DNA of 64,000 nt from the NCBI GenBank assembly GCA_001940925.1, contig MSGZ01000038.1, forward strand, positions 56,876-120,875, in the 5' to 3' direction. The position numbers were made by a program, and so were the translations under genes. The DNA is from Ruminococcus sp. Phil11. Lineage in GTDB: Bacteria; Bacillota; Clostridia; Oscillospirales; Ruminococcaceae. Positions 1-64,000 of this stretch are shown one piece after another (the stretch's first letter is position 1; each line of letters starts with the position of its first letter). The notes beneath the pieces were generated by a model. It searched no databases. It saw only the letters and a program-made list of their open reading frames with translations, and was not told where the DNA came from.

Positions 1-42
1 GAGCCTCCGCAGGCGATTCGACACACTGCCCCCTGCACGCCG

Positions 43-75
43 CAAAATAAAATCCCCCACGCAGCGCATGGGGGA
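43..75 (-). terminator. Rho-independent terminator of tRNA-Arg
   Basis: Read on the minus strand, a CCCCCA/TGGGGG stem (54-59 with 69-74) is followed by a T-rich stretch (positions 53 down to 43). It lies just past the tRNA 3' end, so it probably ends that transcript. Confidence 0.75.
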
Positions 76-82
76 ACTTGGA

Positions 83-156
83 TACGCCTGATGCGATTCG
101 AACGCACGACCTTCAGAGTCGGAGTCTGACACTCTATCCAGCTGAGCTACAGGCGC
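83..156 (-). tRNA. tRNA-Arg, anticodon CCG
   Basis: The minus strand folds as a full cloverleaf. The acceptor stem is GCGCCTG with CAGGCGT, the D arm contains AGCTGGATA, the anticodon stem is TCAGA/TCTGA around loop CTCCGAC, and the T loop is TTCGAAT. The anticodon CCG reads CGG arginine codons. The 3' CCA is not encoded (ATCC follows the stem), so CCA must be added enzymatically. It has its own promoter and terminator and is therefore a single-gene transcript. Confidence 0.95.
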
Positions 157-176
157 ATATCATGAGTACAGTCCCT

Positions 177-205
177 ATTATACCAGAAATCAGAAATTTT
201 TGCAA
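177..205 (-). promoter_or_regulatory. Sigma-A promoter of tRNA-Arg
   Basis: On the minus strand TTGCAA (200-205) and TATAAT (177-182) are separated by exactly 17 bp, about 20 bp upstream of the tRNA. Confidence 0.8.
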
Positions 206-283
206 CCCCTTTTTTCAATTTTTATGCAGGAAAAAGATTTTTTTCACGTTCCTGCAAATAATTCCGCGAAAGGAATGCAAAGA

Positions 284-883
284 ATGCTTACAGACATCCA
301 GAAAAAGACCCGTTCCGTTTATGTCGTTGTCACAAGAACCGGAACCGGCGTTGCACGCGCAATCCGTGTGCTGTCCAGAATGCCGTATTCCCATGTCTCA
401 CTTTCCGCCGACGCATCTCTGCATGAGCTTTATAGTTTCTGCCGCAATTATACACGCATCCCGCTCCCCGCAACATTCAATACGGAACAGATCGGTACGG
501 GAACCTTCGGAAAATTCTCCGTGATTCCCTGCGAGATCTACGAGATCCCGCTGACAGAAGCACAGTATACACACTTTGAACACATGATCGAGCACTTTCA
601 GGAGTGCCGCAAATATTATTCGTACAGCATCATCGGCCTGCTGCGCGTGCGCCTTCAGATCGAGAGCGAGCTGCAGAACAAATTTGTCTGCTCTCAGTTT
701 GTGGCATACGTGCTGGAGGAGTGCGGCGTCACGCTTGACAAGCCGCCGAGCCTTTACTCCCCGGACGATCTGCGCTATCTGCCGGACGCAAAGCTCATTT
801 ACCGCGGTGAGCTGAACCAGTATTATCAGGAGCAGAACGATCATGCACTATCGTACATGCCGCTGATCCATTCGGCAGTCTGA
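284..883 (+). CDS. NlpC/P60-like (YiiX-type) hydrolase domain protein
   Basis: The product is 199 aa when started at the ATG at 284, which follows a GAAAGG Shine-Dalgarno by about 10 nt. An upstream in-frame start at 200 would overlap the tRNA promoter and is less likely. A His-containing motif YSHVSLS (about residues 35-41) and a later NKFVCSQFVAYVL segment (about 132-144) resemble the His/Cys pair of permuted NlpC/P60 enzymes such as YiiX. These are known to act on peptidoglycan peptides or lipid and amide substrates. No signal peptide is visible, so a cytoplasmic role is likely. The substrate is unknown. Its 3' end overlaps the convergent gene at 841-1203 by 43 bp. Confidence 0.7.
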   Translation: MLTDIQKKTRSVYVVVTRTGTGVARAIRVLSRMPYSHVSLSADASLHELYSFCRNYTRIPLPATFNTEQIGTGTFGKFSVIPCEIYEIPLTEAQYTHFEHMIEHFQECRKYYSYSIIGLLRVRLQIESELQNKFVCSQFVAYVLEECGVTLDKPPSLYSPDDLRYLPDAKLIYRGELNQYYQEQNDHALSYMPLIHSAV

Positions 884-1203
884 CCGGCAGCGGAATCTGC
901 CCGCAATATCATCCGAATGAGCAGCTTCGCCATGCACGGCGGGAGCTGCTCTGCTTTTTCGGAGATCGCTTCGCGGTTCAGGGACGACCAGCGGAACTGC
1001 CATTCCCCGCCGCCGAGGGAAACGCTGTATGCGGTGCGGCTGTCCGGCAATTCCTGCTTTGCGATCTGCGCCATGACCGGCCGCCCGCCGTAGAGCGTCT
1101 GTCTGGTGATCTGCGCAGCTTTGAGCATCCCGCAGGAGAGTGACATAACCGACAAATACCCGAACGCCGCGATCAGTGCGGCTTTTTTCATGTTTCTTCT
1201 CAT
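841..1203 (-). CDS. Small exported or membrane-anchored protein of unknown function
   Basis: The product is 120 aa. The ATG at 1203 is preceded by GGAGG at a 7-nt spacing. The N-terminus has Lys/Arg residues followed by a hydrophobic stretch (about residues 7-27), so it is either a signal peptide or an anchor; a cysteine near residue 24 does not make a good lipobox. No family is recognised in the remaining 90 residues. It lies 214 bp downstream of spoIIP on the same strand, separated by a hairpin-rich repeat, so co-transcription is uncertain. The end overlaps the neighbouring plus-strand gene tail-to-tail. Confidence 0.6.
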   Translation of the reverse strand: MRRNMKKAALIAAFGYLSVMSLSCGMLKAAQITRQTLYGGRPVMAQIAKQELPDSRTAYSVSLGGGEWQFRWSSLNREAISEKAEQLPPCMAKLLIRMILRADSAAGQTAEWISGMYDSA

Positions 1204-1211
1204 AGATATGC

Positions 1212-1395
1212 CTCCGCGGATTTATAATAAGGATGCTGCCCCCTCCGCTCAGGCGGCAGGCTTGCGGAGCTCCTCCGTATGATAAGGGTATTTCGCCGCC
1301 TGCGGACGGCGACCAGAGACGCTGTCTCTGGACTCTGCCAGCTTTTTGAAAAAAGCTGGACCAAAAACTTTTATTCGGCTGCAGACCACAGTCGA
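1212..1395 (-). repeat. Family-1 multi-hairpin intergenic repeat, short copy
   Basis: Read on the minus strand this shares the module order of the copy at 31188-31620: TGCAGCC, an AAAAGTTTTTGGTC-AGCTTTTTTC block, a CAGAGAC/GTCTCTG hairpin, a CGCCG/CGGCG hairpin, then CATACGGAGGAGCTCCG. The stems differ from other copies by paired changes. The left part of the long element is missing here. It fills the spoIIP-to-841 gap. Confidence 0.7.
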
Positions 1396-1417
1396 AGTGC
1401 ATGACCGGCAGCATAAA

Positions 1418-2554
1418 TCATCCCGCAGCGATCCTTTTGATTGTCTCACTCAGCGCAAGGCCGGTCAGTGTTCCGGCGTATCGCGCTTCTTCGATCGTAT
1501 TCCCCTGCGAGCCGACCTCGATCAGCAGGCTCCCGGCGGTCAGATCCTGATTGTATTTGCGGTAGTCAAAGAGAATCGGCCGCGTCAGACCCGGAAACAT
1601 CGTCTCGGCGGTCTCCTGCAGTCTGCTGGCAAAATGAAAATTCCTGCGGTAATCCGGCATTCCCATGGTTCCGTCGTCGCAGCCGGAGATGATCATGATC
1701 TGCGCGGACTGCCGCCCGTCGATCTTCGCGACCGGTGCAATGACGGTCTTGCCGTCGGAGATCGCGTCGCGGTGAATGTCCAGCGCAATGCAGACCGACG
1801 GATAATCCGCAAGGATCTGCCGGACAGTCTCCGCGCTGTTATGATAACTGCCCGTCCAAACCGGAAAATCGTGGATCTCCCTTGCATGGATGACCCCGAT
1901 GCCGGCGGCGGCCAGCTGCTCTGCGATCGCATCCCCGACTGTGACCATATTGCTGTCCGGCTCGGTCGTGCGGAAATTGAAGCTTTCGTCATAGCGTCCG
2001 GTCTTTTCGGGAACATAGCTCTCCGTCGTGTGCGTGTGATAGATCAGAACCATCGGAGAACCGTCGGTTTTCAGCGGCAGCTCCGGCATAATTTTGCTCT
2101 CCGCAAGCAGATCGTCATTGCTCCAGAAGGTGCTGTTCCGTACCTGTCCGCCGCCCGGCAGCGTCAGGAACATATTGCCGGACTGCGTCCCGAAGTGCTT
2201 ATCAAGGATATCGCCGCCGTCGCCGGAATCCCCCGGCTGATACAGGCGGGAATACCACATTGCTTTGGAACCGTCCGATTCAATGTTGATGATCTCCGCA
2301 GCATTCTGATTCAGCGGTTCCGGCGCAGGTGCCAGCAGAACCGGCTGCGTAACCGTGCCGCTCTCATCGGACGGCGGGCTGCTTTCAGGCTGTTCCTGCG
2401 ATTCCGATCCCGGCGTATCCGAGGACTGCGGAAGTGCCGCTGCCTGCAGTCCGCCGACTGTCACCGCCTGCATCATGGGGACTGCCCGCCGCCCCGCAAG
2501 CAGGACTGCGCCTGTCCCGCAGAGCAGAATCACCCGTTTGACCGTTTCTTTCAT
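1418..2554 (-). CDS. spoIIP: Stage II sporulation protein P
   Basis: The product is 378 aa, starting at an ATG after AAAGGAG. It has an N-terminal membrane segment (about residues 7-30), a low-complexity Ser/Pro/Gln linker, then the SpoIIP catalytic domain. Conserved signatures are IYHTHTTESY (about 168), ALDIHRDA (about 257) and IEVGSQGNT (about 341). SpoIIP is a peptidoglycan amidase/endopeptidase that, with SpoIID and SpoIIM, thins the septal wall during engulfment of the forespore. Its presence implies that the organism, or a recent ancestor, sporulates. It is normally transcribed in the mother cell by sigma-E; I did not find a convincing sigma-E promoter. The usual neighbour gpr is absent. 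Confidence 0.93.
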   Translation of the reverse strand: MKETVKRVILLCGTGAVLLAGRRAVPMMQAVTVGGLQAAALPQSSDTPGSESQEQPESSPPSDESGTVTQPVLLAPAPEPLNQNAAEIINIESDGSKAMWYSRLYQPGDSGDGGDILDKHFGTQSGNMFLTLPGGGQVRNSTFWSNDDLLAESKIMPELPLKTDGSPMVLIYHTHTTESYVPEKTGRYDESFNFRTTEPDSNMVTVGDAIAEQLAAAGIGVIHAREIHDFPVWTGSYHNSAETVRQILADYPSVCIALDIHRDAISDGKTVIAPVAKIDGRQSAQIMIISGCDDGTMGMPDYRRNFHFASRLQETAETMFPGLTRPILFDYRKYNQDLTAGSLLIEVGSQGNTIEEARYAGTLTGLALSETIKRIAAG

Positions 2555-2635
2555 ACATGCCGCTCCTTTCCAGTATGCCCGTTCGGTACATTCCTATGCA
2601 GCAGCGCGGAAAATAATGTGCCTCCGGCGGATTCA

Positions 2636-3010
2636 TAATGGGCTCCGCCCAAACCCGCCAAAGGGACACTGTCCCTTTGGAATCCCATTATGGGGATAAA
2701 AGGGGCGTAACCGGTCGTGCACATAATAAAAGTTTCGCGCAAGCCTTTAAAAAGGCTTGCGGGTCAAGGGCAGCACCCTTGTCGCACTCCGCAGAGTGCG
2801 AAACTCCCCTATCGTCAGGCGCACCGCAGGGGTGAATCATAAAAACGCTCCGGGGGAGCGTTTTTATGAGAGGGAGGCCCTGTAAGAGAGGGCCTCCCCA
2901 GGCGGATTGCAGAGCAATCCGCAGCGCGCGGAAAGCGTCAGGCTGACGAAAGTCAGCCGGCAGCTTTCTGCACGTGCAGGTTTCCAAAGGGCGAAAGCCC
3001 TTTGATTCTC
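2636..3010 (+). repeat. Family-1 multi-hairpin intergenic repeat
   Basis: This is a long copy in plus orientation filling the 552-bp gap between spoIIP and the yfhO-like gene. In order it holds an AAAGGGACA/TGTCCCTTT hairpin, GGGGCGTAACCGGTCG, an AAGCCT/AGGCTT block, AAGGG/CCCTT, CGCACTC/GAGTGCG, AACGCTCC-GGG-GGAGCGTT, GGGAGGCCCT/AGGGCCTCCC, GCGGATTGC/GCAATCCGC, a nested hairpin and a final AAAGGGC/GCCCTTT hairpin. It runs antisense to both flanking genes. No open frame with a ribosome binding site is visible in it. Confidence 0.85.
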
Positions 3011-3036
3011 CGCGCAAGCACAAAAAAACAGCAAAC

Positions 3037-3072
3037 AAAAAGGACGCCGATCATCAATCAGCGTCCTTTTTC
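3037..3072 (-). terminator. Terminator of the yfhO-like gene (recurrent GGACGC hairpin)
   Basis: On the minus strand AAAAAGGACGC pairs with GCGTCCTTTTT around a loop containing TGATTGATGATCG. It lies 35-70 bp past the stop codon of the yfhO-like gene. Nearly the same hairpin recurs at 33509, 39092, 44236 and 60885. Confidence 0.85.
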
Positions 3073-3106
3073 ATTTTCGGTTTCGCTCCCGGCGGGTGCT
3101 GCCCGC

Positions 3107-6100
3107 TTACTTTTTGAGAAGCTTCTTTTTCTGCTCGTCGAATTCTTCCTTGGTGAGCACGCCTTCATCAAGCAGCTCCTTCAGCTTCTTCAATTCATCC
3201 GCGACCATGTCGGCAGAGATTTCTTCCTTGACCTTTTCCTCTGCTTCCTTTTTCTTGGCAGCGGCAACCTTCTTCTTTGCCTCCGGCTCCGGATCATCCT
3301 TGAACGGCAGCTCATAGATGCCCTTCTTCTTGTTCTCGCGGATCATCGCAAGCACCTTGTTGTTCTTCTTATCGTAGCGATAGAACAGCACGATGCAGCA
3401 GAGACCGATGAACAGCAGGAACAGTCCGCCGTTCAGGCCGGGCGGCGTATACTTCATCTTGACGGTATGCGTGCCCGGAGACAGCTCCACACCGATCATT
3501 GCCTTGAACAGCGTGACGAAATCCGCATCCACGGCTCTGTTATCCACAGTTTCCGGATGCTTGTAACGCTTGCCGTCCACCCAGACCTTCCAGCCCGGTT
3601 CCGCAGGGATCGAGGTCATCATGATCTCATTTTCCTTTGCGGTAATCGTACCGACGAGCGTTCTGCCGCCGAATTTCGTCAGCTTCCACTGGGATTCCTC
3701 GTTCTGCAGCTTCTTGATATCCTGCTCGAACAGGTCGGAATGGAAGTGATAGAACTGGAACTCCTTGACGATGCAGTATTTTTCCTTGGTACCGGCAGCG
3801 TCTGTCAGCAGCGTCAGACGGAGCTGCAGCTTCTGGCCGGCAGGGTAAGTGCCGATATACAGGATGCGGTAATCATCACCCTCGAAGTAAGAGCCGAGAG
3901 AGCTTGCCGCGGAGCCGTCGGTATTGAGCATGGCGTTCGGGTCGGTATTCCACTGATCCGTCAGCCAGAGGTTGACCTTGCTCTGGTTCTCGGTCTTGAT
4001 GAACATATAGAGCGGTTCCTCGGATTCGGTCTGCAGGAACAGATCGACGGTCGGGTCAGCCGCATGAGAATTGACGTCTGCCGGATTCCAGCCTTCCTCG
4101 CGGAATCTTCTCTGTGTGCCGTAGGCATCCTCATAGCACTGATTCAGACGGGGATTCGTCAGACCCATGGCGGTCATTTCGTCGGTCACAGTCACAGGCA
4201 TCGGCGTGTAATATTTATGCCAGTCGTCGAAGCCGCCGCCCGCGGTAAATGTGGTATTGCCGGAAATTGTGGAAAGCAGGATATTCTGGCTGTTGAACGG
4301 GTTGTCATTGCCGAACGCATTGACGCGCAGGATATCCTTGCTGACCATATAGCCGATGCCGAGCGCATTCGGATTCTGATAAACATTGACGTCCATATCC
4401 GTTTCAGATTGCGTCTTTGCTTTATCGGTATAGATCTTTTCGTAAGCCGCGCCGACATCGGAATTGATGCCCTTCTTGAGCAGATTCTCGTTCGGATCGT
4501 CCTTGTCAAAGACATACTTGATGCCGAGCACGCTGTCAGCAAGCGGCGTATTGCCGTCATATCTGGAGAAATACGAGCTTGTGGTATAGCCCATGGTCTC
4601 GATGAATGTCAGGATCTTTGCGTTCATGACCGAGCTGGAATGCGTGATGCCGCGCAGACCGAAGCCTGCGTTATCGTTGACGGTACGGACATAGGTCTTT
4701 TCCGCTCTGTAGAAGCTGCCGTCACGCTCGGTCAGACGCTTGACCATGTCGCGGCCGCTCTGGACATATTCGCGGTAGGATTTTCTGGAGGAATAGCAGA
4801 CCTCCGTGTGGATATCCTCAAATTCGCATTTCGCGTTATAGGTGAGCTCCGCGCTGACCACGATCATCATACATGCCATGACCGTCGCATAAAGCCCCTT
4901 GGAAAGATTCTTCTTGCTCAGCAGCACAATAAAGATGCTGTAGATCGCCAGCAGCAGGACCGTCATCCAGATCGACTTGTAGGTATCGAGATACACGACG
5001 CCCTTCATGTTCAGATACTGCTTTTTGTCAATGATCATCAGCAGCACGAACATGACGGCAAAGCTGCCCGCAAGATACGTTTTCTTGATGCTGGACGCAT
5101 AGCGCAGCGTCATGGCTGCCATGCTCAGCAGAATAAACGAGAAAATGAACGAATAGCGGAACGGGAGCCAGTTCGGCATCTGTCCGCCGTGCCAGACCAT
5201 GTCGATCGGCCTTGCGATCATGCAGAGGAACATGAACACGGTCAGGAATGCATAGCCGACCTTCTTGTTCCACGGGATGCGGCGGTTCAGGAAGAACAGC
5301 GGCAGCGTCAGGAACGCGAGCACGCCGCAGTAAATTTCCGGCTTGCCTTCAACATTGACGGAATTATACTGATTGACGCAGAACTGCGCGATGAATTCCA
5401 GCGGCGAGAACTGCCACTTCATCGACCAGTCCGGCGTGGTGAAATCAAACTTGCCGAGTGCCAGTGCATTGTAGACCGGCAGGATCATAAAGGCCGCACA
5501 GGCGATCGCGACGCCGGAGGCCAGTGCCATTCTGCCGAATACGGTCGGGATCTCCTTTCTGTGCTTCGGTGCAAGGAACGGGGTATCCGAGCCGAAGCAG
5601 ACATAGAAGAAGAAATAGATCGCGGAGAAAATGCAGCACATGAAGCCGATATAGAAGTTTGCGACGCACATCAGTGCCAGCGGAATGATGAAGTTGATCT
5701 TTCTGCCGTCATCGACCAGATACTCGATACCGAGCACGATCAGCGGCAGGAACACAAGGCCGTCCAGCCACATCGGGTCGATCGTCTGGATGATTCCGTA
5801 AGCACACATGCCGAACATCGTACCGAGCATGACGCCGAGGATCGGCTTGACATGCTTGGACTTCCGCACGTAGTAGCAGAAGGTCACGGAGGCAGCACCC
5901 AGCTTTGCAAGGATCATGATAAGCAGTGCGCCGAGCAGCATCGTGCGCGGCAGCAGAATCACGATCAGCGTAAAGGGGCTGGCGAGATAGTAGCCGATGA
6001 CGCCCTGATAGCCGCCGGAAAGATTGCGCGACCAGTTATACAGAATACTGCCGTTCCCGTGGAACGCATCCCGGATCGCCTCAAAATAATACACATACTG

Positions 6101-6319
6101 ACCGTTGAGGTCAAGGCACAGCACAGAATGCTCCCCGAACGGATACATCCCGAAGATCGCATACGCCACATAGATCAGCGCGACCGGCAGGATAAATGCC
6201 GCGATATAGCACCAGTTGCGGGAAAGCCATCCCTTCACGCCTCCGCCTCCGGCATTTACGGTTGCCGGTGTCACGGGAGCCGCCTGAACGGCTGCGGCTT
6301 TCTTTTTCGATTTTGCCAT
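3107..6319 (-). CDS. YfhO-family polytopic membrane protein with SHOCT-like C-terminal tail
   Basis: The product is 1070 aa. The start at 6319 has GGAGG at a good spacing; a start further upstream would lie before the -10 box of its own promoter. After a basic, Lys-rich N-terminus come many hydrophobic segments (about residues 30-530), a large extracytoplasmic region, and one more membrane segment near residue 955. This is the YfhO layout; YfhO proteins are GT-C-like enzymes implicated in glycosylating lipoteichoic acid in Bacillus and Listeria. The last 65 residues are a charged Lys/Glu coiled region ending in a SHOCT-like helix pair with LKELLDEGVLTKEEFDEQK. Sugar donor and acceptor are not predictable here. 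It stands alone with its own promoter and terminator. Confidence 0.88.
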   Translation of the reverse strand: MAKSKKKAAAVQAAPVTPATVNAGGGGVKGWLSRNWCYIAAFILPVALIYVAYAIFGMYPFGEHSVLCLDLNGQYVYYFEAIRDAFHGNGSILYNWSRNLSGGYQGVIGYYLASPFTLIVILLPRTMLLGALLIMILAKLGAASVTFCYYVRKSKHVKPILGVMLGTMFGMCAYGIIQTIDPMWLDGLVFLPLIVLGIEYLVDDGRKINFIIPLALMCVANFYIGFMCCIFSAIYFFFYVCFGSDTPFLAPKHRKEIPTVFGRMALASGVAIACAAFMILPVYNALALGKFDFTTPDWSMKWQFSPLEFIAQFCVNQYNSVNVEGKPEIYCGVLAFLTLPLFFLNRRIPWNKKVGYAFLTVFMFLCMIARPIDMVWHGGQMPNWLPFRYSFIFSFILLSMAAMTLRYASSIKKTYLAGSFAVMFVLLMIIDKKQYLNMKGVVYLDTYKSIWMTVLLLAIYSIFIVLLSKKNLSKGLYATVMACMMIVVSAELTYNAKCEFEDIHTEVCYSSRKSYREYVQSGRDMVKRLTERDGSFYRAEKTYVRTVNDNAGFGLRGITHSSSVMNAKILTFIETMGYTTSSYFSRYDGNTPLADSVLGIKYVFDKDDPNENLLKKGINSDVGAAYEKIYTDKAKTQSETDMDVNVYQNPNALGIGYMVSKDILRVNAFGNDNPFNSQNILLSTISGNTTFTAGGGFDDWHKYYTPMPVTVTDEMTAMGLTNPRLNQCYEDAYGTQRRFREEGWNPADVNSHAADPTVDLFLQTESEEPLYMFIKTENQSKVNLWLTDQWNTDPNAMLNTDGSAASSLGSYFEGDDYRILYIGTYPAGQKLQLRLTLLTDAAGTKEKYCIVKEFQFYHFHSDLFEQDIKKLQNEESQWKLTKFGGRTLVGTITAKENEIMMTSIPAEPGWKVWVDGKRYKHPETVDNRAVDADFVTLFKAMIGVELSPGTHTVKMKYTPPGLNGGLFLLFIGLCCIVLFYRYDKKNNKVLAMIRENKKKGIYELPFKDDPEPEAKKKVAAAKKKEAEEKVKEEISADMVADELKKLKELLDEGVLTKEEFDEQKKKLLKK

Positions 6320-6382
6320 CAAATTCCTCCTTTTCCTTTGCCTTTCTATTCGTCCGTACACGAATAAAGAGCATACTCTACT

Positions 6383-6411
6383 ATTATACATGATTCCGCG
6401 CGATTTTACAA
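6383..6411 (-). promoter_or_regulatory. Sigma-A promoter of the yfhO-like gene
   Basis: On the minus strand TTGTAA (6406-6411) and TATAAT (6383-6388) are 17 bp apart. Transcription would start about 55 bp upstream of the chosen ATG. Confidence 0.7.
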
Positions 6412-6788
6412 GAGGTTTTTTGAAAAAAGTACGGCATTTCCGTTTCCGGTCCCCTGCCGGAAAGAAACAGTGTGCGGAAAACGGGCCGTCACCCCCGCCG
6501 GGAGCTGCCGGAATATACTACTTATAATGTACCGTTTCTCCGGCAGAGCAGCCGCCCTGAACCCCCGGCCTCTCTGAACATACTGACGACAGACCGGCAG
6601 GCCGCGTCACACCTTCCGGTCAATTGATTTTATATGTGCATCACGGAAAACAGCGGGGAAAAATCATTGTTCAAAGCCCCCTCCAAAGCCAAAAAACCTA
6701 ACAAAAAAGGCCGCTGAAGCCGTTTTATAAATATCCCTTGCTTCCCCTGCTACCTTTTGTATAAACCGCCAATGATTCTACGAATCGC
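6412..6788 (+). other. Intergenic region left of dnaA, no gene seen
   Basis: This stretch separates the divergent yfhO-like and dnaA transcripts. I see no credible reading frame and no rpmH or rnpA gene, which often precede dnaA in Firmicutes. It contains an inverted repeat CTGCCGGA (6505-6512) and TCCGGCAG (6539-6546) around an A/T-rich loop with a TATAAT. AT content rises toward dnaA. It may be part of the origin, but no clear DnaA-box cluster is visible here. Confidence 0.5.
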
Positions 6789-6817
6789 TTGAAATTATCT
6801 TCGCATTATGCTATAAT
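6789..6817 (+). promoter_or_regulatory. Sigma-A promoter of dnaA
   Basis: TTGAAA (6789-6794), a 17-bp spacer and TATAAT (6812-6817). The predicted transcription start near 6824 excludes any translation start upstream of it. Confidence 0.8.
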
Positions 6818-6929
6818 ATATCGTGTATACGACTGCACGAAATCCGGCTTTTCAGCCCGAAAAACGCCGCTGTTTCCGTGCAGGACGGGATGTGAATTTG
6901 TTAAATATAGAAATGAGGATGTGAACAGA

Positions 6930-8291
6930 TTGAATTCCTTTGAAGAAGTGTTTGATGCTGTCAAAGCATACTGCACAAAGAACGGAAAAGTCGGCGACAT
7001 TGCACGGAATCTCTGGCTGGATACGCTGAAGCCTGCGCGTCTGGAGGGAACAGACGCTGTTTTTTATTGTGCTTCCGAATTTCAGCGCTCGGTCGTCAAC
7101 AACAATTACGCGCATTTGCTGCAGGAGGGCTTTGAGCAGATCCTCGGCTTTCCGGTGCAGCTCCGTCTCCTTGTGCAGAACGGCACCGACGATGCCGCAG
7201 ATGCTGCCGAGCAGGATCAGAACACCGCAGACGCACTGGAAAAGACCACGAAAGACGGCGAATATGCCTATACCTTCGATACGTTCATCGTCGGCGGCTC
7301 GAATCAGTTTGCATACGCAGCCTGTACGAGCATCGCGCGCGGTGACAACAACGGCAATACCTATAACCCGCTGTTCATCTACGGTCCGTCCGGTCTGGGC
7401 AAAACGCATCTGCTGACCGCGATCTCCCACGAGATGAAAAAGCGCAACCCGGACATGAAGATCATTTATGTCACCGGCGAGACCTTCACGAATGAGCTGA
7501 TCGAAGCGATCCAGCAGAAAAAGGATACCTCTCAGTTCCATGAAAAATACCGCACTGCGGATGTGCTGCTGGTCGATGATGTGCAGTTCATCAGCGGCAA
7601 GGAATCCACACAGGAAGAATTTTTCCACACTTTCAATATCCTGCACGCAGCCGGCCGGCAGATCGTTCTGACCTCTGACCGCCCGCCGCGTGATATCAAA
7701 ATTCTGGAGGACCGCATCCGCACGCGATTTGAATCCGGCCTGATCACCGATATCTCGATGCCGGACTTTGAAACCAGAGTTGCGATCATCCGCCGCAAGG
7801 CTGAGCTGCTTGATCTCAACATTCCGGACGACGTCGCGGAGTTTATCGCGAACCGCCTGAAAACGAATATCCGTCAGCTCGAGGGCGCGGTCAAGCGTCT
7901 GAACGCGATGAAATCCTTTGCGGATTCCTCTCCGTCGATCTCCATGGCGCAGAACGTCATCCGCGATATCCTGACGGACGAGCAGCCGACACCGGTCACG
8001 GTCGAGAACATCATTCAGGAGGTCTCCAACCTGTACGGCGTCACCTCGGACGATATCCGCTCGAAGAAGCGTTCGCAGCAGATCTCCAACGCCCGCAAGG
8101 TCGCGATCTATCTGGTGCATGAGATTACACAGATGACACTTGCCGCGATCGGCGAGGAATTCGGCAACCGCGATCACTCTACTATTGTATATGCCGTCAA
8201 GTATGTCGAGAAGAATATGAAAAAGGATACGAACCTCCGTGACGCGATCGAAACGATCACCAAAACGATCCGTGACGGTTCCGGAAAATAA
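6930..8291 (+). CDS. dnaA: Chromosomal replication initiator protein DnaA
   Basis: The product is 453 aa from a TTG start at 6930 that sits 10 nt after GAGGA; no ATG lies between the promoter and the conserved N-terminus. Domain I is the first 80 residues, followed by an acidic Asp/Ala-rich linker and the AAA+ domain with Walker A GPSGLGKTH (about 152-160) and Walker B LLVDDVQF (about 212). The C-terminal DNA-binding helix-turn-helix has GNRDHSTIVYA (about 411). In E. coli the corresponding signature is RDHTT, so the residue equivalent to Thr435 is Ser here. It initiates replication by ATP-dependent oligomerisation on oriC, which probably lies directly downstream. Confidence 0.97.
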   Translation: MNSFEEVFDAVKAYCTKNGKVGDIARNLWLDTLKPARLEGTDAVFYCASEFQRSVVNNNYAHLLQEGFEQILGFPVQLRLLVQNGTDDAADAAEQDQNTADALEKTTKDGEYAYTFDTFIVGGSNQFAYAACTSIARGDNNGNTYNPLFIYGPSGLGKTHLLTAISHEMKKRNPDMKIIYVTGETFTNELIEAIQQKKDTSQFHEKYRTADVLLVDDVQFISGKESTQEEFFHTFNILHAAGRQIVLTSDRPPRDIKILEDRIRTRFESGLITDISMPDFETRVAIIRRKAELLDLNIPDDVAEFIANRLKTNIRQLEGAVKRLNAMKSFADSSPSISMAQNVIRDILTDEQPTPVTVENIIQEVSNLYGVTSDDIRSKKRSQQISNARKVAIYLVHEITQMTLAAIGEEFGNRDHSTIVYAVKYVEKNMKKDTNLRDAIETITKTIRDGSGK

Positions 8292-8848
8292 TTTTCCGGA
8301 CTTTTCCACTTCTTTGTGCAATTGACAGAATTTTTCCGAACAGTGTCAAAACCGGTAAATTCAACCGTCCGGAAAATATGACAAAATGGTTACAGGGAGC
8401 ATTTGTTCGATTTTCGCTGTTTCAACAGCTGTTGAATGAAATGTTGAAAAGTGGCCCTGTATCTGCGGGCTTTTTTCCGTTCTCCACCTCGCAGATGTTG
8501 AAAATATGGTGATATACTCCGAGTATTCACACTTTCAACGAAGTTTTCAACATATTTTCCTTTGCTTTCCACGTTTCAAACTGTTGCCTTTTTGTCATAA
8601 TCTTCTCTCCACATTCTCCCAAATCACTCAACTGCGGCCGTGGAAAAATCCGCGGCTGCAAAACGGACTGTTTTTCACGGCGGCTCCGGGGTTTTCTCCG
8701 GCACGCATTCCGCCTGTCAACATTTCCACACCCCCTACTGCGGCTTCTGAAAAAATACCTATTATCCGATACCGATCCGGTCCGTTCCGGAAACCGGCTG
8801 ATGTGGAAAGCCGCAAATGAAAATCTGAAACCGAAAGGAATGATCCTG
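8292..8848 (+). other. oriC: Probable replication origin (oriC), dnaA-dnaN spacer
   Basis: This 557-bp gene-free spacer carries clusters of DnaA-box-like 9-mers of two kinds. The TTTTCAACA type occurs at 8442-8450 and 8496-8504 (as TGTTGAAAA), at 8544-8552, and as near matches at 8419-8427 and 8532-8540. The TTTTCCACA type occurs as one- or two-mismatch copies near 8302, 8565, 8641, 8721 and 8802. A perfect 16-bp palindrome TTCAACAGCTGTTGAA spans 8421-8436. Location between dnaA and dnaN and the switch in gene direction near 6.4 kb support an origin. No exact TTATCCACA occurs. The unwinding element is not certain. Confidence 0.7.
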
Positions 8849-9958
8849 ATGAAGATCACCTGTCAGAAAAATGACCTCTATGAGGTTCTGCCGAATGTGG
8901 CAAAGGCAACCAGCGTCAAAACACCGATGGAAGCACTTGCGGCGATCCGCATCTGTGCCTCGGGACAGGAGCTGTCACTGACCGGCTACGATCTGGAGCT
9001 CGGCATCCGCACACAGATCCCCGCGGCTGTCGAGGAGGAAGGCATGCTGCTGGCTGACAGCCGCTTCTTCTCCGAGATCATCCGCAGAATGCCGGACGGC
9101 GTTCTGGTCATCGAGACCGATGAAAGACTGAAGATCACGATCACCGGCGGCGGCACATCCTGCCAGCTTGCCGGCATGAATGCAGAAGAATATCCGGAAC
9201 TGCCGGATGTGGAGCAGCAGCAGGGCGCGGTCATCCCGCAGAGCCTGCTCAAGAATATGATCGACCAGACGATCTATGCCGTTTCGCTCGATGAGACCAA
9301 GCCGATCTTTACCGGTGAGCTGATCGAAATGGCAGACGATGTGCTGAACATCGTTGCACTGGATAATTACCGTATGGCGCTGCGCACCGAGCCGCTGCCG
9401 GGTCAGGAGCCGATGAAGTTCGTCGTTCCGGCAAAGGCACTGCGCGAGATCCAGCATCTGCTGGAAGATGACGAAAACAACGAGCATCCCTGCGCGATTC
9501 GTCTTGACCAGCATCATGCGATCTTTGAAATCGGCAAATATACGGTTTATACCAGACTGCTTGCCGGTGATTTTATCAACTACCGTCGGAGCATTCCGGA
9601 AAATGCAAAGACCGAGGTCCTGATGAACCGCCGCGAGCTGATCGACAGTCTGGAACGCTGCGGCCTGCTGATCTCGGAAAAGAACAAGACAGCCGTGCGC
9701 TTCCAGTTTGAGGAGGACCGCGTGCTCATCAGTTGTCAGAATGTGGTCGGCAGCGTCGATGACCAGATCTCCTGCGATATCACCGGAGAAAAGATGGTGA
9801 TCGGATTCAATAACCGCTATCTGCTTGAGGCTGTGCGTGCCGTACAGGGTGACAGAGTCCGTCTGTTCCTGACGGCGGCAGACCGTGCGGTCAAGGTCAT
9901 GGAGGCGGACGGCGACGGTTCGGTCGCGGTCATCATGCCGGTTCAGGTCAGAAGATAA
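8849..9958 (+). CDS. dnaN: DNA polymerase III beta subunit (sliding clamp)
   Basis: The product is 369 aa, the usual clamp length. The start is the ATG at 8849, 10 nt after GAAAGGA; upstream in-frame ATGs lack a ribosome site. The sequence shows the three-fold clamp architecture, with [10 protein letters not shown] in domain 1, [13 protein letters not shown] in domain 2 and a C-terminal VIMPVQVRR tail close to the canonical MPMR end. It forms the ring that tethers polymerase to DNA and recruits partners through clamp-binding motifs. It is the first gene after oriC and is followed 23 bp later by the S4-domain gene. Confidence 0.97.
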
Positions 9959-9981
9959 GCCCCGAAAGGAACGCGGTCATC

Positions 9982-10215
9982 ATGGAACAGATCAATATTC
10001 AGATCCGCACCCCGTTCATCAAGCTGGAACAGCTCATGAAGCTGGCCGGTCTGGTCGATACGGGCGGACTTGCAAAGGGCATCATACAGGACGGCCATGT
10101 CAAGGTGAACGGCGAGGTCTGTACGATGCGCGGCAAAAAGATCCGCAACGGCGATACCGTCACGGTGGAGGACTATGCCGTCACCGTGGAGGCACCGCTC
10201 GAAGAAACAACGTAA
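9982..10215 (+). CDS. S4-domain RNA-binding protein, YaaA-like
   Basis: The product is 77 aa, almost entirely one S4 domain: [19 protein letters not shown], then [19 protein letters not shown], which is the usual RNA-binding loop and strand. Its place between dnaN and recF matches B. subtilis yaaA (rlbA). The ATG follows AAAGGA. The recF ATG starts immediately after its stop, so the two are translationally coupled. YaaA-type proteins are thought to bind ribosomal RNA; the exact role is uncertain. Confidence 0.9.
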
Positions 10216-11337
10216 ATGCGTGTTTTATCGTTAGAGGCTGACGGCTTCCGGAATCTGACTGATATCCGGATGCAGCCCTCTCCCGATCTGAATCTCATTT
10301 TCGGAAATAATGCGCAGGGCAAGACAAATCTGCTTGAAGCAATCTGGAGCTGTACCGGCTGCCGGAGCTTCCGCGGAGCAAGGGAAAAGGATTATATCCG
10401 GATGAAGTCCCCTGCCATGCACCTGAAAATGCGGTTCCGGGATTCCCGCAGGGAGCAGGAGATTCAGATCCATCTTGCCCGCGGTGAGGGAAAACAGAAA
10501 AAAATCCTGCTGAACGGCGTCCCGCTGAAAGGCGGCAGCGGGCTGTTTTCGCAGTTTCAGTGCGTGAGTTTTTCACCGGATGACCGGGAACTGATCCGCT
10601 CCGGGCCGGAAAAACGCCGCGGCTTCATGGATCTTTGCGGTTCGCAGCTTACTCCGGCGATGCTCGGCTGTCTGCGGCGGTTCGATCAGCTGACCGCACA
10701 GCGCAATGCCGTGCTGAAACAGATTCAGCTCGGAAAGGCGCAGGAACGCGATCTGGCAGACTGGGATTATCAGCTTGCCGCACACGGCAGCCTGCTGACC
10801 TGTCTGCGCTATGCCTATCTGCAGCAGCTTTCCGCGGTCTGTGAGCAGCTTTATGCGCGCATCACGGACGGCAGCGAAAAGCTCTCCGTCCGGTATCATT
10901 CCAATCTGTTCCGCAATTCGGAGATCCCGGAAAAGCCGACGGCGGAGATGCAGCAATATTATTACGAACAGCTCAGGCGATCCGCGGCGGATGACATCCG
11001 GCTCGGGTTTACGGCAAAGGGTGCCGGCAGGGATGATTTCACCTGCAGAATCGGCGGGCTCTCTGTGCGGGATTTCGGCTCGCAGGGGCAGCAGAAAAGC
11101 CTTGCCCTTGTTCTGAAGCTGGCGCAGGCGGCGGTCTTTTATGAGAATAAGGACGAAACACCTGTGATTTTGCTAGACGATGTCATGGGCGAACTGGATG
11201 CGCAGCGTCAGAAGCTTGTGTATGAGATTGTGCAGGATATGCAGATTTTTCTGACAACACCGCAGCCGGAGGCTGTGGGAAAAGTACCGGAAGGACATGC
11301 GTACTGCATGGAAAACGGTTCTTTGATACAGCAGTAA
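10216..11337 (+). CDS. recF: DNA replication/repair protein RecF
   Basis: The product is 373 aa. It is an SMC-like ATPase that helps RecO/RecR load RecA at gapped DNA. Walker A GNNAQGKT is at residues 30-37, the ABC signature region SQGQQKSLAL near 287 and Walker B VILLDDVMGELD near 316. The ATG abuts the stop codon of the S4 gene with no gap. The length and order (dnaN-yaaA-recF) fit the classical Firmicute origin cluster. Confidence 0.96.
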   Translation: MRVLSLEADGFRNLTDIRMQPSPDLNLIFGNNAQGKTNLLEAIWSCTGCRSFRGAREKDYIRMKSPAMHLKMRFRDSRREQEIQIHLARGEGKQKKILLNGVPLKGGSGLFSQFQCVSFSPDDRELIRSGPEKRRGFMDLCGSQLTPAMLGCLRRFDQLTAQRNAVLKQIQLGKAQERDLADWDYQLAAHGSLLTCLRYAYLQQLSAVCEQLYARITDGSEKLSVRYHSNLFRNSEIPEKPTAEMQQYYYEQLRRSAADDIRLGFTAKGAGRDDFTCRIGGLSVRDFGSQGQQKSLALVLKLAQAAVFYENKDETPVILLDDVMGELDAQRQKLVYEIVQDMQIFLTTPQPEAVGKVPEGHAYCMENGSLIQQ

Positions 11338-11403
11338 TCATTCAGCAATATTCTTACAGTAATTCCGGATCATCGGCAGCAAAACGCGGTATCAGGAGGC
11401 TTT

Positions 11404-11658
11404 ATGTATATCCATCTGGGCGAGAGCATTTCGATCAATGACACGACGGTCATCGGCGTGTTTGATCTGGAAAATACAACGATCGGGCAGGATACGCGCA
11501 TGTATCTGAACCGGATGAAAAAAGAGGGCAGAGCCGTGGAGGTCTCCGCGGAGATGCCGAAAAGCTTTGTGGTGTGCATGGAAAACGGCGAGGAGGTCGC
11601 GTATATTTCGTCGATCTCGGTCGCCACGCTGAAAAAGCGCGCAAAAACGCTGTTCTAA
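11404..11658 (+). CDS. DUF370/RemA-RemB family protein
   Basis: The product is 84 aa, starting at an ATG after AGGAGG. It begins MYIHLGESISIND and contains IGVFDLENTTIG, the DUF370 pattern seen in B. subtilis YaaB (RemB), which also sits between recF and gyrB. The related RemA is a DNA-binding regulator of matrix and osmoprotection genes; the function of RemB-type proteins is less clear. It is followed directly by a short family-2 repeat. Confidence 0.88.
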   Translation: MYIHLGESISINDTTVIGVFDLENTTIGQDTRMYLNRMKKEGRAVEVSAEMPKSFVVCMENGEEVAYISSISVATLKKRAKTLF

Positions 11659-11722
11659 GCGGTCGGCAGGGCCGACAGCCGTTTCCCTTCGGGAGCATTT
11701 TGCGAAGCACTCCCAAAAAAAT
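11659..11722 (+). repeat. Family-2 palindromic intergenic module, short copy
   Basis: CGGTCGGCAGGGCCGACAG then CCGTTTCCCTTCGGGAGCA and GCGAAGCACTCCCA start right after the stop codon. The same string, also starting right after a stop codon, occurs at 55240. The GTCGGC/GCCGAC stem could act as a weak terminator. Confidence 0.7.
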
Positions 11723-11783
11723 GAAATTTAATCCGTTCCGAAAAAATGATAATTCTGCATTTCCGGTCAGCCGGTGATGCTGA

Positions 11784-13811
<2,028 letters not shown>

Positions 13812-13852
13812 TTCATCTTTCCGCAATAAAAAACGAAAAAGGAAACAGAACA

Positions 13853-14731
13853 ATGGCAAAGGAAGAAAAGCTCCTGACGGTCCGGAGCAAGCTGAACGAC
13901 CGTGATTTTGAAGATGTGTTCCGGATCTACATGGAATCCGAACGCAGCAAGGATAAGAGCAGCGGACTGGTGATCTGCGGGATTTTATGCGTGGTCTGTC
14001 TGGCTTTGCTGATTATCCTGAAAAACATTACCTTCGTGTTTTATGCGGTCGGCTGCGTCATCATCGCGATTTCCTACTGGCTGGTGCCTGTCAACCGGAA
14101 ATTCCTCGCGAACAATAAGCTGCAGTTCGGTGAATGGCGGGAGACCTCGTTCTATCCGCACAGCATCACCGTCATGGAGATCTTCGAGGAAAACGAAGCC
14201 GAGAGCATGGATGCGGACGAGATCGAAGAAGCGACCACAAAAATTTCGACCGTCAGCCTGACCGCCTACGAAAATGAGCGCGGCTTCCTGTTTGCAGAGG
14301 GCAAGATCGTCAACCAGTTCCTGTATATCCCGAAGCGGGATCTGAAAAAGCAGGAGCTTGAGAAGATCCAGGAATTTGCGAAGGAACGCTGCACAGGCGG
14401 CTATCATCTGCTGGAAATGAAATCCATGATCGAGGGCGAAAACGAGGAACCCGAGATCGACGAAGCTGCAACGACTTCCGCAGTCTGCGATAAGTATTAC
14501 GGCGTCAGCAAGCTGCATCTTTACGATGCCGACGGGCACCGCGTCGATATGGACGAGGACGAGGCGGAAGAAGCACTCGAGGAATACGATGCCGAGGCCG
14601 ATGCAGAGCTGGAGGCGGAGCATACCGAGGTCGTCGATCTGCCGGAGCTCGATGTGGACAGCGAATGGGAGCGCATCATCGCGGAGGAAGCCAAGGAATC
14701 AGCAGAAGCGGAGGAAGCAGAGGATGAATAA
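13853..14731 (+). CDS. YcxB-like two-TM membrane protein with long acidic tail
   Basis: The product is 292 aa, starting at an ATG after AAAAGGAAAC. A cytoplasmic N-terminal segment is followed by two closely spaced membrane helices (about residues 43-81), then a soluble region with FYPHSITVMEIFEE and NQFLYIPKRDLKKQE. This matches the YcxB-like layout, including the typical late IPKRDL motif. The last 70 residues are dominated by Asp and Glu. The function is not known. It overlaps by 8 bp the next gene, a shorter relative, which suggests an ancient tandem duplication and translational coupling. Confidence 0.75.
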   Translation: MAKEEKLLTVRSKLNDRDFEDVFRIYMESERSKDKSSGLVICGILCVVCLALLIILKNITFVFYAVGCVIIAISYWLVPVNRKFLANNKLQFGEWRETSFYPHSITVMEIFEENEAESMDADEIEEATTKISTVSLTAYENERGFLFAEGKIVNQFLYIPKRDLKKQELEKIQEFAKERCTGGYHLLEMKSMIEGENEEPEIDEAATTSAVCDKYYGVSKLHLYDADGHRVDMDEDEAEEALEEYDAEADAELEAEHTEVVDLPELDVDSEWERIIAEEAKESAEAEEAEDE

Positions 14732-15350
14732 ATCCGGAAAACCGATCCTGACCCGCAGCTACCATATTCCGCTTGCCATGTTTGACGATGCATTCCGTGC
14801 GTTCCAGAAAAAATACGTTTATCCGCAGAATATTCTGCTGACAGCCGTACTGCTCGCAATCGCCGGCGTGTATGTACATGCTGCGGTAAAGGACAATACA
14901 CAGACGCTTGCGTATCTGCTGGTCGTTGCGTGCATAGCGGTCATTCTGGTGCGCTGGTACAGGACATTCAAGCTGCGCCGCTCGGTGCATGAGGCTTTGA
15001 AGGATGTGGAACAGGATACCTATGAGCTGTCCGTCTATGACGAGGGTCTTGTGATCCGCACAAAGGATGCGCCGAAGCCTGCCGCAGAGGAAACGCCCGC
15101 AGAACCGGAGCCGGAAGCACCTGATACGGCGGAAAAACCGGAAAACGGATTCCAGCAGCTTTTTCCGGAGGAGCCTGCGGATGCGGAGCAGATCCCGCCG
15201 ACGGAGCTTCCGTTCGGCACGGGTCTGAAGATACTGGAATTTCCGGAATATTTTATGGCTTATGTTGTGAAACAGAATTTCTACGTGATCCCGAAGAAGG
15301 ATTTTTCCGACGACGAAATCGCAAAGCTGAAGCAGCTTTGTAACGCATAA
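14724..15350 (+). CDS. YcxB-like two-TM membrane protein, second copy
   Basis: The product is 208 aa. The ATG at 14724 lies inside the end of the preceding gene (ATGAATAA overlap). Two membrane helices (about residues 32-75) are followed by a Pro/Glu-rich segment and a C-terminal YFMAYVVKQNFYVIPKKDFSDDE, the same IPKKDF signature as in the preceding protein. It ends 14 bp before gyrA, so gyrB, this pair and gyrA are probably one transcript. No function is known. Confidence 0.75.
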   Translation: MNKSGKPILTRSYHIPLAMFDDAFRAFQKKYVYPQNILLTAVLLAIAGVYVHAAVKDNTQTLAYLLVVACIAVILVRWYRTFKLRRSVHEALKDVEQDTYELSVYDEGLVIRTKDAPKPAAEETPAEPEPEAPDTAEKPENGFQQLFPEEPADAEQIPPTELPFGTGLKILEFPEYFMAYVVKQNFYVIPKKDFSDDEIAKLKQLCNA

Positions 15351-15364
15351 AGGAGGCAACCGCC

Positions 15365-18043
15365 TTGTACGATACAAGCAATGCAATCATGATCCACCGC
15401 GATATTGAGGAGGAAATGCGCTCATCGTTCCTTGCGTATTCGATGTCCGTTATCACCTCCCGTGCGCTGCCGGATGTGCGGGACGGCTTAAAGCCGGTGC
15501 ACCGCCGCATTCTGTATACGCTCTTTGAAAAAAGCCTGACGCCGGATAAGCCGTACCGTAAGTGTGCGGATATCGTCGGCAGCGTGCTCGGTGAGTATCA
15601 TCCGCACGGCGATGCATCCGTCTATATGGCATTGGTGCGTCTGGCGCAGAGCTTTTCCATGCGGTATCCGCTGGTGGACGGTCACGGAAACTTCGGTTCC
15701 GTGGACGGCGACCCGCCTGCCGCTTACCGTTATACCGAAGCAAAAATGACGAAAATGTCTGTCAACATGCTGACGGATATCCAGAAGGAAACGGTTGACT
15801 TCCAGTCGAACTACGACGACCGTCTGAAGGAGCCGTCCGTGCTGCCGGCAAGATTCCCGAATCTGCTGGTCAACGGTTCGGAGGGCATTGCGGTCGGCAT
15901 GGCGTCGCATATCCCGCCGCACAATCTCGGCGAGGTCATTGACGGCCTTGATTATCTGATCGAGAATCCGGACGCGACGCTCGAACAGCTGATGACCTTC
16001 ATCAAGGGTCCGGATTTCCCGACCGGCGGCATTATCATGGGCAGAGCCGGACTCCGCGCAGCCTATGCGACCGGCCGCGGCAAGCTGACGGTCCGCTCCA
16101 AAACTGAGATTACCGAGATCAAGAACCGCCAGTGCATCATTGTTACGGAGATCCCGTACATGGTCAACAAGGCGGAGCTCATCAAGTCGATCGCGGAGCT
16201 GGCAAAGGAAAAGCGCGTCGAGGGCATCCACGATATCCGCGACGAGTCCGACCGTCAGGGCCTCCGCATCTGCATTGAGCTGAAAAAGGACGCAAATGCG
16301 AACCTGATCCTCAATCAGCTGTTCCGCTATACGCAGCTTCAGGATACTTACGGCGTCATCAATCTGGCACTGGTCAACGGCATCCCGAAGGAGCTGTCCC
16401 TGAAAGAGATTCTGCAATACTATCTCGATCATCAGATCGACGTTGTGCAGCGTGCCTGCCGCTTCGATCTCAGAAAGGCAAGAGAGCGTGCGCATATTCT
16501 GCAGGGCTTTGTCGTGGCACTGGATTTCATTGACGAGGTCGTCGAGATTCTGCGTTCTTCCAAGACGATTCCGGAGGGCAAGCAGCGATTGATCGAGCGG
16601 TTTGCGAATGTTGATCTGCATACGCTGCTGGATGATCCGGGCTACCGCGCAGCAATGGGCGGCACGGTTGATCCGTCTGAAAAGGAATATGCATCGGTTG
16701 GTCTTTCCGACGCGCAGGCGGATGCGATTGTGCAGATGCGTCTCGGTCAGCTGACCGGTCTCGAGCGCGACAAAATTCTCAACGAAGTGCTGTCGCTCTG
16801 TGAAAAAATCAACGATCTGCGCGATATTCTCGCACACAGAGAGCGTGTGCTCGGCATCATCCGCGATGATCTTGAGGAGATCCGCGGCAAGTTCGGCGAT
16901 GAACGCAGAACACAGATCGAGAGCATCAGCGGCGAAATGGATATTGAGGACCTGATCCCGGTCGAGGACTGCGTTGTTACGTACACGAATTTCGGTTATA
17001 TCAAGCGCGTTCCGCTGGCAGTATACAAATCACAGCGGCGCGGCGGCAGAGGCGTCACCGGCATGAAGCAGCGCGAGGAGGACTTTGTCTCCGAGATGTT
17101 TGTCGGCTCCAGCCATGACCATGTGCTGTTCTTTACGAACAGGGGCATTATGTTCGATCTCAAATGCTATGAGATTCCCATGGGCGGCAAGGATTCCAAG
17201 GGCACGAACATTGTCAATATGCTGCCGCTTGCCGAAAATGAAAAAATCGCGGCGATGATGAAGGTCAGCGAGTTCAATGACGAAAGCTATATCGTGATCG
17301 TTACGAAGAACGGCAAAATCAAGAGAACCGCTTTGCCTGCATACAAAAATGTCCGGAAAAACGGCCTGATCGCGATCAAGCTTGAGGAAGGCGACGAGAT
17401 CGAGGGCGTCCGCATCACGGGCGGCTCCGACCAGTTGATTGTCGCTACAAGAGACGGCATGGCGATCCGCGTGGAGGAGACCTGCATTCGTCCGCAGGGC
17501 AGAAGTGCCCACGGCGTGCGTATCATGAAGCTGCGCGGTGATGACGAAATTGTGTCTATGGCGCGTGTCCGCGAGGGTGCAGCTTTGCTGACCGTCACGG
17601 AAAAAGGCTTCGGCAAGCGCACCGATATCGAGAGCTACCGCATTCAGAACCGCGGCGGCTTCGGCATCACGAATTACAAGCCGGATGACGAGCGCGGCAA
17701 GGTCTGCGGCATCAAGGTCGTAGACGAAACTGACGATATTATGATGATTTCGAGTGACGGCATCATCATCCGCATCCGCACGAGCGATATCCGCATTATG
17801 GGCAGAATCGCGAAGGGTGTCCGCGTGATGCGCGTTTCGGAGGACGGCAGAGTCATGTCCTTCACGCGCACCGAGCATGAGGACGACGCCGAGATCACCG
17901 AGGTCGAGCAGCTTTCCGAGGAGGAGCTGCAGGCACAGGAGGCAGAGGCCGCCGCAGAGGAAACGGCGGAGGCTGCACAGCCCGAGGAGCCTGCTGATCC
18001 GGATGACGAAGACGATACCGAGGATGAAACCGAGGACGAATAA
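15365..18043 (+). CDS. gyrA: DNA gyrase subunit A
   Basis: The product is 892 aa. A TTG start at 15365 follows AAAGGAGG by 8 nt; the alternative ATG eight codons later lacks a ribosome site. The N-terminal breakage-reunion domain has the catalytic Tyr123 in YRYTEA. The C-terminal beta-pinwheel includes a GyrA-box-like [10 protein letters not shown] (about 558). The protein ends in about 60 strongly acidic residues. The quinolone-determining segment reads [17 protein letters not shown], so the positions equivalent to E. coli Ser83 and Asp87 are Ala84 and Met88. Together with GyrB this enzyme controls chromosome supercoiling. Confidence 0.97.
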
Positions 18044-18049
18044 TCGGCC

Positions 18050-18442
18050 ATGAAAAAATATGCGGTTCTGCTGATTTTTCCGCTGCATCTGATTCTCTGC
18101 CAGCTGTTTGAATACGGTCCGCAGGCGGATTATTTGTATTTTGGTGCGGTACTGACCGTGCTGCTCATTGATTTTGCACTGTCGGCATGGGAGCTGGACA
18201 TTTTTACCTCGCACCGGAACAGCATCCGGGTGTTTGCAAAGGAATATCTGCCGTATCTGCTGCAGAAAGGCATCATTCTCGCAGCAGATGCGGGAATGTT
18301 TGGGATCGGTCTGAAGCTGCAGTACAGTCTGGGATTTCATGCTGCCGTCGGAATGGCGGCCGCTTCTCTGCTGCTGAGCGCGCTTGTCGCATTTGTGACG
18401 GGCGCGGCGCGAACCATGATGTATCACGATGAAAAGAGGTAA
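18050..18442 (+). CDS. Small polytopic membrane protein, unknown
   Basis: The product is 130 aa with about four hydrophobic helices (near residues 4-20, 28-47, 70-90 and 96-118). The start codon is 6 bp after the gyrA stop and the ribosome site is weak, so it may depend on coupling to gyrA. No family is recognised. deoC begins 6 bp after its end. Confidence 0.7.
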   Translation: MKKYAVLLIFPLHLILCQLFEYGPQADYLYFGAVLTVLLIDFALSAWELDIFTSHRNSIRVFAKEYLPYLLQKGIILAADAGMFGIGLKLQYSLGFHAAVGMAAASLLLSALVAFVTGAARTMMYHDEKR

Positions 18443-18447
18443 CTGTT

Positions 18448-19095
18448 ATGACAAATGCGGAAATTCTTTCTCATATTGACCACACAGTCCTGAAGCAGGA
18501 TGCAAAATGGGAGGACATTGAACAGATCTGTGAGGAGGCACTGAAATACGGAACCGCCTCGGTCTGTATTCCGTCCTACTATGTAAACCGCGCAAAAACG
18601 AAGTTTCCGGAGCTGAATGTCTGCACGGTGATCGGTTTTCCGCTCGGCTATCAGCCGGCATCGGTGAAGGCCTTTGAAGCTGCGGACGCGGTCTCTGACG
18701 GTGCCGACGAGATCGACATGGTAATCAATGTCTCAGCACTGAAAAACGGTGAGGATGACGTTGTGCTGAACGAGATCAAGGCTGTCCGCAAGGCCTGCGA
18801 CGGTCAGATTCTGAAAGTCATCATTGAGACATGCTGCCTGACGGATGACGAAAAAATACGCTGCTGCGAGCTTGTCACCGAGGCGGGCGCGGACTATATC
18901 AAGACCTCGACAGGCTTCGGCAAAGCAGGTGCACAGCTTGCCGATATTGCGCTTTTCAAACAGCATATCGGTGAAAACGTGAAGATCAAGGCGGCAGGCG
19001 GCATCCGTACCCGCGAGGATATGGAGGCATTTCTCGCCGCAGGCTGTGACCGCATCGGCTGCAGCGCGGCAAAAATTCTGTTTGACGAAGCATGA
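18448..19095 (+). CDS. deoC: Deoxyribose-phosphate aldolase
   Basis: The product is 215 aa, the usual length of the DeoC TIM barrel. It cleaves 2-deoxyribose 5-phosphate to glyceraldehyde 3-phosphate and acetaldehyde during deoxynucleoside catabolism. Visible motifs are DGADEIDMVINV, KVIIETCCL and the Schiff-base Lys region VKIKAAGGIRT (about 178-188). The start ATG follows AGAGG. Its stop overlaps the next start by 4 bp (ATGA). No other nucleoside-catabolism genes are adjacent. Confidence 0.95.
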   Translation: MTNAEILSHIDHTVLKQDAKWEDIEQICEEALKYGTASVCIPSYYVNRAKTKFPELNVCTVIGFPLGYQPASVKAFEAADAVSDGADEIDMVINVSALKNGEDDVVLNEIKAVRKACDGQILKVIIETCCLTDDEKIRCCELVTEAGADYIKTSTGFGKAGAQLADIALFKQHIGENVKIKAAGGIRTREDMEAFLAAGCDRIGCSAAKILFDEA

Positions 19096-19733
19096 CGGAG
19101 CTGTTCTCCGGATATGATAAAAGTTCGCAGGAGCTTGTGTTTCGTGTGTATGCAGAGGCACTTCCGCAGACGGAGAAGCGGCTGAAGCATAAGGATGCGC
19201 ATTTTGCCGCGCTCGATCTGCTCGGGGCGGCACTGGCAGAGGACTTCGGGGTGCGCCATGCGGTAATCCGCAGGGTCGGACTCGGAAAACCTCAGTTGAT
19301 GCATGATTTTCTGCATATCAACATTTCACACTGCAAGGGGCTTGCGGTCGCTGCCTGCGGAAAAATTCCGCTCGGTGTGGACGCAGAAGCTCCGCGGGCG
19401 GTGCGGGAATCGCTGCTGCAAAAGGTCTGCACGGCGGAGGAGATCGCGCAGATCAAAGCAGCGGATGACGAAAAACTCGTATTTTCGCGCTTCTGGACAC
19501 TGAAGGAAGCCTACGCAAAATATACCGGCGAGGGCATCGGGCTGGATTTTTCAACACTCGGGTTCTCGTTCTCTGAAAACGGCGCGGTGACCTTCCGGCA
19601 CCCGGAGGCAGATCGGGTGCAGTTTTTTCACATTCTGACCGGTGAAATGATCTCGGTATCACTTTGCTGTCAGAATGAAATCAGTTTGAAATCAGAATGT
19701 CCGGCGGGCAGAATTTTGCGGAGCCGGAATTGA
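19092..19733 (+). CDS. 4'-phosphopantetheinyl transferase, Sfp-like
   Basis: The product is 213 aa. Family motifs appear in order: GKPQL, NISHCKG (about 76-82), GVDAE with the Mg-binding Asp and Glu (about 95-99) and FWTLKEAYAKYTGEG (about 134-148). The enzyme transfers 4'-phosphopantetheine from CoA to the serine of carrier proteins. No polyketide or peptide synthetase is nearby, so fatty-acid ACP is a possible substrate, although AcpS normally does that job. The start overlaps the deoC stop (ATGA), so the genes are coupled. Confidence 0.88.
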   Translation: MTELFSGYDKSSQELVFRVYAEALPQTEKRLKHKDAHFAALDLLGAALAEDFGVRHAVIRRVGLGKPQLMHDFLHINISHCKGLAVAACGKIPLGVDAEAPRAVRESLLQKVCTAEEIAQIKAADDEKLVFSRFWTLKEAYAKYTGEGIGLDFSTLGFSFSENGAVTFRHPEADRVQFFHILTGEMISVSLCCQNEISLKSECPAGRILRSRN

Positions 19734-19794
19734 ACATACAGTCTCTTTATAACGATATCGCGGGAGCGATATCCAGATCAAAGGGGGAAACTTT

Positions 19795-20565
19795 ATGCTG
19801 ACGATTGACCTTCGCGGCAATCTTGCCGTCATTACCGGCGCGTCCGGTATGCTCGGCAGAGTGATTGCGCGAACCTTCGCAGACTGCGGTGCCGATCTGG
19901 TGCTGCACTACTTTCAGAATAAGGATGAAGCGGATCTTCTCGCAGGTGAGCTGCGCCGCAAGACCGGCCGGAGAGTTATGACCGTGCAGGCGGACATCAC
20001 CTCCGCGGAGGACGTTGCGCGCATGAAAAATGACGTTGTTGCGAAGTTCGGCGTGCCGGATATCCTTGTGCACAATGCCGTTGTGCAGTATGAGCGGAAG
20101 TCCGTGCTGGAACAGCCGCTTGCGGATTTCGCAAGTCAGTTTGATTCCTGCGTGATGCAGACCGTGCATATGACAAAGGCCTTTGTGCCGGAGATGATCG
20201 CGCGCGGAAACGGCGGCCGGATCGTCGTCATCAACACGGAATGCGCATCGCTTGCGGAGCCGGATTTCGGCGCGTATGTCGCCGGAAAGCGCGGTCTGGA
20301 CGGACTTGTCCGCGTGCTTGCAAAGGAACTCGGCCCGCATCAGATTACGGTCAATCAGGTCGCGCCGGGCTGGACTGTCACCGAAAACGACCGCCGCGAC
20401 CATACCGAGGCACAGCCGGAATACGAAAAAACCGTGCCGCTCGGACGGCGCGGAACCGATGCGGAAATCGCGCAGATGTGTGCATTTCTGGCGTCTCCGC
20501 TCGCATCGTTCACGACAGGTGCTTATATCCCGGTATCGGGCGGCAGAGTGATGCCGGCGATCTGA
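19795..20565 (+). CDS. Short-chain dehydrogenase/reductase
   Basis: The product is 256 aa. It is a classical SDR: the nucleotide-binding TGASGMLG (about 14-21), the catalytic Ser in INTECAS, and YVAGK with Tyr161 and Lys165. The structural NNAG motif is changed to HNAV. The C-terminal APGWTVTEND and PVSGG segments are similar to FabG-type enzymes. It probably uses NAD(P)H to reduce a ketone, but the substrate cannot be assigned. It starts after AAAGGGGG and lies in the run of plus-strand genes from deoC to purB. Confidence 0.85.
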   Translation: MLTIDLRGNLAVITGASGMLGRVIARTFADCGADLVLHYFQNKDEADLLAGELRRKTGRRVMTVQADITSAEDVARMKNDVVAKFGVPDILVHNAVVQYERKSVLEQPLADFASQFDSCVMQTVHMTKAFVPEMIARGNGGRIVVINTECASLAEPDFGAYVAGKRGLDGLVRVLAKELGPHQITVNQVAPGWTVTENDRRDHTEAQPEYEKTVPLGRRGTDAEIAQMCAFLASPLASFTTGAYIPVSGGRVMPAI

Positions 20566-20566
20566 A

Positions 20567-21181
20567 ATGAGACGGATTGCATTTCTGCTGACGGCTGCGG
20601 GTTTTCTTCTGACAGCCTGCGGCAGCAAGGTTCCGGCTGAATCCGGAACAGAGCAGGCGAAAAACCATGCGGAGCTGAAAAAGTCCGGTGACGGCTATTC
20701 ATTTTACAGCAAGACACTGAACCGGGAGATCAGTGTCAGCACGCAGGACGGCGTTTCAGAGGAATATGTCCGCCGCTGTGCGGATGATCTGGAAAATATG
20801 TCCGATGCACTGTTTGCCGATATCTGTGAGGGCGCAAAGCAATATTGCCTGTGGTCCATTGAAATGGAAAAGGACGCGCTGGGCGAGGAATATGCGGAAA
20901 CAGATGCTTATCACAAGGTTACGGAGGATACGCCTGCCGCAGAGATGCGCCCGCTGTTTGACCTGTACGATATGTACATCTATGTGCCGGATGATGAAAA
21001 TATTGCCGCTTATACGCTCAGCCGATGGTGTGACTGGGAGGTTGAGCACGGCATAGCGGTCATCATAAAGGGCGGCGCGTTATTGTATGTCGGTTCTTCT
21101 TCCGCGTTTTCGCCATGGGAACCCGCGTATTATACCGAGGGCGAAGGCAGAGCGTGGAATTACGCGCACAAAGGAGAATGA
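20567..21181 (+). CDS. Putative lipoprotein, unknown
   Basis: The product is 204 aa. A type II signal peptide is clear: MRR, a hydrophobic stretch and lipobox LTAC with Cys18. The mature part holds Tyr- and Glu-rich stretches and ends in a region with AVIIKGGALLYVGSS. No family is recognised. It starts 1 bp after the SDR stop, with little ribosome site, so translation is likely coupled. Confidence 0.75.
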   Translation: MRRIAFLLTAAGFLLTACGSKVPAESGTEQAKNHAELKKSGDGYSFYSKTLNREISVSTQDGVSEEYVRRCADDLENMSDALFADICEGAKQYCLWSIEMEKDALGEEYAETDAYHKVTEDTPAAEMRPLFDLYDMYIYVPDDENIAAYTLSRWCDWEVEHGIAVIIKGGALLYVGSSSAFSPWEPAYYTEGEGRAWNYAHKGE

Positions 21182-21183
21182 AT

Positions 21184-21393
21184 ATGCGTTATATGCTTTG
21201 TTATGCGATCAAGGTCAGCTCTCCGAAGGTGGAAACGGAATATTTTGAATCCTTCGCTGATGCTGTCATGAAATATACTGTCCTGTGCAGCAATTGCCGG
21301 GACGTTGTGCTGGCTGACCTCGAAAAGGAAACGGTCATCCGGCATTTCTCGCACCGCATAGTCGGCGGCAATGTTTCGATCACCAATTTTTAA
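21184..21393 (+). CDS. Small hypothetical protein
   Basis: The product is 69 aa, starting at the ATG at 21184 after AAAGGAG with 7-nt spacing; an ATG 6 nt earlier is too close to that site. It begins MRYMLCYAIKVSSPK and includes a CSNC pair. No membrane segment or family is seen. It sits 11 bp before purB and shares its transcript. Confidence 0.65.
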   Translation: MRYMLCYAIKVSSPKVETEYFESFADAVMKYTVLCSNCRDVVLADLEKETVIRHFSHRIVGGNVSITNF

Positions 21394-21404
21394 GGAGGAT
21401 ACCA

Positions 21405-22838
21405 ATGAGTACCAACAGCTATGAATCCCCGTTCTGCACCCGTTATGCGAGCAAGGAGATGCAGTATCTCTTTTCCGCAGACAAGAAGTTTTCCACATGG
21501 CGCCGCCTGTGGGTCGCGCTGGCAAGAGCAGAGCACGAGCTGGGACTGAACGTCACAGCGGAGCAGGTCGCGGAGCTGGAAGCGCATATCAATGACATTG
21601 ATTATGAGGCTGCAGCAAAGCGCGAGAAGGAATGCCGCCATGACGTCATGTCCCATGTTTATGCATACGGACTTGTCTGCCCGAACGCAAAGGGCATCAT
21701 TCACCTCGGCGCGACTTCCTGCTATGTCGGTGACAATACCGATATCATCATCATGCGGGATGCGCTGAAGCTGATCCGCACCAAGCTTGTGACCGTGCTC
21801 GGCAATCTCGCGAAGTTCGCGGATGAATGGAAGGCACAGCCCTGTCTTGCGTATACGCACTGCCAGCCCGCACAGCTGACGACCGTCGGCAAGCGTGCAA
21901 CACTCTGGATGAACGAACTGCTGATGGACCTCGAAGAACTGGATTTCCAGCTCGGCAGAATGAAGCTGCTCGGCTCCAAGGGTACGACCGGAACGCAGGC
22001 GTCCTTCATGGAGCTGTTTCACGGGGACGGCGCGAAGATTCGTGCAATGGAGCAGAAGATCGCCGTTGAAATGGGCTTTGCCGCGGATGCGGTCGTGCCG
22101 GTCTCCGGTCAGACCTACTCCCGCAAGGTCGATGCACAGGTGCTGAACGTGCTCTCCGGCATTGCGCAGAGCGCGATGAAATTCGCGAATGACCTGCGCC
22201 TGCTGCAGTCCTTTAAGGAAATGGAGGAGCCGTTCGAGGCGGGTCAGATCGGTTCGTCTGCAATGGCCTACAAGCGCAACCCGATGCGCAGCGAGCGCAT
22301 CACCGCACTGGCGCGCTACCTCATCACTGACACGCTGAATCCGGCCTTCACCGCAGGTACACAGTGGTTTGAGCGCACGCTCGACGATTCCGCAAACAAG
22401 CGCATTGCCGTTGCAGAGGGCTTCCTCGCGGCAGATGCGATCCTCAATATCATGATGAACGTCACCTCCGGCATGGTCGTGTATCCGGCAGTCATCCGGC
22501 AGCGCGTCATGAATGAGCTGCCCTTCATGGCGACCGAAAACGTCATCATGGACGCAGCAGCGGCAGGCGGCGACCGTCAGGAGCTGCATGAGCATATCCG
22601 CATTCATTCTATGGCGGCCGGTGCTGAGGTCAAGCAGAAGGGCCTGAAAAATGACCTCTGCGAGCGCATCGTCAATGACCCGATCTTCGGCGTGACCGCG
22701 GAAGAACTGGAAGGCAAGCTCGATCCGGCAAATTATACCGGCAGAAGCGTGCAGCAGGTCGAGGAGTTCCTCGCGGAATTTGTGAATCCGGTGCTCAAGG
22801 ATGCGGAATCCGCAGCGGACGTTGAACTGACCGTCTAA
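21405..22838 (+). CDS. purB: Adenylosuccinate lyase
   Basis: The product is 477 aa. It belongs to the fumarase/aspartase superfamily and catalyses two fumarate-releasing steps of purine synthesis (SAICAR to AICAR, adenylosuccinate to AMP). The signature loop GSSAMAYKRNPM is near residue 284, with THCQPAQ and TSCYVGDN substrate loops earlier. The length is typical of the eukaryote-like PurB branch found in several Clostridia. The start has GGAGG at the correct spacing. No other purine gene is adjacent. Confidence 0.95.
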   Translation: MSTNSYESPFCTRYASKEMQYLFSADKKFSTWRRLWVALARAEHELGLNVTAEQVAELEAHINDIDYEAAAKREKECRHDVMSHVYAYGLVCPNAKGIIHLGATSCYVGDNTDIIIMRDALKLIRTKLVTVLGNLAKFADEWKAQPCLAYTHCQPAQLTTVGKRATLWMNELLMDLEELDFQLGRMKLLGSKGTTGTQASFMELFHGDGAKIRAMEQKIAVEMGFAADAVVPVSGQTYSRKVDAQVLNVLSGIAQSAMKFANDLRLLQSFKEMEEPFEAGQIGSSAMAYKRNPMRSERITALARYLITDTLNPAFTAGTQWFERTLDDSANKRIAVAEGFLAADAILNIMMNVTSGMVVYPAVIRQRVMNELPFMATENVIMDAAAAGGDRQELHEHIRIHSMAAGAEVKQKGLKNDLCERIVNDPIFGVTAEELEGKLDPANYTGRSVQQVEEFLAEFVNPVLKDAESAADVELTV

Positions 22839-23013
22839 GGCACGAAGCCCGTGCAGACGATGACCTGAAGCACGCCGCGGGATCCTGCCGGGAAAACGCA
22901 TGTTATCCCCGGACAAAAGAGGTCGTTTCCGGTATGCATCCGCCGGGCAGATACTGAGAGAACAAAAAATCCGCAAAAAGCGCAATATCAACAGCAAAAT
23001 TTTGCGGAATCCC

Positions 23014-23042
23014 TTGACAATTATAAGGAAATGCACTATAAT
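23014..23042 (+). promoter_or_regulatory. Sigma-A promoter of secDF
   Basis: A near-consensus promoter: TTGACA (23014-23019), 17 bp, TATAAT (23037-23042). The upstream gap from 22839 holds only a short family-2-like fragment. Confidence 0.85.
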
Positions 23043-23107
23043 AGAAATACTTGTCGGCATACGCGACTGCTATGCCCGATTAGTTCAAAAAACAAGGAGG
23101 CTTGGCA

Positions 23108-24565
23108 GTGAAGAGCAAAAAATCCGTCTTTTTCATCGTGTTCTTTCTGATCCTTGCGTTTGCGGCTTCGACCGTGTTCGGCGTCAGAAATCAGTACGGT
23201 GATGTGACAACCCGGTATATCAAGGGTCTGGAGGACATCCGTCTGGGCATTGATATTCAGGGCGGTGTCGATGTCACGTTCGGTCCTGCGGACGGCACCG
23301 ATGCATCAAAAGAACAGTTAGAGGCTGTTGAAAGAGTCATGAAGGACCGTCTGGTCAATCTCGGCATCAATGACTATGAGGTCTATACCGACGAGGGCAA
23401 TGACAAGGTCATCGTCCGTTTTCCGTGGCAGAGCGGTGAAAAGAACTTCGATCCGACCGCAGCCGTCAAGGAGCTCGGCGATACCGCAAAGCTCCAGTTC
23501 CGCAAGGGTCTTGTTTATACGACCGATGTGGACGAGCACGGCGAGGCGACCGTCACCCCCGGCGGCGACGTCATCATCGAGGGCAGCGACGTTGAGGAGG
23601 CTTATGTTTCTCTGGAAACAGACGGCTCCGGCAGCCGCACCGGCAATTATGCGGTGTCTCTCGTGCTGAAAACCGACGGTGCCAAGGCGTTTGCTGATGC
23701 AACACAGGCTGCCATGAACGGCGATGACGAATACCTCGATGTGAACGGCTCCAATTCCAATCACGTGATTTCGATCTGGATGGACAGCAACTGCATTTCC
23801 TATCCGTCCGTCAATGCTGTCATCAGCGACGGTCATGCACAGATCACCGGCAGCTTTGATTATGACGGCGCAAAGGCACTGGCCGACAAGATCAACGGCG
23901 GCGCACTGCCGTTCAACCTGACGACCGAGTCCTACAAGACCATTTCTCCGAGCATGGGCAGCGGTGCACTGAAAATCATGATGATCTCCGGTGTGATCGC
24001 ACTCATTCTCATCATGATCTACATGGTCATTCTGTACCGTCTGCCGGGCTTTGTCGCAGCAATTGCACTGCTCGGTCAGGTTGCAGGTACGCTGGCTGTT
24101 ATTTCCGGCTGGTTCGCGTTTGAGGATTCCAACACGCTGACCATTCCGGGTATCGCAGGTATCATCCTCGCGATCGGCATGGGCGTGGACTGCAACATCA
24201 TCACCGGCGAGCGCATCAAGGAGGAGCTCAACACCGGCAAGTCGCTGGATGCTTCCCTGAAGGCCGCTTACAAGCGTTCCTTTACCTCGATCCTCGACGG
24301 CAACATGACCGTTATTATCGTTTCGATCATCCTGATGGGCGCATTCGGCGTGTCGTCCAGTTTCTTCGCAAAGATCCTTTCGTTCCTGTTCCGCTGGTTC
24401 GGCGTTTCCACCGAGGGCACGATCTACGCATTCGGCTTTACGCTGCTGACCGGTGTTATCTTCAACTTTATCATGGGTGTTCTGGCTTCCCGCCTGATGC
24501 TGACCTCCCTCTCGAAGTTCCAGTGCTTCCAGAACAGAAAACTGTACGGAGGTGCTGAAAAATGA
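23108..24565 (+). CDS. secD: Protein translocase subunit SecD
   Basis: The product is 485 aa from a GTG at 23108, 7 nt after AAGGAGG; a TTG two codons earlier is too close to the site. One N-terminal membrane helix is followed by the conserved GIDIQGGVDVTF (about 46-57), the large periplasmic-type P1 domain and five C-terminal helices with the proton-path region GMGVDCNIITGERIKEE. SecD with SecF uses the proton (or sodium) gradient to pull exported proteins through SecYEG. secF starts inside its stop codon (ATGA). Confidence 0.95.
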   Translation: MKSKKSVFFIVFFLILAFAASTVFGVRNQYGDVTTRYIKGLEDIRLGIDIQGGVDVTFGPADGTDASKEQLEAVERVMKDRLVNLGINDYEVYTDEGNDKVIVRFPWQSGEKNFDPTAAVKELGDTAKLQFRKGLVYTTDVDEHGEATVTPGGDVIIEGSDVEEAYVSLETDGSGSRTGNYAVSLVLKTDGAKAFADATQAAMNGDDEYLDVNGSNSNHVISIWMDSNCISYPSVNAVISDGHAQITGSFDYDGAKALADKINGGALPFNLTTESYKTISPSMGSGALKIMMISGVIALILIMIYMVILYRLPGFVAAIALLGQVAGTLAVISGWFAFEDSNTLTIPGIAGIILAIGMGVDCNIITGERIKEELNTGKSLDASLKAAYKRSFTSILDGNMTVIIVSIILMGAFGVSSSFFAKILSFLFRWFGVSTEGTIYAFGFTLLTGVIFNFIMGVLASRLMLTSLSKFQCFQNRKLYGGAEK

Positions 24566-25557
24566 GTAAGTCGAACAAGAAGAACAAGACCAATACGAAT
24601 ATCCAGTCGATCCTTGAGCAGGTCAAGGTGCGGGACTTCTACGGCAACCGCAAGAAGTTCTTTACGCTGTCCTCTGTTCTGATGGTGCTCGTGGTGCTCT
24701 GCTGCTTTATCTTCGGCGTGCTTGTCTCCATTGAGTTCAAGGGCGGTACGATCGCAACCTACAGCTATACCGGCACGATCGACGAGAATGCTGTCGCGAA
24801 TATCGCGAAGGATTACCTCGGTACGGCTGTCAATGTGCAGACCGGTGAGACCTTTACCGGTGAGAAGGAGCAGTCCCTGACGCTCAGCTTCTCCATGAAG
24901 CAGGGCTTCTCTGCTGACATGCAGGATGCACTGCTCAGCAAGCTGCAGGACAATTTCAAGGATAACGACATCAAGTCTCTGGAATCCAATGACGTTGCCG
25001 CGAAATCCGGTAAGCGCTTCCTGCTGAAGTGCTCTGTTGCCGCGATCTTCGCTTCCATCGTTCTGATCCTGTATATCTCCTGGAGATTCAAGCGTATTTC
25101 CGGCTGGAGTGCCGGTGTGTTCGCGGTCGTCGCGCTGCTGCATGACCTCGTTATCGTATTCGGCACATTCGTCATCTGCCGCTTTGAGATCGACTCGAAT
25201 TTCATGGCTGTCATCCTGACGATCCTCGGTTATTCGGTCAATGATACGATCGTTATCTACGACCGTATCCGTGAGAACCAGAGTCTCCTGCCGCCGACAA
25301 CCAAGCTGCCGGAGCTGGTCAACATCTCGCTGAGCCAGACCATGCGCAGAACGATCCGCACTTCGGTCACGACCATTACCGCAATGCTGATCGTCACGAT
25401 CCTTGCAGCGGTCAACAATGTGACCTCGATCATGCGGTTCAGCATTCCGATGACCGTCGGTATGATCTCCGGATGCTATTCCTCGCTGTGCCTCGCTCCG
25501 ATGCTCTGGACTGCGTGGAAGATGCGTGAGAAGAAGGCCGCAAAGACCGAGGAATAA
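24562..25557 (+). CDS. secF: Protein translocase subunit SecF
   Basis: The product is 331 aa. It has a basic cytoplasmic N-terminus, a first membrane helix (about 32-52), VSIEFKGGT, then five further helices with YSVNDTIVIYDRIRE (about 227-241), the SecF signature. The start overlaps the secD stop by 4 bp. The C-terminal tail is basic and acidic and short. A terminator follows about 100 bp later. Confidence 0.95.
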   Translation: MSKSNKKNKTNTNIQSILEQVKVRDFYGNRKKFFTLSSVLMVLVVLCCFIFGVLVSIEFKGGTIATYSYTGTIDENAVANIAKDYLGTAVNVQTGETFTGEKEQSLTLSFSMKQGFSADMQDALLSKLQDNFKDNDIKSLESNDVAAKSGKRFLLKCSVAAIFASIVLILYISWRFKRISGWSAGVFAVVALLHDLVIVFGTFVICRFEIDSNFMAVILTILGYSVNDTIVIYDRIRENQSLLPPTTKLPELVNISLSQTMRRTIRTSVTTITAMLIVTILAAVNNVTSIMRFSIPMTVGMISGCYSSLCLAPMLWTAWKMREKKAAKTEE

Positions 25558-25653
25558 GCGCAAAAACCCCGCGTTCCGGCGAAGAATGCATACGAAAAAA
25601 CAAAAAATAATCCGGAATGCTCCCCGTCCTTGTGGGATTCTCTGAAAATCAAC

Positions 25654-25688
25654 GAAGCACCTTGCGTTTGCAGGGTGCTTCGTGTTAT
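25654..25688 (+). terminator. Terminator after secF
   Basis: GAAGCACC (25654-25661) pairs with GGTGCTTC (25674-25681), followed by a T-poor GTGTTATAAT. The hairpin overlaps the -35 box of the next gene's promoter. Confidence 0.6.
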
Positions 25689-25691
25689 AAT
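25662..25691 (+). promoter_or_regulatory. Promoter of the TIM-barrel isomerase gene
   Basis: TTGCGT (25662-25667) and TATAAT (25686-25691) with an 18-bp spacer. The box lies inside the secF terminator hairpin. Confidence 0.55.
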
Positions 25692-25760
25692 ATGAATGAA
25701 TAAAGTGCGAATATTGCCGTATGCTGCGCATATTCGCTGCCGCAGACGGAGGAGGAAACC

Positions 25761-26561
25761 ATGATCGCTGCTGTTTCAACTGCATGTCTGTTTCCGAAGC
25801 CGACCGAGGACGCGCTCTATGATCTGTGTCTGCACGGGATCCAGAATGTGGAGCTGTTCCTCAATGCCCCCTCTGAATGCAAACCGGTCTTTGCAAACGA
25901 CCTCTGTGCGCTGCTGAAACGCTTTGGCGTGCGCTGTGTTTCGGTGCATCCGTGGACGGCGACGCATGAGGGCTTCATGCTGTTTTCCAAATATCCGCGC
26001 CGCTGCGCCGACTTCCTCGATGAGGCAAAGCCGGTCTTTGAGCTGATGCAGCGTGCCGGTGCAAAATATTATGTCCTGCACGGCTCCAATCCCGGCAGGG
26101 TGACAACCGAGATCTACTGCGAGCGGTTTCAGCTGCTCTGTGAGGCGGCAAAGCCCTACGGCGTGACCGTCACGCAGGAGAATGTTGTCAAGTTTGAAAG
26201 CCAGAGCCTGAAATTCCTGCGGGAATTCTGCAGGATCCTCGGCGACGACGCAAAGCTGACCTTTGATACCAAGCAGGCGGTTCGTTCCGGCGTGGATATC
26301 AGCGAGGCGGTGCGTGCCGTCGGAAAGCATATCGTGCATGTGCATATCAGCGACCACGGCGGGCTCGGAGACTGCCTGCGCATCGGAAAGGGGCGTTTTC
26401 AGATCGCGCCGTTCCTTGCGGCACTGCAGCAGCAGGGCTTTGACGGTGCCGTTACGCTGGAGCTTTACCGCGAGGCCTTCGGCAGCACCGCGGAGCTTGC
26501 AGAGGACTGGCAGAAGCTGAACCGGCTGATTCAGAAGGCCGGGAGCCCCGGCGGGCGATGA
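25761..26561 (+). CDS. Sugar phosphate isomerase/epimerase-like TIM barrel
   Basis: The product is 266 aa, starting at an ATG after GGAGGA. It is a xylose-isomerase-like barrel (AP endonuclease family 2 fold). The metal-binding type residues are visible in VSVHPWTA, VLHGSNP, VTQENVVKF, LTFDTKQA and HVHISDHGG, and a late TLELYRE. Members include sugar epimerases, 2-keto-myo-inositol dehydratases and endonuclease IV, so the substrate is open. It has its own promoter and no obvious pathway partners. Confidence 0.82.
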   Translation: MIAAVSTACLFPKPTEDALYDLCLHGIQNVELFLNAPSECKPVFANDLCALLKRFGVRCVSVHPWTATHEGFMLFSKYPRRCADFLDEAKPVFELMQRAGAKYYVLHGSNPGRVTTEIYCERFQLLCEAAKPYGVTVTQENVVKFESQSLKFLREFCRILGDDAKLTFDTKQAVRSGVDISEAVRAVGKHIVHVHISDHGGLGDCLRIGKGRFQIAPFLAALQQQGFDGAVTLELYREAFGSTAELAEDWQKLNRLIQKAGSPGGR

Positions 26562-26676
26562 TCGGAAGCACACAGGATACAAAGAGAAAAGAATGCTGAA
26601 TCCATGCGGTCCTACGCATGTGATATAAAAAAGAAAAAGAAAACCGGAGATCACAAAACAGAAGGGAGTGTCCTCT

Positions 26677-27162
26677 ATGCGTTGTCCGTTCTGCGGGTAT
26701 GAGGATACAAAGGTCATTGATTCGCGCTCTGTGGAAGGAAAGAAAAAACGCCGCAGATGCTGCACGGTATGCGGCAAGCGATTCACGACCTTTGAATGTG
26801 TGGAACGACCCATGCTCATGGTGACCAAGCGCGACGGCTCGATCGAGCCGTTCAACCGCAACAAGCTCATGGGCGGCATCTACAACTCGATCAAGAAGCG
26901 GCCGGTCAAAAATGAGCAGGTCAATCAGCTCGTTGATGAGATCGAAGCCGAGCTTGCAAATGAAATGGTCGCGGAGGTCTCCCCCGACCGCATCGGCAGC
27001 ATGGTCATGGAGCGGCTCATCAAAATTGACCCGGTCGCCTATGTCCGCTTTGCTTCGGTGTATCTGCGCTTTTCCGACGCCGCGGATTTCGTCCGCGTCA
27101 TCAGCGAGATGCAGGAGAAGGCCGAAAACGCAGAGAACGCAGTCAGCGAACAGGATAAATAA
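26677..27162 (+). CDS. nrdR: Transcriptional repressor NrdR
   Basis: The product is 161 aa from the ATG at 26677, 8 nt after GGGAG; a GTG three codons upstream overlaps that site. The N-terminal zinc ribbon has Cys pairs in MRCPFCG and CTVCGKRF. The rest is the ATP-cone domain (KRDGSIEPFNRNKLM). NrdR senses ATP/dATP and represses ribonucleotide reductase genes by binding NrdR boxes; no nrd gene is in this window. The 3' end overlaps the convergent gene by 20 bp. Confidence 0.96.
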   Translation: MRCPFCGYEDTKVIDSRSVEGKKKRRRCCTVCGKRFTTFECVERPMLMVTKRDGSIEPFNRNKLMGGIYNSIKKRPVKNEQVNQLVDEIEAELANEMVAEVSPDRIGSMVMERLIKIDPVAYVRFASVYLRFSDAADFVRVISEMQEKAENAENAVSEQDK

Positions 27163-27562
27163 GCTGCGTTTCTTCGTCATAGATCTGTGCGCCCGCGAGC
27201 GCATCCCCGGCGATCAGCAGCTCCGCTTTGCAGTGCGGCGATATCCCGTTCTCCACGGGATAAAGATATTGCTTTGCACACTGTCCTGCGTACTGCTCCG
27301 GTGAGATCCCCTGCTGATGCTGTACTGTCAGCCAGCGTTGACCCGCTGCGGTGCTCCATGCATCCGGAATCTGTGTGTCACGGACGGCCGGTTCCCCGAG
27401 CTGCCAGCCGCGCAGCGTCAGCCATGCTTCGGCAGCGGCTGCATCCGGCAGAATGACAGCATCCTGCTGCGGCTGTTTCCGCATCAGCCAAACGGCGGCA
27501 AGCAGAAGCAGCAGCAGACATAAAATCACGGTGCGGAGAAACCGCTTCTTCGTTCTCTGCAC
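27143..27562 (-). CDS. DUF4830-like membrane-anchored protein
   Basis: The product is 139 aa from a GTG at 27562, 8 nt after AAGGGGG. It has an Arg/Lys-rich start, a single membrane helix (about residues 9-26), then an outer domain with AWLTLRGWQLGEPAV and HQQGISPEQYAGQ. That resembles DUF4830 proteins of Clostridia, but the match is by eye. It overlaps nrdR tail-to-tail and is divergent from the pseudouridine synthase gene. Confidence 0.65.
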   Translation of the reverse strand: MQRTKKRFLRTVILCLLLLLLAAVWLMRKQPQQDAVILPDAAAAEAWLTLRGWQLGEPAVRDTQIPDAWSTAAGQRWLTVQHQQGISPEQYAGQCAKQYLYPVENGISPHCKAELLIAGDALAGAQIYDEETQLIYPVR

Positions 27563-27632
27563 GGCGATCACCCCCTTTTCTGAAAGATATCTATGCGGGA
27601 TGTCCCGCTGATATACCTTGTGAGGTTCTGAT

Positions 27633-28403
27633 ATGCGGCTTGACCGTTTCTTATCCGGACAGACCGCGCTCTCCCGCAGAGAACTGGGCGAGCTGATCCG
27701 GCGCGGAGCCGTGACCGTCAACGGGACGGTCATCCGGAAGCCGGATGCGGCGGTGCAGCCTGAGACCGATGCGGTGACGCTGCGCGGCAGTCCCGTTTCC
27801 TACAGCGAATTTCACTGGTTCCTGCTCCATAAGCCCGAGGGCGTCATCACAGCCGCCCGCGACCCGAAGCAGCAAACCGTTCTTGATCTGCTTGACCCCG
27901 CCGACCGCCTGCCGAAGCTCGCACCCGTCGGCAGACTCGATAAGGATACCTCCGGTCTGCTGCTCATCACCGATGACGGCGTAACCGCGCACAGAATGAT
28001 CTCCCCGAAGCATCATGTCGCGAAGTATTATCTCGCGAGGCTCCGCGATCCGTTCCGGCAGGAATATATCCGGAAATTCCGGGACGGCATCCTGCTCCGC
28101 GAGGGCGACCGCGAGGAGGCCTGTCAGCCGGCAGAATGCTGTGCAATTGCATCCGATCTCGCCGTTCTGGAGCTGCATGAGGGGAAGTATCATCAGGTGC
28201 GGCGTATGTTCGCCGCTGCGGGCAATCATGTTGAAAACCTGCTCCGCGTACAGATCGGAATGCTGCAGTTGCCCCCGGATCTGCCCGAAAAACGCTATTT
28301 GCCACTTTTCAACAAAGATATAGAATCTGCGCTGAAAAATTCAGATATTTCAACTGTCTGCGCGTTTTGCGCGGAAAATCTTTCGTCATATTGGATAAAG
28401 TAA
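27633..28403 (+). CDS. 16S rRNA pseudouridine synthase, RsuA family
   Basis: The product is 256 aa. An N-terminal S4 domain (MRLDRFLSGQTALSRREL to VTVNGTVI) is followed by the synthase domain with the catalytic Asp in GRLDKDTSGLLL (about 102-113) and KYHQVRRMF near residue 188. RsuA modifies U516 of 16S rRNA; RluB/E/F-type substrates are possible. The start ATG follows GTGAGG. The C-terminal extension of about 40 residues after KRYLPL is unusual in being Cys-containing and not conserved. Confidence 0.9.
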   Translation: MRLDRFLSGQTALSRRELGELIRRGAVTVNGTVIRKPDAAVQPETDAVTLRGSPVSYSEFHWFLLHKPEGVITAARDPKQQTVLDLLDPADRLPKLAPVGRLDKDTSGLLLITDDGVTAHRMISPKHHVAKYYLARLRDPFRQEYIRKFRDGILLREGDREEACQPAECCAIASDLAVLELHEGKYHQVRRMFAAAGNHVENLLRVQIGMLQLPPDLPEKRYLPLFNKDIESALKNSDISTVCAFCAENLSSYWIK

Positions 28404-28430
28404 AGGAATGAAGTTTGGTCAATAATCATC

Positions 28431-28459
28431 TTGACCGGAAGCCGAAAATCTGGTATGAT
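28431..28459 (+). promoter_or_regulatory. Sigma-A promoter of the sugar-ABC ATPase gene
   Basis: TTGACC (28431-28436), 17 bp, TATGAT (28454-28459). It implies an untranslated leader of about 175 nt, in which ATGCG/CGCAT (around 28536-28552) and CCGG-rich (around 28568-28596) pairings and a run of six T are visible. Confidence 0.7.
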
Positions 28460-28639
28460 TGTATCAGCGGTTTTATGTGTGCGGACTGTTCGTTCCGGCA
28501 CAGATTTCCGCAGGTTAAATTTGTTTCATTATGTATGCGGTCAGGCGCATACTTGCAGGATGAGACATGCCGGATCGTCCGTCCGGTTCTGCCGGCTCTG
28601 CATGGATAATTTTTTGAGAAATCACAGGAGGACATGAGA

Positions 28640-29779
28640 ATGGCAAGTTTGTCTTTGCGGGGTATTTACAAGAAGTATCCCGGCGGCGTTGTCGCTGTAT
28701 CCGATGTAAACCTTGAGATCCGCGACAAGGAGTTTATCGTTCTGGTCGGCCCGTCCGGCTGCGGTAAGTCTACGACTCTGCGTATGATCGCAGGTCTGGA
28801 GGAAATCTCCGAGGGTGAGCTCTACATCGGCGACCGTCTGGTCAACGACATTGCTCCGAAGGACCGCGATATCGCAATGGTGTTCCAGAACTACGCACTT
28901 TATCCGCACATGACGGTTTTTGATAACATGGCATTCGGTCTGAAGCTCCGTAAGGTGCCGAAGGATGAGATCGCAAGAAAGGTTGAGGAGGCTGCAAGAA
29001 TCCTTGACCTGACCCCGCTGCTCAACCGTAAGCCGAAGGCAATGTCCGGCGGTCAGCGTCAGCGTGTGGCACTCGGCCGTGCAATCGTCCGTAACCCGCA
29101 GGTCTTCCTGCTCGACGAGCCGCTGTCCAACCTGGATGCGAAGCTCCGTGCACAGATGAGAACCGAGATCTCCCTGCTTCACAAGCGTCTCGGAACCACC
29201 TTCATCTATGTTACGCATGACCAGACCGAGGCTATGACCATGGGCGACCGCATCGTTGTCATGAAGGGCGGCTTCGTGCAGCAGATCGACTCCCCGCAGA
29301 ACCTCTATGAGACTCCGTGCAACAAGTTCGTTGCAGGCTTCCTCGGTTCTCCGCAGATGAACTTCATCGACGCTGTCCTCACCTACCGTGACGGCAAGTA
29401 TGTCGTTGTGTTCGGCTCGCAGGATACCAAGAACTACAGAGGCATGACCGCTGAGGTCGAGCTGCCGCAGAGCAAGGTCACACCGGATCTGGAGCACTAC
29501 ATTGACAAGGAAGTTATCATGGGCATCCGTCCGGAGAACGTCCACGATGAACCGCAGTACCTCGCAAATGCGACGACCGGTATCGTCAAGTGCAATGTTG
29601 AGATCACTGAGCTGATGGGCGCAGAGACCTATCTGTACCTCGACTTCGAGGGCTACAAGATTACGGCCCGCGTTTCCCCGAAGTCTACCGCTCGCCCGCA
29701 GGACGAGATCGACGTCGTCTTCGATGCTGAGAAGATCCACCTCTTCGACAAGGAAACCGAAAAGACGATCATCAACTGA
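28640..29779 (+). CDS. Sugar ABC transporter ATP-binding protein (MsmK/UgpC type)
   Basis: The product is 379 aa from the ATG at 28640, 8 nt after AGGAGG; an ATG 6 nt earlier is too close. Walker [10 protein letters not shown] (about 37-45), signature [14 protein letters not shown] (about 135) and Walker [13 protein letters not shown] (about 155) are intact, followed by the C-terminal OB-like regulatory domain typical of CUT1 sugar transporters. No permease or binding-protein gene is adjacent. In streptococci a single MsmK ATPase energises several sugar importers, so this orphan may also be shared. Confidence 0.92.
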
Positions 29780-29794
29780 TTACCTGTTCGTACA

Positions 29795-29835
29795 AACGAC
29801 CCGTTCTGCTGTCCGGCAGGACGGGTCGTTATGCA
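29795..29835 (+). terminator. Terminator after the sugar-ABC ATPase gene
   Basis: AACGACCCGT (29795-29804) pairs with ACGGGTCGTT (29821-29830). The T-run is short, but the stem is strong and lies 15 bp after the stop codon. Confidence 0.65.
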
Positions 29836-29882
29836 CATATTTTATTCATGCGCCTTGAATGGCAGCAAAAGGAGGATCTGTT

Positions 29883-30107
29883 ATGTTTTTGAGAGTCAGA
29901 GATACCATGATCAATGCTGAATCCGTTTCGTTCATGAAGCGGTTTACGCTTGAGGAGGCACTTGCAAAGGGCAAGCAGCAGTACGGCATCCGCATCGGCT
30001 TCAAGAGTGCGGAAAGTGTCATCAACATGATGTTTGATACAGAAGCTGAATCGAAGAAATATTACGATCAGCTTGCAAGCATGATGGACACGGTGAACCT
30101 GAACTAA
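29883..30107 (+). CDS. Small hypothetical protein
   Basis: The product is 74 aa from the ATG at 29883 after AAAGGAGG. It is mixed charged and helical, starting MFLRVRDTMINAE, with no membrane segment and no family recognised. It lies between a terminator and ldhA, 63 bp upstream of the latter. Confidence 0.6.
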   Translation: MFLRVRDTMINAESVSFMKRFTLEEALAKGKQQYGIRIGFKSAESVINMMFDTEAESKKYYDQLASMMDTVNLN

Positions 30108-30170
30108 TGCGTGAACGGGGTATGGTCGGGACGCGCGCCCGCCTGCCCCGTTTTGAATAACGGAGATTTT

Positions 30171-31187
30171 ATGAGATTTGCTTTTTTTGACGCAAAAGCG
30201 TATGATAAGCCGTCCTTTGAGCGTTTCGGTGCGGAGCACGGCATCAAGTTCAAATTCTATGAAACAAGACTGACGGAGGATACTGCGGAGCTGGCGCGAA
30301 ACTGTGACGGCGTCTGCTGCTTCGTCAACGATACCCTCAATGCCGATGTGCTCGAAAAGCTTGCCGATCTGGAATGCAAATATGTTGCGCTGCGCTGTGC
30401 GGGCTATAACAATGTTGACCTGAAGGCGGCGGCAAACTGCGGGCTGCGCGTGGCGCATGTGCCGGCATATTCGCCCTACGCGGTCGCGGAGCACGCAATG
30501 GCACTTCTGCTGACCTCTGTGCGGCGCATCCACAAGGCGTATATCCGCACGAGAGATTTCAATTTCTCGCTGAACGGCATGACCGGCTTTGATCTGCACG
30601 GCAAGACCGTCGGCGTCGTCGGAACCGGAAAGATCGGCCGCGTGTTCATTGATATCTGCCGCGGCTTCGGGATGCATGTGATCGCATACGACAAGTTCCC
30701 GGCAAAGGATTCCGATATCGAATATGTGAAGCTGGAGGAGCTGTTCTCCCGCAGCGATATCATTTCGCTGCACTGCCCGCTGACCGATGAAACACGGCAT
30801 CTGGTCAACTGCGATTCGATCAAGCTGATGAAAAAGGGCGTGGTGCTCATCAATACGTCCCGCGGCGCGCTGATCGACGCGGAGTGCCTGCTGGAGGGCA
30901 TCAAGGCACGGCAGATCGGTGCGGCGTGTCTGGATGTGTACGAGGAGGAAACGGAATATTTTTATGAGGATTTCTCCGGGCATATTCTGAATGACGATAT
31001 CCTTGCGCGGCTGATCTCCATGCCGAATGTCATTGTGACATCGCACCAGGCGTTTCTGACCGAGGAGGCACTGACCAATATTGCAGAGACAACTGTCCTC
31101 AATATGAAGTCGCTGCACGATGACGGAGCCTGCGCGAATGAACTGGTCTGGAAGGACGGCGAAATCGTCCACGGGACGCAGAAATAA
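30171..31187 (+). CDS. ldhA: D-lactate dehydrogenase (D-2-hydroxyacid dehydrogenase family)
   Basis: The product is 338 aa from the ATG at 30171 after CGGAG. The NAD-binding GVVGTGKIGRVF is near residue 149. Catalytic Arg (NTSRGALID), Glu (VYEEETEYF) and His (VTSHQAF, about 292) are present, and the overall length and the YEEE-FYED segment fit LdhA-like D-lactate dehydrogenases. It reduces pyruvate to D-lactate, regenerating NAD. It sits upstream of a multi-hairpin repeat and the flavodiiron gene, in a redox neighbourhood with adhE. Other 2-hydroxyacid substrates are possible. Confidence 0.88.
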   Translation: MRFAFFDAKAYDKPSFERFGAEHGIKFKFYETRLTEDTAELARNCDGVCCFVNDTLNADVLEKLADLECKYVALRCAGYNNVDLKAAANCGLRVAHVPAYSPYAVAEHAMALLLTSVRRIHKAYIRTRDFNFSLNGMTGFDLHGKTVGVVGTGKIGRVFIDICRGFGMHVIAYDKFPAKDSDIEYVKLEELFSRSDIISLHCPLTDETRHLVNCDSIKLMKKGVVLINTSRGALIDAECLLEGIKARQIGAACLDVYEEETEYFYEDFSGHILNDDILARLISMPNVIVTSHQAFLTEEALTNIAETTVLNMKSLHDDGACANELVWKDGEIVHGTQK

Positions 31188-31620
31188 GGTATCGCTTCGC
31201 GATGATCTGAAATGGGGCTCCGCCCCAAGCCCCCGCTGGGGACTAGTCCCCAGACCCCATTGTGTGGATAGAAGGGGCGTAACCGGTCGGGCGGTAAGCA
31301 AACCGTTTGCAGCCATATCAAAAGTTTTGGTCAAGCTTTTTCAAAAGCTTGCGGGTTCTTAGGGCGGAGCCCTAAGTCGCACTCCGCAGAGTGCGAAACT
31401 CCCCTTCATACGGAGGAGCTCCGAAAGGGGGAATCGAGCAAAACGCTCCGGGGGAGCGTTTTGTCGAGGGGGGAGCCCTGCGATAGAGGGCTCCCCCAAG
31501 CGGATTGCAGAGCAATCCGCGCCCGCCCGCAGCACGTAGGAGCGACGCAAGTCGCGACGAGTGACCGGGCGTTCAGGTTTCCAAAGGGCGGAGCCCTTTG
31601 GATGAGAACATCAACAGAAA
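31188..31620 (+). repeat. Family-1 multi-hairpin intergenic repeat, best copy
   Basis: The longest copy (about 430 bp) starts right after the ldhA stop. Hairpins in order: ATCGC/GCGAT, GGGGC/GCCCC, CTGGGGACTAGTCCCCAG, AAGCTTTT block, TAGGGC/GCCCTA, CGCACTC/GAGTGCG, GGAGCTCC, AAAACGCTCC-GGG-GGAGCGTTTT, GGGGGAGCCCT/AGGGCTCCCCC, GCGGATTGC/GCAATCCGC, a nested GCCCG..CGGGC stem enclosing GCGAC/GTCGC, and CCAAAGGGC/GCCCTTTGG. Compared with other copies the stems carry paired substitutions. No protein is encoded. Confidence 0.88.
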
Positions 31621-31654
31621 AACCGCAGAAAATAAACAGTAAAGGAGTATTGCA

Positions 31655-33445
31655 ATGAATATTACAACCGACATCCGCTATATCGGCGTCAACGACCACC
31701 AGATCGACCTGTTTGAGGGGCAGTACGACGTCCCGAACGGCATGGCGTATAATTCCTATGTCATCATGGACGAGAAGATCGCCGTCATGGATACCGTTGA
31801 CCGCAATTTTACGCATGAGTGGCTCGATAACCTTTCCGCTGTGCTGAACGGCAGAAAGCCCGATTATCTCGTTGTGCAGCACATGGAGCCAGACCATTCC
31901 GCAAATATCGCAAACTTTTTGAGCCTTTATCCGGAGGCGACCGTCGTCGCTTCTGCAAAAGCATTCCAGATGATGCAGAATTTCTTTGGCTGCGATTACG
32001 CCGACCGCCGCATCATCGTCAAGGAGAAGGACACGCTCAGTCTCGGCAAGCATACGCTGACCTTTGTCGCCGCACCGATGGTGCACTGGCCGGAGGTGCT
32101 GATGACCTACGACAGCACGGACAAGGTGCTCTTTTCTGCGGACGGCTTCGGCAAGTTCGGTGCGCTCGATATTGAGGAGGACTGGGCCTGCGAGGCAAGA
32201 CGCTATTATTTCGGCATCGTCGGCAAGTACGGGGCGCAGGTACAGGCCGTGCTCAAAAAGGCCGCCGGACTCGATATTCAGATCATCTGTCCGCTGCACG
32301 GTCCCGTGCTGACCGAGAACCTCGGCTACTACATCGGGCTGTATGACACATGGTCGTCCTACGGCACCGAAACCGAGGGCATTGCCGTGTTCTATACCTC
32401 TGTCTACGGCAATACCAAGCGCGCCGCCGAAAAGCTCGCGGAGGAGCTGAAGGCAAACGGCTGCCCGAAGGTCGCGCTCAATGACCTCGCCCGCGAAGAT
32501 ATGGCGGAGTGCGTCGAGGATGCGTTCCGCTACGGCAAGATTGTTCTTGCGACCACGACCTATAACGCGGAGATCTTCCCGTTCATGCGCATCTTTATCG
32601 AGGAGTTGACTGAACGCAACTTCTCGAACAGAACTGTCGGTCTGATCGAGAACGGCACATGGGCTCCGCAGGCCGAGAAGGTCATGAAGAAGATGCTCGA
32701 GGGCTGCAAAAATCTCACATTTGCGGAGAATACCGTGCATATCAAGTCCGCGCTGAACGAGGAAAGCAATCAGCAGATCAAGGCACTTGCAGAGGAAATG
32801 TGCCGCGATTACCGCGCCATGCAGAGCGATACCGCGGACAAGAACGATCTTTCCGCGCTGTTCCGCATCGGCTACGGGCTGTATGTCGTTACCTCGAATG
32901 ACGGCACCAAAGACAACGGCCTGATCGTCAACACGGTCACGCAGGTCACGAATACGCCGAACCGCGTCGCCGTCACGATCAACAAGGAGAACTATTCGCA
33001 TCATGTCATCAAACAGACCGGCATCATGAATGTCAACTGCCTGTCCGTGGACGCGCCGTTCAAGGTGTTCGAGAACTTCGGTTTCCGCAGCGGCAGAAAT
33101 GCGGATAAGTTTGCGGACTGTCAGCCGGTTCGCACCGACAATGGTCTTGTGATGCTGCCGCATTATATCAATGCAATGCTGTCGCTCAAGGTCGAGCAGT
33201 ATATCGACCTCGGAACGCACGGCATGTTTATCTGCGAGGTCACCGAGGCGCGCGTTATCAACGATGCCGAGACCATGACCTATACCTACTATCAGGAAAA
33301 GGTCAAGCCGAAGCCGCAGACCGAGGGCAAAAAGGGCTGGGTCTGCACGATCTGCGGGTATGTCTACGAGGGCGAGGAGCTCCCCGAGGACTTTGTATGC
33401 CCGCTCTGCAAGCACGGTGCCGCGGACTTTGAGCCGATCGAATAA
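31655..33445 (+). CDS. Three-domain flavodiiron protein (FDP-flavin reductase-rubredoxin)
   Basis: The product is 596 aa. Residues 1-250 form the metallo-beta-lactamase-like diiron core with HMEPDHS (about 76-82), VHWPEV and CPLHGPV. Residues about 255-390 are a flavodoxin FMN domain (YTSVYGNTKRAA). Residues about 405-540 are a flavin-reductase-like domain (NGLIVNTVTQVT, GIMNVNCLS). The last 50 residues are a rubredoxin with CTICGYVYEGE and CPLCKHG. Flavodiiron proteins reduce O2 to water or NO to N2O; the fused reductase and rubredoxin should let one polypeptide pass electrons from NAD(P)H. It lies between ldhA and the sodium-pump genes, fitting oxygen protection in an anaerobe. Confidence 0.93.
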   Translation: MNITTDIRYIGVNDHQIDLFEGQYDVPNGMAYNSYVIMDEKIAVMDTVDRNFTHEWLDNLSAVLNGRKPDYLVVQHMEPDHSANIANFLSLYPEATVVASAKAFQMMQNFFGCDYADRRIIVKEKDTLSLGKHTLTFVAAPMVHWPEVLMTYDSTDKVLFSADGFGKFGALDIEEDWACEARRYYFGIVGKYGAQVQAVLKKAAGLDIQIICPLHGPVLTENLGYYIGLYDTWSSYGTETEGIAVFYTSVYGNTKRAAEKLAEELKANGCPKVALNDLAREDMAECVEDAFRYGKIVLATTTYNAEIFPFMRIFIEELTERNFSNRTVGLIENGTWAPQAEKVMKKMLEGCKNLTFAENTVHIKSALNEESNQQIKALAEEMCRDYRAMQSDTADKNDLSALFRIGYGLYVVTSNDGTKDNGLIVNTVTQVTNTPNRVAVTINKENYSHHVIKQTGIMNVNCLSVDAPFKVFENFGFRSGRNADKFADCQPVRTDNGLVMLPHYINAMLSLKVEQYIDLGTHGMFICEVTEARVINDAETMTYTYYQEKVKPKPQTEGKKGWVCTICGYVYEGEELPEDFVCPLCKHGAADFEPIE

Positions 33446-33505
33446 GGTATCGCTTTGCGATGGATCAAAATGGGGCTCCGCCAAAGACCCCGTTATGTGT
33501 GACAA
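33446..33505 (+). repeat. Truncated family-1 repeat start
   Basis: GGTATCGCTTTGCGATGGAT and ATGGGGCTCCGCC directly after the stop repeat the first 60 bp of the copy at 31188, which also begins right after a stop codon. The rest of the element is missing. Confidence 0.75.
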
Positions 33506-33508
33506 ATC

Positions 33509-33539
33509 GGGTGCTGATGTAACAGTCGGCACCCTTTTT
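33509..33539 (+). terminator. Terminator after the flavodiiron gene
   Basis: GGGTGC (33509-33514) pairs with GCACCC (33529-33534), followed by five T. The loop CTGATGTAACAGTCGG is close to that of the recurrent GGACGC terminator. Confidence 0.8.
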
Positions 33540-33692
33540 GTATTCAGCTACGTTCGCCGCGCATCCCCGCTGCTTCCCAAATCTTGCGATTTCTGAAACG
33601 ATGCCTCAATTATATAACGGCTTTTTCTGTTTTTTCGGGAAAAATGCCAGTTTTATCCCGAATGTCAGGCCGGAAATTTCCTTTATCAGCAC

Positions 33693-33721
33693 TTGCGTTT
33701 TTTTCGGAAATGGAGTATAAT
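33693..33721 (+). promoter_or_regulatory. Sigma-A promoter of oadGB
   Basis: TTGCGT (33693-33698), 17 bp, TATAAT (33716-33721), 35 bp before the oadG start codon. Confidence 0.75.
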
Positions 33722-33756
33722 AAATATGTATGTAATCAAGTGAGGGAGGTCTTTCC

Positions 33757-34197
33757 ATGTACATCAATACCGTCGCTCTGGCGGATAAGGTTCTGAAAGG
33801 AACTGAAAAGCTTGACGGCACACAGATTACGGCCATGACGATTATCGGTCTGTCGGTTGTGTTCTTTGCGCTGCTGATTCTCGTCGTATTTCTGTATACG
33901 TCCGGCTCGTTCTTCAAAGCGGCAAAGCCCGGTGAGAAGAAGGCTGCGGAGACCAAAAAGGCCGCACCGGCTGCTCCTGCTGCCGCAAAGCCCGCTGCAC
34001 CGAAGGCGGCTCTTCAGGCTGCTGCGCCTGCAGAGGACGATTCCGAGGTCGTTGCCGTCATCATGGCTGCGATTGCTGCAATGGGTACTGCGGACGGCAA
34101 GCAGTACCGGATCAAGTCGGTCAGACCTGTTTCGGGCGGCTCCGGCAGATCTGCATGGGCACAGGCCGGCATCGCAGAGCTGACAAGACCGTTCTGA
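33757..34197 (+). CDS. Sodium pump decarboxylase gamma-subunit-like protein (OadG family)
   Basis: The product is 146 aa. An N-terminal membrane helix (about residues 27-48) is followed by an Ala/Pro/Lys-rich linker and a conserved C-terminal segment AVIMAAIAAMGT. The OadG family anchors the biotin-dependent decarboxylase to the membrane subunit. The ATG follows GGGAGG. oadB begins 39 bp later. Confidence 0.82.
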   Translation: MYINTVALADKVLKGTEKLDGTQITAMTIIGLSVVFFALLILVVFLYTSGSFFKAAKPGEKKAAETKKAAPAAPAAAKPAAPKAALQAAAPAEDDSEVVAVIMAAIAAMGTADGKQYRIKSVRPVSGGSGRSAWAQAGIAELTRPF

Positions 34198-34236
34198 CAG
34201 ACAGAGAAAGAAAAATAAAATTGGAGGACTGAAACC

Positions 34237-35448
34237 GTGCAAGGCGTTATCGACTTTTTCACCAATACCCTCGGCGGCCTCTGGACAGACAGCGGACTTC
34301 ACGCGCTGTTCTCAGCCGGCGGCTGGAAGAATCTCATCATGATTCTGGTATCCTTTGTGTTCATGTATCTGGCAATTGCCAAGGGCTTCGAGCCGCTGCT
34401 GCTGCTCCCGATCTCTTTCGGTATGCTGCTGACCAATCTGCCGATGGCCGGGCTGTATCATCCGGAACTCTGGGTGCTTGTGGACGGGCATGTCAATTAC
34501 GGAGAAGTGCTGAAAGAGGGCGGATTGCTTGATATCCTATATCTGGGCGTCAAGCTGCAGCTATATCCCCCGCTGATTTTCCTCGGCATCGGCTGTATGA
34601 CAGACTTCTCCCCGCTGATTGCGAACCCCAAAAGCTTCCTGCTCGGTGCGGCTGCGCAGGGCGGTATCTTCTTTACCTTTGTTGTTGCGGGCCTGCTCGG
34701 CTTTACCGCTGCGGAAGCCGGATCCATTGCGATCATCGGCGGCGCGGACGGCCCGACTGCAATTTATGTTTCTACCAGACTGCTGACAGGCGGCGGTGCG
34801 ATTACAACGGGTAATATCGCGCTGGCTGCATATACTTATATGGCACTCGTTCCGATTATCCAGCCGCCGATTATGCGCGCGCTGACCTCCAAGAAGGAGC
34901 GTTCGGTCAAGATGGAGCAGCTCAGAACCGTCTCCAAGACCGAGAAGATCATTTTCCCGATCGCGGTTACGATCATCGTTTCCCTGCTTGTTCCGTCCGC
35001 GGCACCGCTGGTCGGTATGCTGATGTTCGGCAACCTGCTCAAGGAATCCGGCGTCGCAGCCAGACTGATCGACACTGCACAGAACGCCCTCATGAATATC
35101 ATTACGATTTTCCTCGGCGTGTCCGTCGGTGCAACGACCAAGGCTGACCAGATCATCAACCTGAAGTTCGGCGGCGTTATGCTGCTGGGCGTCATCGCCT
35201 TCTCCCTCGGCACGGCCTGCGGCCTGATCTTCGGCAAGATCATGTACAAGGTCACCGGCGGCAAGGTCAATCCGCTGATCGGCTCCGCGGGCGTTTCCGC
35301 CGTGCCGATGGCAGCGCGTATCTCCCAGAAGGTCGGCGCAGAAACCGATCCGACCAATTTCCTGCTGATGCACGCAATGGGCCCGAATGTGGCCGGCGTC
35401 ATCGGTTCTGCCGTTGCGGCAGGTGTGCTGCTCTCCGTCATCGGATAA
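34237..35448 (+). CDS. oadB: Sodium ion-translocating decarboxylase beta subunit
   Basis: The product is 403 aa from a GTG after GGAGGA. It is a polytopic membrane protein with the conserved DFSPLIANP, AIIGGADGPTAIY and GAGVSAVPMAAR-type segments of OadB/GcdB/MmdB. The beta subunit couples decarboxylation of oxaloacetate, methylmalonyl-CoA or glutaconyl-CoA to Na+ export. No carboxyltransferase (alpha) or biotin carrier gene is present in this window, so the substrate cannot be fixed. A long hairpin follows. Confidence 0.93.
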   Translation: MQGVIDFFTNTLGGLWTDSGLHALFSAGGWKNLIMILVSFVFMYLAIAKGFEPLLLLPISFGMLLTNLPMAGLYHPELWVLVDGHVNYGEVLKEGGLLDILYLGVKLQLYPPLIFLGIGCMTDFSPLIANPKSFLLGAAAQGGIFFTFVVAGLLGFTAAEAGSIAIIGGADGPTAIYVSTRLLTGGGAITTGNIALAAYTYMALVPIIQPPIMRALTSKKERSVKMEQLRTVSKTEKIIFPIAVTIIVSLLVPSAAPLVGMLMFGNLLKESGVAARLIDTAQNALMNIITIFLGVSVGATTKADQIINLKFGGVMLLGVIAFSLGTACGLIFGKIMYKVTGGKVNPLIGSAGVSAVPMAARISQKVGAETDPTNFLLMHAMGPNVAGVIGSAVAAGVLLSVIG

Positions 35449-35467
35449 GGCACGCAACAGAATATTG

Positions 35468-35545
35468 GAAAAGAGGCGGCATGTGTCTCCGGATCCGGTT
35501 TTCGGAGCACGGAGTCTCATGCCGCCTGCTGCATTCCCTCTTTTT
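35468..35545 (+). terminator. Long hairpin/terminator between oadB and adhE
   Basis: GGCGGCATG (35474-35482) pairs with CATGCCGCC near 35518-35526, with an inner CTCCG/CGGAG stem. Outer AAAAGAGG and CCCTCTTTTT can extend the pairing around an unpaired stretch. It may terminate oadB or regulate adhE. Confidence 0.55.
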
Positions 35546-35563
35546 GACTGACAGGAGGTATTT

Positions 35564-38179
35564 ATGAAAGAATATCCGGTAACAGACACAGTTGATGCGC
35601 TGAAGGCTCTGCTTGCCAGTGTCCGGAAGGCACAGGAAAAGTTTGCCGAATTCCCGCAGGAGAAGGTCGATGAGATCTTTCGGGCAGCGGCGATCGCGGC
35701 GAATCAGGCGCGGCTTCCGCTGGCAAAAATGGCGGTCGCGGAAACCGGCATGGGCGTTGTCGAGGACAAGGTCATCAAGAACCATTTTGCCTCGGAGTAT
35801 ATCTACAATGCCTACCGCGACACGAAAACCTGCGGCGTGATCGAGCGGAACGAAGCAATGGGTACCATGCGCATTGCGGAGCCGATCGGCGTGATCGCGG
35901 CGGTCATCCCGACCACGAATCCGACCTCGACCGCGATCTTCAAAACGCTGATTACGCTGAAAACCAGAAACGGCATCATCATCTCGCCGCATCCGCGCGC
36001 CAAGAAATCAACGATTGAGGCAACAAAGATCGTCGCGGAGGCAGCCTATCGGGCAGGTGCGCCGGAGGGTCTGATCGGCTGGATCGACGCGCCCTCTCTC
36101 GATATGACAAATACCGTTATGAAGTATTCGGATATCATTCTTGCGACCGGCGGCCCCGGCATGGTGCACGCGGCGTATTCCAGCGGCAAGCCGGCACTGG
36201 GCGTCGGCGCGGGCAATACCCCTGCGATTATTGATGACACGGCCGATCTGACACTGGCAGTCAATTCGATTATTCATTCCAAAACCTTCGACAACGGTAT
36301 GATCTGTGCATCGGAGCAGTCTGTGATTGTGCTCGATAAGGTCTATGAGAAGGTAAAGAAGGAATTTGCTGCGCGCGGCTGCTATTTCCTCAAGGACAAA
36401 GAGATCGACAAGGTGCGCCATACCATTATCATCAACGGCTCCGTCAATGCGAAGATCGTCGGACAGAAAGCACATACAATCGCAGAGCTCTGCGGCGTCA
36501 AGGTGCCCGAGGAGACCAAAATTCTGATCGGTGAGGTCGAGGATGTCAGCATCGACGAGGAATTTGCACATGAGAAGCTCTCCCCGGTGCTGGCAATGTA
36601 CCGCGCAAAGAACTTTGAGGAAGCAATGCAGAAGGCAGAGCGACTGATCGCGGACGGCGGTTACGGGCATACCTCGTCCGTGTATCTCGATGCGGTCAGC
36701 GAGCGCGCCAAGATCGACGCAATGGCAGAACGCATGAAAACCTGCCGCATCCTCGTCAATACCCCGTCCTCGCAGGGCGGCATCGGCGACCTCTACAACT
36801 TCGATCTGCGCCCGTCCCTGACGCTCGGCTGCGGCTCGTGGGGCGGCAACTCCGTCAGCGAGAACGTCGGCGTCAAGCATCTGCTCAACATCAAGACTGT
36901 TGCCGAGAGGAGAGAGAATATGCTCTGGTTCCGCGCACCGGAAAAGGTCTATATCAAACAGGGCTGCCTGCCTGTTGCGCTCGATGAGCTCGGTAAAGTC
37001 ATGGGCAAACAGCGCGCGTTCATCGTGACCGACAGCTTCCTGTTCAAAAACGGCTATACGAAGGCCGTCACAGATAAGCTCGATCAGCTCGGCATCGTGC
37101 ACAGCACCTTCTTTGAGGTCGAACCCGACCCGACGCTCAGCTCCGCGAAAAAGGGTGCCGCGGCTATGACAGCATTCGGGCCGGATGTCATCATCGCGGT
37201 CGGCGGCGGCTCGGCAATGGACGCTGCCAAGATCATGTGGGTGCTGTATGAGCATCCGGATGTTGATTTCATGGATATGGCAATGCGCTTCTGCGATATC
37301 AGAAAGCGGATCTATACTTTCCCGAAAATGGGCGAAAAGGCGTATTTCATCGCAATCCCGACCTCTGCGGGCACCGGCTCCGAGGTCACGCCGTTCGCGG
37401 TCATCACCGACGAGCAGACCGGCGTCAAGTATCCGCTTGCGGACTATGAGCTGCTGCCGAAAATGGCAATCGTGGACTGCAACATGATGAAGACCGCACC
37501 GAAGGGTCTGACATCTGCATCCGGCATTGACGTTGCGACCCATGCACTCGAAGCATACGCCTCGATGCTGGCAACCGATTACACCGACGGCCTTGCGATC
37601 CGCTCGCTGAAGCTTGTGCTGGAAAATCTGCCGCGCACCTACAAAAACGGCGCGAAGGACGAAAAGGCGTGGGAGAACATGGCGAATGCCGCGACGCTCG
37701 CGGGCATGGCCTTTGCAAATGCGTTCCTCGGCGTCTGCCACTCCATGGCGCATAAGCTGGGCGCATTCCACCACATTCCGCACGGCGTCGCGAATGCGCT
37801 GCTGCTGGAGCAGGTCATGCGCTTCAATGCGGCAGAGGTCCCGCCGAAAATGGGCACCTTCCCGCAGTACGGTTATCCGCACACGCTGTCCCGCTATGCG
37901 GAGATCGCTGCGGCGGTCGGCATGAAGGGCAGAACCGATCAGGATAAATTTGAGGCACTGATCAGGGCGATCAATGAGCTGAAAGCGACGATCGGCATTC
38001 CGGACAGCATCAAAGGCTGGGGTATTGACGAGGAAGCGTTCCTCAGCCGTCTGGACGAAATGTGCGAGCAGGCGTTCGACGATCAGTGCACCGGCGCAAA
38101 TCCGCGCTATCCGCTCATCAGCGAAATCAGGCAGATGTATCTGAATGCATACTACGGCAAAAACAGTGAGCCGGTATAA
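35564..38179 (+). CDS. adhE: Bifunctional acetaldehyde-CoA/alcohol dehydrogenase
   Basis: The product is 871 aa, typical of AdhE. The N-terminal half is a CoA-acylating aldehyde dehydrogenase with the catalytic Cys in NGMICASEQS (about 245). The C-terminal half is an iron-dependent alcohol dehydrogenase with cofactor loop GGGSAMDAAK and metal-binding HALEAYAS and GVCHSMAHKLGAFHHIPHG. It converts acetyl-CoA to ethanol with two NADH and forms spirosomes. The ATG follows CAGGAGG. Ethanol is therefore a likely fermentation product. Confidence 0.97.
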   Translation: MKEYPVTDTVDALKALLASVRKAQEKFAEFPQEKVDEIFRAAAIAANQARLPLAKMAVAETGMGVVEDKVIKNHFASEYIYNAYRDTKTCGVIERNEAMGTMRIAEPIGVIAAVIPTTNPTSTAIFKTLITLKTRNGIIISPHPRAKKSTIEATKIVAEAAYRAGAPEGLIGWIDAPSLDMTNTVMKYSDIILATGGPGMVHAAYSSGKPALGVGAGNTPAIIDDTADLTLAVNSIIHSKTFDNGMICASEQSVIVLDKVYEKVKKEFAARGCYFLKDKEIDKVRHTIIINGSVNAKIVGQKAHTIAELCGVKVPEETKILIGEVEDVSIDEEFAHEKLSPVLAMYRAKNFEEAMQKAERLIADGGYGHTSSVYLDAVSERAKIDAMAERMKTCRILVNTPSSQGGIGDLYNFDLRPSLTLGCGSWGGNSVSENVGVKHLLNIKTVAERRENMLWFRAPEKVYIKQGCLPVALDELGKVMGKQRAFIVTDSFLFKNGYTKAVTDKLDQLGIVHSTFFEVEPDPTLSSAKKGAAAMTAFGPDVIIAVGGGSAMDAAKIMWVLYEHPDVDFMDMAMRFCDIRKRIYTFPKMGEKAYFIAIPTSAGTGSEVTPFAVITDEQTGVKYPLADYELLPKMAIVDCNMMKTAPKGLTSASGIDVATHALEAYASMLATDYTDGLAIRSLKLVLENLPRTYKNGAKDEKAWENMANAATLAGMAFANAFLGVCHSMAHKLGAFHHIPHGVANALLLEQVMRFNAAEVPPKMGTFPQYGYPHTLSRYAEIAAAVGMKGRTDQDKFEALIRAINELKATIGIPDSIKGWGIDEEAFLSRLDEMCEQAFDDQCTGANPRYPLISEIRQMYLNAYYGKNSEPV

Positions 38180-38193
38180 AAGGGGGTTATCAC

Positions 38194-38952
38194 ATGGTAT
38201 ACAAGCAGGAACAGGTCATTGCAACGCGGCCGGCGAAGGTCGTGTACCGCGAGGGCGACACCGTCGTCAAGCTGTTTGATCCGGAATATTCCAAGGCGGC
38301 CGTCCTGAACGAGGCACTCAATCAGGCGCGCGTCGAGGAGACCGATCTGCATATTCCGCAGCTGCTTGAGGTATTCAAGGCAGACGGCTGCTGGGCAATC
38401 CGTTCGGACTATATTGAGGGCAAGACGCTGCAGCAGCTCATGGACGAGAATCCGGAGAAGCTGGATGAATATCTGGAGCAGTTTGTCACGCTGCAGATGG
38501 AGATTCACACCAAGCGCGCACCGCTGCTGACCAAGCTGAAGGATAAAATGCACCGCAAGATCAGCGACAGCAAGTTCGAGGCAACGATTCGCTTTGAACT
38601 GCATACCCGCCTTGAGGGTATGCCCAAACACAAAAAGGTCTGCCACGGCGATTTCAACCCGTCCAATGTCATCATCACACCGGACGGCACGCCGTATATC
38701 ATTGACTGGGCACATGCGACGCAGGGCAATGCCTCTGCGGATGTGGCGCGGACGTATCTGTATCTGACGCTGCACAACGGCGAGGCGTTTGCGAAGAAGT
38801 ATCTCAAGACATTCTGCAGAATGAGCGATACCGCGCTGCAGTATGTGCAGAACTGGATGCCGATCGTGGCGGCGTCGCAGTCGGTGAAAGAGAACAGCCC
38901 CGAGGAATTTGCCCTGCTCTCCCGCTGGGTGAATGTTGTGGACTACGTGTAA
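38194..38952 (+). CDS. Aminoglycoside phosphotransferase-like kinase
   Basis: The product is 252 aa. The kinase fold is seen in VVKLFDPE (ATP-binding lysine), the catalytic HGDFNPSNVI (about 150-159) and the metal-binding IDWAHA (about 168). The family includes choline, homoserine and antibiotic kinases; nothing points to antibiotic resistance here. It begins 15 bp after adhE following AAAGGGGG, so it may share the transcript. Confidence 0.85.
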   Translation: MVYKQEQVIATRPAKVVYREGDTVVKLFDPEYSKAAVLNEALNQARVEETDLHIPQLLEVFKADGCWAIRSDYIEGKTLQQLMDENPEKLDEYLEQFVTLQMEIHTKRAPLLTKLKDKMHRKISDSKFEATIRFELHTRLEGMPKHKKVCHGDFNPSNVIITPDGTPYIIDWAHATQGNASADVARTYLYLTLHNGEAFAKKYLKTFCRMSDTALQYVQNWMPIVAASQSVKENSPEEFALLSRWVNVVDYV

Positions 38953-39080
38953 GCGCGGAGCCCGCGCCGGCATTTCCCTCCGGGGACGGTGAGCGAAGCA
39001 CTCCCAATAATCTGAACACACGCCGCGGGGCGGCTTCTTTGGCGTTACTTCTCCCAATACTGAAGCACGCCGCAGGCATA
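38953..39080 (+). repeat. Family-2 palindromic intergenic module
   Basis: Starting right after the stop: GCGCGGAGCCCGCGC hairpin, GGCATTTCCCTCCGGGG, GCGAAGCACTCCCAATAATC, CACGCCGC..GCGGCTTCTT, and TTCTCCCAATACTGAAGC. The same succession is at 55240-55375 and, inverted, at 57726-57858. Confidence 0.8.
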
Positions 39081-39091
39081 ACTGAAAACCG

Positions 39092-39126
39092 AAAAGGACG
39101 CTGACAAAACAGTCGGCGTCCTTTTT
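39092..39126 (+). terminator. Recurrent GGACGC terminator hairpin
   Basis: AAAAGGACGC pairs with GCGTCCTTTTT around CTGACAAAACAGTCG. It would end the adhE-kinase transcript and sits between the family-2 and family-1 repeat modules. Confidence 0.8.
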
Positions 39127-39127
39127 G

Positions 39128-39345
39128 CATTCAGCTGCCGGTCGAGAGGCAGGCTAACGGTTTGCAGCCTATCAAAAGTTTGCGGGGTCGAGGGGCAGAG
39201 CCCCCGTCGCGCTCCGCAGAGCGCGAAACTCCTCTATCATACGGATGAGCTCCGAAAGGGGGAATCGAACAAAACGCTCCGGGGGAGCGTTTTGGAGAGG
39301 GGGGAGCCCTGCGATAGAGGGCTCCCCCAAGCGGATGCTGCCGCT
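39128..39345 (+). repeat. Family-1 multi-hairpin intergenic repeat
   Basis: A medium copy in plus orientation: GCCGGTCGAGAGGCAGGCTA, GGTTTGCAGCC, GGGGC/GCCCC, CGCGCTC/GAGCGCG, ATACGGATGAGCTCCG, AAAACGCTCC-GGG-GGAGCGTTTT and GGGGGAGCCCT/AGGGCTCCCCC. The CGCGCTC stem has G-C pairs where the copy at 31188 has A-T. It ends 7 bp before the convergent anti-sigma gene. Confidence 0.85.
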
Positions 39346-39351
39346 TATCTG

Positions 39352-40179
39352 TTACGGTTCGTCAATGATCTCAAACGGCTTCACGCCCCCGACTGCCGAT
39401 GTATATTCCTCGTACAGCGGGTCGTTATCCGGTGTCATGAAGAATGTGATTCCCTTTGCATCCGCATCGGCAAAGCGGTATTTGTCGTCCACTTCAAACG
39501 ACCAGTCCGTGATCTCTGCGACCGTGTCTTTCGGCAGACTGCGCCAGTAATACAGATTCTGCGGCGGCGCATAGGAACCGGATGCCGGATCAACCGGCAC
39601 AGGGATTCCGCCGGTCAGCAGTGCAAGCTTTACATGCAGGCTGCCGTCCGTTGTCAGCGTTGCGCCCGTCCAGCCGCACTGTGTAAAGTTCAGCGGGTCA
39701 TCCGTCACACCGTCCAGCGGGACCGCGAAAAATACCATGTCAATTTCATCAAAACAGTAATGATCGTCCCGGATGCAATTTGCGCGGAAATCGTCCGGCA
39801 GCTGATCCAGAAGCTCCGACAGTTCTTCGGTATTATGCACGATCCTTGCAGTGCCGCCTTCCGGAACGGGGATCCCGTCGCCCTCATAGCTCATCGCGTA
39901 TTCGTATCCGCGCATGCTCTGCACGGCGTCAGCAGATTCCGGACTGTATCCGACCTGCATCTGTGTATTCCGGCCGACCGCAGACCGCACGACCGGCACC
40001 GCCGCTGCCAGACAGAACGCCGCCGCCAGTCCGATTCCGATGCGCCAGATACGCGGCGCATTACTGCTTTTTTCCTTCGGCAGATGCAGCGGGGTCTTTG
40101 CGCTGTGCCACTGCTCAAATTCCTCGATCATATCCGCAGGGAGCCCCTGCAATGCCGCTGTCATATCCTGCTTTTTCAT
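39352..40179 (-). CDS. Putative anti-sigma factor, single-pass membrane protein
   Basis: The product is 275 aa. A cytoplasmic N-terminus of about 45 residues (MIEEFEQWHSAKTPLHL) precedes one membrane helix (about residues 46-66) and an outer domain of about 205 residues with no family that I recognise. Its start overlaps the sigma-gene stop by 4 bp (ATGA), the classic sigma/anti-sigma coupling. By analogy the cytoplasmic part would sequester the sigma factor until an envelope signal reaches the outer domain. The role is inferred from position and topology. Confidence 0.75.
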   Translation of the reverse strand: MKKQDMTAALQGLPADMIEEFEQWHSAKTPLHLPKEKSSNAPRIWRIGIGLAAAFCLAAAVPVVRSAVGRNTQMQVGYSPESADAVQSMRGYEYAMSYEGDGIPVPEGGTARIVHNTEELSELLDQLPDDFRANCIRDDHYCFDEIDMVFFAVPLDGVTDDPLNFTQCGWTGATLTTDGSLHVKLALLTGGIPVPVDPASGSYAPPQNLYYWRSLPKDTVAEITDWSFEVDDKYRFADADAKGITFFMTPDNDPLYEEYTSAVGGVKPFEIIDEP

Positions 40180-40736
40180 AGCAAGCCCTCCTTTTTTAAG
40201 TAGATCCGCAATTTTTCCTTTGTCCGTTTCAGGCTCATCTGCACCTGTCCGGCTGTGACGCCGTGTTGTTCCGCGATTTCCCGGATCGGCAGCATCGCAT
40301 AATACCGTGCCAGAAACACCATGCGCGCATCCTTCGGCAATGCCCGCAGAAAACGCGTCATTGCCTCCTGCAGCGCGATCGCGCCGAGCCTGTCCTCCGG
40401 GGATCCCGATGCAGCCGGTACCGCAGCCAGTTCGTCCAGTGCTGCCGGATGCCCTGCACCGCCGCGCTTTCCTGCATTCCGTGCGGAAAGACGGTCAAGT
40501 GCCAGATTCCGCGTGATGCCCGAGAGATACGCAGTCAGCGAGCGCGGCTGCGCGGGCGGTACAGACTGCCACAGCTTCATCATTGCGTCATTGACGCATT
40601 CGTCTGCGTCCTGTATGTCACCGAGGATCCGGTATGCCACACTGCGGCAAAGCCTGCCGTACCGGCGTTCAGCCAGCACGACCGCCTGCTCGTCGCGCGC
40701 CTGCAGCAGCCGCAGGATCGTTCCGTCCTCATTCAT
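40176..40736 (-). CDS. ECF RNA polymerase sigma factor
   Basis: The product is 186 aa. Region 2 is RYGRLCRSVAYRILGDIQDADECVND-like (about 25-50) with the typical DADE motif, and region 4 is a helix-turn-helix ending LPIREIAEQHGVTAGQVQMSLKRTKEKL. The ATG follows AAAGGAGG. It closely resembles the sigma factor at 55541-56098 in both layout and sequence. It is followed by an overlapping anti-sigma gene. Confidence 0.9.
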   Translation of the reverse strand: MNEDGTILRLLQARDEQAVVLAERRYGRLCRSVAYRILGDIQDADECVNDAMMKLWQSVPPAQPRSLTAYLSGITRNLALDRLSARNAGKRGGAGHPAALDELAAVPAASGSPEDRLGAIALQEAMTRFLRALPKDARMVFLARYYAMLPIREIAEQHGVTAGQVQMSLKRTKEKLRIYLKKEGLL

Positions 40737-40870
40737 CGGTCAGACCTCCTTTCGGGTTTGATGTTCAGGTACCTTCACTTTATTCGACGGGAAACGCGTG
40801 CAAAAACTAACGCATAGCAAAAAATACAGCTTTCCCGAATCATAAATATACCGTTCTTTGTTTGCTTTTC

Positions 40871-40888
40871 CCTGATAATGTGATATAA
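40871..40888 (+). repeat. Upstream copy of an 18-bp promoter repeat
   Basis: CCTGATAATGTGATATAA is identical to 40966-40983, the spacer and -10 of the cysS promoter. A short GCGGG/CCCGC hairpin and a T-run follow it at once (40889-40913), so any transcript starting here would meet a terminator. Confidence 0.7.
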
Positions 40889-40955
40889 GCGGGCAGAACC
40901 CGCTTCCGTTTTTGCTCCCATGCAGCGTTCTTCGCTATTTTTTGTATTCCTCCCA

Positions 40956-40984
40956 TTGCAATAATCCTGATAATGTGATATAAT
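40956..40984 (+). promoter_or_regulatory. Sigma-A promoter of cysS
   Basis: TTGCAA (40956-40961), 17 bp, TATAAT (40979-40984). The 18 bp at 40966-40983 duplicate 40871-40888. No T-box leader is visible between it and cysS. Confidence 0.8.
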
Positions 40985-41012
40985 AGAGGCAAATATGAAG
41001 GGAGCTGTGCTT

Positions 41013-42422
41013 ATGCTGCTTTATAATTCACTTTCCAGACAGAAGGATGTATTCACAACGGTTGAACCGGGCAAGGTCAAAATGTATACATGCGGCCCGA
41101 CGGTCTACCATTTTGCGCATATCGGAAACCTGCGCACCTATATCATGGAGGATGTGCTCGACAAATACCTCCGCTTCACCGGCAATGACGTTCTCCGCAT
41201 CATGAACATCACCGATGTCGGTCACCTGACCTCGGACGGCGATACCGGCGACGACAAGATGCTCAAGGGCGCAAAGCGCGAGCATAAGACCGTCATGGAG
41301 ATCGCGAAGTTCTATACCGATGCGTTCTTTGCGGACTGCAAAAAGCTGAATATCAAGACGCCGGAAGTCGTGCAGCCCGCGACCGGCTGCATCGCGGAGT
41401 TCATTGACGCCGTGCAGAAGCTGCTCGAAAAGGGCTATGCCTACGAAGCAGGCGGCAATGTCTATTTCGATACCTCGAAGCTGGAGCAGTATTACCGCTT
41501 CCTTGATTTCAAGGAGGAGGATCTGGAGGTCGGCGTCCGCGAGGGCGTTGAGGGCGACACGAATAAGCGCAATAAGGCGGATTTCGTGCTCTGGTTCACC
41601 AAGTCCAAGTTTGACGATCAGGAGCTGAAATGGGAGAGCCCGTGGGGGCTCGGCTATCCGGGCTGGCATATCGAGTGCTCCTGCATCAGCATGAAGTACG
41701 CAGGCGATACCCTTGACCTGCACTGCGGCGGCATCGACAATATGTTTCCGCATCATACCAATGAGATCGCACAGAGCGAGGCACTGATCGGTCACGAATG
41801 GTGCAAACACTGGTTCCATGTGCATCACCTGAACGATGAGACCGGCAAGATGAGCAAATCGAAGGGCGAGTTCCTGACCGTTTCCCTGCTGGAGGAAAAG
41901 GGCTATGACCCGCTGGCCTACCGCTTCTTCTGCCTGCAGTCGCATTACCGCAAGTCGCTCGTGTTCTCGTGGGACAACATGAAGAACGCGCAGACTGCGT
42001 ATAATAAGCTCGTTGCGAAGATCCGCACGCTGCTCAATGAAAAGGACACCGTGGACGAGGCAAAGAAGGCCGAGCTCCTGAAGGCATTTACCGATGCAAT
42101 GGACAACGACCTCAACACCGCGCTCGGCGTGACCGTTCTGTACGATATCCTGAAGGCGGATACGACCGCCGCGACAAAGCTCGCCTGCATCGCGGAGCTC
42201 GACAAGGTGCTCTCGCTTGACCTGATCGGTCATGCGCAGGCAGCCGCGGATGACGCCGATGCACAGGAGATCCCCGCAGAGGTGCTGGCTCTGGTCGAGC
42301 AGCGCAAGGAAGCGCGCAAGGCAAAGGATTTTGCCAAGGCTGACGCGCTCCGTGATGAGATCACCGCACTTGGCTGGCAAATTCGCGAAACACGGCAGGG
42401 TACCGAGATCACAAAGGCATAA
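41013..42422 (+). CDS. cysS: Cysteinyl-tRNA synthetase
   Basis: The product is 469 aa from the ATG at 41013 after GGGAG; an ATG six codons upstream lacks a site. It is a class I synthetase with HIGN (FAHIGNLRTY), KMSKSKGEF, and zinc-binding Cys/His residues in YTCGPTVY, HIECSCIS and HHTNEIAQSE. It charges tRNA-Cys. It has its own promoter and a strong terminator directly after the stop. Confidence 0.97.
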   Translation: MLLYNSLSRQKDVFTTVEPGKVKMYTCGPTVYHFAHIGNLRTYIMEDVLDKYLRFTGNDVLRIMNITDVGHLTSDGDTGDDKMLKGAKREHKTVMEIAKFYTDAFFADCKKLNIKTPEVVQPATGCIAEFIDAVQKLLEKGYAYEAGGNVYFDTSKLEQYYRFLDFKEEDLEVGVREGVEGDTNKRNKADFVLWFTKSKFDDQELKWESPWGLGYPGWHIECSCISMKYAGDTLDLHCGGIDNMFPHHTNEIAQSEALIGHEWCKHWFHVHHLNDETGKMSKSKGEFLTVSLLEEKGYDPLAYRFFCLQSHYRKSLVFSWDNMKNAQTAYNKLVAKIRTLLNEKDTVDEAKKAELLKAFTDAMDNDLNTALGVTVLYDILKADTTAATKLACIAELDKVLSLDLIGHAQAAADDADAQEIPAEVLALVEQRKEARKAKDFAKADALRDEITALGWQIRETRQGTEITKA

Positions 42423-42427
42423 TGAAA

Positions 42428-42471
42428 CTGCGCCGGTCTCCGGCATGGGCTGAAGACCGGCGCAGTTATTT
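42428..42471 (+). terminator. Terminator of cysS
   Basis: CTGCGCCGGTCT (42428-42439) pairs perfectly with AGACCGGCGCAG (42454-42465), followed by TTATTT. It starts 5 bp after the stop codon. Confidence 0.85.
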
Positions 42472-42478
42472 GACAGGG

Positions 42479-42652
42479 TCAATGCAGAAGATCCGCAATG
42501 CCGTCCATCACCGCACCGATTGCGTGCGCGGCCTTGACGGTTCTGCGTCTGAGGCGGTTCTTTTCGCTGCTGCCCGCACTGCTCAGCAGATAGCCTGCCA
42601 TGCCTGCGGCTGCACCGATCGCCATGCCCTTTGCGATCGCCCGAATCTGCAT
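42479..42652 (-). CDS. 57-aa small protein with glycine-rich helix
   Basis: A short gene on the minus strand: the ATG at 42652 is preceded by GAAAGGAG at 9 nt, and the frame runs 57 codons to a TGA. The product begins MQIRAIAKGMAIGAAAGMAG, a Gly/Ala-rich probable membrane helix, followed by a basic stretch (KNRLRRRTVK) and an amphipathic C-terminus (AIGAVMDGIADLLH). This layout is like small YtxH-type proteins, but no family is certain. It is convergent with cysS and divergent from trmL. Confidence 0.7.
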   Translation of the reverse strand: MQIRAIAKGMAIGAAAGMAGYLLSSAGSSEKNRLRRRTVKAAHAIGAVMDGIADLLH

Positions 42653-42750
42653 ACGCTGTTCGCTCCTTTCCTTCGGAATAGGATTATCATACCGCAGGAA
42701 GGACGCTGTATGCGGTCTGTCACGAAATCACAGAAAAAGGAAGTATCATT

Positions 42751-43299
42751 TTGCATAAGCTGCATCTTGTCCTTGTTGAGCCGCGTATTCCGCAGAATAC
42801 CGGCAGCATTGCGCGCACCTGTGCGGTCACGGGCGCGGCACTGCATTTGATCCATCCGCTCGGCTTCCGGATTGACGACGCGAAATTAAAACGTGCCGGT
42901 CTGGACTACTGGGATAAGCTGGATATTTTTCATCACGACAGTCTGGATGCGTTTTTTGCGGCGTATCCTGCCGCAGCACCGGAGAATCCGTATTTTTACT
43001 TTACCGCAAAGACCGGCACGCTTTATACCGATGTGGTCTATCCCGAGGAGACCTTCCTGATCTTCGGGCGCGAGGACACCGGGCTGGATGACGCGATTCT
43101 CGCGGCACATCCGGAACGCTGTGTGCGCATTCCGATGCGGGAGACACTGCGCTGTCTGAATCTCTCGAATTCCGTTGCCGTTGCTGCTTATGAGGTGCTC
43201 CGGCAGCATGATTTTGCGGGGCTTACCCGTGACGGCCGTTATGCAAAGGCCGGCTGGGAGCCGGATACCCCGAGAGCTTATGATATCAGTCAGATCTGA
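42751..43299 (+). CDS. trmL: tRNA (cytidine/uridine-34-2'-O)-methyltransferase
   Basis: The product is 182 aa from a TTG after AAAGGAAG. It is a minimal SPOUT methyltransferase without an extra RNA-binding domain: the N-terminal LVEPRIPQNTGSIARTC, then IFGREDTGL, and the knot region IPMRETLRCLNLSNSVAVAAYE. TrmL methylates the wobble base of tRNA-Leu isoacceptors. degV follows 16 bp later. Confidence 0.92.
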   Translation: MHKLHLVLVEPRIPQNTGSIARTCAVTGAALHLIHPLGFRIDDAKLKRAGLDYWDKLDIFHHDSLDAFFAAYPAAAPENPYFYFTAKTGTLYTDVVYPEETFLIFGREDTGLDDAILAAHPERCVRIPMRETLRCLNLSNSVAVAAYEVLRQHDFAGLTRDGRYAKAGWEPDTPRAYDISQI

Positions 43300-43315
43300 G
43301 AAAGGAACAGAAAAC

Positions 43316-44203
43316 ATGCTGAAACAGAAAATCAAGCTGATGACGGATTCCGTGAGCGATATCTCAAAGGACCGTGCTGAGACACTCGGCATCCGGATGC
43401 TGTATATGCCGATCACGGTCGAGGGAAAGGCACTCCGCGAGGAGATCGACTTTACCAAGGAAGAGTTCTATCAGATGATCGACAACGCAAAGGAATATCC
43501 TTCCACGGCTCAGATCACGCCGTTTGAGATTCTGGAGGCCTATGAGCAGGTCGCTGCGGAGGGCTATACCGATTTGATCTATGTGACGATCGGTGCAGGC
43601 GGTTCCGGTACGTATGCAAACGCATCCATGGCGAGAGAGCAGTTTTATGAGGCGCATCCGGTCTCGGAGGATCGCCTGAAAATTCATCTTGTGGACGGCA
43701 GAAACTATACGGCGACCTACGGCTATGCGGTCACGGAGGCTGCAAAGAAGCTCGCACGCGGTGCAAGTGTTCCGGAGCTGATCGACTATCTCGAGGACTG
43801 GACAAGCCATGCGGGACTTTATTTTGTACCGAGGACGCTGAAATATGTCAAGCGTTCCGGCAGAGTGAGTGCGGCGGCTGCTTTTGCCGGCGAGCTGCTC
43901 GGATTAAAGCCGTTCTGCCGAATCTGCAACTGCAAATCGAGCGTGATCCAAAAAATCCGCGGCGAACAGAATATCATCCCGAAAATGATTGAGGTCGTCA
44001 AAGCGGATATGCAGCCGCATTCGCCGTATATCGTCATGCAGGGGGCCGATACCGAGGCCGCAAAGGAATTCGGTGCGGCACTGACCAAGGTGCTCGGCTA
44101 TCCGCCGGAGGCTTACTGGAATATCGGTGCGGCGATTTGCTGCAATGCAGGACCGCATGTGTTTGGCTTTGTCATCAAGCGCAAGGAAGCGGACACGGAG
44201 TAA
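43316..44203 (+). CDS. DegV family fatty-acid-binding protein
   Basis: The product is 295 aa from the ATG at 43316 after AAAGGAAC. The family pattern is MTDSVSDISKD at the start, PSTAQITPFEILEAYE, IGAGGSGTYANA, LVDGRNYTATYGY and KRSGRVSAAAAFAGELLGLKP-like motifs in order. DegV proteins bind a fatty acid; related FakB proteins present it to the kinase FakA for phosphorylation. No fakA is seen in the window. Confidence 0.92.
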   Translation: MLKQKIKLMTDSVSDISKDRAETLGIRMLYMPITVEGKALREEIDFTKEEFYQMIDNAKEYPSTAQITPFEILEAYEQVAAEGYTDLIYVTIGAGGSGTYANASMAREQFYEAHPVSEDRLKIHLVDGRNYTATYGYAVTEAAKKLARGASVPELIDYLEDWTSHAGLYFVPRTLKYVKRSGRVSAAAAFAGELLGLKPFCRICNCKSSVIQKIRGEQNIIPKMIEVVKADMQPHSPYIVMQGADTEAAKEFGAALTKVLGYPPEAYWNIGAAICCNAGPHVFGFVIKRKEADTE

Positions 44204-44235
44204 ACAGCACACCGGAAACGAACGGATAAACACAG

Positions 44236-44269
44236 AAAAGGACGCTGATGCTGTAATCGGCGTCCTTTT
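44236..44269 (+). terminator. Recurrent GGACGC terminator after degV
   Basis: AAAAGGACGC pairs with GCGTCCTTTT around TGATGCTGTAATCG. It can also serve the convergent PAP2 gene on the minus strand. Confidence 0.8.
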
Positions 44270-44300
44270 GTTTTGCTTTTGAAGGTATCGCAGATACCGG

Positions 44301-44939
44301 TTATTTTGCGCCTTGGCATCCGTCCCACGGCTTGTTGCGGAACAGCTTGTTGCAGATCGCAAGTGCGAGGAACGCATAGGCGACACCGCTGATGAGGCCG
44401 CCGATGATATCGGTCGGATAATGCACATAGAGATACATGCGGGAGAATGCGATCAGCGCAGCAAGACAGAGTGCTGGGATACCCCATTTCCGGCTCCACA
44501 TGCAGATCGAGGTCGCCGCAGCGAAGGAAGCCTGCGTATGTCCGGACGGGAACGCAAAGTCTGTCGGCGGCTTGACCAGCAGCTGCATGACCGTCCGGCC
44601 CTCCGGAATGACCGTGGTGCCGTCATGTACGGAAATGCGGGATGCAAAATCGGTTACGGCGAGCCTTGCAAGCGGATTGCCGTTTTCCAGCCAGAACGGG
44701 CGCGGTCTTGCAATCACATTCTTGAGGATCAGATTTCCGCCGATGACACCGAACAACAGAGCCAGCGCACCGACATGCGCATATTTCCGCGTGCGCTTCG
44801 GAATAAACATCAGCAGGATCACGATGATCCAGAAAACGCCGCCGTCTCCTAATTTCGTGATCATCGGCATGATGCGGTCCATGAGCGGAACGCGGAACAT
44901 ATCCTGCAGCCCGTTCAGAAATTCAAATTCCCAATTCAT
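44301..44939 (-). CDS. PAP2-family membrane phosphatase
   Basis: The product is 212 aa from the ATG at 44939, 8 nt after AAAGGA. Five or six membrane helices carry the three phosphatase motifs: KNVIARPRPF, PSGHTQASFA and SRMYLYVHYPTDI. Such enzymes dephosphorylate lipid pyrophosphates, often undecaprenyl diphosphate for cell-wall synthesis (BcrC-like); phosphatidic or phosphatidylglycerol phosphate is an alternative. It has its own promoter. Confidence 0.9.
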   Translation of the reverse strand: MNWEFEFLNGLQDMFRVPLMDRIMPMITKLGDGGVFWIIVILLMFIPKRTRKYAHVGALALLFGVIGGNLILKNVIARPRPFWLENGNPLARLAVTDFASRISVHDGTTVIPEGRTVMQLLVKPPTDFAFPSGHTQASFAAATSICMWSRKWGIPALCLAALIAFSRMYLYVHYPTDIIGGLISGVAYAFLALAICNKLFRNKPWDGCQGAK

Positions 44940-44972
44940 TTTCAACGTCCTTTCAGATGAGTGTTACAACCC

Positions 44973-45001
44973 ATTATATCATATTACGGCGAAAAATGCA
45001 A
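44973..45001 (-). promoter_or_regulatory. Sigma-A promoter of the PAP2 gene
   Basis: On the minus strand TTGCAT (44996-45001), 17 bp, TATAAT (44973-44978). Confidence 0.75.
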
Positions 45002-45038
45002 TGGGAGCGGGAAAAAGTTTCTGCTTCGCTGCATCGCA

Positions 45039-45074
45039 GAAAAAGCGGGCACCGGCATGTTTGTCAGTGCCCGC
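45039..45074 (-). terminator. Terminator of the glycolytic operon (after gpmI)
   Basis: On the minus strand GCGGGCAC (45067-45074) pairs with GTGCCCGC (45045-45052), followed by TTTTT. It lies about 23 bp past the gpmI stop. Confidence 0.85.
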
Positions 45075-45096
45075 GGCTTTTTGCCGTAAGTTTGTT

Positions 45097-46620
45097 TTAT
45101 GCTTCGATCAGCGTCTTGCCGGTCATTTCCTTCGGCTGCGGGATGCCCATAAGCTGCAGCATCGTCGGTGCAAGGTCAGCGAGCACGCCGCCTGCGCGTA
45201 CCTTTTTGCAGTCGCTGCCGACAATGATTGCCGGAACAGGGTTCGTTGTGTGTGCGGTGAACGGAGCACCGTCATCCTCCATCATCTTGTCGGCATTGCC
45301 GTGGTCTGCGGTGATGATGACCTTGCCGCCCTTTGCGAGAATCGCCTCGGTGACCTGCCCGATGCAGTCGTCAACGGCCTCGACAGCCTGAACCGCTGCA
45401 TCAAAAATGCCCGTATGTCCGACCATATCGCAGTTTGCGTAATTGAGGATGATCGCATCGAACTTATCCGCAGCGATCTCCTTAAGCACCGCCTCAGTGA
45501 CCTCATAAGCACTCATTTCCGGCTTGAGGTCGAAGGTCTCGACGTCCGGCGACTTGATGAGGATGCGCTCCTCGCCCTCGAACTGCTTTTCCTCGCCGCC
45601 GTTGAAGAAGAACGTCACATGTGCGTACTTCTGCGTCTCCGCGATACGGAGCTGCGTCTTGCCGGCCTTGGAGAGCACCTCGCCGAGGGTCTGGGTCAGC
45701 TCCTCGGGCGGAAATGCGACGGAGACATTCGGCATGGTTGCGTCATACTGCGCCATGCAGACGAAGTGCACCGGGAAGAAGCCGTTTCTGCGCTCAAAGC
45801 CCTTGAAATCCGGATCGACAAATGCGCGGGTGATCTGACGGGCGCGGTCGGGGCGGAAGTTGAAGAACACAACGGAATCGCCCTCTGCGATCTTTGCGTC
45901 CTTTGCAACGACGGTCGGGAGCATGAACTCATCGGTCACATCATTTGCGTAGGAATTTTTGATCGCCTGCACCGGATCGTCCTCCTGCACGCCCTCGCCG
46001 TAAACGAGTGCTGCATAAGCCTTTTCGACGCGGTCCCATGCGTTGTCTCTGTCCATTGCGTAGAATCTGCCGGAGATCACGCCGATCTTGCCGAGGCCGA
46101 TCTTTTTGAGCTCCGCGACTGCCTCCTCCATGTATTCTGCAGCGGAGGTCGGCGGAACGTCTCTGCCGTCTAAAAATGCGTGGATATAGACCTTTTCAAG
46201 GCCGAACCGCTTTGCCATTTCCACAAGGCCGTACATGTGCGTGACATGGCTGTGCACGCCGCCCGGAGAGAGCAGTCCCATGAGATGCAGGGCAGTGCCC
46301 TTGTCCTTTGCGTTCTGCATGGCGGCCTTCAGTGCCGGATTTTCAAAGAAGTCGCCGTCCTGAATGGACTTGGTGATCTTCACGAGCTGCTGATAGACGA
46401 TGCGTCCCGCGCCCATATTCGTATGTCCGACCTCGGAATTGCCCATCTGGCCGTCCGGCAGGCCGACATCCAGTCCGGATGCGCCGATGATATTGTTCGG
46501 GCACTCCGCGAAGTAGCGGTCAAGGTTCGGGGTCTTTGCGGCCTTGATCGCGTTGCCGTAATCGCTCGGATTGATGCCGAAGCCGTCCATGATCAGCAGT
46601 GCAACAGGTGCTTTGCTCAT
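45097..46620 (-). CDS. gpmI: 2,3-bisphosphoglycerate-independent phosphoglycerate mutase
   Basis: The product is 507 aa. It is of the alkaline-phosphatase fold with the phospho-Ser62 in GQMGNSEVGHTN, an N-terminal MDGFG metal motif, HAFLDGRD and VITADHGNAD near the C-terminus. It interconverts 3- and 2-phosphoglycerate using manganese. The ATG follows AAAGGAG. It is the last gene of the pgk-tpiA-gpmI operon. Confidence 0.97.
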   Translation of the reverse strand: MSKAPVALLIMDGFGINPSDYGNAIKAAKTPNLDRYFAECPNNIIGASGLDVGLPDGQMGNSEVGHTNMGAGRIVYQQLVKITKSIQDGDFFENPALKAAMQNAKDKGTALHLMGLLSPGGVHSHVTHMYGLVEMAKRFGLEKVYIHAFLDGRDVPPTSAAEYMEEAVAELKKIGLGKIGVISGRFYAMDRDNAWDRVEKAYAALVYGEGVQEDDPVQAIKNSYANDVTDEFMLPTVVAKDAKIAEGDSVVFFNFRPDRARQITRAFVDPDFKGFERRNGFFPVHFVCMAQYDATMPNVSVAFPPEELTQTLGEVLSKAGKTQLRIAETQKYAHVTFFFNGGEEKQFEGEERILIKSPDVETFDLKPEMSAYEVTEAVLKEIAADKFDAIILNYANCDMVGHTGIFDAAVQAVEAVDDCIGQVTEAILAKGGKVIITADHGNADKMMEDDGAPFTAHTTNPVPAIIVGSDCKKVRAGGVLADLAPTMLQLMGIPQPKEMTGKTLIEA

Positions 46621-46654
46621 AGCTTATCTTCTCCTTTTGTAACAATACGCCTTG

Positions 46655-46715
46655 CGGCGGTGATTTGTGTCGGGCAGATGCCCGGTTTTATCAAGAGGCA
46701 GTGCCCCTTTGGAAT
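46655..46715 (+). repeat. Fragment related to family-1 repeat
   Basis: GGCAGTGCCCCTTTGGAATCCC is close to part of the copy at 2636-3010 (CTGTCCCTTTGGAATCCC), and a CGGGCA/TGCCCG hairpin precedes it. It lies between gpmI and the 221-aa membrane-protein gene. Confidence 0.4.
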
Positions 46716-46757
46716 CCCGTCTCCGGAATACGCAGACAGGACTGCAAAACGGTCTGC

Positions 46758-47423
46758 TTACTGTGCGGTACCGTACTTCCGGCGGTAACAGATCATGCCG
46801 GCGGCAGCCGCAAGCATCGGAACGACCGGTGCGGCAAAAATCGTAATCGCTGAGAGTGCCGAACGAACGAGGCTGAATGCGACCAGAGCTTCCTGAGACT
46901 GTGTGCGGGAGACCCATTTCGTAATCAGAAGATTGAGCGGAATGCCGACCGCTGAGGTAATGAGCGGCAGCAGCAGCGTCACGATCATCAGCGGAACACA
47001 GAGCTCCGTCGTTTCCATGTTCTGCTTTCGCAGCAGAAAATAAAACAGCAGGATGATGCCGAAGGACAGAAGAGCCGGCAGAATCAGAACCGGCTTTCGC
47101 AGCGCTTCGGTCGCTTCAGCAATATTCACCGAGGTCCGCGTCATAGAAATTGCCGGTTTCGGAAACCGGTACATACAGATTTCCAGTGCAGTCTGGAGTG
47201 TTTTCAGAATGATCGCGATGTTCAGCAGCAGCTGAACCGAAGATTTCTGTTTCTCCATGCTGCCGCCGGATACAGCCTGCTGCGGCCGGAACGGTTCTTC
47301 CGCTCTGTTCACGGCTTCGTCCCGGTTCATCATCGGCTGAACAGAATGGATGTCTTTTTCAAAATCGGGTGCTCTGTCGGATTCAGCCTGCTGTTCCTGA
47401 AACAGTTTTTCCACTTCGTTCAT
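46758..47423 (-). CDS. Multi-pass membrane protein of unknown function in the glycolytic operon
   Basis: The product is 221 aa. The first 65 residues are hydrophilic and rich in Glu/Gln. Three to four hydrophobic segments follow (about residues 66-80, 113-130, 140-162 and 187-212). No family is recognised. The ATG follows AAGGAG. It sits between tpiA and gpmI on the same strand, so it should be co-expressed with glycolysis. Confidence 0.7.
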   Translation of the reverse strand: MNEVEKLFQEQQAESDRAPDFEKDIHSVQPMMNRDEAVNRAEEPFRPQQAVSGGSMEKQKSSVQLLLNIAIILKTLQTALEICMYRFPKPAISMTRTSVNIAEATEALRKPVLILPALLSFGIILLFYFLLRKQNMETTELCVPLMIVTLLLPLITSAVGIPLNLLITKWVSRTQSQEALVAFSLVRSALSAITIFAAPVVPMLAAAAGMICYRRKYGTAQ

Positions 47424-47494
47424 GATTTCTCCTTATCTGAGATGCAGCCCGGTGCGCCCGGAACAGACGCACCGGAACCGCATGGGTTCAGAGA

Positions 47495-48271
47495 TCAGCC
47501 CTCGACAGCTGCCTGCACGATGACGTTGAAGTCAGCAGCCTTCAGGGAAGCTCCGCCGATCAGACCGCCGTCGATGTTCGGCTTTGCGAGCAGCTCTGCA
47601 GCGTTCTTCGCGTTCATGGAGCCGCCGTACTGAATGGTCACGGCGTCAGCAGCAGCCTGGCTGTACAGCTTTGCGAGCGTTGCGCGGATGAAGCCGCAGA
47701 CTTCCTCAGCCTGCTCCGGGGTCGCGGTCAGGCCGGTGCCGATTGCCCAGACCGGCTCATAAGCGATGACGACGTTCTTCAGCTCCTCGGCGGTGACATC
47801 CCACAGGTCAAGCTTGATCTGCTTGCCGACGACTTCCTCGGTGATGCCGCACTCGCGCTCCCACTTCAGCTCACCCACGCAGACGATCGGCTTCAGGCCG
47901 GCTGCGAGGGCTGCCTTGGTGCGCTTGTTGACGGTCTCGTCGGTCTCACCGAAATACTGACGGCGCTCGGAGTGGCCGATGACGACATACTCGACGCCCA
48001 GCTCGGTCAGCATATCCGCAGAGATCTCGCCGGTGAATGCACCGGACTTTTCAAAGTGGACGTTCTCCGCACCGACCTTGACATTGGAGCCTGCGGTCGT
48101 GTTGACAGCGGTCTCCAGATTGGTGAACGGCACGCAGGCGATGACCTCGATCTTGCCTGCTGCATTTGCGACCAGCGGCTTGATCTCCTCCAGAAGTGCC
48201 TTTGCCTCCGGACGGGTCTTGTTCATTTTCCAGTTTCCGGCGATGATCGCCTTTCTCAGATTCTTGTTCAT
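47495..48271 (-). CDS. tpiA: Triosephosphate isomerase
   Basis: The product is 258 aa. Catalytic residues are visible: Lys15 in GNWKMNK, His in VIGHSERR and Glu in AYEPVWAIGTG, with the phosphate-binding YGGSMNAKNAAEL near the end. It interconverts dihydroxyacetone phosphate and glyceraldehyde 3-phosphate. The ATG follows AAGGAG. Confidence 0.98.
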   Translation of the reverse strand: MNKNLRKAIIAGNWKMNKTRPEAKALLEEIKPLVANAAGKIEVIACVPFTNLETAVNTTAGSNVKVGAENVHFEKSGAFTGEISADMLTELGVEYVVIGHSERRQYFGETDETVNKRTKAALAAGLKPIVCVGELKWERECGITEEVVGKQIKLDLWDVTAEELKNVVIAYEPVWAIGTGLTATPEQAEEVCGFIRATLAKLYSQAAADAVTIQYGGSMNAKNAAELLAKPNIDGGLIGGASLKAADFNVIVQAAVEG

Positions 48272-48334
48272 GGTTCTAACTCCTTATTTGATAATTGCAT
48301 CCGGATATGCCGGATGATGCATGTACATGGATAT

Positions 48335-48796
48335 TCAGCCCCGGATCATCCGGGCGATGACGATGCCGCCGTAAACGAGCCCTGCCCAGAACGCTAAGAT
48401 CATCAGAATACCAATCAGGGCGGCAAAGCGGTTCTCAAATTTCGGTTCCCATACGATTTTCGGATCATCCCGCCGGACATACAGCAATAAGGATTCCTTA
48501 TCTTTGCCGCGGGAGCCGCGGAGCGGTATCGCGTATTCCGTGCCGTCAATCTCATAGGCCGCATACCGAAGCGGCGGGATCGGCGCAAATGCGCGCTCCT
48601 GCATTTCCTTCGGTGCTTCCTTTGTGCGGATCTCCGCATCCGTGCGCATCCAGCCGGAACCGAGCGGCCGGCCGATGACCGTCAGGAATGCCTCCTTCAC
48701 AAGCATGGCGGGCAGCCAGACGAACAGCACGCCCAGAAATATAATGAGGAGGATCAGGAAGATGATCCCCAAAATATTCAGCGACATCAGCGTCAT
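48335..48796 (-). CDS. Two-TM membrane protein, unknown, in the glycolytic operon
   Basis: The product is 153 aa from the ATG at 48796, 8 nt after AAAGGAG. An N-terminal hydrophobic helix (about residues 7-33) and a C-terminal one (about 127-148) flank a soluble middle of about 90 residues with IDGTEYAIPLRG and KIVWEPKF. No family is recognised. It is 25 bp after the TPR-like gene and 63 bp before tpiA. Confidence 0.7.
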   Translation of the reverse strand: MTLMSLNILGIIFLILLIIFLGVLFVWLPAMLVKEAFLTVIGRPLGSGWMRTDAEIRTKEAPKEMQERAFAPIPPLRYAAYEIDGTEYAIPLRGSRGKDKESLLLYVRRDDPKIVWEPKFENRFAALIGILMILAFWAGLVYGGIVIARMIRG

Positions 48797-48821
48797 GTGC
48801 AGCACTCCTTTGCGTTACAGC

Positions 48822-49841
48822 TCAGAACAGTTCCAGCCCGCAGTCCTCCGGACGGACGCCCTGCTGCAGCTGTGCCTCTGTCGGGAGCTTTCGCTCCATG
48901 GAAGCATCCGCATTGTTTGCCTGACGCTGCAGTGCCGCTTCGGCCTTCTGGTCAAAATACGGCGTAAACACGCGCGCCTGTTCAAGGCGGCGGCGGAGCT
49001 CGTCTCTATGCGGCTGCGTAAGCGGGGAACCGTAATTTGCAATCTCGCCCCGGAGCCGCTGCTCAAGCTCGTGCGCCTCCTCGAATCTGCGCTGCGCATA
49101 GAGCATTGACAGATCCACGATCTGCGGATAGAGCGCACGGTCTGCTTCATCCCGCAGAGAGATGCGCTGCATGACCTGCCGCATATATTTGTCAGCCGTT
49201 TCCCTGTCGCCCTGCTGTGTCGCATAGACAGCGATCAGCAGCGCATAATCAAAAATATCGTCGAGATACGGCTTATATTCGTTCAGCATTTCGGGTTTCA
49301 TCTGAAATGCGTTCTCGGTGCGTGCGGCGGTATTTTCCAGATGCCGCCTGATCTTCTCCTGTCTGCCGGTCATGAAATACAGGCGCAGGAGTGTCGTATT
49401 CAGCATGGCAAGCGTCCGCTGGGAGACGGCCGTCCGGTCGATCGGGATCAGTGCCTCCTCAGCCTCCTTGTAATGCTCCGCAGCGGTCAGCAGATAAGCA
49501 CTGATGACGACATCGTCGTCCTCCGGATACGGTGCGGCGGTAAAGGCACCTGCCAGTGCGGTGCCGTATCCGGACTGCTGGAAGGTCGCGTCCGCATTTT
49601 TCAGCGTCGCCTTGTGTCCGAGCTTTCCGATCAGCCACCAGCCCCAGAGCACGGCAAGCCCGCCGAGTACGCCCAGCAGCGCGGAAAAGAGAAAGCCGAG
49701 GAACAGCTCAAAGCCTGTTTTGGTCGGATTGTCGATGACGGTTCTCAGAGCCGTTGCCGCGCTGACGACCACGAACATGCCAAATGTGGCATATGCCGCA
49801 GCGCGGATCGGCTTCGGGTTCTTTTCGGGAATCAGGCGCAT
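48822..49841 (-). CDS. Membrane protein with helical TPR-like cytoplasmic domain
   Basis: The product is 339 aa. Two membrane helices (about residues 13-32 and 44-72, the second with WGWWLIG) are followed by a long helical domain with repeated A..LL.L/A..Y pattern, such as LTAAEHYKEAEEALI and YAQRRFEEAHELEQRL, which looks like tetratricopeptide repeats. The ATG follows AAAGGAG. A scaffolding role is plausible but unproven. It lies directly downstream of pgk. Confidence 0.7.
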   Translation of the reverse strand: MRLIPEKNPKPIRAAAYATFGMFVVVSAATALRTVIDNPTKTGFELFLGFLFSALLGVLGGLAVLWGWWLIGKLGHKATLKNADATFQQSGYGTALAGAFTAAPYPEDDDVVISAYLLTAAEHYKEAEEALIPIDRTAVSQRTLAMLNTTLLRLYFMTGRQEKIRRHLENTAARTENAFQMKPEMLNEYKPYLDDIFDYALLIAVYATQQGDRETADKYMRQVMQRISLRDEADRALYPQIVDLSMLYAQRRFEEAHELEQRLRGEIANYGSPLTQPHRDELRRRLEQARVFTPYFDQKAEAALQRQANNADASMERKLPTEAQLQQGVRPEDCGLELF

Positions 49842-49913
49842 AATCGTAACTCCTTTGCTTCGGTTTCCGGAAAGATGCGTTCAGCGTTTCTTCACACCCG
49901 TGAATACAGTTTC

Positions 49914-49935
49914 AGGCGGATGTGGAGATCCGCCT
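49914..49935 (-). other. Hairpin downstream of pgk
   Basis: AGGCGGAT (minus strand) pairs with ATCCGCCT around CTCCAC. There is no T-run, so it may mark RNA processing or partial attenuation between pgk and the downstream membrane-protein genes. Confidence 0.45.
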
Positions 49936-49956
49936 AAAACCGTAATTCTTTGATTA

Positions 49957-51186
49957 TTACTTCTCAGCGATTGCTGCAACACCCGGCAGGACCTTGCCCT
50001 CGAGGTACTCAAGGGATGCGCCGCCGCCGGTGGAGATGTGGCTCATCTTGTCAGCAAAGCCGAGCTGGATCGCAGCCGTTGCGGAATCGCCGCCGCCGAT
50101 GATCGTGGTCGCATCTGCAGCTGCCAGAGCCTCGCAGACTGCCACGGTGCCCTTTTTGAGGGTCGGGTTCTCGAACACGCCCATCGGGCCGTTCCAGACA
50201 ACGGTCTTTGCGGACTTTGCAGCCTCTGCGAACAGTGCAGCGGTCTTCGGGCCGATATCCAGACCCATCTTGTCAGCCGGGATCTTGCCGGCCTCAACAA
50301 ACTCGACCTCGATCTCAGCGTCGATCGGATCCGGGAATGCAGCAGCGATTGCGGTATCGACCGGCAGCAGGATCTTCTTGCCGAGCTTCTCAGCCTTCGC
50401 AAGCATTTCCTTGCAGTAGTCGATCTTCTCGTCATCAACGAGGGACTTGCCGATCTCGCCGCCCTGTGCCTTGAGGAAGGTGTAAGCCATACCGCCGCCG
50501 ATGATGAGCGTATCGCACTTCTCGAGCAGGTTGGAGATGACGTTCAGCTTGTCAGCGACCTTTGCACCGCCGAGAATTGCAACGAACGGACGCTGCGGAT
50601 CCTCAACCGCATTGCCGAGGTACTGGATCTCCTTCTGCATCAGATAGCCGACTGCGGTCTCCTTGACGAAGCGTGCGACACCGACGGTAGAAGCATGTGC
50701 ACGGTGAGAAGAACCGAATGCATCCATGACAAAGACCTGACCGTCAACGAGGTCTGCGAGCTCCTTGGAGAAGCCGTCGTATTCAGCCTCCTTGGTCTCC
50801 TCATTGCCGCGGAAACGGGTGTTCTCGAGCAGCACGATCTCGCCGTCCTTCATTGCAGCGACAGCAGCCTTTGCGTTCTCGCCGACGACTGCATCGTCAG
50901 CAGCAAAGACGACCTTGGTCTCCGGCAGCAGCTCTGCGAGACGCTTTGCGACCGGTGCGAGGGAGAACTTTGCCTCCGGACCGTTCTTCGGCTTGCCGAG
51001 GTGTGAGCAAAGCACGACCTTGCCGCCCTCGGAGAGCAGCTTCTTGATCGTCGGCAGAGCAGCAGTGATGCGGTTGTCGTTGGTGATCTCGCCGTCCTTC
51101 AGCGGAACATTGAAGTCGCAGCGGACAAGGATCTTCTTGCCCTTTGCCTGAATGTCGTCTACAGTAACCTTATTCAGTCCAGCCAT
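49957..51186 (-). CDS. pgk: Phosphoglycerate kinase
   Basis: The product is 409 aa. Family motifs are RCDFNVPL (about 22-29), [29 protein letters not shown] and the C-terminal nucleotide-binding [10 protein letters not shown]. It makes ATP from 1,3-bisphosphoglycerate. It is the first gene of a minus-strand operon that ends with gpmI; gap and eno are not in the window. The ATG follows AAAGGAAG. Confidence 0.98.
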
Positions 51187-51264
51187 GATAAAAACTTCCT
51201 TTCAAAAGAGAGTTTGGATTGTTGGATATGCGGCTGTCACGCACGGGCATCCGCATTCCCTACT

Positions 51265-51293
51265 ATTATACACTATTTTCCGGATTTTTGCAA
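51265..51293 (-). promoter_or_regulatory. Sigma-A promoter of pgk operon
   Basis: On the minus strand TTGCAA (51288-51293), 17 bp, TATAAT (51265-51270), about 75 bp before the pgk start. Confidence 0.85.
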
Positions 51294-51314
51294 GAGAATG
51301 GCCGTTCGCAAAAT

Positions 51315-51345
51315 GCAAAAATGCCGCCCGATTCGGGGCGACATT
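51315..51345 (-). terminator. Terminator of the aminotransferase gene
   Basis: On the minus strand GTCGCCC (51336-51342) pairs with GGGCGGC (51323-51329), followed by ATTTTT. It insulates the aminotransferase gene from the pgk promoter. Confidence 0.75.
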
Positions 51346-51435
51346 TCGTAAAAAACGCAGATATTCCTGCCGGCAGAGCCGGAAGCAGTTTCGCACCGGA
51401 CACTGATTCCGCGCCCGGTGCGTTATGTATTTCTG

Positions 51436-52716
51436 TTACGCCAGCTTTTCCAGTGCTGCCAGCTTCACGCAGATGCAGAACAGCTCCATGGCTTGCTTCA
51501 GCTCTGCCGGGCTCGGATAGGTCGGTGCAATGCGGATGTTGCTGTCATCCGGATCATTCTTGTACGGATAGGTCGCGCCTGCGCCGGTCAGCGTGACGCC
51601 TGCCTCCTTACAAAGCTGCACGATGCGCTTTGCCGTGCCCTTCGGCGCATTGAACGAAACGAAATATCCGCCTTCCGGCTTGGTCCATGTGCCGATACCG
51701 AGCGGTGCGATCTCCTGCTCCAGCATATCGAGCACAGCCGCGAACTTCGGAACAAGGATCTCACGGTGCTTTTCCATGTGTGCACGCATATTCTCCGCGC
51801 TGCCGAAGAACCGCACATGACGCAGCATGTTCAGCTTATCGTAGCCGATCGTCTGCACGCCGAGGTGCTTGCTGATCTCATCGAGATTGGCCTTTGCGGT
51901 GTTCATCACAGCGACGCCCGCGCCCGGGAACGTGATCTTGGATGTTGAAGCAAACTGATAGAACAGACCCTCGCTGCCCGCTTCCGCACAGGCCTGATTG
52001 ATCGTCAGCGGCTTCTTCGGATTTGCTGCAAGATGATGAATGCAGTACGCGTTATCCCAGTAGATGCGGAAGTCCTTTGCGGCGGGCTTCAGTGCGGCGA
52101 ATGCGCGCACGGTGTCATCGCTGTAGACGATGCCGGACGGGTTCGCGTAGATCGGCACGCACCAGATACCCTTGACGGATGCGTCGCTCTCAACATACTT
52201 TTTGACCGTTGCCATGTCCGGGCCGTTCCCGTCGGTCGGAACGGGGATCATCTTTACGCCGAAATACTCGGTGATCGCAAAGTGACGGTCATATCCCGGA
52301 ACCGGGCAGAGGAACTTGACCTCGTCAAGCCTGCTCCACGGCGTACAGCCCGCAATGCCCTTGACATACGAAATCTGCATACATGCGAACATCAGCTCCA
52401 GACTGGAGTTTCCGCCGACCAGCACCTCATCCGGCTTTGCGCCCAGAATATCGGCAAAGAGCTTTTTCGCTTCGGTGATGCCGGAGAGCAGACCGTAGTT
52501 GCGGCAGTCGTCTCCGCTCTCGGAATGCGGGTCTGCATCGGCAGGCAGTGCGGCCAGCAGCGGCATAGTAATATCAAGCTGCTCCGGGCCGGGCTTTCCG
52601 CGCGCCATGTTCAGGCTGAGCTTTTTTGCCTGAAATGCGTCATAAGCGGCTTTCGTCTCCTTCAGAGCTGCACCGATCTCTGCGGCCGTCAGCTGATCCA
52701 GCGGCTTTTTCTCCAT
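51436..52716 (-). CDS. Class I/II aminotransferase (aspartate aminotransferase subgroup Ic-like)
   Basis: The product is 426 aa from the ATG at 52716, following AAAGGA; an ATG four codons upstream overlaps that site. A PLP fold-type I enzyme with YGLLSGITEAKKLFADILG, VGGNSSLELMF, IWCVPIYANPSG, YWDNAYCIHHL and the PLP-lysine segment ASTSKITFPGAG. This arrangement matches the atypical aspartate aminotransferase group with extended N-terminal region. It has its own promoter and terminator. Amino-acid specificity is inferred. Confidence 0.88.
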   Translation of the reverse strand: MEKKPLDQLTAAEIGAALKETKAAYDAFQAKKLSLNMARGKPGPEQLDITMPLLAALPADADPHSESGDDCRNYGLLSGITEAKKLFADILGAKPDEVLVGGNSSLELMFACMQISYVKGIAGCTPWSRLDEVKFLCPVPGYDRHFAITEYFGVKMIPVPTDGNGPDMATVKKYVESDASVKGIWCVPIYANPSGIVYSDDTVRAFAALKPAAKDFRIYWDNAYCIHHLAANPKKPLTINQACAEAGSEGLFYQFASTSKITFPGAGVAVMNTAKANLDEISKHLGVQTIGYDKLNMLRHVRFFGSAENMRAHMEKHREILVPKFAAVLDMLEQEIAPLGIGTWTKPEGGYFVSFNAPKGTAKRIVQLCKEAGVTLTGAGATYPYKNDPDDSNIRIAPTYPSPAELKQAMELFCICVKLAALEKLA

Positions 52717-52794
52717 AGTTGGAATCATCCTTTCTCAGACAACATTCAAACGCAAGATTGACAATTTTTTCACAATCCTGCAAATCAACAATTT

Positions 52795-52823
52795 ATTATA
52801 CCATATCTCCCGCGAAAATGCAA
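52795..52823 (-). promoter_or_regulatory. Sigma-A promoter of the aminotransferase gene
   Basis: On the minus strand TTGCAT (52818-52823), 17 bp, TATAAT (52795-52800). Confidence 0.8.
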
Positions 52824-52899
52824 GATATTTTTCATAAATACACTGATTTACCAAGAGAAAACGTCCGAAAACGGCGTATCTGTACGCGTTTCTTTTAAC

Positions 52900-52916
52900 T
52901 GATAGTTCACCTATCA
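52900..52916. promoter_or_regulatory. Possible operator palindrome
   Basis: TGATAG and CTATCA form a perfect 6-bp inverted repeat around TTCAC, between the divergent promoters of the aminotransferase and EF-G-like genes. No regulator gene is adjacent, so binding is only a possibility. Confidence 0.3.
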
Positions 52917-53007
52917 CGAACCGTAAACAATTTGTGAGAAACATCCCGTTAAAATGCACAAATCTGAATGCTGATTTTCGGCAAAACGCAGAAAATGCAT
53001 TTCACAC

Positions 53008-53036
53008 TTGCAAGGATTTTTGACACATGGTATAAT
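53008..53036 (+). promoter_or_regulatory. Sigma-A promoter of the EF-G-like gene
   Basis: TTGCAA (53008-53013), 17 bp, TATAAT (53031-53036). The leader is about 105 nt long. Confidence 0.8.
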
Positions 53037-53148
53037 AATAATGCAATTTCCGTTTGCCTGCGGTGCCGCAATTATACAAAAAGTACGCGTTTCCGAAATT
53101 TTCGATCGGATATGCACCCGGGCAGCGGCAGTAAGGAGAGTCTCACAC

Positions 53149-55239
53149 ATGAAAAATCTGGACACCGCAAAAATCAAAAATATCGTTCTCACCGGACACA
53201 GCGGCTGTGGTAAGACCGCTCTCGCTGAAGCACTGCTCTACCGCGCCGGCGTGATCGACCGCATCGGCAAGTCCGCGGACGGCAACACCGTCTGTGACTT
53301 CGATCCCGAGGAGATCAAGCGCAAATATTCAATCAATCTCTCGCTTGCGAGTTTTGAATACAGCGACTACAAGATCAACCTGCTCGACGTTCCGGGTCTG
53401 CTCGACTTCGCAGCAGCCACGAATGAAGGTCTCTATGCAGGCGATACCGTTATTATCTGCGTTTCCGCAAAGTCCGGCGTCCATGTCGGCACGATCAAGG
53501 CCTATCAGGCAGCAAAGAAGCTCAACAAGCACATCCTGTTCGTCGTCACCAAGATCGACGACCCGAACCAGGATTTCTATACCGTTCTGAATTCCCTGAA
53601 GGAGCACTTCGGCGCATCGGTTTGCCCGGTCATCGTTCCGGAGATCGAGAACAATCAGTTCAAGGCGCTCGTGCACCTCGGCAGAATGAAGTCCTATACC
53701 TACGACAAGAAGGGCGCATCCGTCGCTGCTGACGCTGCCGGCATCGTCCTGAACGATAAGGAAGGCATTACCGCAGATTCCCTCATGGACGGTCTGTCCG
53801 AGGCAGTCGCGGAAACCAGTGACGAACTCATGGAAAAGTTCTTCGAGGGCGAGACCTTCACGCAGGAAGAAATCAGCCACGGTATCCACGAGGCAATGCG
53901 TACCGGCCGTGCAATGCCGGTCTTTACGGTTTCCTGCACGAACCCCGCAGGCTGCGACCTGCTGCTTGAGTTCCTCAAGTACATGCCGGATCCCTCCACC
54001 GCTGCTGCGCTGAAGGCGACCGACAAGGCCGGCAAGGATATTGACGTCAAGGTCGATTCCGCTGCACCGCTTTCCGCATTTGTGTTCCGTACCGTTGCGG
54101 ACCCGTTCGTCGGCAAGATGAGCTTTATCAAGGTCATTACCGGTACGCTCACGCCGGATAAGGACCTTGTCAATGCAACGACCGGCGCAACAGAGCGCGT
54201 CGGAAAGCTGTATACGATGCTCGGCAAGAAGCAGACCGAGGTCACCTCTGCGGTCGCGGGCGATATCGTCGTGGCAACGAAGATCTCCGCAAGCACCGGC
54301 GACACCCTCTGCGATGCCGCGAATGTTGTCTCCTATGCAAAGGTCGAGTATCCGAATCCGACCTACCGCATGGCTGTCAAGGCCAGCAAGCAGGGCGACG
54401 AGGCCAAGATCTCCGGCGGTCTGCAGAGACTGCTCGAAGAAGATCAGGCACTGTCCTTCGGTCTGGATACCACGACGAAGGAGCAGATCCTCGCAGGTCT
54501 GGGCGACCAGCACCTCGACGTCGTCAAGGCGAAGATGAAGAGCAAGTTCGGTGTCGATATCGTGCTCGAGGAGCCGAAGATCGCATACCGCGAAACGATC
54601 CGCAAAAAGACCGACAAGGTGCAGGGTCGCCATAAGAAGCAGTCCGGCGGTCACGGTCAGTTCGGTGATGTCTGGATCGAGTTTGAGCCGACTGACAGCG
54701 AAAGCCTCGTCTTTGAGGAAAAGATCTTCGGCGGTTCCGTTCCGAAAAACTTTTTCCCGGCGATCGAGAAGGGTCTGCAGGACAGCGTGAAGAAGGGCGT
54801 GCTCGCGGGCTGCCCGGTCGTCGGCATCAAGGCGACGCTGCTCGACGGTTCCTACCACCCGGTCGATTCATCTGAAATGGCGTTCAAGATCGCGGCATCG
54901 CTCGCGTTCAAGGAAGGCATGAAGCAGGCTGACCCGATCATGCTCGAGCCGATCGGTTCCCTGACCGTCACGATCCCGGATGCAAACACCGGTGAGATCA
55001 TGGGCGATCTGAACAAGCGCCGCGGCAGAGTGCTCGGCATGGAGCCGGCAGGCGACGGCATCACCGTCATTCAGGCAGAAGCTCCGATGCGCGAAATGCA
55101 CGACTTTACGATGTATCTGCGTCAGGTCGCGAAGGGCATGGGCGAGTTTACGTTCGAGTTCCTGCGCTATGAGCCGCTGCCGTCCAACCTGCTCGACGAG
55201 GTTGTCGCAAGCGTCAAGAGCGACGACGAAGAAGAATAA
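53149..55239 (+). CDS. Elongation factor G-like GTPase
   Basis: The product is 696 aa from the ATG at 53149 after AAGGAG. Five EF-G domains are recognisable, including domain IV with RHKKQSGGHGQFGDVWIEF and GSYHPVDSSEMAFK, and domain V with PMREMHDFTMYLRQV. The GTPase motifs are diverged: G1 GHSGCGKTA (EF-G has AHIDAGKTT), G3 DVPGLLDF (usually DTPGH) and G4 TKIDD (usually NKMD). This fits the EF-G paralogue group often called FusA2, not the main translocase, whose usual rpsL-rpsG-tuf context is missing. Its exact role in translation is not known. Confidence 0.9.
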   Translation: MKNLDTAKIKNIVLTGHSGCGKTALAEALLYRAGVIDRIGKSADGNTVCDFDPEEIKRKYSINLSLASFEYSDYKINLLDVPGLLDFAAATNEGLYAGDTVIICVSAKSGVHVGTIKAYQAAKKLNKHILFVVTKIDDPNQDFYTVLNSLKEHFGASVCPVIVPEIENNQFKALVHLGRMKSYTYDKKGASVAADAAGIVLNDKEGITADSLMDGLSEAVAETSDELMEKFFEGETFTQEEISHGIHEAMRTGRAMPVFTVSCTNPAGCDLLLEFLKYMPDPSTAAALKATDKAGKDIDVKVDSAAPLSAFVFRTVADPFVGKMSFIKVITGTLTPDKDLVNATTGATERVGKLYTMLGKKQTEVTSAVAGDIVVATKISASTGDTLCDAANVVSYAKVEYPNPTYRMAVKASKQGDEAKISGGLQRLLEEDQALSFGLDTTTKEQILAGLGDQHLDVVKAKMKSKFGVDIVLEEPKIAYRETIRKKTDKVQGRHKKQSGGHGQFGDVWIEFEPTDSESLVFEEKIFGGSVPKNFFPAIEKGLQDSVKKGVLAGCPVVGIKATLLDGSYHPVDSSEMAFKIAASLAFKEGMKQADPIMLEPIGSLTVTIPDANTGEIMGDLNKRRGRVLGMEPAGDGITVIQAEAPMREMHDFTMYLRQVAKGMGEFTFEFLRYEPLPSNLLDEVVASVKSDDEEE

Positions 55240-55375
55240 GCGGTCGGCAGGGCCGACAGCCGTTTCCCTCCGGCGCGGAGCCCGCGCTGGCATTTCCCTC
55301 CGGGGGAATGGAGCGGAGCACTCCCAGTTTTCGTCACTTCACGCCGCTGACGCGGCTTCTGTAAGGACAGTTCTC
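55240..55375 (+). repeat. Family-2 palindromic intergenic module
   Basis: Starts right after the stop: CGGTCGGCAGGGCCGACAGC as at 11659, then GCGCGGAGCCCGCGC, GGCATTTCCCTCCGGGG, GAGCACTCCCA, CACGCCGCTGACGCGGCTTC. It combines the short copy at 11659 and the copy at 38953. Confidence 0.8.
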
Positions 55376-55442
55376 CCCGCATTTGGCTTTTCTGATTGCT
55401 GTCGGAGAATTTGAAGTGAGCACTTTTCCAAGCCAAAGAAGT

Positions 55443-55480
55443 ATAACAGGCAGTTCAACCGGGCTGCCTGTTATTTTTTC
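55443..55480 (+). terminator. Terminator of the EF-G-like gene
   Basis: ATAACAGGCAG (55443-55453) pairs with CTGCCTGTTAT (55464-55474), followed by six T. Confidence 0.85.
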
Positions 55481-55540
55481 GCAAAGTGTTATATTCTCCG
55501 AAAAAATGCCGTCAATACTGTCAGAGAGAGGTGAGGCAGC

Positions 55541-56098
55541 GTGGACGATGCACATATCATCAGACTGTATCAGCAGCGCGACGAACGGGCACTGCAGGAA
55601 ACAAAGGCGCAGTACGAAGCACTCTGCATGACAGTGGCATACAATATGCTCGGCAGCCGCGAGGATGCGGAAGAATGCATGAACGATGCGCTGATGTGTC
55701 TGTGGCAGGCGATCCCGCCGGCCGAACCGGAATCTCTCGGCGCGTATCTTGTCACCGCAGTCCGGAATGCGGCACGGGATCGGCTTTCGTATCAGAACGC
55801 GCAGCGGCGCGGCGGCGGACAGCTTTCCGTCGCAATGGAGGAGCTGGCAGACTGTCTGCCGTCGGCGGAGCACCCTGACCGGATGCTTGACAGCATCGCG
55901 CTGCGGGATGCATTCCGCAGATTTCTGCCGACGCTGAAACCAATCGCCCGCATGATCTTTCTGCGGCGGTACTGGCTCTGCCTCTCCGCAAAAGAGGTCG
56001 CTGCCGAGACCGGCTGCTCAGTCAGCCGCGTGAACATGTCTCTGATGCGGACCCGAAAGAAACTGAAAGCATTTTTGGAAAAGGAGGAATTGCTGTGA
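55541..56098 (+). CDS. ECF RNA polymerase sigma factor
   Basis: The product is 185 aa from a GTG after GTGAGG. Region 2 contains VAYNMLGSREDAEECMND and LWQAIPPAEPESL; region 4 contains LSAKEVAAETGCSVSRVNMSL. It is clearly paralogous to the sigma factor at 40176-40736. A CCGTCAATA upstream (near 55508-55516) resembles ECF -10 elements and might mark autoregulation. The anti-sigma candidate overlaps its stop. Confidence 0.9.
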   Translation: MDDAHIIRLYQQRDERALQETKAQYEALCMTVAYNMLGSREDAEECMNDALMCLWQAIPPAEPESLGAYLVTAVRNAARDRLSYQNAQRRGGGQLSVAMEELADCLPSAEHPDRMLDSIALRDAFRRFLPTLKPIARMIFLRRYWLCLSAKEVAAETGCSVSRVNMSLMRTRKKLKAFLEKEELL

Positions 56099-57303
56099 AA
56101 CAGGAGGATTTTTTCAGAATCATGGACTGCGCTTCGGATGATGACATCACCGAAATGATGCAGCACCGCCGGTTCCGGCAGGTTCCTTCCGGTGAGGAGG
56201 AGATCACAGTGAAACAGACGGCACAAAAGAAGACCCGCATGACCCGCCGGGGTGCTGCCGCCGGTACGGCCGTCGCAGCGGCTCTGCTGGCACTGAATGT
56301 CGGCGGCGGTTATCTGCTGCTGCACGGCAGAAACGCGGAGAATCCCGCGGCGGAGCAGACGGAATCCGCATTCACGGAACAGGATGAAGCCGCTGTGAAT
56401 ATCGGCACAGAGGAAATTTCGGAGGATATTGCGGCAGATACCGAAGCAGCCGATACGCCGCAGTATGTGCAGCTCATGCAGGAATATTACAATAAGCTAA
56501 CGGATTCGCCGTATTACGAGGGAAAAACCTTCGAGCCGTGCGATTACGATTTCACGGGGCTCGGCAAGGATATCGACTGTACGTTTGAGTGGGATGACTA
56601 CAAGCTGACCTACCGCGCAGTCGTCGGCTGCGACTGGGTGCTGTATTACTTCTACGATGTCGAACCGAAGCAGGGGCAGGACTATCAGCAATTCTGGAGC
56701 GAAAACCCGGATATGGCAAGAATCGCCGTGTCGCTGATAAAAGGCGATGCCGTGAATTTTGCCTGTGACCGCGTTTCAAACGTATTGGATCCGGAGCCGG
56801 ACAACGGCGTATGGCACGGGTTCGGCATCATCACAAACTGCACTGACAAGCCGTTCTTCCGCGGTGAAAATGCAGGCACGCAGATCAGCATCTGCGAGAA
56901 GTATGATACGCCGGAAGAAGCGCAGCAGAATTGCGGGGAACCGTTTGATTTTGAGACAAAGGCGTACCCGCTTCGCGCATGTGAACAGCCGGTGTTCTTC
57001 CGCGATGAGACGCACATGTCCTTTGCGCCAGCATACCATGAGGACGCGGAAGCGATGCTTGCGGAGCATTCTCTGACGCGCTGCGCGGAGACGCCGTTCG
57101 GCAGATATTATGTCAGTGATATGGGGCAGGCCGGCGAATCGTTCCGGTCGCAGAACTGGGTCGGCCCGAGCCTCGGTCTGGAGGGCATTGCGCCCCGGGC
57201 ACTGGATGCGACGTACTTCGGAGAATACAAACACGACGGCGAGGAAATCGCGCATCTGCTCGCGCTGTATGACAGACCTGTTGAAGCAGAGGAAGCGGAA
57301 TAA
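56095..57303 (+). CDS. Putative anti-sigma factor, single-pass membrane protein
   Basis: The product is 402 aa from a GTG that overlaps the sigma stop (GTGA). A cytoplasmic part of about 60 residues (FFRIMDCASDDDITEMM) precedes a membrane helix (about residues 62-82). An acidic linker and an outer domain of about 280 residues follow, with several Cys residues (such as CDYDFTGLGKDIDC). No family is recognised outside. Position and topology suggest an anti-sigma factor sensing an envelope signal. Confidence 0.75.
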   Translation: MKQEDFFRIMDCASDDDITEMMQHRRFRQVPSGEEEITVKQTAQKKTRMTRRGAAAGTAVAAALLALNVGGGYLLLHGRNAENPAAEQTESAFTEQDEAAVNIGTEEISEDIAADTEAADTPQYVQLMQEYYNKLTDSPYYEGKTFEPCDYDFTGLGKDIDCTFEWDDYKLTYRAVVGCDWVLYYFYDVEPKQGQDYQQFWSENPDMARIAVSLIKGDAVNFACDRVSNVLDPEPDNGVWHGFGIITNCTDKPFFRGENAGTQISICEKYDTPEEAQQNCGEPFDFETKAYPLRACEQPVFFRDETHMSFAPAYHEDAEAMLAEHSLTRCAETPFGRYYVSDMGQAGESFRSQNWVGPSLGLEGIAPRALDATYFGEYKHDGEEIAHLLALYDRPVEAEEAE

Positions 57304-57323
57304 ATGAAATTGTGATATACAGA

Positions 57324-57361
57324 CCCCGGCACCGGCTGAATGCAGTCGGTGCCGGGGTTTT
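57324..57361 (+). terminator. Terminator of the sigma/anti-sigma operon
   Basis: CCCCGGCACCG (57324-57334) pairs with CGGTGCCGGGG (57347-57357), followed by TTTT. Confidence 0.9.
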
Positions 57362-57394
57362 GCGGTTTATTTGTTGGGGGTTGTTGGATTTTGC

Positions 57395-57725
57395 TCTGCG
57401 CTGCCGCGCTTCGGAGCCAAAGGGCGGGTGCCCTTTGGAAACCTGCCCGCTTCACTCGTCGCGGCTGATGCCGCTCCTATGTTCAGCGGGCATCGCGGAT
57501 TGCTCCGCAATCCGCCTAGGGAGGCCCTCTCTTACAGGGCCTCCCTCTCATCAAAACGCTCCCCCGGAGCGTTTTGATGATTCACCCCTGCGGTGCGCCT
57601 GACGATAGGGGTGTTTCGCGCTCTGCGGAGCGCGACGGGGGCTCCGCCCCTCGACCCTGCAAACTTTTGAAAAAAAGTTTGATCAAAACTTTTGTGAGGC
57701 TGCAAACAGTTCGTCTAACGCCCGA
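57395..57725 (-). repeat. Family-1 multi-hairpin intergenic repeat, inverted
   Basis: Read on the minus strand the order is CCGGTCGGGCGTTAG, TTTGCAGCC, AAAAGTTTTGATCAAAC, GGGGC/GCCCC, CGCGCTC/GAGCGCG, CACCGCAGGGGTGAATCAT, AAAACGCTCC-GGG-GGAGCGTTTT, GGGAGGCCCT/AGGGCCTCCC, GCGGATTGC/GCAATCCGC, a nested stem around GCGGC/GCCGC and CCAAAGGGC/GCCCTTTGG. It is the closest relative of the copy at 2636. Confidence 0.88.
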
Positions 57726-57858
57726 CCGGAATGCCCGCGGCGGGCTTCAGCATTGGGAGAAGTTGCCTAACAGAAGCCGCTTTAGCGGCGTGCAGTTCAG
57801 ATTGTTGGGAGAACTCCGCTGCCGCCCTCCGGAGGGAAATGCCACTGCGGGCTCCGCA
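57726..57858 (-). repeat. Family-2 palindromic intergenic module, inverted
   Basis: On the minus strand: CTGCGGAGCCCGCAG, GGCATTTCCCTCCGGAGGG, TCTCCCAACAATCTGAA, CACGCCGCTAAAGCGGCTTC, TTCTCCCAATGCTGAAGC, CGCCGCGGGC. It precedes the family-1 element in the same orientation, as it does at 38953-39345. Confidence 0.85.
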
Positions 57859-57859
57859 G

Positions 57860-57888
57860 TTGACTTTTCTTGCGATTCATGATAGAAT
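57860..57888 (+). promoter_or_regulatory. Sigma-A-like promoter of the third ECF sigma operon
   Basis: TTGACT (57860-57865), 17 bp, TAGAAT (57883-57888). A CCGCCGT/ACGGCGG hairpin lies in the leader (about 57921-57948). Confidence 0.7.
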
Positions 57889-57995
57889 AGGGGACGGGGA
57901 AACGAAAAATAACAGAAACCGCCGTCAGCCGGGGAACTGTACGGCGGATGTCAAAGCATTCAATCCGATGACTGAATGGGGAAGGAGATCCGGTT

Positions 57996-58544
57996 TTGGA
58001 TAAAGATGCGCAATGCAATGCAGCCGCGGAGCAGTATTACCAACCGCTGTACCGCTACTGCCTTTTGCAGCTCGGCGGAGATTTGTCCGCCGCCGATGAC
58101 TGCGTGCAGGAAACTTTCCTGCGTATGCTCGAAAAAAAGGACACGCTCGATTTTACCGGAAATATCCGCAGCTGGCTCTACAGCACCGCCTACCGCGTCA
58201 TTAAGGAGTACCGGCTCCGGAACCGCCGCGAAATGGAACTCTGCCCCGGTGACCTCGATGTCGAAGCAGTCTCCGCGGAACAGGATACCGCTTCTGCGGA
58301 GGAAGCAGCCAAGTTGTTAAGCGCCCTCTCGGACGAGGAATACCGCCTGCTGGAAGCCTATTACGACAGCGAACACGGCAGCAAGGCAGCGGTCGCAAAG
58401 GAATACGGCATGACCATGGCGCAGCTCTATAAGCGCGTCCAGACACTCCGTCTGCGCCTGCTGCGCCGTCAACCTGCTGTAGATGAAGCGGAAAAGCAGC
58501 AATCTGATTGTACAAACCGCCAAAAGTTTAAGCGAGGGCGGTAA
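57996..58544 (+). CDS. ECF RNA polymerase sigma factor
   Basis: The product is 182 aa from a TTG after AAGGAG. Region 2 has YYQPLYRYCLLQLGGDLSAADD-like sequence and FLRMLEKKDTLDF; region 4 has YDSEHGSKAAVAKEYGMTMAQLYKRVQTLRLRLL. It belongs to a different ECF subgroup from the two others in this window. The anti-sigma candidate begins 2 bp after its stop. Confidence 0.88.
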   Translation: MDKDAQCNAAAEQYYQPLYRYCLLQLGGDLSAADDCVQETFLRMLEKKDTLDFTGNIRSWLYSTAYRVIKEYRLRNRREMELCPGDLDVEAVSAEQDTASAEEAAKLLSALSDEEYRLLEAYYDSEHGSKAAVAKEYGMTMAQLYKRVQTLRLRLLRRQPAVDEAEKQQSDCTNRQKFKRGR

Positions 58545-58546
58545 AT

Positions 58547-59533
58547 ATGCAGAAAAAAATTCATTTAAAGGTGAAACACGAAAGCAGCAATGCTTTTACC
58601 GTCCGGAAGGAGCTTGTACCTATGACAACACCAAAGGCTTTGGCTGCTGCAATGCGGCGGCGCGATGCCGATAGCATGATGCTGCGGGAAATGCAGCAGA
58701 TGCTCCGGGCGGAACTGGAAAAGCCGCCGGAGACGCAGAATCTTGATGCGGTCGATGAGCTGACCGCAGGGATCTGCGAAATTTGCGGACTGGAGCAGGC
58801 AGTCGCAGAACATTCCCGCAAGGGGCTGGAGACGTTCCGCAAAAACATCACACCACAAATCGCAGCAAATACAACAACAACAACCACGGATACAATCGCA
58901 GAACCGGTCGCCGCACCCGTCAGACTGAAACGGATCTTCCACTGGAAGCGGCTCGCAGCCCTGGCAGCATCGTTTGCAGGCGCGCTGATGATCGGCAATT
59001 TTGCAACAAAGGGCGCACTCGGAGACAACCTGCTGAATACCGGTGCAAGACTGATCCACGGCGGCGTTGAGATCTCAATGGATGAGCCGGAATCCGCCGC
59101 GGAAGATTTGCCGGAGGGGATTCATGATCCCTACGGCATTCAGGAAGAATGCAGCAAGGCCGGCTTTACGGCGATGACACCGCAGTATATCCCGGAGGAT
59201 CTCACGAACGTCACCTTTGACCGCGAGATCTCCGCGGGGATACAGGATGTCTGGGTCCGGATCACGGATGATGCGGATGAGCGCATCTTCTCTTTGCATT
59301 ATATGCATTATGAGGATGAGAGCCAGTGTCCGGATGTGATCCTCCCGACGCAGGATTATTCGCCGGAAGTGCGGGAGATCAACGGCATTTCCGTTCATCA
59401 GGTCATTGAGGATGATTATGTCACCTCGACGTTCCGGTATAACAATGTCAATTATACCGTGGACTGTGCCAACCTGACGGCGGAAGAATCCGAAGCGATC
59501 CTGATGTCATTCTTTGATAACACCAACCTCTGA
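58547..59533 (+). CDS. Putative anti-sigma factor with DUF4367-like outer domain
   Basis: The product is 328 aa if started at 58547; an internal ATG at 58622 has the better ribosome site (AAGGAG) and would give 303 aa. Cytoplasmic residues about 30-125 include a CEICGL pair and a poly-Thr run. A membrane helix lies near 133-150. The outer domain includes FTAMTPQYIPEDLTNVTF and YNNVNYTVDC, similar to DUF4367. It probably restrains the sigma factor encoded just upstream. Confidence 0.75.
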   Translation: MQKKIHLKVKHESSNAFTVRKELVPMTTPKALAAAMRRRDADSMMLREMQQMLRAELEKPPETQNLDAVDELTAGICEICGLEQAVAEHSRKGLETFRKNITPQIAANTTTTTTDTIAEPVAAPVRLKRIFHWKRLAALAASFAGALMIGNFATKGALGDNLLNTGARLIHGGVEISMDEPESAAEDLPEGIHDPYGIQEECSKAGFTAMTPQYIPEDLTNVTFDREISAGIQDVWVRITDDADERIFSLHYMHYEDESQCPDVILPTQDYSPEVREINGISVHQVIEDDYVTSTFRYNNVNYTVDCANLTAEESEAILMSFFDNTNL

Positions 59534-59609
59534 TTCGTCAGGCGATGCAGAACCGGCTGACGATCCTGAAACTCCTTTTATGATTTTGTTTGTTGAGATG
59601 ATGATTTTC

Positions 59610-59648
59610 GGGAAGGTGATCCGGCCAGATCGCCTTCCCCTCTTTTTT
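59610..59648 (+). terminator. Terminator of the third sigma operon
   Basis: GGGAAGG (59610-59616) with inner GATC pairs with CCTTCCC (59633-59639), followed by CTCTTTTTT. Confidence 0.85.
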
Positions 59649-59806
59649 ATCCGCAGATATGTATATGTTGCCTATAATTATACACACCGTATTTTGCATT
59701 TTGTTGCAAACGCAGATTGTGGGAAAGAATAGGTAAAAAAAGGCAGTAAAAATCATTTATGGGTGTAAGCGGGTTCCGGAAGGTACCCGAAAGGAGGATA
59801 CAAAGA

Positions 59807-60331
59807 ATGACAATTCGCAAATCTCTGACAGCAATCCTGGCAGCGGGAATGCTTCTGTCTCAGTCTGTGCGGGCAGCTGCGGCAGCACCCATTCAGGACG
59901 CGCAAAAGGAAATCCTGTCACAGCAGGCTCTGCAGTACAATCAGTATTATGCAGCAGGTCCTGTAAACCAGAAGGCGATCGGACTGATGGCTTTCGGACT
60001 TATCTATGAATCAAATGCATATGTAAGTGTCGCTCCCGGCGGGTTATATCTTACAACACGGACAAGCTCCCGCAACATAGTGCGGAGAATCGGATTGACC
60101 GAAGTCAAGCTGGAGTACAGCCCTGACGGCCATTCCAACTGGACAACTGCCACGAATCTGGGCAGTTTTCTGAACAGCAATTCAAGTTCGCACAGAATCA
60201 CAAACAGATATATCCCGGCGACGAACGGAACAGGCTATTATCGCATAAATCTTAAACATACTGCTTATAATAATATTTCTGATCCGCAGAAAATTCAGTA
60301 CATATCGGAACCGAAGAAAATATACTGCTGA
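59807..60331 (+). CDS. Secreted protein of unknown function
   Basis: The product is 174 aa from the ATG at 59807 after AAAGGAGG. An n-region MTIRK, hydrophobic core and AAAAAP cleavage area give a typical Sec signal peptide (about residues 1-27). The mature part is rich in Tyr, Asn, Ser and Thr (VKLEYSPDGHSNWTTATNL) and might be a beta-sandwich. Base composition is more AT-rich than its neighbours. No family is recognised. It follows the third sigma operon and may be one of its targets. Confidence 0.7.
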   Translation: MTIRKSLTAILAAGMLLSQSVRAAAAAPIQDAQKEILSQQALQYNQYYAAGPVNQKAIGLMAFGLIYESNAYVSVAPGGLYLTTRTSSRNIVRRIGLTEVKLEYSPDGHSNWTTATNLGSFLNSNSSSHRITNRYIPATNGTGYYRINLKHTAYNNISDPQKIQYISEPKKIYC

Positions 60332-60750
60332 TCAAAGCGGATCGCTTTTTCCAATTTGCTTTCCCCGGCAATGGGGGCAACTGCTGACGTAACTTGAGAG
60401 AGCCGGTTTCATACCAATCCCGTATCTGCACATGAACTTCGTATTCTGAAACCTCATCGCAAGCTGAAAAAGTATCCTACCTTACACCACCCACAAATCC
60501 ACTTGTGAATCCGGTTCTCTCACCGGCAGCATCCGGCATCCCGCACCCGTTAATCCTATCAAATTTCTCCGTATTGAACAAAGCATAGTCGCACTACAAG
60601 TCACACCACTTTTTACACTGACATTATTCCCCGAAACCACACCACTTCCTTACTCTGTACCGTTTACGGGCATTGGGTCTGTATGTACCGCGGTACGATC
60701 ACAGCACGGAAGCACTGTCAGCCGTACCACAACGGGCGTCGGATTTGTCC
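60332..60750. other. AT-richer intergenic region without assignable gene
   Basis: No open frame with a ribosome site is seen. The minus strand has a 41-codon frame (60457 to 60332) containing CPHC, and another frame with VQIRDWYETGSLKLRQQ that lacks a start. A GAGAGCCGG and CCGGTTCTCTC pair (about 60396 and 60513) is an imperfect inverted repeat. It could be a decayed gene or mobile element remnant. Confidence 0.35.
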
Positions 60751-60751
60751 C

Positions 60752-60797
60752 CATTTTTTAACAGCCTGCATGGGTTCTCCCGTGCAGGCTGTTTTGT
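60752..60797 (+). terminator. Strong terminator hairpin
   Basis: ACAGCCTGCA (60761-60770) pairs with TGCAGGCTGT (60783-60792), followed by TTTTG, and preceded by TTTTTTA so that it can work in both directions. The gene it serves is not clear, which hints at a lost or unseen transcript in 60332-60750. Confidence 0.75.
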
Positions 60798-60820
60798 GTC
60801 CGGCAGGGCGGGGAGTCCCC

Positions 60821-60872
60821 GCGTTCACGCCGCAGAGCGGCTTCTTTGGATTTGCTTCTCCCAATGCCCAAG
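60821..60872 (+). repeat. Fragment of family-2 module
   Basis: CACGCCGCAGAGCGGCTTCT and GCTTCTCCCAATGCCCAAGC repeat the second half of the family-2 copies. Confidence 0.65.
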
Positions 60873-60884
60873 CATACATTAGCA

Positions 60885-60918
60885 AAAAGGACACCGATCA
60901 CAGCACCGGCGTCCTTTT
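60885..60918 (-). terminator. Recurrent GGACGC terminator after aroQ
   Basis: On the minus strand AAAAGGACGCCGG pairs with CCGGTGTCCTTTTT (with wobble positions) around TGCTGTGAT. It lies 15-48 bp beyond the aroQ stop. Confidence 0.8.
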
Positions 60919-60932
60919 CGTTTTATATGCAA

Positions 60933-61376
60933 TCAAGCGTTTGTCTGCGCGATATGCGCCTTCAGAATCCGCAGCCCCTCAAGATAGCCCGCAAAGCCCT
61001 TGCCCTTGACGGTCGCAATGCAGGCCTGCCGGATATACGAGATTTTCCGGAATTCGTCCCGCGTATCCGGATCGGAGATATGCACCTCAACGGTCGGGAT
61101 CTGCACCGCCTTGACCGCATCCAGCAGCGCAACGCTCGTGTGCGTATACGCCGCGGGATTGATGAGGATACCGTCCGCCTTGCCGTAGGCCGCCTGTATT
61201 TTGTCCACGAGGTCGCCCTCATGGTTCGACTGATAGCATTCGACCGTCACGCCGAGCCGCGCAGCCTCCGCCTCGATCATCGCGATCAGGTCGGCAAGGG
61301 TCTGTGTGCCGTAATGCTCCGGCTCACGGATTCCCAGCATGTTCAAATTCGGTCCATTCAGCACGAGTATATGCAC
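60933..61376 (-). CDS. aroQ: Type II 3-dehydroquinate dehydratase
   Basis: The product is 147 aa from a GTG after GGAGGG, giving the standard AroQ length. Motifs: LVLNGPNLNMLG, the catalytic Tyr in EPEHYG, QSNHEGDLVDKIQ, INPAAYTHTS and VEVHISDPDTRDEFR. It dehydrates 3-dehydroquinate to 3-dehydroshikimate. Its start lies 53 bp inside the aroE-aroK gene in another frame, so its translation may be coupled to that gene. Confidence 0.96.
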   Translation of the reverse strand: MHILVLNGPNLNMLGIREPEHYGTQTLADLIAMIEAEAARLGVTVECYQSNHEGDLVDKIQAAYGKADGILINPAAYTHTSVALLDAVKAVQIPTVEVHISDPDTRDEFRKISYIRQACIATVKGKGFAGYLEGLRILKAHIAQTNA

Positions 61377-62613
61377 AAAAATCCCTCCAGATCCGCTCCG
61401 CCGCAGCTTCCGGCGTGCTGTTGTTTTCAATTTCGGTATCTGCAAACTGTTTGTAAAGCGGCATTCTGACCGCCTCCATTTGCGTGAGGTCCGCGCCGAT
61501 GGACAGCGGACGTCCCTCGCGGGAAAGCTCCGAGACCGGGCGGCAGATCTGACAGATCCGGCCGTTGCTCCGGAGCGGTGCTTCGTTTTCTGCACGGGTG
61601 ATGACGCCGCCGCCCGTCACCAGAATGACGCCGCGGTGCGCGCTCTGCTCCCGGACGACTTCAGATTCGATCTGCCGGAAGCCGTCCTCGCCGCTTTCCG
61701 CAAAAATTTCCGGGATCGGTTTCCCCGCTTTCTTTACGATCTCCGCGTCAAGGTCAATGACCTGTCTGCCGGTCAGCCTGCCGAGCGCATCGCCGATGCA
61801 GGATTTGCCGCTGCCGGGCATCCCGATCAGCACAATGTTTTCCGCATCGCGCTGCATCACAGAGCCGATCTCCGCGATTTTCGCATCGTCGATCGCTTTG
61901 CCGAAGAAATGCTCCGCCGCCTGCTTTGCCTGCGCAACGAGCATCGTCAGGCCGCCCGCGCACGGAATGCCGATCGACTTCGCCTGCAGCAGCAGCGCGG
62001 TTCGCGCGGGGTTATAGATCACATCCACGACGCCTTTTAATTGCGGGAAGTTCGTCAGATCAACCAGCGACTTGCCCGCATTCGGATACATGCCGACCGG
62101 CGTCGCATTGACGATCAGCGTCGTATCTGCGTAAAATTGCGGCAGGTCATCGTAGGTGTATTCTGTGCCTTTCAGGTCAAGGACGGTCAGCTTCGCGCAG
62201 CCGTCCAGCTTTGCGATCGCCTGAATTGTCTGCGAAACGCCGCCGTTGCCGAGCACGAGCACATTCGCTTTATCAAAGGAAAGCCCGCCCGCGCGCATCA
62301 TGCAGCGCAGACCGTAGGCGTCCGTGTTATAGCCCTTCCATGAACCGTCATTTTGCCGCACCAGCGTATTGACGCTGCCGATCGCCTCAGCAAGCGGGTC
62401 AAGCGTTTTGCAGAGCGGGATGACGTCGATTTTGTAAGGAATCGTGACATTCAGTGCCTTTAGGCGCGGATCTGCAAGGAAAACCGGCAGTTCCTCCGGT
62501 TCCAGCTCATAGAGCGAATAATGCGGATTTCCGAGTGCCGCATGAATCTCCGGCGAAATGCTGTGACCGAGCTTCCGCCCGATCAGGCCATAAGGTGTTT
62601 TGAAATCTGCCAT
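61324..62613 (-). CDS. Shikimate dehydrogenase-shikimate kinase fusion
   Basis: The product is 429 aa from the ATG at 62613 after GGAGG. Residues about 1-262 are AroE: GRKLGHSISPEIHAALG, NVTIPYK, GSVNTL, GYNTDAYG, the NADP loop LGNGGVSQT, NATPVGMYP. From about 264 the shikimate kinase follows: Walker A GMPGSGKS, IDLDAEI, FRQIESEVV, VTGGGVITR and RPLSIGADLTQ. The fusion carries out two successive pathway steps. The C-terminus overlaps aroQ by 53 bp. Confidence 0.95.
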   Translation of the reverse strand: MADFKTPYGLIGRKLGHSISPEIHAALGNPHYSLYELEPEELPVFLADPRLKALNVTIPYKIDVIPLCKTLDPLAEAIGSVNTLVRQNDGSWKGYNTDAYGLRCMMRAGGLSFDKANVLVLGNGGVSQTIQAIAKLDGCAKLTVLDLKGTEYTYDDLPQFYADTTLIVNATPVGMYPNAGKSLVDLTNFPQLKGVVDVIYNPARTALLLQAKSIGIPCAGGLTMLVAQAKQAAEHFFGKAIDDAKIAEIGSVMQRDAENIVLIGMPGSGKSCIGDALGRLTGRQVIDLDAEIVKKAGKPIPEIFAESGEDGFRQIESEVVREQSAHRGVILVTGGGVITRAENEAPLRSNGRICQICRPVSELSREGRPLSIGADLTQMEAVRMPLYKQFADTEIENNSTPEAAAERIWRDFCAYTRAEWTEFEHAGNP

Positions 62614-62757
62614 ACAGACCTCCGTTTCATATATTTTGCGGTAAATGAGAATTTGCGGGCAGAGCCCGCAGCCATTATGAAACTTTTTGTCTTTCATTCT
62701 TTATCTTTTGTCCAGTCAGGAATTCAACTGGGCGCGGGACGCGTGATTTACGATCAG

Positions 62758-63147
62758 TTATTCCACAAAGGAACCGATCTCAATGAGATTGCCCTCGGGG
62801 TCGGCTACATAGCAGGTGCGCTGTCCCCACGGCATCGTCTGCGGGGGCATGACCGGCTCCGCACCGGCCGCGACAACCCGTGCATATTCCGCATCGACAC
62901 CGGCATAATTTCCGGCATTGAGCGCGATCTCATAATGCCCGATCTTCCCGGACGCATAGGTAAACTGCTGCGCGGTCATCTGCTCAAAATCGCTGCGGCG
63001 GTACAACAGAAACAGTGTGCCGTCCTTTTCCAGAAACACATTCGATGTGTTCTCGTCCTCTTTGATCGCAAAGCCGAGGACATCGCGGTAAAACCGCACC
63101 ATAGTCGGCATGTCCTTCACAAAAATGCCGAAGCCTTCCAGTTTCAT
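62758..63147 (-). CDS. VOC (glyoxalase/bleomycin resistance-like) family protein
   Basis: The product is 129 aa with the paired beta-alpha-beta-beta-beta modules of the vicinal oxygen chelate fold: FVKDMPTMVRFYRDVLGF at the start, HYEIALN in the middle and YVADPEGNLIEIGSF at the end. Metal-binding type His and Glu are present. The substrate is unknown. It starts 10 bp after the pheA stop and precedes aroE-aroK, so it may belong to the aromatic operon. Confidence 0.85.
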   Translation of the reverse strand: MKLEGFGIFVKDMPTMVRFYRDVLGFAIKEDENTSNVFLEKDGTLFLLYRRSDFEQMTAQQFTYASGKIGHYEIALNAGNYAGVDAEYARVVAAGAEPVMPPQTMPWGQRTCYVADPEGNLIEIGSFVE

Positions 63148-63156
63148 ATCAGTACC

Positions 63157-64000
63157 TCACCCGATCATTTCGGTATAATTGCCGAGCAGCGTGAACGAAT
63201 CGCAGGAACGCTCCATTTCGCAGAGCAGCCCGAGCACGCCGTCCTGATGCAGATTGCATTCGAGATCCATGTAGAAGCGGTACGAGAAGTTCGTGCCGGG
63301 GATCGGCATACTTTCCAGCTTGCACATGTTGATGCCGAGCGCAGAGATCTTCGCGATCATCTGATAGAGCGCGCCGGGGGAATTTGCGCAGTTGACGAGA
63401 ATGCTCATGCGGTCGGCACCCGCATAGCAGGAAGCACCCTTCGTAATGCACAAAAAGCGCGTATCATTGTTGCTTTCGTTCTGGATATCGTCGGTCAGCA
63501 CGGAAAGACCGTAGAGCTTTGCGCACGCCTCGCCCGCGATCGCCGCGACTGTCTTATCATGCGATTCGGCAGCTCTCTGCGCCGCGTGTGCGGTACTGAC
63601 GCACGGGATCACATCCGCGCCGAGCCACTGCAGAAACCGGCTGCACTGTCCCGCCGCCTGCTCATGCGTATAGACCGTTTTGATATCGGAAAGCTGCGCG
63701 TCCTTCTGGGTCAGCAGAACGTGGCGGATCAGCTGCCGGACGCTCCGGACAATACAAATATCCGGCTCGCGGAGCAGATCGTAGACCTGACGAACGGAGC
63801 CCTGCACGCTGTTCTCAACCGGCAGGATGCCGAACTGACAAAGCCCGGCCTGCACCGCCTGTACGACCGCCGCAAAGCCGTCCATGAAAATGATATTGCC
63901 CTTGGGGAAAAGCCTGTCCGCTGCTGCGCCCGCGTGGCTGCCCTCGACGCCCGAAACCGCTACGCGTCCGGACTGCGGGAACACGGACTGCTCATGCGCG
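63157..64000 (-). CDS. pheA: Prephenate dehydratase (5' part outside window)
   Basis: At least 281 codons are visible and the frame remains open at the window edge. The dehydratase domain shows VAVSGVEGSHA, GILPVENSVQGSV and the catalytic Thr in NDTRFLCI. The C-terminal ACT domain contains SPGALYQM and CKLESMP, where the common phenylalanine-binding ESRP reads ESMP. It converts prephenate to phenylpyruvate. A chorismate mutase domain may lie upstream. Its neighbours aroE-aroK and aroQ belong to the same pathway. Confidence 0.93.
   Translation of the reverse strand, partial: AHEQSVFPQSGRVAVSGVEGSHAGAAADRLFPKGNIIFMDGFAAVVQAVQAGLCQFGILPVENSVQGSVRQVYDLLREPDICIVRSVRQLIRHVLLTQKDAQLSDIKTVYTHEQAAGQCSRFLQWLGADVIPCVSTAHAAQRAAESHDKTVAAIAGEACAKLYGLSVLTDDIQNESNNDTRFLCITKGASCYAGADRMSILVNCANSPGALYQMIAKISALGINMCKLESMPIPGTNFSYRFYMDLECNLHQDGVLGLLCEMERSCDSFTLLGNYTEMIG

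Follow-up and report, generated by a model that had tools for sequence, protein, structure and literature searches.

What is the long row of hairpins between a 2-hydroxyacid dehydrogenase gene and a flavodiiron-type gene in Ruminococcus sp. Phil11, and how do its stems remain matched while they differ from copy to copy? Several copies of this element are found in the window, i.e. the whole stretch of 64,000 nucleotides that was analysed (contig MSGZ01000038.1). The reference copy begins directly 3' of the TAA of the dehydrogenase gene (30171-31187) and is followed by the flavodiiron-type gene (31655-33445). It is composed of a head module with three hairpins, a small hairpin, a core of three hairpins (H1-H2-H3) and the hairpins H4 to H9:

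31188 to 31605, plus strand: reference copy of the element, with about a dozen hairpins in a row
31188 to 31253, plus strand: head module M1, flush with the stop codon, with hairpins at 31191-31203, 31213-31227 and 31236-31253
31298 to 31310, plus strand: small hairpin GCAAAC/GTTTGC in the link 5' of the core
31332 to 31351, plus strand: core hairpin H1 (CAAGCTTTT/AAAAGCTTG), which differs among copies
31358 to 31376, plus strand: core hairpin H2 (CTTAGGGC GGA GCCCTAAG)
31377 to 31396, plus strand: core hairpin H3 (TCGCACTC CGCA GAGTGCGA) with a variable stem and a constant CGCA loop
31401 to 31430, plus strand: H4 with outer stem CCCCTT/AAGGGG and inner stem CGGAG/CTCCG
31439 to 31463, plus strand: H5 (CAAAACGCTCC GGG GGAGCGTTTTG)
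31469 to 31497, plus strand: H6 (GGGGGAGCCCT / AGGGCTCCCCC) with a loop of 7 bases
31500 to 31520, plus strand: H7 (GCGGATTGC/GCAATCCGC)
31524 to 31571, plus strand: H8, long and interrupted, with 15 predicted pairs and GTAG at 31536 in the reference copy
31580 to 31602, plus strand: H9 (TCCAAAGGGC/GCCCTTTGGA)

Eight of the ten inverted repeats of at least 8 bases listed for the reference copy are 100% complementary; H4 and H8 are interrupted. When 31188-31605 was folded alone, z was -10.8 for RNA and -9.8 for DNA, and none of 100 shuffles was equally stable. The initial annotation had stated that there is no ORF or transposase: no called gene covers 31188-31605, and the long mechanical ORFs that reach into it from the opposite strand are not called as genes.

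The window holds four further copies, a solitary head module and a second type of repeat, designated F2:

2617 to 3006, plus strand: second copy with the full hairpin set, in a tandem gap
1284 to 1376, minus strand: truncated copy, core H1-H3 and little flank
39161 to 39336, plus strand: copy without H1, comprising H2 to H6, 3' of an F2 repeat
57418 to 57697, minus strand: inverted copy, H1 to H9
33446 to 33490, plus strand: solitary head module M1, directly 3' of the stop codon of 31655-33445
38953 to 39075, plus strand: F2, a separate dispersed repeat that begins right behind the stop codon of 38194-38952

The four larger copies that had been annotated at 31188-31620, 2636-3010, 39128-39345 and 57395-57725 (reverse strand) all exist, and the stem variants quoted for them are present and paired. 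The short fifth copy at 1212-1395 exists as well, but is located on the minus strand and comprises the three core hairpins (1284-1376) and little flank instead of eight hairpins. A common order of at least eight hairpins, originally ascribed to all five, holds for the three copies at 31188, 2636 and 57395, whereas the copy at 39128 lacks H1 and ends after H6. The second copy is oriented opposite to its flanking minus-strand genes, which belong to the SpoIIP and YfhO families. In the relative G024, the truncated copy is mostly absent at the matching site, no core is present at the site corresponding to 57418-57697, and the H1 that is missing from 39161-39336 is present. Further F2 matches lie at 11656-11718, 55277-55380, 57740-57855 (minus strand) and 60823-60875; F2 adjoins two element copies (39128 and 57395). 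A recurring bidirectional terminator-like hairpin (AAAAGGACGCYGA..GTCGGCGTCCTTTT) is found at several gene ends (39085-39125, 33498-33538, 44229-44269, 60878-60918).

In the 3.7 Mb genome, the 433-base reference copy has at least 61 matching pieces (best 40 of 123 candidates scored) and the core alone at least 41 (best 40 of 65 candidates scored). A profile search of our own sample of 1,032,769 bases, which consists of the window and 49 stretches picked for holding copies or F2 repeats, yielded 54 cores (some of them partial), 42 right halves, 51 head modules and 75 F2 matches. The F2 repeats are sometimes arranged in tandem, several begin right behind stop codons, and in their first hairpins the two arms vary in concert. 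The core hairpins occur as discrete versions that are combined freely among copies. For H3, these include GCGCTC/GAGCGC, GCACTC/GAGTGC, CCGTC/GACGG, GCTCAC/GTGAGC and CCCGTCGCAACGGG. Loops and links are rather constant; the stems vary freely but are matched. In several copies (L066:9647-9764, L072:5694-5816, L075:3193-3310, L076:1610-1731), H2 is interrupted by an inserted palindrome of the type AACATGAAG..CTTCATGTT, so that one hairpin sits in the slot of another. In genome G161 (L332-L351), inspection by eye revealed alternative end modules that recur to the right of the core, one of them with a GTAGATAGCTTTTGCTAT-like stretch. This means, the ends are mosaic in another family, too.

The 433-base copy matches 23 of 25 genomes of the same genus (own genome included, some with one weak match) and one of 16 other genomes of the order. 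With a 90-position core model and stricter filters, the core was found in 24 of 147 genomes of the order representing 17 of 86 genera; in seven of the 24 carrier genomes, the counts rest on the best 29 scored candidates. The exact H3 pattern occurs in at least 117 stretches of named records. Among the matches listed are Ruminococcus, Butyricicoccus with B. pullicaecorum DSM 23266, Pseudoruminococcus and Negativibacillus. An H1-like start with the expected spacing accompanies 62 of those listed, while some others clearly lack it. Viral sequence contains the exact H3 pattern in only four stretches, and blastn with the core and part of the right half against phage and plasmid records returned no match. 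With little or no trace in viral, phage and plasmid records, an origin from a phage or plasmid was rejected.

Where do the copies reside? Among the 54 own cores, 29 are located in convergent gaps, 15 in tandem gaps in sense and three in antisense orientation, five in divergent gaps and two at stretch ends, compared to 200 tandem, 88 divergent and 77 convergent gaps among all gaps of more than 100 bases in the same stretches. The occurrence of both orientations relative to genes, which the initial annotation had reported, is borne out by these counts. The cores of G161, G119 and G139 (28 convergent, 18 sense, 12 antisense, three divergent, seven with a missing neighbour) repeat this placement pattern with a weaker sense bias. 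Gene calls in the stretches of all four genomes were made with purpose-written scripts. Element matches cover 533 bp inside called genes vs. 20,335 bp of intergenic sequence. Hence, copies are intergenic and favour the 3' ends of genes. Moreover, 36 of 50 head modules (the 51 matches minus one without a recognisable head) start at -1 to 4 bases from the stop codon of an ORF of at least 60 codons; for shifted positions the value was 3.1%. Nine of the remaining 14 heads also lie behind a stop triplet, that of a short frame, and therefore a sequence preference for stop-like triplets is possible, with tight gene junctions being the tolerated places. At the reference junction, 25 loci of the genus were compared: Four of them are short (L222, L224, L230, L235; 14-20 bases), and besides the own locus and G024, seven others (L219, L221, L223, L225, L226, L228, L236) have head-like sequence that starts directly at the stop codon or a few bases away from it. 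L227 (G020) and L228 (G005) contain an extra small gene at this junction, which in L228 is preceded by head-module sequence. The ends of the reference site, AAATAA on the left and AAAATAA on the right, constitute a candidate target-site duplication seen by eye at this one locus. Replication-strand bias of the core gave no signal with the few usable convergent sites (3 to 4).

Stem variation was evaluated in two alignments, using shuffles and slid partners. From the own genome, 39 of 54 cores were aligned; 15 (seven with an inserted hairpin, eight incomplete) were excluded before counting, and for H2, whose outer pairs are gapped, only the six inner pairs were counted. Of 897 cells, 98.4% are paired, and changes are two-sided in 127 and one-sided in four cases. 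The covariation score is 0.396 vs. 0.142 in shuffles, with none of 500 as high, and sliding the partners by 1 to 3 columns left 52% of cells paired at most. Two weaker ones among the five measures gave less: 12 pairs with two-sided change vs. 9.5 (18 of 500 shuffles as high) and 21 further pair types vs. 24.2 (491 of 500 as high). The cross-genome alignment comprises 58 cores, 50 of the 62 named ones and eight own ones; 12 were excluded as short, odd or second copies. In the pattern used to find the named cores, the outer and inner pairs of H3 were predetermined and only its middle pairs were free, while H1 was unconditioned; H2 is excluded from the counts. Here, 99.0% of 984 cells are paired, with 121 two-sided and two one-sided changes, and the covariation score is 0.336 vs. 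0.097 in shuffles (none of 500 as high; for further pair types, 31 of 500). In neither alignment did any shuffle reach the pairing or covariation scores, and together with the slid partners this rejects chance or an alignment artefact. The covariation proposed from the window is thus real and far above controls. Much of the paired variation in the own genome, though, looks like whole-hairpin swapping.

This became apparent at orthologous sites. When the window was compared by eye with G024, ordinary gaps were mostly collinear and alike, whereas element gaps differed by whole hairpins. From 50 own core-bearing gaps, 11 could be placed in G024 pieces and none in G018 pieces. At two of the 11 sites, no core was recognised in G024. 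The other nine, all compared with this single relative, have a core in both genomes and flanks that are 89-100% identical. Their 27 hairpin slots comprise 17 that differ, nine identical ones and one whose H1 is missing in G024. The 17 include two with an H1 unrecognised in the own copy; H1 is deleted in the own copy at 38952 and displaced by an inserted hairpin in that of L072. Sorted by eye, the differing slots represent 12 cases of other stems, one lost own H1 and four slots in which only one or two bases deviate (L087 H1, 2554 H1 and H2, L089 H3). For 14 of the 17, the exact version of G024 is present elsewhere in the own stretches, and the same applies to 10 of the 12 stem replacements. 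The sampled stretches offered no counterpart for the remaining three, namely an H2 that carries an inserted hairpin and two H3 in which one base is unmatched. The reference site has identical outer ends and the same total length (467) in G024, but H1 to H3 and the right half are present there in a different version. In L070 (12007), H1-H3 differ while H4-H6 are identical, and at several sites (31187, L087, L070 12007) adjacent hairpins differ together. Since most replacement versions are found elsewhere in the own genome, recent covariation looks mostly like a swapping of ready-made hairpins between copies. As a consequence, the number of paired cells overstates that of independent compensatory events. 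The site differences are what ectopic gene conversion would give.

Another peculiarity is the scarcity of G-U pairs. In a tally of H1-H3 from 194 cores in five sets (own 46, G161 20, G119 17, G139 31, named 80), 3159 pairs were scored, among them 3116 Watson-Crick, 13 G-U, three A-C and 27 other pairs. Outer H3 pairs, which the search required, were excluded, and hairpin ends were chosen for Watson-Crick pairing, which disfavours all mismatches alike. The G-U share amounts to 0.4%. At fixed columns, where no ends are chosen, G-U accounts for four of 984 cells in the cross-genome and six of 897 in the own-genome alignment. By comparison, 17 tRNAs from the same stretches, read from drawings, have 19 G-U in 364 pairs (5.2%), and 136 terminator-like hairpins from these stretches, collected by nearly the same rule, have 53 in 1496 (3.5%). 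Thus, the G-U share of the element is about one tenth of that in tRNAs and terminator-like hairpins. Such a low share is unusual if an RNA evolves via G-U intermediates. On the plus strand, G-U exceeds A-C by 13 to 3 (p 0.02). A looser tally of distinct H1, H2, H5 and H6 hairpins gave 29 vs. 19 (one-sided p 0.10), and terminator-like hairpins have 53 G-U vs. 30 A-C. The slight excess speaks for a single strand, be it RNA or single-stranded DNA, more than for a cruciform; the strand question is only tilted. The initial annotation had offered folded RNA or cruciform DNA; that a folded structure matters still stands, while the cruciform is slightly less favoured.

On balance, the element is real and widespread, and it is probably a non-coding extragenic mosaic palindromic repeat of Clostridia that resembles BIMEs or BOX elements in style, an assignment we make with modest confidence. 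Each copy can be pictured as a row of hairpin slots that have rather constant loops, are spaced by rather constant links and may be emptied or refilled. At orthologous sites, hairpins or blocks of them are replaced, lost and gained between collinear flanks. Copies may trade hairpins by ectopic recombination (gene conversion), for which the constant links and loops would provide homology, and pairing would be kept since a folded single strand matters. A candidate for this strand is the 3'-untranslated transcript; alternatively, it might be single-stranded DNA met by replication or by a transposition enzyme other than the Y1-REP type. The exchange reading has to contend with the four one- or two-base differences and the three slots without a match among the 17, and no donor-recipient pair has been caught. 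Furthermore, exchange alone leaves the origin of new matched variants unexplained. A bolder version, which we regard as rather doubtful, assumes an enzyme or a replication process for which the constant loops and links, folded as single-stranded DNA, serve as recognition sites, and which swaps whole hairpins as cassettes. If true, a constantly reshuffled library of matched stems would exist behind genes across a bacterial order, with active exchange between dozens of chromosomal sites.

Other explanations account for parts of these data. The hairpins might act as RNA in the transcript of the upstream gene by protecting the mRNA 3' end, by termination or by protein binding, with selection on each copy keeping the stems paired. 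The 3'-side bias, the ratio of tandem sense to antisense cores (15 to 3 in the own genome, 18 to 12 in the three others), the slight G-U excess on the plus strand and a T run that, by eye, often follows the last hairpin in G119 and G139 agree with such a role. It is possible but doubtful: G-U pairs are far rarer than in tRNA stems, their excess over A-C is weak in view of the looser tally and the terminator-like hairpins, and for the roughly half of the copies found in convergent gaps, orientation is uninformative. In addition, 16 of the 54 own cores have a terminator-like hairpin of the recurring type at most 400 bases 5' of them, which might separate the core from the upstream transcript. 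The near absence of one-sided intermediates (two of 123 changed standard pairs in the cross-genome and four of 131 in the own-genome alignment) could instead reflect DNA mechanics, i.e. template switching within each palindrome that copies a mutation from one arm to the other and yields perfect stems without selection. The situation in G161, where H3 has two main versions by eye and no mismatch in 20 copies, would fit as well. We deem this unlikely, because it leaves constant loops and links over several families alongside varying stems unexplained, and a process acting on single palindromes is not expected to alter adjacent hairpins together. Least probable, and indeed very improbable, is that a classical DDE transposase mobilises the element as a MITE-type non-autonomous transposon whose hairpins are passive cargo. 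The flush position behind stop codons and the occupied vs. short sites at one locus are in line with it, and among the copies listed, some right ends are, as judged by eye, inverted counterparts of the head module (GGTATC.. / ..GATACC). However, many copies appear by eye to lack one or both of these candidate terminal inverted repeats, passive stems would be expected to drift unpaired, and no transposase-bearing relative was seen with the families searched, PF01797 and PF00078.

The element, read as a mosaic palindromic repeat whose copies may exchange hairpins, represents an abundant and apparently unnamed intergenic class in gut Clostridia. Near-perfect covariation and hairpin swapping occur side by side here in nature, which calls for caution with methods that take covariation to prove a functional RNA. 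Moreover, the element opens to testing the question of how palindromic repeats multiply and keep their stems paired when no REP transposase is present. PF01797, the Y1 REP-type transposase, is absent from the own genome and present in two of 16 genomes of the genus. PF00078 (reverse transcriptase) was found in 17 of 30 genus genomes and is absent from the own genome as well as from G024 and G002, which both carry many copies. At 94.6% completeness of the own genome, one individual gene might go unnoticed. Given these absences, neither of the two known engines appears to be required, and reliance on a reverse transcriptase of the group II intron or retron type was rejected.

As to known families, the absence of a named one, which the initial annotation had surmised, is upheld within what was searched. 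Rfam at the gathering score reported only a tRNA in the window, the best value for the element being 20.8 bits vs. a cut-off of 40, by which a known Rfam family was rejected. Searches of open PubMed Central papers on this question did not reveal the element either, and it is apparently unnamed within Rfam and this literature. Like REP/BIME, as described in passages of PMC3733652, it consists of extragenic palindromic units present in many copies, forming mosaics and often situated 3' of genes. The hosts named there belong to other phyla, and the main text of that paper lacks the words Firmicutes and Clostrid-. Unlike REP/BIME, the element has no conserved GTAG, the own genome has no PF01797 Y1/RAYT gene, and about a dozen different hairpins follow each other in a set order in place of one repeated unit. 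GTAG, the REP tag, occurs in one of 54 cores, and at the foot of the inner hairpin of H8 in ten copies found by pattern, GTAG is present three times (reference included), ATAG four times, ACAG twice and GCAG once; therefore, it is no conserved tag of the element. CGTC is absent from the reference copy, and other copies contain it inside H4. With neither a conserved GTAG nor PF01797, membership in REP/RAYT was rejected. BOX elements are modular. The element shares with BOX, RUP and SPRITE of Streptococcus pneumoniae that these are interspersed, have extensive secondary structure and are regarded as parasitic, according to passages of PMC3049150. They are found in pneumococcus, in lower numbers in S. 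mitis and, in BOX-related form, in S. suis, whereas the core of our element spans many genera; stem swapping does not appear in the account of those passages, and the likeness is one of style. A resemblance also exists to the mobile or repeat candidates of ncRNA surveys (PMC11109978, PMC8632094), which in the passages concerned are multicopy structured motifs that are possibly selfish; by word search, Ruminococc- and Faecalibacterium are absent from both main texts. Among all these systems, the element is distinctive in its fixed order of different hairpins, its near-constant loops, its matched varying stems and its swapping at fixed sites.
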